DNA of 21,714 nt from a virus, in the IMG/VR virus record IMGVR_UViG_3300037088_000382, positions 1 to 21,714 of that record. One strand, 5' to 3'. Below the pieces are notes generated by a model that made no database searches, had not been told where the DNA came from, and saw nothing but the letters and a program-made list of their open reading frames with translations. Numbering within the stretch: the stretch's first letter is position 1; the number at the start of each line of letters is the position of its first letter. Both the position numbers and the translations under genes were made by a program. Shown here in pieces: positions 1 through 21,714 of the stretch.

Positions 1-1
1 T

Positions 2-226
2 AATTACAAAGAGGCTTTTTCTGACTGGGAATACCTAACATCCAAGATTGAAGGATCTCCGCGAGATATAGCCTTTGGGGCCAACTTTCACCCCTACCTA
101 TCAAAGGACTCCAGTCGGTTCAACGTTAGTATTTATGATCCGGAGTCTATGTCAGCATACCTGGATTTAGAAACAATGAAAGTGCTTAAGTCATCTTTTT
201 CGGATCAAGAACGAAGAATAGGATAG
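2..226 (+). CDS. 3' part of an unrecognised protein (truncated by window edge)
   Basis: An open frame enters from the left edge and ends at a TAG at 224-226, leaving 74 codons. The visible C-terminus is hydrophilic and mixed in charge (for example FHPYLSKDSSRFNVSIYDPE and a final SDQERRIG). It has no membrane segment and no motif I recognise. It lies on the same strand as the downstream RNA-ligase operon but is separated from it by about 62 nt, so it may belong to the previous transcription unit or the same one. No function is proposed. The open frame and codon pattern make it likely to be coding, but the short length limits confidence. Confidence 0.6.
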   Translation, partial: NYKEAFSDWEYLTSKIEGSPRDIAFGANFHPYLSKDSSRFNVSIYDPESMSAYLDLETMKVLKSSFSDQERRIG

Positions 227-288
227 CTCTTCGTGGGTTAGCTGCCGCGACCAAATGTGGCGTTAATTGTTAATTATTGGGAACCATA
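227..288 (+). promoter_or_regulatory. Leader of the RNA-ligase operon, with a tandem GTTAATT repeat and ribosome binding site
   Basis: This is the only gap longer than 10 nt within the left plus-strand block. It contains a perfect 7-bp tandem repeat, GTTAATT twice at 262-275, in an AT-rich stretch, followed by GGGA at 279-282, about 6 nt before the ATG at 289. The GGGA is a plausible Shine-Dalgarno site and decides the ATG start. The tandem repeat could be an operator or part of a promoter, but I see no convincing -35/-10 pair and no strong terminator hairpin for the upstream gene. Confidence 0.35.
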
Positions 289-1209
289 ATGGGATACTTA
301 CATATTAAGAATTGCAAGTCTGACTCTCCTATTTTTCTTTTTAAGGAATGCTATGCTATGTGCAAAGTGCATGGTACGAGCACGCACATCGCCTACAACG
401 GAGAACTTCCTGAGGGCCACCGCTTTACTATTTTCTCTGGTGGGTGTAAGCGTGAGGAGTTTGTAAAGATCTTCGATCTAGAGGATTTACAGCGAAAAAT
501 TAATGAGATTGGGTATTCTAAGTTCGTTTTGTACGGCGAAGGTTATGGCGGTAAAATGCAAAGAATGTCCGCTACTTATGGTCCAACTCTAAGGTTTATT
601 GCTTTTGACGTAAAAATTGATAATCGTTGGCTAGAAGTTCCTAGGGCGGAACAGTACGCTAAAAATTTAGGGTTAGATTTCGTTCCTTACAAGAGGATTC
701 CCTGTACTATTGAAGCCCTTGATGCTGAAAGAGACGCCCCGTCAGAAGTAGCTATTAGAAATGGCTGTGGGAATGATAAGCTCCGGGAGGGAATTGTTTG
801 TCGCCCACTTATGGAATTCTCCTATGGAACGGATGAAAACAGCCGCATCATTTGTAAGCACAAGCGAGAGGAGTTCAGGGAGACAAAGTCTGTAAGGACC
901 GTTCAGTCAGAAGAGAAGCAGAAGAAGCTAGATGAGGTCACTCTTATCGTTGATGAATGGGTGGTCCCTATGCGCCTACAACACGTATTAGATAAGATGG
1001 GAGAGGCTGGGAGTATTGGTATCGAAAAAACCAAAGACGTTATTAATGGTATGATAGAGGACGTCGTTAGAGAGTCCGAAGGTGAAGTTGTTGTTGCCGA
1101 TGAAAAGTTACTAAAGAAAGAAATTGGTAATAGGACAGCAAAGCTTTTCAAAGAATATCTATCTTCCCTCTGGACAAAGAACCAAGAAACAGCTATGGTA
1201 GCTACATGA
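289..1209 (+). CDS. T4 Rnl2-type RNA ligase
   Basis: ATP-dependent RNA ligase of the nucleotidyltransferase superfamily, close in plan to T4 RNA ligase 2, which seals 3'-OH/5'-phosphate nicks in duplex RNA. Numbered from the ATG at 289 (306 aa): motif I KVHGTS at 26-31, with K26 the expected AMP-accepting lysine; LYGEGYGG around 82-88 with E84 (motif III); FIAFDV at about 103-108 (IIIa); EGIVCRP at 167-173 (IV); CKHK with K190 and K192 (V). Residues from about 210 to the end resemble the helical Rnl2 C-terminal domain (T4 Rnl2 is 334 aa), including a segment like LDKMGEAGSIGIEKTKDV. A TTG at 277 extends the frame, but the ATG at 289 has the better-spaced GGGA. The last codons overlap the next ORF by ATGA. 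It heads a tightly packed set of nucleic-acid genes. Family assignment is strong; the biological substrate is inferred. Confidence 0.93.
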   Translation: MGYLHIKNCKSDSPIFLFKECYAMCKVHGTSTHIAYNGELPEGHRFTIFSGGCKREEFVKIFDLEDLQRKINEIGYSKFVLYGEGYGGKMQRMSATYGPTLRFIAFDVKIDNRWLEVPRAEQYAKNLGLDFVPYKRIPCTIEALDAERDAPSEVAIRNGCGNDKLREGIVCRPLMEFSYGTDENSRIICKHKREEFRETKSVRTVQSEEKQKKLDEVTLIVDEWVVPMRLQHVLDKMGEAGSIGIEKTKDVINGMIEDVVRESEGEVVVADEKLLKKEIGNRTAKLFKEYLSSLWTKNQETAMVAT

Positions 1210-1373
1210 ACACTATCTTTTATATTGTTAGGATCATTATTGCGTATTTCTTGGTATTAACCCTGCTGCTACCGCTGAGTTTTATTTTCTTTTTGGCTCC
1301 ATTTCCTGTTATGAACCGTATCGGCTGGAGGCTGGTTAGGTTTATTGACCGCTGGATAGCTCCCATTAACTAG
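1206..1373 (+). CDS. Small membrane peptide (55 aa)
   Basis: The ATG at 1206 overlaps the TGA of the RNA ligase gene (ATGA), and the frame closes at TAG 1371-1373. The product is 55 aa. Residues about 4-35 are almost entirely hydrophobic (IIIAYFLVLTLLLPLSFIFF), forming one membrane helix, or two short ones around the proline at 23. The C-terminal half is basic and aromatic (RIGWRLVRFIDRWIAPIN). The start-stop coupling and the GAGGG just after its stop, used by the next gene, argue that it is real. The family is unknown. Single-span peptides this small in phage operons may act on the host membrane, but nothing here shows what this one does. Confidence 0.7.
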   Translation: MNTIFYIVRIIIAYFLVLTLLLPLSFIFFLAPFPVMNRIGWRLVRFIDRWIAPIN

Positions 1374-1381
1374 AGGGCAGC

Positions 1382-2137
1382 ATGAAGATAGCCTACATGT
1401 CGGATATCCATCTTGAATTTCATAGAGATGGTGGAGTAGCTTTTACAGATGAAATAATCGCCAATACGCCAGAAGTGGACCTTGTGGTCCTAGCTGGCGA
1501 TATAGGCGTGTTGAAGACGGATTCGGGGCAGATTCAGGTACTTCTGGAGGGACTGTCTAAGAAGGCTAAGAAAGTATTTTATGTGCCAGGTAACCATGAG
1601 TTTTATCAGGGTGAGTATAGGGCTGGGAAAGGCACCTTACAAGACCTTGAATATAACACACCAGAGAATGTAGTCGTTGGCTCAGGTTGTTTTACAGACT
1701 TCTTCCTTGACGGCTATTATATTTGCGGCGGTACTTTGTGGTTCCCAGATTTATATCCGCCGCAACATGAAAAAGAGATGTTGAATGACTTTAACTACAT
1801 TAAGCATTTAGAGCCTGAGATCTATAGGGAGAATGCTTATTGTGTAGCTCAGATAGAGAAAGGCTGTATGCAATTCCCTGGCAAGAGTATTGTTGTAACC
1901 CATCATGCTCCATCGTATCAGAGTGTTGATCCTAAGTTTGCTGGAAGTCCTATTAATAAGTTCTTTGCTAATAATCTAGATGCTATGATTGAAGATGTGA
2001 AACCTTTGGTGATTGTTTCCGGTCACCTCCATGACGCAGTTGATTATGAACTTTTTGATACTAGGATTACTTCTAACCCAGCAGGATACCGTGGTGAACT
2101 TGATATTAATTGGAAGCCAAAGGTGATTGAGGTATGA
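1382..2137 (+). CDS. Calcineurin-like metallophosphoesterase
   Basis: This 251-aa protein carries the full set of binuclear metallophosphoesterase motifs in order: D8-x-H10 (SDIHLE), GD at 39-40 (VLAGD), GNHE with N71 and H72, THH with H174 and H175, and GHLH with H215 and H217. The family hydrolyses phosphomonoesters or phosphodiesters, including cyclic nucleotides and RNA 2',3'-cyclic ends in some members. There is no signal peptide, so it should act in the cytoplasm. GAGGG a few nt upstream gives a good ribosome site, and the stop overlaps the next gene by ATGA. Its place between two RNA ligases suggests an RNA end-healing role, as with the phosphoesterase domain of bacterial Pnkp; that is inference. 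A protein phosphatase or nucleotide phosphodiesterase is also possible. Confidence 0.9.
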   Translation: MKIAYMSDIHLEFHRDGGVAFTDEIIANTPEVDLVVLAGDIGVLKTDSGQIQVLLEGLSKKAKKVFYVPGNHEFYQGEYRAGKGTLQDLEYNTPENVVVGSGCFTDFFLDGYYICGGTLWFPDLYPPQHEKEMLNDFNYIKHLEPEIYRENAYCVAQIEKGCMQFPGKSIVVTHHAPSYQSVDPKFAGSPINKFFANNLDAMIEDVKPLVIVSGHLHDAVDYELFDTRITSNPAGYRGELDINWKPKVIEV

Positions 2138-3261
2138 AATCATTAAAGGTACAGGTTTGGCTTAGAAACTATCTGTGGGGAAACGGAGACGTAACAGCTA
2201 CTCTAGAAAAGTTCAAGTCTTCCTTTGGTATCAACTCCAAGCAGCACTCCATTCACCCCAACCTGTTTGGTTTCAAATACAATCAACTCGAATGCGACTT
2301 TAACAACGAGATCGTTTGTGAGTGTCGCGGGCTTATCCTTGATGCTGCTGATAATTGGCAGGTTGTGGCTATGCCGTTTTACAAGTTTTTTAACTCAGTG
2401 GAAATAAAAGCGGCCAAGCTTGATTGGGCCACCACTAGGGTTCAGGAAAAATTAGACGGCTCTTGTATCCAGATTTATTACTATAAAGGCTGGAATATAT
2501 CAACTATGGGCTGTCCTGATGGCCTAAATATCGTTGGTGACACCGGCATTACCTTTAGAGACTTGGCCTTAAGCTGTATTGAAAAGCAAAAGCTAGATCT
2601 AACTGAGTGGTCAAGATACTACACCTATATCTTTGAACTAACCTCGCCTCTAAATAGGGTCGTAGTCGACCACAAAGAGGCGAAACTAACCCTTATTGGG
2701 ATTAGGAACAACGAGACACTTAAAGAAGTTCCACTGAATGACATTGCTGAAACGATATGGATGTTCGGTCCTGGTCAGCCACCAATTGTCCAGGAACACC
2801 CTCTATCAAGCCTAGACGATTGCCTTAAGGCTTCAGAGAAGCTAAACCCACTGGAGCATGAGGGGTATGTAGCCGTTGACGCTAACTTCAATCGAGTTAA
2901 AATCAAGTCGCCAGCTTATGTAGCTATTCACCACATCAAAGACAGTTGCTCTTTGGCCAAGATGGCCATAGTTATTAAAAACGGCGAATACGAGGAGTTC
3001 CTTATTGCTCTACAGTCCTACCCGTTGGTGTTGGAGCAGTTTAACAAGCTGGTAGAGCGGTATAAGGATGTTATTAAAATCTGTACCGAGACTTATGATA
3101 AGATCAAGGATATTAGTAATCAGAAGGAATTTGCTTTACTTGCATGTCAAGCCGAGTATAGTACCGTATTGTTCAGCATGCGTAAGTCGGGCAAGTCAGC
3201 ACAGCAGATGTTGCATGATACGCTGGAAAATACATTTTTAAGGATAATGGGGGTAAAGTGA
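2134..3261 (+). CDS. T4 Rnl1-type RNA ligase (tRNA repair type)
   Basis: The 375-aa product matches the length of T4 RNA ligase 1 (374 aa), the enzyme that rejoins tRNAs cut in the anticodon loop by host defence nucleases. Visible nucleotidyltransferase features are ECRGLILD at 63-70 upstream of the active site, motif I EKLDGS with the nucleophile K106, FELTSPLNRVVV at about 167-178 (III/IIIa, E168), EGYVAV at 243-248 (IV) and VKIK with K256 and K258 (V). About 115 residues follow motif V, equivalent in size to the Rnl1-specific C-terminal domain. The ATG overlaps the phosphoesterase stop (ATGA), and its own TGA overlaps the GTG of the nuclease gene, so translation is probably coupled. The family call is strong; the tRNA substrate is inferred from the family. 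Confidence 0.93.
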   Translation: MKSLKVQVWLRNYLWGNGDVTATLEKFKSSFGINSKQHSIHPNLFGFKYNQLECDFNNEIVCECRGLILDAADNWQVVAMPFYKFFNSVEIKAAKLDWATTRVQEKLDGSCIQIYYYKGWNISTMGCPDGLNIVGDTGITFRDLALSCIEKQKLDLTEWSRYYTYIFELTSPLNRVVVDHKEAKLTLIGIRNNETLKEVPLNDIAETIWMFGPGQPPIVQEHPLSSLDDCLKASEKLNPLEHEGYVAVDANFNRVKIKSPAYVAIHHIKDSCSLAKMAIVIKNGEYEEFLIALQSYPLVLEQFNKLVERYKDVIKICTETYDKIKDISNQKEFALLACQAEYSTVLFSMRKSGKSAQQMLHDTLENTFLRIMGVK

Positions 3262-4148
3262 TACAAGATGGTCTAAGCAAAGCGGAAGTAGCGTTAGTAG
3301 TTGACAATAGCCATTTATGTTATCGCGCCTACTACGCTAACCAAGAACTAGCTACCTCTAAGGGAATCCTCTCAGGGCATATCTTCGGCTGTGCCAAGAT
3401 GTTAATTTCCATGTTCCGCGACTTAGGGACCAACATCTGTCCTGTCTTCTGCTACGACGGTAAGGGAGCTAAGGCGGTCAGGCAGCAGATTCTACCAACC
3501 TACAAAGCCAATCGAAAGATCCTTCCGGTAGACCCTATTGGTGATTGCAAGGCCAAGATCTTGGCCTTCATGCCCGGCCTGCATGTTGAGAAGGAAGGCT
3601 TTGAGGGGGACGACGCTATTGCTTGGGTGGTTAGGACAATCCCCAAGGACAAGAGAGCTATTATTCACAGCGGAGACAAAGACTTGCATGCCTTGAAAGG
3701 CGGCAACGTCCAGGTCTTCTCCCCCTCCAAGGGACGAATGGTCACAGATGAAGACATCTTCGAAGAGTTCCATGTTAAGTCCGCTGAAAAAATCTATTTA
3801 GCTAAGTCGCTGTTTGGTGACTCTTCGGACAACATTAAGGGTGTTGAAAGATTACTAAAAAAGCAAGTAGAGCCAGTTTTAGAGAAATGCTTAACTCCTG
3901 ATGAGTTCTATGAGACTCTTAAGGAACAGCCGGAGAGTATGAGTGACAAGCAATACCACAATGCTGTAGCGGCCAAAGAAGCCGTTCTTAAAAATTATCA
4001 GGTAATTCTACCAAGGACTGAAGGGTTTAGTAAGGATGATATCAAGCGTGTCATGAAGACTGAAGAGAACAAAAACAAGCTATTGGAAACTTTAGAAACA
4101 TATGAGTGTTTTTCAGTAATGGAAGAGGCAAAGAGACTTTATGAATAG
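3258..4148 (+). CDS. FEN/PIN-like 5'-3' exonuclease (flap endonuclease)
   Basis: The 296-aa protein is the usual length of phage 5' nucleases (T5 D15, T4 RNase H), which remove RNA primers and 5' flaps during replication. Acidic metal-binding positions appear in order: D16 in VVDNSH, D67 in CYDGKG, E116/D118/D119 in EGDDA, D140/D142 in SGDKDL and D188/D191 in GDSSDN. The arch-type stretch ILPTYKANR (78-86) is basic, as expected. After GDSSDNIKGV the canonical GIG helix-hairpin motif is missing and replaced by ERLLKKQVEP, as also happens in T4 RNase H-like proteins. The start is a GTG overlapping the ligase TGA (GTGA); no better in-frame start exists nearby. It could serve replication or process RNA ends alongside the ligases. 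Confidence 0.9.
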   Translation: MIQDGLSKAEVALVVDNSHLCYRAYYANQELATSKGILSGHIFGCAKMLISMFRDLGTNICPVFCYDGKGAKAVRQQILPTYKANRKILPVDPIGDCKAKILAFMPGLHVEKEGFEGDDAIAWVVRTIPKDKRAIIHSGDKDLHALKGGNVQVFSPSKGRMVTDEDIFEEFHVKSAEKIYLAKSLFGDSSDNIKGVERLLKKQVEPVLEKCLTPDEFYETLKEQPESMSDKQYHNAVAAKEAVLKNYQVILPRTEGFSKDDIKRVMKTEENKNKLLETLETYECFSVMEEAKRLYE

Positions 4149-4155
4149 GTGAAAT

Positions 4156-4341
4156 ATGATAACTAGATTCTTCTTGACCCTCCTAGGGCTTGTTGTTATC
4201 TTAATTGGTGTTCCAGTCCGGTTACTTCTAAAGCTACTAAGTGTCTTAAATATTCCTTCGGTTGATCTCTTTGACTTCTGGCTGTGTTTTAAAATGGCAA
4301 AACTGAGAAAGTGGGTGCTACATGCAAGTAATGATTCATGA
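4156..4341 (+). CDS. Small membrane protein (61 aa)
   Basis: ATG at 4156 is preceded by AGGTGA at a usable distance. The protein begins with a long hydrophobic segment, residues about 4-30 (FFLTLLGLVVILIGVPVRLL), followed by a hydrophobic stretch with an LFDFWLCF patch and a basic end. One or two membrane helices are likely, N-terminal and without an obvious cleavage site. It is the second tiny membrane protein in this operon, and the two share a layout (hydrophobic half, then Arg/Lys-rich and aromatic tail) but no clear sequence identity. Its end overlaps the next gene by 20 nt. No family recognised. Confidence 0.65.
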   Translation: MITRFFLTLLGLVVILIGVPVRLLLKLLSVLNIPSVDLFDFWLCFKMAKLRKWVLHASNDS

Positions 4342-4519
4342 TGACGATTGCGGTGAATATCTTGACAAGGACGGCAAATGTCCTAAGTGTCTGTTCCATC
4401 CCGATTGCCAATCGACCGCTTTTGTGGATGTAGAATACGCCGACATTAAGACTTACCTAAAGCAAGGAAATACCATGTTGGGGCTTTACAGGAAGCCGAT
4501 TTCTGTTAAGATGAGCTAA
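4322..4519 (+). CDS. Cys-rich small protein, possible zinc-binding (65 aa)
   Basis: The ATG at 4322 lies inside the end of the membrane-protein gene, and the stop TAA overlaps the next start (TAATG). The N-terminal half holds C10, C20, C23 and C29, with a CPKC knuckle at 20-23 and H26 nearby, which could form a small zinc site. The rest is acidic then basic with no motif I know. A second ATG nine nt downstream (M4) is an alternative start. The ribosome site is weak, so translation is probably coupled to the upstream gene. Function unknown; binding of nucleic acid through a zinc knuckle is only a guess. Confidence 0.6.
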   Translation: MQVMIHDDDCGEYLDKDGKCPKCLFHPDCQSTAFVDVEYADIKTYLKQGNTMLGLYRKPISVKMS

Positions 4520-4917
4520 TGGTAATTAAACCCGGCAAACACGACGAACTCAATAAGGGCTTGAGAGATATTGAAAAGGACCATCCAGAACTAAGACCTG
4601 TCAACTTCCAAGATACCGAAAAGACAATTCCCTTTCATGGGTTTGTGTTCAAGGATGTTGACTTTGATAAGCCAATTTGGCTAGGCAAGAGTCCCTACAC
4701 AACAGATGACGGCAAGCCAATCAATCAGTGGTTCGGATTGTGTCCTAGACCAGCTTATGGCTATGGTCGATGGCAGGTTACGGTAGAAGAGTCAGCTACC
4801 ATTAAGCAGCTATGCGAACAACTAGTTGAGAAGAAGACGGTTACTCAGGCTAATATGCTGTTCGATTACCTGCAGATGCTGGGAGAAATGCGGGATAAGT
4901 TAGCTGTGGCTAGTTAG
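4519..4917 (+). CDS. Unrecognised protein, last gene of the left operon (132 aa)
   Basis: The start ATG overlaps the upstream stop (TAATG), so it is very likely coupled to it. The product is soluble and charged, with a central aromatic and glycine-rich stretch (GLCPRPAYGYGRWQVTV, about 74-90) and a helical, charged C-terminus (residues about 92-130). I do not recognise a family. The last 18 nt overlap, in opposite orientation, the end of the peptidase gene on the other strand. Coding is supported by length, tight packing and codon use like its neighbours. Confidence 0.75.
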   Translation: MVIKPGKHDELNKGLRDIEKDHPELRPVNFQDTEKTIPFHGFVFKDVDFDKPIWLGKSPYTTDDGKPINQWFGLCPRPAYGYGRWQVTVEESATIKQLCEQLVEKKTVTQANMLFDYLQMLGEMRDKLAVAS

Positions 4918-5523
4918 ACTGGGATCTAAGGGAGAAGCCATACAAGTATTGTCCTCACAGACGTCGTTTTGAATGATGAGGGGCATGGTCGTAACGAAGG
5001 ATTCTAGCACATGACCGGGTTTGTCAGGAATACCAGTCTTAAAGGCTTCTTGGCTAACTCGGTGCTCAAGATGCCAATTTTCTGGCTTGTACGGATGCCA
5101 GCCATATTCCCAAGCGTGTGCAACCACCCAAGCATACAGTTTAGTTTTCTTCTGTTGAGGGATTGTAGACCGATCTGGATATAGTCCACCACAGCCAAAA
5201 TCAAACGCGAGCGAGCAGGAGTGGCTACTTTGAAAAGCTCTCCACTTACGACCCTCAGCCACCGATCCATACAACCTGATCATATCGGCATTGTATTCTT
5301 CAATCGTGTCCCACAAAGGAGGACGATGACCAGAAGCTACAAGAATAGGAAATCCTAAGTCAGCAAGTACAGCATCCGACATAGCCATAAAGTCAGGAAA
5401 AATAGCCTTATGGATATACTGCTGCTTGTGGCCTGGTGCTGTAGGAACTGGGGTTAGGAGGCTAGATCCTACAGGGATAATGGCGTAGTCTTTGACATAA
5501 ACCCTATTCTCCCGATATGGCAC
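4900..5523 (-). CDS. M15-type zinc peptidase (endolysin or tail-associated peptidoglycan peptidase)
   Basis: The 207-aa protein shows peptidase M15 (VanY / D-Ala-D-Ala carboxypeptidase-like) signatures: SGHRPP at 64-69, SSHSCSLAFDF at 99-109 giving zinc ligands H101 and D108, and ENWHLEH at 148-154 giving catalytic E148 and zinc ligand H151. Such enzymes cut peptide cross-links of peptidoglycan. The glycine of the usual SxHxxGxAxD motif is serine here. There is no signal peptide or membrane anchor, so release would need a holin if it is the endolysin; a role in the virion is possible because it ends the tail operon. The start is a GTG at 5523 with AGTGAG about 8 nt upstream; the next ATG is at codon 46. 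Its 3' end overlaps the opposite operon. Confidence 0.85.
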   Translation of the reverse strand: MPYRENRVYVKDYAIIPVGSSLLTPVPTAPGHKQQYIHKAIFPDFMAMSDAVLADLGFPILVASGHRPPLWDTIEEYNADMIRLYGSVAEGRKWRAFQSSHSCSLAFDFGCGGLYPDRSTIPQQKKTKLYAWVVAHAWEYGWHPYKPENWHLEHRVSQEAFKTGIPDKPGHVLESFVTTMPLIIQNDVCEDNTCMASPLDPSLTSHS

Positions 5524-5537
5524 TGGTTTATCTCACT

Positions 5538-5930
5538 TTAGTGCACAACACAAACAGGATCCGGATCTGCCCCCGTCCTGTAGAACGACCCAACAACTAG
5601 CCCTCCCGTAATGGCTGCGGCATTGTTTGCGTACACAGGAAGGTTTGTGCCATATAGAGATGGAACAGAAACCACCTGGCTATCGAAGTAGACCTTCCCC
5701 CCATTATACGTAGTAAAAGTGGCTCCGGCTGGAATTGATTGAAATTTGCAAACAAGCGTGGTAGCAGTAAGAATCTGTTGAAGGCTAACTCTGGTACTGT
5801 TGGCTCCAGTTGAATCAACCATCGTACCAATCAATCCCGTATACAAACCTGCGGTACTAGCACAGGACAGAACTGTTCCTGTAACTCCAGTAATGGCAAT
5901 CGTTTGTCCTGAAAAATTAATGGCTGGCAT
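5538..5930 (-). CDS. Small tail-fibre-like protein with fibre-tip C-terminus (130 aa)
   Basis: The protein is rich in Ala, Gly, Thr and Val and looks all-beta. Its end, YANNAAAITGGLVVGSFYRT followed by GADPDPVCVVH, follows the pattern (residues around a variable Ala/Gly stretch, then GxxYRT, then VV) common at the C-termini of phage tail fibres and short appendages. ATG at 5930 has AAGGAA upstream. It sits 14 nt before the peptidase start and 17 nt after the glycine-rich gene, within the tail operon. It is probably a virion appendage or trimer-forming tip; binding target unknown. Confidence 0.65.
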   Translation of the reverse strand: MPAINFSGQTIAITGVTGTVLSCASTAGLYTGLIGTMVDSTGANSTRVSLQQILTATTLVCKFQSIPAGATFTTYNGGKVYFDSQVVSVPSLYGTNLPVYANNAAAITGGLVVGSFYRTGADPDPVCVVH

Positions 5931-5947
5931 ATTATAAAGATTCCTTG

Positions 5948-7039
5948 TTAAAAGTCGGAGTTGTAAGCTCTTACGGCTGCTTGGTATATAGGGAGAGTAA
6001 CTAGTCCACTAAATTGGGCGACTAGGCTATTAGAAAAGATTAAAGTAAGTCCATCGCTACCATTTGACCCAGTATAGCCCCCGCTAACCCCTCCTCTCGT
6101 ATCGATATTTCCAGCAGCCCCAGCCGCCTCCCAGACAATCTCTCCCGCATTAATAATAACTAGGCCACCGCCGCCGCCTCCGGCTGAGCCGGTTCCACCT
6201 GTGGCATCAATAGATCCACCGTTCATCACAAGTTTACCGCAAGAAATGAAACAAACTCCACCACCAGCCGCCCCACCCCCAGTATTGCCAGAGACATAAG
6301 AAGACCCCCCACCACCGCAACCTCCATTTATTTTATAGGGAGCAAGGTTTTTTGCTGGTATCTTGTTTTCCATTTCATAAATTAGTGCTTCCAAGTAAAC
6401 GGAAGGCTGAAATCTGCTATTTGCATTAAGAAATATGGAACTTGTCCCGCCATGGCCAACCCCCGCAGCTCCATAGGTGGTGCCGTTACCTCCACTCCCT
6501 CCCCAAAATACTCTCTGGATTCCGGCATTGTCAGTTGTTGCGGGGCGTCCGTTAGCTCCCACCCCCGAGGCGTTGGCATTTCCCCCGTTTCCACTTCCGC
6601 CAAGAGTTCCACCGAGGAAACTCCCACCACCAAAATCAATAAGCGGGCATAAATATCCTTGACATCCGGTAGCGCTAACCCAAGTTGAACCACCAGAACA
6701 AACGGTTCCATCAACCCGAATAATCCCACCAGAATTCAGAGAAATAGTATCCCTTACAGTGACTTTATAAGTTGCATATTGATTTGGAGATGTTTCCCCG
6801 GCTACAAAAGCCGTAGGTAATAGTTGCGAATTTATCGATAACCCCTTACAGATAAAATCTTGACCACCTGTATATAAATTATAGTAAGCACCGCCCCCAG
6901 AAGGAGGAAAGGGCACTCCGTTAATGCAAGTTGGCGAGCTAATAGTAATTTTTGAGCTTCCGCCACCAGTAAAGGCACCTGGCCCTAAAAACAACCTGTC
7001 TTTATAAAATCCCTGTCCAGTAATTCCTAGATTTTTCAT
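5948..7039 (-). CDS. Glycine-rich tail/appendage protein (363 aa)
   Basis: About the second half is dominated by glycine clusters: GGGSFLGGTLGGSGNGG (137-153), WGGSGGNG (179-186), NGGCGGGGSS (238-247), TGGGAAGGGV (253-262), GGTGSAGGGGGG (281-292) and GGVSGGYTGSNGSDG (316-330). These alternate with short beta-like strands (VCFISCGKLVMNGGSIDATG, LVIINAGEIVW). This pattern occurs in phage fibre and adhesin proteins, and a polyglycine-type packing like that of the S16 gp38 adhesin is conceivable, but not shown. The ATG follows the previous gene by a single nt with AGG upstream. Seven cysteines are scattered among the repeats, unusual for a fibre. Most likely a host-contact or baseplate decoration protein. 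Confidence 0.7.
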   Translation of the reverse strand: MKNLGITGQGFYKDRLFLGPGAFTGGGSSKITISSPTCINGVPFPPSGGGAYYNLYTGGQDFICKGLSINSQLLPTAFVAGETSPNQYATYKVTVRDTISLNSGGIIRVDGTVCSGGSTWVSATGCQGYLCPLIDFGGGSFLGGTLGGSGNGGNANASGVGANGRPATTDNAGIQRVFWGGSGGNGTTYGAAGVGHGGTSSIFLNANSRFQPSVYLEALIYEMENKIPAKNLAPYKINGGCGGGGSSYVSGNTGGGAAGGGVCFISCGKLVMNGGSIDATGGTGSAGGGGGGLVIINAGEIVWEAAGAAGNIDTRGGVSGGYTGSNGSDGLTLIFSNSLVAQFSGLVTLPIYQAAVRAYNSDF

Positions 7040-7040
7040 A

Positions 7041-9128
7041 TTAACCTACAGTATAGTCTGGGCCAGAGGCAATAGTTGTAAAACTACCGTCCATCCACAT
7101 GACGCACATCTGATCGTTAGTAATGTTGTCAGTAGTAACCCAATTGCTTATTTCCGAACCATCAAGAGCTGGTTCCCCGGCCTTTGGTATTACATTTAGC
7201 ATAAAGTACAGTCCTGCATAGCTTCCGCCAGCCGTTACCTTTACTGCAGAACCAGCAAAGAGATCATAGCCATATCCTAGAGCTTGGTTTGAATAAGGGC
7301 TACCCGCATCGTCCGCCCTTTGCATAATTGCATAGTGACTCCCGTCACCAATTTGAACAACGACATAGATACCGTTAAATGCGTTGCTTGGATTGTTTAC
7401 TAAAATTCTATCTCCAACAATTGCTGCCACGCCATCAACACTAAGAGCCCCATATCCAGTAGCTGTTAGGATTGTATTGCTGCTATTATAAGTCCAAGAA
7501 TGGGCGTTATCTAAAAGGCGACAAGGAGTCTTCCAAACTTTAGTAGCCTTACAGAAATATTTGATATGAGGATTGCCGCTACCATCAGTATGCGGAGCAA
7601 GCGGAAGAATTGTGATACCTTCAATAGTCCAAGCTTTGGTGCCATCATAGTGACACTGGTTTTGGATGGTTAAAGGAATTGAATCTACAAGTAAGTCTCC
7701 GTTAGGCGTGCTGCTGCTTCTAATGTGAGTAGAATAGGTGCTATTAGTGGTGATAATAACATTTTGATCGCCAGCACTGCTGCCACGGCCAACCACAATA
7801 TCGTTGGCTGAAAGAAGAGTCGTTACCCCTAAGTCAGTATTGTGAGATAGACCGCCACAGGTTGCTGTATAGTATGCGCTATCGGCTAATCCAACAGCAA
7901 CAGGGTCTGTAATGCTACCATTAGCATTAATAGTGGTCCTAATCATTCCAGCAACAGTAGTAGTCGCTAGCTGGAATGCAGATCCTACAGGGTAGCTTTG
8001 ATCCCTGATGAAAATTTTAGTACCAGAGCGAATAGCTATAATCCATCGCTGTCCTGGCACCGTACTGCCGCCAAGAGTGGCCAATGGGGCCTTTTGGGCG
8101 GACAATGCGTTGCTTAAAGCTACTGTCTTGTTAGCTGTTCGATCTAAATCAACGAAGAGACATTCGCCGTCGGCTAGATTGGTTAACCCTGCAGAGCTAG
8201 TAAGCTGATCTGCGACCTGGTTAATGGTAGCCGTGCTATTATCGATAAGGAAGGCAATGCTCTTCCAGTGTAGATTTGTACCATCCCATTCAAAGGACTC
8301 TCCATTAGAGGCAAAGATTCCACCCGCTGTCATCCTGACGTTTCGATCAGCCGTCAGGCTGTACCAATATTCCCCACCGCCAATTTCCTGAAGGCGGGTC
8401 ATGGTAGCGTTCATCCACTGTTTCAGTGATTTAATACTCCTATCACCAGCTACAGTAGCTAACGCTGGATTGGCTTCATTCCTTCCACCGGGCCAGCCAA
8501 ATGGCTGATTTACGGTGGGGGAGTCGCCGCCAGCTCCATTCCTGAACAGCAGGTTGCGGGCGTCAACAATATTAGTAATTGTATTGTTAGCGTCAGTTGT
8601 AACTATGTACAGTGGAGCAATAGAAGGAGACCCAGAAAATGTCTGGCTAGAGATAGTAATTACGTAGTCTAGAGTCCTACCAAGAGGAACGACCCTGCTA
8701 GATTCTGTGTTTGGAACTGTATTGAGGAACCTTACACTTTCAGAAGTAGAATTGTCGGCACTTCTTAATAGGTCAATGCCAATATAGTTAACCGTATTTG
8801 GTGTCCAACTACCCTGAAGTCTGGTATTTAGGGTGTTTAAGGTTTCGTTTGCTCGACTAAGGGGAACCTGAAAGAAAGATCCCGAGTCCGAAGCAGAGGG
8901 GTGAACAAGTCTCCCGCCAGCCGTATTAATGGAAAAGGAGGTTGCAGATAGGCCGACAGTCGTAGCAGGGCTGACTACATCAAATCCCTTAACGACGCAT
9001 GGCACCCCGCCCGTTATCAATAAGCCTATGGCATCAAAGTCATAGCAAATAGATGACTCGACTGAACGCAAGTGGGGTACATCTACCCGCATCTGCCCTA
9101 AAGTGTTTAATTGCCTATTGACAGCCAT
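7041..9128 (-). CDS. Tail-fibre/baseplate appendage protein (695 aa)
   Basis: The protein is Ser/Thr/Asn/Gly-rich and beta-rich, with no membrane segment. Residues about 205-265 contain FGWPGGRNEANPAL and a W-x-M-x-L-xx-I pattern (KQWMNATMTRLQEIGGGEYW). Residues about 563-612 match a module common in phage fibres: DGVAAIVGDRILVNN, then NGIYVVV, then MQRADDAGSP. The start ATG has AGGA seven nt upstream. It is followed immediately (TAA-T-ATG) by the glycine-rich gene, so the two are co-translated and probably co-assembled. A baseplate-proximal fibre or wedge extension is likely; which is not decided by the sequence. Confidence 0.75.
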   Translation of the reverse strand: MAVNRQLNTLGQMRVDVPHLRSVESSICYDFDAIGLLITGGVPCVVKGFDVVSPATTVGLSATSFSINTAGGRLVHPSASDSGSFFQVPLSRANETLNTLNTRLQGSWTPNTVNYIGIDLLRSADNSTSESVRFLNTVPNTESSRVVPLGRTLDYVITISSQTFSGSPSIAPLYIVTTDANNTITNIVDARNLLFRNGAGGDSPTVNQPFGWPGGRNEANPALATVAGDRSIKSLKQWMNATMTRLQEIGGGEYWYSLTADRNVRMTAGGIFASNGESFEWDGTNLHWKSIAFLIDNSTATINQVADQLTSSAGLTNLADGECLFVDLDRTANKTVALSNALSAQKAPLATLGGSTVPGQRWIIAIRSGTKIFIRDQSYPVGSAFQLATTTVAGMIRTTINANGSITDPVAVGLADSAYYTATCGGLSHNTDLGVTTLLSANDIVVGRGSSAGDQNVIITTNSTYSTHIRSSSTPNGDLLVDSIPLTIQNQCHYDGTKAWTIEGITILPLAPHTDGSGNPHIKYFCKATKVWKTPCRLLDNAHSWTYNSSNTILTATGYGALSVDGVAAIVGDRILVNNPSNAFNGIYVVVQIGDGSHYAIMQRADDAGSPYSNQALGYGYDLFAGSAVKVTAGGSYAGLYFMLNVIPKAGEPALDGSEISNWVTTDNITNDQMCVMWMDGSFTTIASGPDYTVG

Positions 9129-9149
9129 TAGATATCCTAAAGATTGTGC

Positions 9150-9575
9150 CTAAGTTGGCGATTCCGTATTGTTACCATAAAGCAAGCCCTTAAAGGCAAT
9201 AGTTCCGGTAACATAGCCCTTAGTAGGGATATTCCAGGTTTGCCTAATAACAGAATTTTTCTTGCTTTCGAAGATGATCGTGTCAGTAATTCTATCCACA
9301 ATCAGAATGGAGAAATATTTGCCTCTAGTGGCTGCTTGCCAGGTTGGCATCATGCCTGCCCCTTCAATACCCCCGTCGTGGGCCTGTCGGTAGATCGTCA
9401 TCATCCCGGAGCAGGCAAGGGGGCCGGGTATAAGCTCCTGAGGCTCTAGGGTGTCGATGCCGTGGACTTCCTTCTGGGGGCTGTCTTCTGTGTGGCTGAA
9501 ATTGGAAACGCCGGCAAACGGCTTCCCATTGAGGTACATGACGGTTCTTGCGCCAACCAACAAATTAAGTGACAT
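9150..9575 (-). CDS. Tail-tube-like structural protein (141 aa)
   Basis: A 141-aa protein with a layout of beta strands typical of the tail-tube fold: an N-terminal strand and hairpin (VMYLNGKPFAGVSNFSHTED), an acidic loop with KEVHGIDTLEPQEL, a GMMTIYR strand, then DRITDTIIFES and a closing GYVTGTIAFKGLLYG strand. This resembles small tail-tube or tube-initiator proteins of contractile phages, but no exact family is recognised. The ATG at 9575 is preferred over a GTG at 9587, because the GTGAGG around that GTG serves as the ribosome binding site with 6-nt spacing. The start overlaps the end of the preceding gene by 11 nt. Being between baseplate genes, it may be a hub or tube-baseplate connector rather than the main tube subunit. 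Confidence 0.6.
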   Translation of the reverse strand: MSLNLLVGARTVMYLNGKPFAGVSNFSHTEDSPQKEVHGIDTLEPQELIPGPLACSGMMTIYRQAHDGGIEGAGMMPTWQAATRGKYFSILIVDRITDTIIFESKKNSVIRQTWNIPTKGYVTGTIAFKGLLYGNNTESPT

Positions 9576-12500
9576 TGCGCGCCTCACTTAGGAAAGTGTC
9601 AAGCTCATCCGGCCCAAAAACCTCAATAATGTCTGAAAGCTTGTAGCTACCGCTCATTGGCAATTCTTCGTTACCCAACCCTCTATCGCCTGGATATCTA
9701 ACGTTTATTAGTAAGTCTATCCCAGCCGCAGAGATATCGGTAATGTACTGCTTTGCGGCAGCTAAGCCCGCGTTAGAGGCAGTTACGTAAAAAGCCCCCG
9801 GCTGGGTGTTAATATCTGGGTTATACGCAGCAACCTGAGATACTACGGATAACACAATATTGTCGGTAGATAGTAGCTCTACAGGGAAGTTATAGGACGG
9901 GTCAGGAATAAGAACCGTATAGATAGATGTTGGATTGTCCCTGACGAAATACTTAAATGGCCCAACCTGGTTTTTAAAACCAAAATTGGCAACAAGATAG
10001 CCTTCAATGGGAAGATTAGTAACATCTCCATCTACTTGGATTGGAGGGCACCCCTTTCCTTGGGGAATAGTTGTTTTTAGGGAAAGTGTATTCCCACTCA
10101 GCCCAAACGGCTGATTTTTATCATAAATGTAAGGGCCAAGGACACTTTGTTGAATGGCAGATAAAGAAGTAAAGACGGCTTGAAAGTTGGTATCCGACTT
10201 GGTATAGCCAGGTTGGTCTGTAACGAAAGAAGCTGTTCCAGGAGAACCGGCAGCTTTTACTATTCCGTTGACTCCACCACAGCGTCCATTTTCTGTGTAG
10301 CACTGAATAGCAGCAGCTTGAGCGTTATTATGTTCTGTCGTTCCGGAAAGATAAGAGCCACCGGGGCGAATAATGATAGGCTTGTCAGTATTAGCAAAAG
10401 CTACCGTACTTCCTGTCCTAAACGAGACAGCGGGCAAAGAAGTAACAGAAGTCTTCCAAGTCATTGTTTCAAGATCTAGATACTCAATTCTTTTTGACTG
10501 GGATCCTCCACAGACATATACTCGATTTAGAACAGGCTCATAATGGCAGCTGCAGTAGCTATGGGGATCCTGAGTGTCAGGAATAGGACTCCAGTATCCC
10601 GTGTAAGGATCGTAGATTTCGCAAGACTTCAGTTCGTAATTTAGCTGGTTGCCTGTAGGATCAATAGGTTGACTATGGAGATTTCCAATACCACCAACGA
10701 CTAAAATTCTATTCCCTGGAAGCGTGGTGTGTCCAAAGGCAAACCTTGCATAGGTCATACCCCCGGTCTGTACACAAGTGTAGCTACCGCTATTATACTT
10801 TATGAGTTCACAAGAACTTAGGGGCGTCCCCATATTAGTAAGGGTAGAGGAGTTTGAATTGTTGGGAAGCCTACCTCCAATTACTAATGCATTTCCCCCG
10901 CCCACATCCGCCAGCTTGGCGTTTGAGCGGGCGTAATTGAGAGAAATTCCATAAGTGTTTCCCCATTGACCAAGTTGATTGCCAACAGCGTAGCTAGGAT
11001 CCCAGAAGTTGATATTAGCAGTTGCTACGCCTGTATTATCCACACCACCGGCCGTTACGGCCTTATTTGTGGGGGAAGATAGCCAAACCAAACCAGCGTC
11101 CGCCAAGGGGGTACTCGGTTGCGTTCCTGTGATTTCTGTTAAAGTGTTTGCAGTAGCTGAGTATAGAAAAGTCCTTTGTTCGGCGTAGCCGGACCCAGTA
11201 GCGTGAGTAGGTCCACCAGGATACCCCCCCACCACCAATATCTTGTTCCAGAACCTAGGATAGTCAATTAGGGCAAGACTTGAGCCTAAACCGCTGATAT
11301 TGCTATTGGAAGTAGTTGCCCAGGTATAGGTATGTGAAACGACTTGATTGGTAACCGTCTGTCCAGTAACTGTATATTTTGAAACTGACTTGATGTCCGT
11401 GCTAGTGTCAATATTTCTACCGCCCAAAACAATGTTGACGTTGTTTAGGTCTGTGATACACTTAGCTAGAATTCCGGTATAGCCACCAACAGCGGTTGCG
11501 CAGCTAAAAAGGGAGGCTGCAGAGGTACCTGAAGAAGCGGCTGTAGAAATGAGATCGGTAGCATCTAGCAATTTGGGCAGGAATCCGGAAATAATGCCGA
11601 ATTGATTTAAGGTAGGTGTTGAACCAGAAAGAGAGCTGCTGCCAGTAGGAAGTCTTGTAATTGAAGAAAGGTTGTACTCAACAGGATTAGATAGATAAGC
11701 CCCGTTAGAGCTATCTCTTACTACGATTTCGGTATTGACAGGTAAGGATACTCGGGATTGACCAAGCTTATTGCTCAATAAAGCATAATTGGAACTATCG
11801 TAGATTTGCTTAGTAGTTGGCCGCCAGATGCTGAGGCTATTAGAACTAATCGGGGAAACGGTTTCGGTTACAGCTACTTTATTATTAATCGTAACTTTTC
11901 TTACGCCACTGATAGTTGTAATACTCTCAATAGGGAAGCTGCCCCTGTTGTTAAGAGAGAACTCAGAACCAAGGATATTGATATAGTCGCCGGCTACTAC
12001 ATTCTGAAAAATAGATAGGACCTTGGTGCTAGCTGTAGAAAAAGTGATTGAAGCTTTGTTTAGCGGTAAGTCCGTAATGGTAACTTGAGTAGAAGGACTT
12101 AGGGTGTTGTCAATTGAATTGTACAGTAAGGCATCAAACTGTAGAGCTGACTGTGCGCTTCCACTCGTAACTTCAATAGACGATCTTAGTCCTAGAGTTC
12201 CAGAGAAGATCCTTACCTTTGTTTCATTTGTTTCTAGGTCTTGATATTCTACAGCAAAGGCATTACTCTTGTACTGAACAAAGGCTTTGTTAATAGCTGC
12301 GCAGACTTCAGTAGCGGTAGCCATTAGGGGGTTGACAAAGTCTGTCCAGAGAAACACAACAGGGACTGCTAAGTGTCCGTCAACTGTGATATTAAGAGTA
12401 GCTTTGTCAAACAGAGTAAACGGCTCATATAAGGCTGAGCTGATATTTGCCCTTACGGCCTGTGGACCGTAGATAATCTCTAGAAGGTCTAGGTTAGCAT

Positions 12501-13164
12501 TCTGAGTAAGCTTGTCGTTAACAATAGTAATAGCAAGAGTTCTAAAGGCATCGTCAACAAGTCCTAAGGCTGTGGGTTTAGCAATACCGTTATTGGAAGC
12601 TCGGATAGAAAGATACTTGCCGCTAGCGGACGAAACATAGAATTGGTCAAATAATTTGTTAACAGTGTTAACAACAGCACTGTTTCCAGTATTGAGTCCT
12701 TCAATCAATCCTTCCCAGTTGGGCTTGCCTAAAAAGGCAGGGTTGAAGAATTTTCTTACTAAATTGGAGTCGTTAGACAGGCCGGGAATATCCTGATTAA
12801 TAGCAACAACATTAAAAATATAGGCCGGAGTTTCAGGCAGCAAAGCAGATGTAATTGAACTTACTATTTTTGCTTGAGTAAAAGACAGCTTCCATTGTCC
12901 ATAAGTCAGGTCTCGATCTAGGTAGATATCAATAGCTTTAGGAGAAGCAGTAGTCGCCGTAGCTAGATTAATTTGGACCGTATTTGGGCCAGTAAGGGAG
13001 TAGCTCGTCCCATCGGTGGCCTTGTTAGCTCCTAATACCGGAGGATGTGTGTACCATACCCGTAAAGAGCTGGTGCTTAGTAGCTCTACTTTAGCAACAA
13101 GGAAATCTGTCCCAATTCCTGGAACCCCAGCGCTAAACGAGCCGTCTTTGATGGAAAGGAGCAT
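9565..13164 (-). CDS. Large baseplate protein with internal kelch-like propeller (1199 aa)
   Basis: The outer parts look like one baseplate protein. Residues about 140-240 contain FFNPAFLGKPNWEGLIEGL, YVSSASGKYLSIRA and DDAFRTLAITIVNDK; the C-terminus contains YITDISAAGIDLL, VRYPGDRGLGNEELP and VFGPDELDTFL. Between them lie a bacteria-style beta module (ATEVCAAINKAF...LRSSIEVTSGSAQ, about 278-345), a GDYINILGSEF / NNRGSFPIESI module (about 390-430) and a kelch-like propeller at about 570-955 with seven GG-strand motifs. The outer segments probably build the wedge while the propeller projects. The gene follows the J-like gene by 19 nt and overlaps the next by 11 nt. The start ATG has only a weak ribosome site. 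Assignment to baseplate rests on neighbours and motif style; exact family equivalents are not named. Confidence 0.8.
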   Translation of the reverse strand: MLLSIKDGSFSAGVPGIGTDFLVAKVELLSTSSLRVWYTHPPVLGANKATDGTSYSLTGPNTVQINLATATTASPKAIDIYLDRDLTYGQWKLSFTQAKIVSSITSALLPETPAYIFNVVAINQDIPGLSNDSNLVRKFFNPAFLGKPNWEGLIEGLNTGNSAVVNTVNKLFDQFYVSSASGKYLSIRASNNGIAKPTALGLVDDAFRTLAITIVNDKLTQNANLDLLEIIYGPQAVRANISSALYEPFTLFDKATLNITVDGHLAVPVVFLWTDFVNPLMATATEVCAAINKAFVQYKSNAFAVEYQDLETNETKVRIFSGTLGLRSSIEVTSGSAQSALQFDALLYNSIDNTLSPSTQVTITDLPLNKASITFSTASTKVLSIFQNVVAGDYINILGSEFSLNNRGSFPIESITTISGVRKVTINNKVAVTETVSPISSNSLSIWRPTTKQIYDSSNYALLSNKLGQSRVSLPVNTEIVVRDSSNGAYLSNPVEYNLSSITRLPTGSSSLSGSTPTLNQFGIISGFLPKLLDATDLISTAASSGTSAASLFSCATAVGGYTGILAKCITDLNNVNIVLGGRNIDTSTDIKSVSKYTVTGQTVTNQVVSHTYTWATTSNSNISGLGSSLALIDYPRFWNKILVVGGYPGGPTHATGSGYAEQRTFLYSATANTLTEITGTQPSTPLADAGLVWLSSPTNKAVTAGGVDNTGVATANINFWDPSYAVGNQLGQWGNTYGISLNYARSNAKLADVGGGNALVIGGRLPNNSNSSTLTNMGTPLSSCELIKYNSGSYTCVQTGGMTYARFAFGHTTLPGNRILVVGGIGNLHSQPIDPTGNQLNYELKSCEIYDPYTGYWSPIPDTQDPHSYCSCHYEPVLNRVYVCGGSQSKRIEYLDLETMTWKTSVTSLPAVSFRTGSTVAFANTDKPIIIRPGGSYLSGTTEHNNAQAAAIQCYTENGRCGGVNGIVKAAGSPGTASFVTDQPGYTKSDTNFQAVFTSLSAIQQSVLGPYIYDKNQPFGLSGNTLSLKTTIPQGKGCPPIQVDGDVTNLPIEGYLVANFGFKNQVGPFKYFVRDNPTSIYTVLIPDPSYNFPVELLSTDNIVLSVVSQVAAYNPDINTQPGAFYVTASNAGLAAAKQYITDISAAGIDLLINVRYPGDRGLGNEELPMSGSYKLSDIIEVFGPDELDTFLSEARNVT
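10300..11457 (-). other. Kelch-like beta-propeller domain in the 1199-aa protein
   Basis: Seven regularly spaced strands ending in a GG pair lie at about residues 581 (NIVLGGRN), 646 (KILVVGGYPG), 705 (AVTAGGVD), 763 (ALVIGGRLP), 824 (RILVVGGIGN), 886 (RVYVCGGSQS) and 935 (PIIIRPGGSYL). Several are followed after a loop by Tyr/Trp positions typical of kelch, such as SCEIYDPYTGYWSPIP and IEYLDLETMTWK. Spacing of about 50-65 residues gives a seven-bladed propeller. Kelch propellers commonly bind proteins or glycans; the ligand here is unknown. Confidence 0.8.
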
Positions 13165-13183
13165 CTTTACTTAAGATTGCGCC

Positions 13184-16100
13184 CTAGACGCCTAGGAAGA
13201 TGACGCTAATATCTTCCTGCGGGTTTAAGACCATCCCCTTCTCCGACGCTGATAGGATCACCTGGTCTCCCTCAAACAGAGGTGTGACCGTATCCACGCC
13301 GTCTACCTTACTGGCGGCTGACACCATGTCAGATACAGAGATGTTCTCTCCGTGAGGACTACTATTAATAACTCCAGCAATAATGGACTTAACCCTGTCG
13401 GCAAGTTCTTGGCTCGGGTTTCCGACAGATCGTATGGCAAAAGCTCTTTGGATCCTCTTGATGACCGGACCGTCAACCAAAACCGAAGCTCCATTTGCTA
13501 CGAATCCAGGATAGGTTTGGGTGTCCGAAGTCCCATAGAGAACCTTATTCACTTCACCAACTAATCCTGTATGATATTTATATGCATCAATTCCTAGGTT
13601 TAGATCATTTGGAAAGTTGGGCTTGCTGGTTGATTCAATAATAGAACCAGCAGAGATTGAAATAGCTGCAGATTCTGGAGGAACTGATTGGTAACCGACA
13701 CCCATATCACACAGCTTAATGTCAGTTAAGCCACTATTGGCCTGATTGGGGTTAATCCCCAAAATCTTCTTGTAGAACACACCAGGATTTGCCTCAATAA
13801 CCTGAACACTAAAGATGTTCATTAGTTTTGATCCGGCAAACTTGGTGGCCGTTTTGTTTTGGATAGAGACTTTGAAGCAAGGATTTATAAACTGAGCACC
13901 ACCAGAAAGAGAACCCACAGAGTCAATCGTCCAAGATCCTTTGTTCCCTGCTCCAAACCTGTCGTCTGTAACAACAATGGTATCTCCAGGAAGAAGAGAG
14001 CCCGAGTCTAAGATGTTGAAGTCGCAAACGGACTTTTCTTCTGCTACAGTTGGATTCTCAATCCAAATGACAGAGCCATTATGTGTAACGTTGACAATTT
14101 TAAATACGCCTTTATTGGCGTTGTGGACTAGTGGCAAGTTGGTAGTAATAAGTCCTCCCGAAAAAGACCGGGTTGTGATATAGATGTACTGCCCACAGTT
14201 TCTAAGATCGGGATTAAGGAAGTAAGGAGAGTTAAGCTTAATTACAGCAAAGTTGCCCGCTTTTTCAAAGCTGGCTGTAGTCGTCTTGTGTTGGGCAAAC
14301 GCTGTAATGAATGGCAGGTTGCCGCCTGATATCGTCCAGGTTCCATCTTCGGCAACAGAGGTTACTGTAATTCCAGCAATGCTATTTGAATAGGGTTTTT
14401 GTATATTGACAGTATTGACGATCTTAACAATGTCCCCGCCCCTGAAACCATCCGCGCCAGAAGTATTGACCGAAACAATAAACGCTGGCCCACCTTCATA
14501 AGGAACCAACGCCGAGCCAACAACCGCTGCTGTAGCTTGGTTAGCTCCAACACCAGAAACCTGGATTGCTGATTGACTTCCGGCGTTTTTGGAGGTGATT
14601 TGAATTGAGGTGCCACTATTGATAGCTTCAATTAGAGCTTGGCTCCATAAACCCGTGATACACGGGGTATTGAGCCATCTTACTACATCAGAAGCGTATG
14701 CTGGCAATAGATAGATTTCTTCATTCTGCCAATCGCTATTGGTTGCTAGATTAGACGCCGTCGGTCGCTTTAGTACAACCTGATGGTCCACAGAAATAGA
14801 GCCAGGAAGGGCGGTGCTTAATACCGCATTGTAGCCGTCTACTAACTGGGTTCCGCTATCCCAAGCGGTATTGGTGTCCCAATCAGCCGCATTAATAACC
14901 GTACTTCCGCCACTAAGAAGTGTGGCGGTAATCGGACAAGCTGATTTAGCAGCGGTAGCTAGAGCATTGACAGAAGCTACAATGCTTGATTCTGTAGCTG
15001 TTGAGTTTCTAAAAACAGAAACAGTAGCTGGGGTTGAAGTTAGGCTGCCAGCACCGCTAGTGTCTCCTAAGATTTTACCTTTGAGATATTGATTACTGGA
15101 ACCAATAGCTGTAATTTTGATCGGATTGTTATTAAAAAGAGTAGAATATTGAGGATCACCAATAACAGCAATGTCCCCAGTCGAAATAGTGGGATCGAAG
15201 CCAACTTTGGCAATAGCTGCAGGATCTAGACTGATGGTGCCGGGATTAGTAGTAAGAGAATATGTGGCGGTTCCATCATCTAATGATAGTGGAGCAAGAT
15301 AGATGTCTTGAAGCATCGTACTTGTATTTAAGCTGCCAACATTTACAATAATGGTTTGCCCACTTAATAGGGTAGTCGGTGTAGGGGTAATTGCATCATA
15401 TCTAATAACGTCCCCAATACTAAAGACGTTAACAAGGTGAGAGTCGGGGTACTGGATGCGGAGGGCTGTTTGATCCCCAATTGTAGTTCTTTCTGCCTGA
15501 GTAACCTGGAATCCTGTTAGTAGATGGATTTCCTTGATGTTGTTCGAAAGTGGATACTCCTGTATGTTTAGTCGGGTGGTAGGAGTTATTGTGTTATTGG
15601 TATAGGCAGCCCCAGAAGGTAAGTTGATATTAATAAAGGTTTTGTCTGCGTGGGAGTATGTTGGCGGGTTCTTGAGCCAGGCATGATCCAAAGTAACCGA
15701 AAGCTGTTGCGCCGGGGCGGTAGGATACAAGTACCTTACAATGTAATTCTCACCCTCCGCTCCAGGTCGGTAGAATCGATAGAGAATATTTCCGACCTTA
15801 TTGCGGGCCTTCATTAAAACATCGAAGTTGTTAAATGAATAGCCAACACCGAACTTCTTTGCTAGTGTGTCATGGCTGTTTTCAGCATCGTTAATGGTAA
15901 TTTGAGAGCCGTAAGTTGAGTTAGCAGCTGCAACTTTACGACTCATTGGAATAGAAAAGAATCCCGAAGTGGTGTTCTGATCTACAACGACAGACAGTTT
16001 ATCAGTAGGACTAAACTTAAAGGGTAGCCCACAATAGAACGGCTGATTTGGGCTTAAAGCCACAGAACTACTAATCCCTAAAGCTGTAGAGTCTGAGAAG

Positions 16101-19100
16101 GCTGGGTATGAACCTGGCTGGGTAATTGAACCAACCTTGGCCCAAGAGCCAATTTGAGCGATTTCATTCTTAAAATTGCCCCACTCGTAGCCACGAACCG
16201 ATGTAGACTGTGTAGCTCCGGGCCAGTCACAGATTTTTAGGTCTGAATCATAGCTTGGACGGCTTTCCAGGAAGTTCTTTCTTGTTAGTCCACAAAGGGT
16301 GCCATTAAGAGGCGGATGTTCGTTTTTGAATAGAAGTATGGACGATGCTTTCGTACCGTCAGCTCCATTTCCGCTGCGGGTGCTTTCAACGTTAAAGGGA
16401 ACTCTAATCGTGCTCCCTTCAATTGACCCGACAGAGAAAAGAGAGAAATCTGCCGGCATATCCAGTTCGCTTCTAGAAGCCTTTACAGTAGCGGACAGTG
16501 AATTCCCAGATTGCTTGAGAGCTTCCGTTTCAAAAGTGGCTACGGTAGGCCCAAGCTGAATAAGGTCGCCTTCATTGTCGTTTGTGTTGAGCCTGATCTT
16601 TGAGGTTTGATATACCCTTGCTGCAGCTCCTTTTACGATTAAGGCGTCACTGAGAGACTGAGGAGAATAAGTATTGGCTGATATGGTCAGCTTTGTGGTA
16701 GGGGCAGAGGTGTTGTAAATCGCCCATCCCTGAATGCCAGTGTACGTACCAGTGACAGGGCAGAGGTATGTAGAGGCTAGTCCGCTACCATCAATGGTTT
16801 CAACTGTAGCTCCAATAACGGCTTCGCCACCTCCAAACCAACCGCTGTCTTCTTGTCCACCAAAGACAAAGATGTTATTACTAATAACAGCGCTAGCAAA
16901 CATCGATTTACAACCAGAAATGGTTGAAGACGATGTAATCTTAGCCCACTTGCTAGTTCCGCTATTGTAGTAAACGTGACAGAACGTTCTTTCTAATCCG
17001 CCAGTTGCAGAATTAGACAATTCAGCAAACGGAAGAATAAGTGTTCCCCCGGCCGTTTTAACCAATTGGTTTGATCGGCCGAAGTAAAGGAACTGAATAA
17101 AAGTAGATGGGGCAGGGGTAGCTTCTGTAATAGAAGTGCCGTTGTAAACAACCTCAGTTGCAGAAAAACCGGGAGTTGTAGAGATAGGTCCCTGTGAAGT
17201 CCAAGCGTTCCCAGAAATACTATAGGTGTAGTACCACTGATCTGCAACGGCTAATATAGTATTGGAATTAAGAACCTCAGCTACATAGTTCCTAAACCTA
17301 GTAACACTTCCAGTGACGGGAACGCTTGCAAGTGCAGACCAAGTATGAGAAGACGGACTGTATTTGTTGCAAGTAAGAACAACAGATCCTGAACTTTCAT
17401 CAGTAGCTGCTGTTACGGGGTTGATGTTGAAATCTGAGAACCCGCCAACCATCATAACGTCATTAGATGGGAGATTGATAGAAGTATGAGAAAACCGATT
17501 ATTGGTAAATGTAACTGGGAAAACTAGTGTGTTAGACGCCGTTGCGTACTCTACAGAGTTATTTAGAACAACAGTAGAGATTCCGCCGCAGATAAGAACG
17601 TTTCCTGTAGATAGCAACGTAGCTGTATGTAGGTAAACAGCTTGAGATAGTGTCGGTCCTGCAGTCCATGTATTTAAAGATGGATCGTATAGTTCAGTAG
17701 AGGCTAGAGCAACGCCATCAACTCCACAACCACCTACTACTAAAATCTTACCATTGCCTAAAGCTGTTGCAGTATGGCCGTAACGGGCTACGCCCATTGG
17801 AGCGGCCGAAGTCCAAGCTCCGGTAGTAGAATTGTAGATTTCAGTAGAAGCTAAAGCTCCGGTATTTTGAGAGCATAAACCACCGCAAACCAGTATATTG
17901 CTGGTACTCGGCAATACTGTGGCCGTAGGCCGTTTCCTTGCCGATTTGCCAGCGGGAAATTCAATCACTACTTGGTTTAATGCTGGCTTATCAATAATTT
18001 TCCAATTACCAACTAAAGCCGCTGGCAAGCTATTGTTGGCTGTCTGGTACAAAAGGAGATTCTGGCCAATTTCAACATTACTATCAAAATTGAAACTGTT
18101 CTGTACCAACAGATGAATACAGGAAGGGGTTACCTTGTAAATAGATACTGTTAACGCTGTAACATCGCCCTTACCACTATCAACAACAGTCGTGTTCCCG
18201 TCCGTAACAAACCACAAAGGTTGATCAGAGGCTACCGTAAGGGAAGAGAAGCTACTAGACTCCAAGAACGCTTTAGTCCAAAGAGAGCCTAAAGTTAACC
18301 TGTCATTAACGGCTAACGGATGAGTAAGAATGATAGTGCCGGTAGCTCTATCAAGAGTGTAGTTAAAAAACTCCACCGGCCTATCATTCAAAAAGAGAAG
18401 AAGCGTTTGGGATTTTGTGGTAGGGAACCCCAAGATATCCTTGGTTGAACCCCCAGTAACAAAAACGGCTCCGAGTTCTTCTTTAGGGAAGAGGGTTACT
18501 CTGGTAGTATTAGAAGATACCCTAGCGCCGAAATTTAAAGCAGTGTTTGAGTTGATAGACGAAACAACATCATAAGCCGATGCGGCTTGAGGAGAGTTAA
18601 AGATAGAGGTGTCAAATGTGTGGGTTTGTGGATCGGCAAAACCAACAGAGACCGATAACGTTGCTCCGTTGGGAATAGTGTAAGGGGCCGCATTAACTGA
18701 TTCAACGGAAGCCTTTACGATAGGAGACTGAATAGTCTTAAAGTCCGTCTCACCGCCAGTGGCGAGCGCGCGGAGGACTTCATAACCTACACCTTCATAG
18801 ATTGGCTCGTAGCCGTTACCATCATCGATATAGAGGACTGAGGGTTTACCGAAACGTCTTAGGAGAGAAGACGATAGAACGGTTTTTTGTTCGTCAGGGG
18901 AGGTAACGTTAAGGGCGGCTGTTTTAATAGCAAGGTCAGTACCTTTGGTCTTGCTATTCCTGATGTTCTTAATTCTGGTTCTGTAATCCTTAGCGCTTTC
19001 AGAATCTCGGCCATCAGTTACCCTATTGGGATTAGTAACCGCAGCTCCCGTAAATGGCGGTGAGCCGCCAAAATCGGAGATAGCTCCCTCAGGTACATTA

Positions 19101-19819
19101 CCAATAACTCCAGGTGTAAGGCAGATTACACTAATACCATTTAATTCGGTCTCGCCATCGGCAAGAACTCCACCTACTAACACTGAATATTGAACAGGCG
19201 TGGATAGAGCGCCAGCAGGGGTAGATACGATTTGGCCAGCATTGACGTTACGATCACCGCCCTGGCCAATGACAACTTCTTCACCTTGGTTATGGAATGC
19301 TGCAGTAGGGGTAGAAAGGGTAATTGTCCAATAATTGCCACTATCTACCTTACTCGTATAAACAAGAGGACCCTCCTGTTGGGCCGTTCCTCGGCCAATA
19401 TAAAGAACGCCAGAAGCTGTGGCTGATAAGAATGTAGTTGTCTTGTCTACATAGAGAATCGTAGACCCAACAATAGGAGCGGGCTGACCGTGGTATAAAT
19501 TCGCTGCGATGCGACTGTAACGGGTGTCAGTAATAGTAACAATTGTGCTGGCCGCTATTGGCCCGAATTGGGGGATTTTTTCATCTGCACCAATTCGTTG
19601 TAGGCCAATTCCTTCAATATTGTCAACGTCCTTAGACTGCAGGGCCTGAAAAACGCCATAGGTAGACCTTGAAAGGCTTTGGGATACAGACTCTAGGATT
19701 GATAAGATCGGGCTGCCAACTTTGAAGCGTCTGATCCCAATTCTAGAAGTAACGCTATCTAGCATTTCCCCAAGGATCTGGGGCTGTGACAGCGGCGTAG
19801 GAATGTCTTGTTGAGCCAT
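13184..19819 (-). CDS. Giant baseplate J-like protein with internal kelch-like propeller (2211 aa)
   Basis: Residues 1-330 look like a Baseplate_J (Mu gp47 / P2 gpJ / T4 gp6-related) protein: ILSILESVSQSLSR near 42-55, then LTPGVIGNVPEG at about 233-244 and the signature VTDGRDSESAKDYRTRIKN at about 267-285. The J-type C-terminus is at about 2130-2211 (ELADRVKSIIAGVINSSPHG, then SVSDMVSAASKVDGVDTV). The J core is thus split by roughly 1,800 residues, holding a kelch-like propeller (about 625-1015) and many repeated beta modules. Ordinary J proteins are a few hundred residues long. J proteins form the baseplate wedge ring that links sheath, hub and fibres. The start ATG has no clear Shine-Dalgarno site. 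It is first in the minus-strand tail operon, 35 nt from a divergent gene. Confidence 0.9.
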   Translation of the reverse strand: MAQQDIPTPLSQPQILGEMLDSVTSRIGIRRFKVGSPILSILESVSQSLSRSTYGVFQALQSKDVDNIEGIGLQRIGADEKIPQFGPIAASTIVTITDTRYSRIAANLYHGQPAPIVGSTILYVDKTTTFLSATASGVLYIGRGTAQQEGPLVYTSKVDSGNYWTITLSTPTAAFHNQGEEVVIGQGGDRNVNAGQIVSTPAGALSTPVQYSVLVGGVLADGETELNGISVICLTPGVIGNVPEGAISDFGGSPPFTGAAVTNPNRVTDGRDSESAKDYRTRIKNIRNSKTKGTDLAIKTAALNVTSPDEQKTVLSSSLLRRFGKPSVLYIDDGNGYEPIYEGVGYEVLRALATGGETDFKTIQSPIVKASVESVNAAPYTIPNGATLSVSVGFADPQTHTFDTSIFNSPQAASAYDVVSSINSNTALNFGARVSSNTTRVTLFPKEELGAVFVTGGSTKDILGFPTTKSQTLLLFLNDRPVEFFNYTLDRATGTIILTHPLAVNDRLTLGSLWTKAFLESSSFSSLTVASDQPLWFVTDGNTTVVDSGKGDVTALTVSIYKVTPSCIHLLVQNSFNFDSNVEIGQNLLLYQTANNSLPAALVGNWKIIDKPALNQVVIEFPAGKSARKRPTATVLPSTSNILVCGGLCSQNTGALASTEIYNSTTGAWTSAAPMGVARYGHTATALGNGKILVVGGCGVDGVALASTELYDPSLNTWTAGPTLSQAVYLHTATLLSTGNVLICGGISTVVLNNSVEYATASNTLVFPVTFTNNRFSHTSINLPSNDVMMVGGFSDFNINPVTAATDESSGSVVLTCNKYSPSSHTWSALASVPVTGSVTRFRNYVAEVLNSNTILAVADQWYYTYSISGNAWTSQGPISTTPGFSATEVVYNGTSITEATPAPSTFIQFLYFGRSNQLVKTAGGTLILPFAELSNSATGGLERTFCHVYYNSGTSKWAKITSSSTISGCKSMFASAVISNNIFVFGGQEDSGWFGGGEAVIGATVETIDGSGLASTYLCPVTGTYTGIQGWAIYNTSAPTTKLTISANTYSPQSLSDALIVKGAAARVYQTSKIRLNTNDNEGDLIQLGPTVATFETEALKQSGNSLSATVKASRSELDMPADFSLFSVGSIEGSTIRVPFNVESTRSGNGADGTKASSILLFKNEHPPLNGTLCGLTRKNFLESRPSYDSDLKICDWPGATQSTSVRGYEWGNFKNEIAQIGSWAKVGSITQPGSYPAFSDSTALGISSSVALSPNQPFYCGLPFKFSPTDKLSVVVDQNTTSGFFSIPMSRKVAAANSTYGSQITINDAENSHDTLAKKFGVGYSFNNFDVLMKARNKVGNILYRFYRPGAEGENYIVRYLYPTAPAQQLSVTLDHAWLKNPPTYSHADKTFININLPSGAAYTNNTITPTTRLNIQEYPLSNNIKEIHLLTGFQVTQAERTTIGDQTALRIQYPDSHLVNVFSIGDVIRYDAITPTPTTLLSGQTIIVNVGSLNTSTMLQDIYLAPLSLDDGTATYSLTTNPGTISLDPAAIAKVGFDPTISTGDIAVIGDPQYSTLFNNNPIKITAIGSSNQYLKGKILGDTSGAGSLTSTPATVSVFRNSTATESSIVASVNALATAAKSACPITATLLSGGSTVINAADWDTNTAWDSGTQLVDGYNAVLSTALPGSISVDHQVVLKRPTASNLATNSDWQNEEIYLLPAYASDVVRWLNTPCITGLWSQALIEAINSGTSIQITSKNAGSQSAIQVSGVGANQATAAVVGSALVPYEGGPAFIVSVNTSGADGFRGGDIVKIVNTVNIQKPYSNSIAGITVTSVAEDGTWTISGGNLPFITAFAQHKTTTASFEKAGNFAVIKLNSPYFLNPDLRNCGQYIYITTRSFSGGLITTNLPLVHNANKGVFKIVNVTHNGSVIWIENPTVAEEKSVCDFNILDSGSLLPGDTIVVTDDRFGAGNKGSWTIDSVGSLSGGAQFINPCFKVSIQNKTATKFAGSKLMNIFSVQVIEANPGVFYKKILGINPNQANSGLTDIKLCDMGVGYQSVPPESAAISISAGSIIESTSKPNFPNDLNLGIDAYKYHTGLVGEVNKVLYGTSDTQTYPGFVANGASVLVDGPVIKRIQRAFAIRSVGNPSQELADRVKSIIAGVINSSPHGENISVSDMVSAASKVDGVDTVTPLFEGDQVILSASEKGMVLNPQEDISVIFLGV
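16775..17947 (-). other. Kelch-like beta-propeller domain in the baseplate J-like protein
   Basis: Kelch strands are at about residues 645 (NILVCGGLCS), 696 (KILVVGGCGV), 744 (NVLICGGIS), 792 (DVMMVGGFSD), 859 (TILAVADQWYY, degenerate), 923 (LVKTAGGTLIL, degenerate) and 986 (NIFVFGGQED). The first three blades are textbook bacterial kelch, with ARYGHTATALGNGKILVVGG, then TELYDPSLNTWTAG. The last blades have drifted. Seven blades is the simplest reading. Confidence 0.85.
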
Positions 19820-19854
19820 TATAACTAAGATTGTTTTTACATAATCTTTAACCT
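19820..19854. promoter_or_regulatory. Divergent 35-bp intergenic region with inverted repeat
   Basis: This AT-rich gap separates the divergent baseplate operon and fibre operon. It contains an inverted repeat, AAGATT at 19827-19832 and AATCTT at 19843-19848, around a T-rich 10-bp centre. Neither flanking ATG has a recognisable Shine-Dalgarno site in this space, so the first genes may start near their transcripts' 5' ends. With so little room, promoters for both directions must overlap or extend into the coding starts. The dyad could be a shared operator or late-promoter element; no consensus is matched with certainty. Confidence 0.4.
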
Positions 19855-20244
19855 ATGAGCGCTACCTATAATCCCATAATTCAGCAAAACGCTACTTGGG
19901 AAATTACTCTTACGATTAGAAACCCATCCGTTGACGGTGGAATTACTCCTGGAACCCCTTTTGACCTTACTGGATATACGGGGCAGAGTCAAATTAAGTC
20001 TTCTGATGGGACAGTTTTAGGTTCGCCAACGGTTACGGTTATGGATATGACTGGAGGGGTTTTAAAGGTTTCTACGTCAATAACTCAAAACGCAGCCCTG
20101 CCTGCAACGTCCAAGGCTACCCCACCCAAACCTCCTCTTCCAGGATACGACGTCCTTATTGCAAACACAAGTTTGTCTAAAGTCTTTAGGGTTTTAAAAG
20201 GGGAAGTAACCGTTGAGGCGGGTGTTACCACTTGGATCCCATAA
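19855..20244 (+). CDS. BppU-N-like / baseplate-upper-protein-like small structural protein (129 aa)
   Basis: The protein begins with a hallmark layout of small phage proteins found beside tail fibres: a QNATWEITLTI strand (11-21), PFDLTGYTGQSQIKSSDGT (36-53), then MTGGVLKVSTS (65-75) and a C-terminal YDVLIANTSLSKVFRVLKGE and VTVEAGVTTW stretch. This resembles the N-terminal domain of BppU-type baseplate proteins, which attaches receptor-binding proteins. It has no membrane segment. The start ATG lacks a clear ribosome site. It is first in a three-gene operon ending in a repeat-rich fibre, so it probably joins that fibre to the virion. Confidence 0.7.
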   Translation: MSATYNPIIQQNATWEITLTIRNPSVDGGITPGTPFDLTGYTGQSQIKSSDGTVLGSPTVTVMDMTGGVLKVSTSITQNAALPATSKATPPKPPLPGYDVLIANTSLSKVFRVLKGEVTVEAGVTTWIP

Positions 20245-20567
20245 GTTTAGACATTGTTATTCAGCCTGAAGAAAACATCCAGGTTGGAGTAACAGAAGCT
20301 CCCGTTTTTTTAACCGTTTCTTCAATTTCTGAGGCGATAACCTCTACTATTATTAATAACCCAATAGTAGCAGAAATATCTCCAGAAACTACCGTTCAAC
20401 TGTCGGAAACAATAGAAACAGAGACAACGGTAACTGTTATGGAACCCCCTCTGACTTCAACTACCATTATTAATATTGGACCCAAAGGAGATCCTGGTAG
20501 CGGCAGTGGCGGGGGTGGAGGATTTGATCCAGCTCAGGCAGCTTATGCAATCGCTTTAAGAGGATAA
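20232..20567 (+). CDS. Short fibre-like protein with collagen motif and fibre-linker end (111 aa)
   Basis: The only reasonable start is a TTG at 20232, overlapping the previous gene by 13 nt; GGGTG lies about 8 nt upstream. The N-terminal 80 residues are Thr/Ile/Glu-rich and beta-prone, with no Cys and almost no basic residues. They are followed by a short collagen-like stretch, IGPKGDPGSGSGGGGG (about 82-97), and an end FDPAQAAYAIALRG. That end resembles the linker AYxIAxxNGFxGTEAxW seen after collagen-like repeats in many phage fibres, cut short after the first part. It may be a small trimeric neck for the next fibre. TTG start and short length lower confidence. Confidence 0.6.
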   Translation: MDPISLDIVIQPEENIQVGVTEAPVFLTVSSISEAITSTIINNPIVAEISPETTVQLSETIETETTVTVMEPPLTSTTIINIGPKGDPGSGSGGGGGFDPAQAAYAIALRG

Positions 20568-20569
20568 TT

Positions 20570-21714
20570 ATGCACACCCTAAGTTCTACAGATACAATGT
20601 TTATTCAATTGGCAAATGCTAGAGTTTCAAGCGATTGTCATTGGCGCATTTCATATTGGGATGCAATACTGGCAACTTCCGCCTTTGCAGTAGAAGGTAG
20701 TGTTGGGGGTAACACCAATGGGGTTACGCCAGTAGAATTGCTGACTTCTCCCGCCACAGGGAATGTTCGCCATCCTCGGGCCTTTACTATGGTCAACTCC
20801 GACTCTGTGACCATTACTGCCATGATTGTCATTGGCGGATTAGTCTATCAGGCGATCTTACGAAGTGGCGACGTTCTACAGATGACAGAGAAAGAGGGGT
20901 GGTTTGTTACCGACGCTACTGGGTCTGGGAAAATGGCTCTCGCCAGCGCTAAATGGGGAGATCTTGAAGGTTCCATTTCTGACCAGACCGATCTTTCTTC
21001 CGCATTGGCCAGCCGAGTTTTTTCAAACGCAGCCATCTTCGCGTCTGGCTCAACAAACAAAATTGTTCAGTATGATGCTAAGGGGCTTGTCCTTAGTGGC
21101 ACTGACGCTACAACAGCTAATATTCCTGACACTACTGATAAAAGATACATAACTGACGCTCAAAGAACTGTTGTTAGCAATATTAGCGGATCCAATACTG
21201 GAGATCAAACGCTTGTAGGATTAGGTGGAGTTTCAACTTCAAGAACGGTAGCCGGGCACGCCTTAAGTTCAGATGTAACACTTACAACGGCAGATGTTTC
21301 TGATTCAACAGATAAGCGATATGTAACCGACGCCCAACGAACAGTTATTGGCAATACTAGTGGAACCAATACCGGAGACGAGACTAGCACAACAATCAAG
21401 TCTAAGTTGGGGATTTCCACTCTGTCAGGCTCCAATACTGGAGACGAGACAGCCATAACCATTGAATCGAAGCTAGGTGTCTCATCTGGCAACACAACGG
21501 CTTTGTCAAATCTCAGCGGAACTAACACTGGAGATGAAACCAATACAACAATCAAGTCCAAGCTAGGAATCGCTACTCTTTCGGGCTCTAACACTGGAGA
21601 CCAGACACTATCCGGGCTCGGCGGCGTAGCCGCCAATTCGGCAATTGCAGGAGGTACCAAGACAAAGGTCTCGTACGACACGAAGGGGCTCATTACTAGT
21701 GGCGCAGACGCCAC
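20570..21714 (+). CDS. Repeat-rich tail fibre protein (5' part, runs off the window)
   Basis: The ATG at 20570 follows AGAGGA with 5-nt spacing, three nt after the previous stop, and the frame stays open to the window end (381 codons visible). Residues 1-125 form a unique N-terminal domain (for example FAVEGSVGGNTNGVTPVELL), probably the virion-attachment part. From about residue 163 there are fibre repeats: KIVQYDAKGLVLSGTDAT, TTDKRYITDAQRTVVSN and the motif SG(S/T)NTGD(Q/E)T, typical of long phage tail fibres. There are five NTGD motifs. The C-terminus, which would hold the receptor-binding tip or an intramolecular chaperone, is not in the window. Fibre identity is well supported; the host receptor is unknown. 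Confidence 0.88.
   Translation, partial: MHTLSSTDTMFIQLANARVSSDCHWRISYWDAILATSAFAVEGSVGGNTNGVTPVELLTSPATGNVRHPRAFTMVNSDSVTITAMIVIGGLVYQAILRSGDVLQMTEKEGWFVTDATGSGKMALASAKWGDLEGSISDQTDLSSALASRVFSNAAIFASGSTNKIVQYDAKGLVLSGTDATTANIPDTTDKRYITDAQRTVVSNISGSNTGDQTLVGLGGVSTSRTVAGHALSSDVTLTTADVSDSTDKRYVTDAQRTVIGNTSGTNTGDETSTTIKSKLGISTLSGSNTGDETAITIESKLGVSSGNTTALSNLSGTNTGDETNTTIKSKLGIATLSGSNTGDQTLSGLGGVAANSAIAGGTKTKVSYDTKGLITSGADA
21059..21714 (+). repeat. Nested coding repeats in the tail fibre (66/156/174/603-nt periods)
   Basis: Copies of SG(S/T)NTGD(Q/E)T start at 21185, 21359, 21425, 21515 and 21581. Spacings of 66 and 156 nt show a 22-codon unit (with TTIKSKLGI) nested in a 52-codon unit. The DKRY(I/V)TDAQRTV block recurs 174 nt apart. 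The block KxVxYDxKGLxxSGxDAT at 21059 recurs 603 nt later (201 codons) at the window end, so a large super-repeat is starting again. All periods are multiples of three. DNA identity between copies is partial, so they are old or under drift. Confidence 0.8.

Follow-up and report, generated by a model that had tools for sequence, protein, structure and literature searches.

A split baseplate J protein with a giant insertion and an optional kelch propeller in a family of mostly uncultured phages

Contractile tails have J among their core baseplate proteins, and it is usually a small one. The closest cultured relative of the system described here is Myxococcus phage Mx1, whose tail is reported to be contractile; the publication on this phage is a genome announcement and is silent on its J and kelch proteins (PMC10720576). 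Wedge proteins have been connected with host binding in other phages. The wedge protein Gp119 of Bacillus phage Vp4 (831 aa) contains carbohydrate-binding modules and decorates host cells, whereas its homologue Gp177 from Deep-Blue (341 aa) is without those modules and does not decorate cells (PMC11406892). A mutation in a wedge protein of phage K8 confers the use of a second receptor (PMC9887876). The jumbo phage CBB encodes the kelch proteins CBB_550, CBB_552, and CBB_554, of which CBB_552 is found in the virion (PMC5259590). Beta-propellers also occur in the receptor-binding or peripheral tail proteins phi11 gp45, PRD1 P2, and phiKZ gp131C (PMC6115969).

In this report, we describe a J gene within a viral fragment of 21.7 kb, the whole of which is referred to as the window. 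The features are listed below by window coordinates, with the basis of each assignment in parentheses.

13184..19819 (-): giant Baseplate_J gene, 2,211 aa (ORF; Pfam Baseplate_J; identical ORF in L002)
18818..19819 (-): N-terminal part of the J core, residues 1-334 (hhalign to canonical J; PDB profile matches)
19259..19528 (-): small extra module within the N-terminal J part, residues about 98-187 (absent from canonical J in the alignment)
13568..18817 (-): insertion of about 1,750 residues, 335-2084 (hhalign boundaries; AF2 linker 335-343; helix 2085-2095)
18380..18784 (-): residues 346-480, duplicated beta module bearing the ATA.EV motif and shared with the downstream protein family (hhalign, equivalent segment of L026, E 5e-12)
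16760..17941 (-): kelch beta-propeller cassette, residues 627-1020 (Pfam kelch families; Foldseek Keap1; same site in 18/66 relatives)
13643..16744 (-): remaining shared scaffold, residues 1026-2059 (family alignment; AF2 pLDDT 77.7; BFVD match to an uncultured J-like protein)
13187..13567 (-): C-terminal part of the J core, residues 2085-2211 (hhalign E 2e-7; Foldseek 5ces)
9565..13164 (-): downstream partner gene, 1,199 aa
10570..11073 (-): kelch repeats in the downstream gene, residues about 698-865 (Pfam Kelch_6 E 3e-8; blade profile)

The J gene is one uninterrupted frame of 2,211 codons with an ATG start, and the same protein is encoded at 100% identity in a second contig, IMGVR_UViG_3300037090_000053 (L002). 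A Pfam search with the 2,211-aa protein returned Baseplate_J and kelch repeats and nothing further of note. The Baseplate_J family (PF04865) matched residues 178-306 only, which correspond to profile positions 24-146 of 255 (E 3.7e-10; 40 bits against a cut-off of 21.1); this is the N-terminal half of the J profile. The C-terminal end of the protein gave no Pfam match. Both ends were compared by hhalign with a canonical J profile constructed from eleven ordinary J proteins from phage records, including P2 J and Mu gp47. The N-terminal end (residues 3-345) was found to align with canonical columns 12-198 (E 1e-14) and the C-terminal end (residues 2060-2211) with columns 256-350 (E 2e-7). Placed side by side, the two ends cover 333 of the 363 canonical columns (E 8e-18, score 138). 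When reversed profiles or four pieces from the middle of the protein were used instead, there was no match to canonical J (scores of 18.3 or less). The N-terminal end also matched J proteins of known structure in PDB profile searches, including phiCD508 gp65 and ORF62, and the N-terminal end of the Mx1 J protein likewise matched solved phage J proteins. In six relatives, Pfam Baseplate_J positions of about 190-254 match the far end of the same ORF.

AlphaFold2 models were built on contiguous stretches only, residues 1-1120 and 1020-2211. The best PDB match found by Foldseek for the second model (pLDDT 77.7) was 5ces, the C-terminal domain of the R-pyocin J protein (probability 1.00, TMt 0.63), followed by chains from the baseplates of phage 7-7-1 and pyocin R2. 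The E-values of 0.02-0.07, at probabilities of 0.98-1.00, are modest because the J domain is a small fraction of a large query. The proposal that the C-terminal end is unrelated to J was rejected on the basis of the hhalign and Foldseek results, the clean controls, and the Pfam matches in the six relatives. Judging from the profiles and the separate models, the two ends presumably pack into one fold.

An earlier note on this DNA had proposed that the J core is split, and the alignment of the spliced ends to the canonical profile bears this out. The statement in the same note that known J proteins are a few hundred residues long agrees with the 302-377 residues of the canonical set. The further claim, that J signatures are confined to the two ends and that all else is extra, holds for both ends but has to be amended for the N-terminal part, which itself contains the extra module of approximately 90 residues at 98-187. 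In the downstream protein, the C-terminal region has a counterpart to part of this module (E 1e-6). Baseplate_J is not a continuous domain of a few hundred residues here, being interrupted by about 1,750 residues; continuity is typical of the family rather than strictly defining.

The insertion lies between a J beta strand and the following helix, ahead of the C-terminal domain. Its start follows the strand SVLYIDDG, at a linker (335-343) that has low confidence in the model of residues 1-1120, and its end precedes a helix at 2085-2095 in the model of residues 1020-2211. The insertion is about four times the size of J itself. The earlier note had put it at about 1,800 residues. The giant insertion is real, but approximately 1,500 of its residues make up a scaffold common to a large family that includes Mx1, and this scaffold is retained in every complete member. 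The scaffold is partly repetitive: in the L026 member, a beta module known from the downstream protein occupies residues 341-480 (E 5e-12), with partial matches at 481-610 (E 2e-7) and at 1400-1560 (E 1e-5). The L026 pair 610-760 and 760-900 also scored high and was left out, because the alignment is rich in gaps and the two segments abut. The window protein does not have about 117 residues that are found at 480-600 in other members. Confident matches of the C-terminal model (1020-2211) to known folds are confined to the J domain; the second piece of BFVD entry A0A6J5L250 matches this model at 29% identity. The J proteins of L035, L068, and L075 contain other large cassettes at the equivalent of residues 1850-1945, and that of L068 has a further cassette of several hundred residues at the equivalent of 1404-1600. 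None of these gave a Pfam match.

The relatives were collected from viral contigs with a pattern search seeded with the window protein and the Mx1 J protein. At least 97 viral contigs (80 kept) were found to encode relatives, in addition to the cultured phage Mx1. After removal of redundancy, 66 proteins have the two J ends in a single ORF, at lengths of 1,847-2,622 residues; the length used for the L003 protein exceeds the annotated figure as the result of an upstream alternative start. Eighteen of the 66 contain the propeller, and the architecture that the earlier note suggested looking for in metagenomic phage genomes is present there. In all 16 long records (132-182 kb, the complete Mx1 genome included), the giant protein is the only Baseplate_J found, and a second, ordinary J elsewhere in the genome was not found in any of them. 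The group consists of widespread, large, mostly uncultured phages. Among bacterial genomes, relatives turned up on just three contigs, all in metagenome-assembled genomes (Rhodospirillaceae, Elusimicrobia, and Saccharibacteria bins); these may be misbinned phage contigs and no host is claimed from them. A weak gp25-like ORF adjoins J in two records, an arrangement that resembles the W-J-I order of P2. Weak gp25-like matches were also seen in ORFs of more than 800 aa (L003 6406-8826 and relatives in G006, G009, G010, and G011). The sequence matches suggest that a second wedge protein may be enlarged too.

The earlier note had placed a seven-blade kelch propeller at about residues 625-1015. The position is right. 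Kelch_4 gives the best Pfam match (E 5.8e-18), with the strongest signal at about residues 630-800, and the scores of several further kelch families exceed their cut-offs. The AF2 model is of high confidence across most of residues 620-880 and matches Keap1 (1zgk) with a TMt of 0.70 and an rmsd of 5.0 in Foldseek. The number of blades is less firm. DSSP divides the strands of the modeled propeller into seven groups of about four, whereas with a blade profile the window protein gave four strong blades and its relatives gave six or seven; seven blades are therefore likely in the window propeller.

The length of the protein at the site of residues 600-1032 is bimodal among the 66 members, with 34-45 residues in 48 of them and 392-446 residues in the other 18. 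The propeller is an optional cassette at one fixed site of the scaffold. Three changes are needed for the cassette on a tree of the J ends, which is compatible with a single origin, and 17 of the 18 J propellers form one supported clade. The J propeller was probably gained once. Most propellers of the downstream gene, including those from the same phages, group apart from the J propellers; a few, including that of Mx1, fall weakly on the J side. A recent copy of the J propeller from the downstream gene of the same phage is unsupported, since the two sets form separate groups. The L060 J protein has a kelch insertion at another site, residues 1568-1881. Conservation of the propeller was below that of the J core in 153 of 153 pairs and below that of the rest of the insertion in 93% of pairs, where the pairs are related and non-independent and the margin over other segments of the insertion is small. 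The propeller is the most divergent segment, yet it is inherited within a single clade.

Kelch repeats are found in the downstream gene of all 18 phages that carry the J propeller. Another 14 phages have kelch repeats in the downstream gene and none in J; some loci stop before the downstream gene, so that the absence of kelch repeats there is uncertain. Minimal relatives of the downstream protein are about 534 aa in length and are without the propeller. When the downstream gene was searched against viral contigs, only the same virus was returned, and a comparison with solved structures gave no useful match. Identification of the downstream protein with gpI/Mu gp48 was considered and rejected, since hhalign gave no match to the single sequences of P2 I and Mu gp48; the only link is the position beside J. 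The downstream gene is distributed over two or three ORFs in L006, L007, L008, L009, L010, L020, and L031, sometimes with unrelated genes between. Genes resembling pectate-lyase or beta-helix tailspikes are located between J and the downstream kelch part in L017 (16208-18919) and L031 (8402-10489). The downstream gene is followed in the window by a gene of about 140-150 aa (9150-9587, minus strand), which has no Pfam match; it is also present in Mx1, and ORFs of similar size occur in most relatives. A divergent tail-fibre-like gene with many SGTNTGDET/GDQT repeats lies at 20570-21712 (plus strand) in the window and at 3-5483 in L002, where it reaches 1,827 aa, is still open, and has no Pfam match. 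At 277-1209 and 2134-3261 (plus strand) are two RNA ligase genes with a calcineurin-like phosphoesterase between them. For the second ligase gene, the match is to phrog_562, the T4 gp63-type RNA ligase and tail fibre attachment catalyst family.

Sequence and structural models together show the split J core, the scaffold common to the family, the optional nature of the propeller, and the standing of the giant protein as the only J found. From the identity of the J ends, a place in the wedge ring is very likely. We infer assembly into the ring, outward projection, and host binding as follows. The protein would be the wedge-ring J of a contractile-tail phage, enlarged in the loop between the J core and the C-terminal domain. 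The two J ends would fold together and anchor the protein in the baseplate ring, and the insertion would project from the ring as a chain of mostly beta domains. An old scaffold may have grown partly by copying a module that is also present in the neighbouring gene, and the kelch propeller would later have been added at a fixed point of the scaffold in one part of the family. The propeller would touch the host surface, and many copies near the cell would add to the binding by fibres and spikes. We assign a probability of about 55% to this reading as a whole. The earlier note had likewise inferred that surface domains would emerge from the wedge ring and make the baseplate a host-binding organ. 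The pectate-lyase-like spike genes that adjoin J in some relatives were counted in favor of host contact. Contact with the host surface is plausible and is the likeliest role of the propeller; it is favored by the faster divergence of the propeller and by the precedents from the wedge proteins of Vp4 and K8 (PMC11406892, PMC9887876). It is doubtful that the reading extends further, to a wedge ring that is the main organ of host recognition, with the principal receptor-binding propellers on J and its partner, and with a host range that evolves through gain, loss, and diversification of cassettes at a few fixed points of the J scaffold.

The main rival to host binding is that the propeller docks or braces inside the baseplate, holding tail fibres, spikes, or the downstream propeller protein without contact with the host. 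Kelch propellers commonly make protein-protein contacts, and docking would therefore be an equally natural role. The kelch repeats downstream in 18 of 18 J-propeller phages would suit a paired docking, and the spike and fibre genes beside J also count in its favor; moreover, the stable and apparently single-origin J propeller is unlike the often-swapped tips of receptor-binding proteins. However, the propeller is more divergent than the core and most of the scaffold, and the 14 phages with a propeller in the downstream gene only show that pairing is not required. We consider docking to be a serious possibility that falls short of an even chance.

Two other explanations have less in their favor. 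The insertion could serve chiefly as structural mass, making the baseplate larger or stiffer, with the propeller as a neutral addition. Every complete member retains the roughly 1,500 scaffold residues, and the lack of confident known-fold matches for the C-terminal model outside of the J domain would agree with such a role. However, J proteins that have diverged deeply still keep the propeller, and L060 shows that J has two different sites for kelch cassettes, which makes this explanation improbable. Finally, the ORF could be an artefact, either unrelated genes fused together or a chimera of the assembly. The J of the nearest relative, L004, is in fact found as two overlapping ORFs. The giant ORF is nevertheless real: both J ends are kept in one ORF by the 66 non-redundant relatives, one of them from a sequenced cultured phage, and the identical ORF in L002 together with 17 other relatives of the same architecture excludes chance or an assembly artefact. 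We have rejected this explanation and leave it a negligible weight. In L004 (3-6570) the two ORFs are in different frames, with the switch at about residue 1020, where the propeller ends; this could be a sequencing error or a real split.

A giant J or a kelch propeller in J was not described in the literature searched, from which subscription papers were mostly out of reach; within that literature, the view that no such family has been described stands. Giant J-like sequences are already present, unremarked, in public databases (Mx1 and BFVD A0A6J5L250). The fold is ordinary and central and the insertion is extraordinary. When the only J found carries an insertion several-fold larger than itself, with optional cassettes at fixed sites, the wedge ring can serve to mount extra domains. 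Should the propellers bind hosts, host range would be determined directly by the baseplate ring. The cultured phage Mx1, together with laboratory strains of Myxococcus xanthus, provides a system in which part of this reading is testable.

Relative to P2 J, Mu gp47, pyocin R J (PA0618), and phiCD508 gp65, the ends of the window J align in order to the whole of the canonical profile. The C-terminal domain of an ordinary J has a fold like that of the window protein, but an ordinary J is without the insertion of about 1,750 residues ahead of this domain. Vp4 Gp119 is similar to the window J as a wedge protein with extra modules, which in Gp119 are host-binding; it differs in that the modules are carbohydrate-binding rather than kelch, in being a relative of A511 gp105, and in being much smaller. 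CBB also has kelch propellers in a large phage, but these are described as kelch-domain proteins of unknown role and not as belonging to J. The propellers of phi11 gp45, PRD1 P2, and phiKZ gp131C are likewise beta-propellers of phage tail proteins, but not kelch insertions in a wedge J. The nearest counterpart is Mx1, where a "baseplate protein J-like protein" (WNM70274.1) is followed by a "kelch repeat protein" (WNM70275.1). The gene order is the same as in the window: J, the kelch/partner gene, a gene of about 140 aa, a gene of about 660-695 aa, and later an endolysin. The Mx1 J (1,925 aa as annotated) is without a propeller, and the propeller of Mx1 is in the downstream gene only, whereas the window J has one. 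The ends of the Mx1 J are 42% and 30% identical to those of the window protein, and the giant scaffold is present in both.
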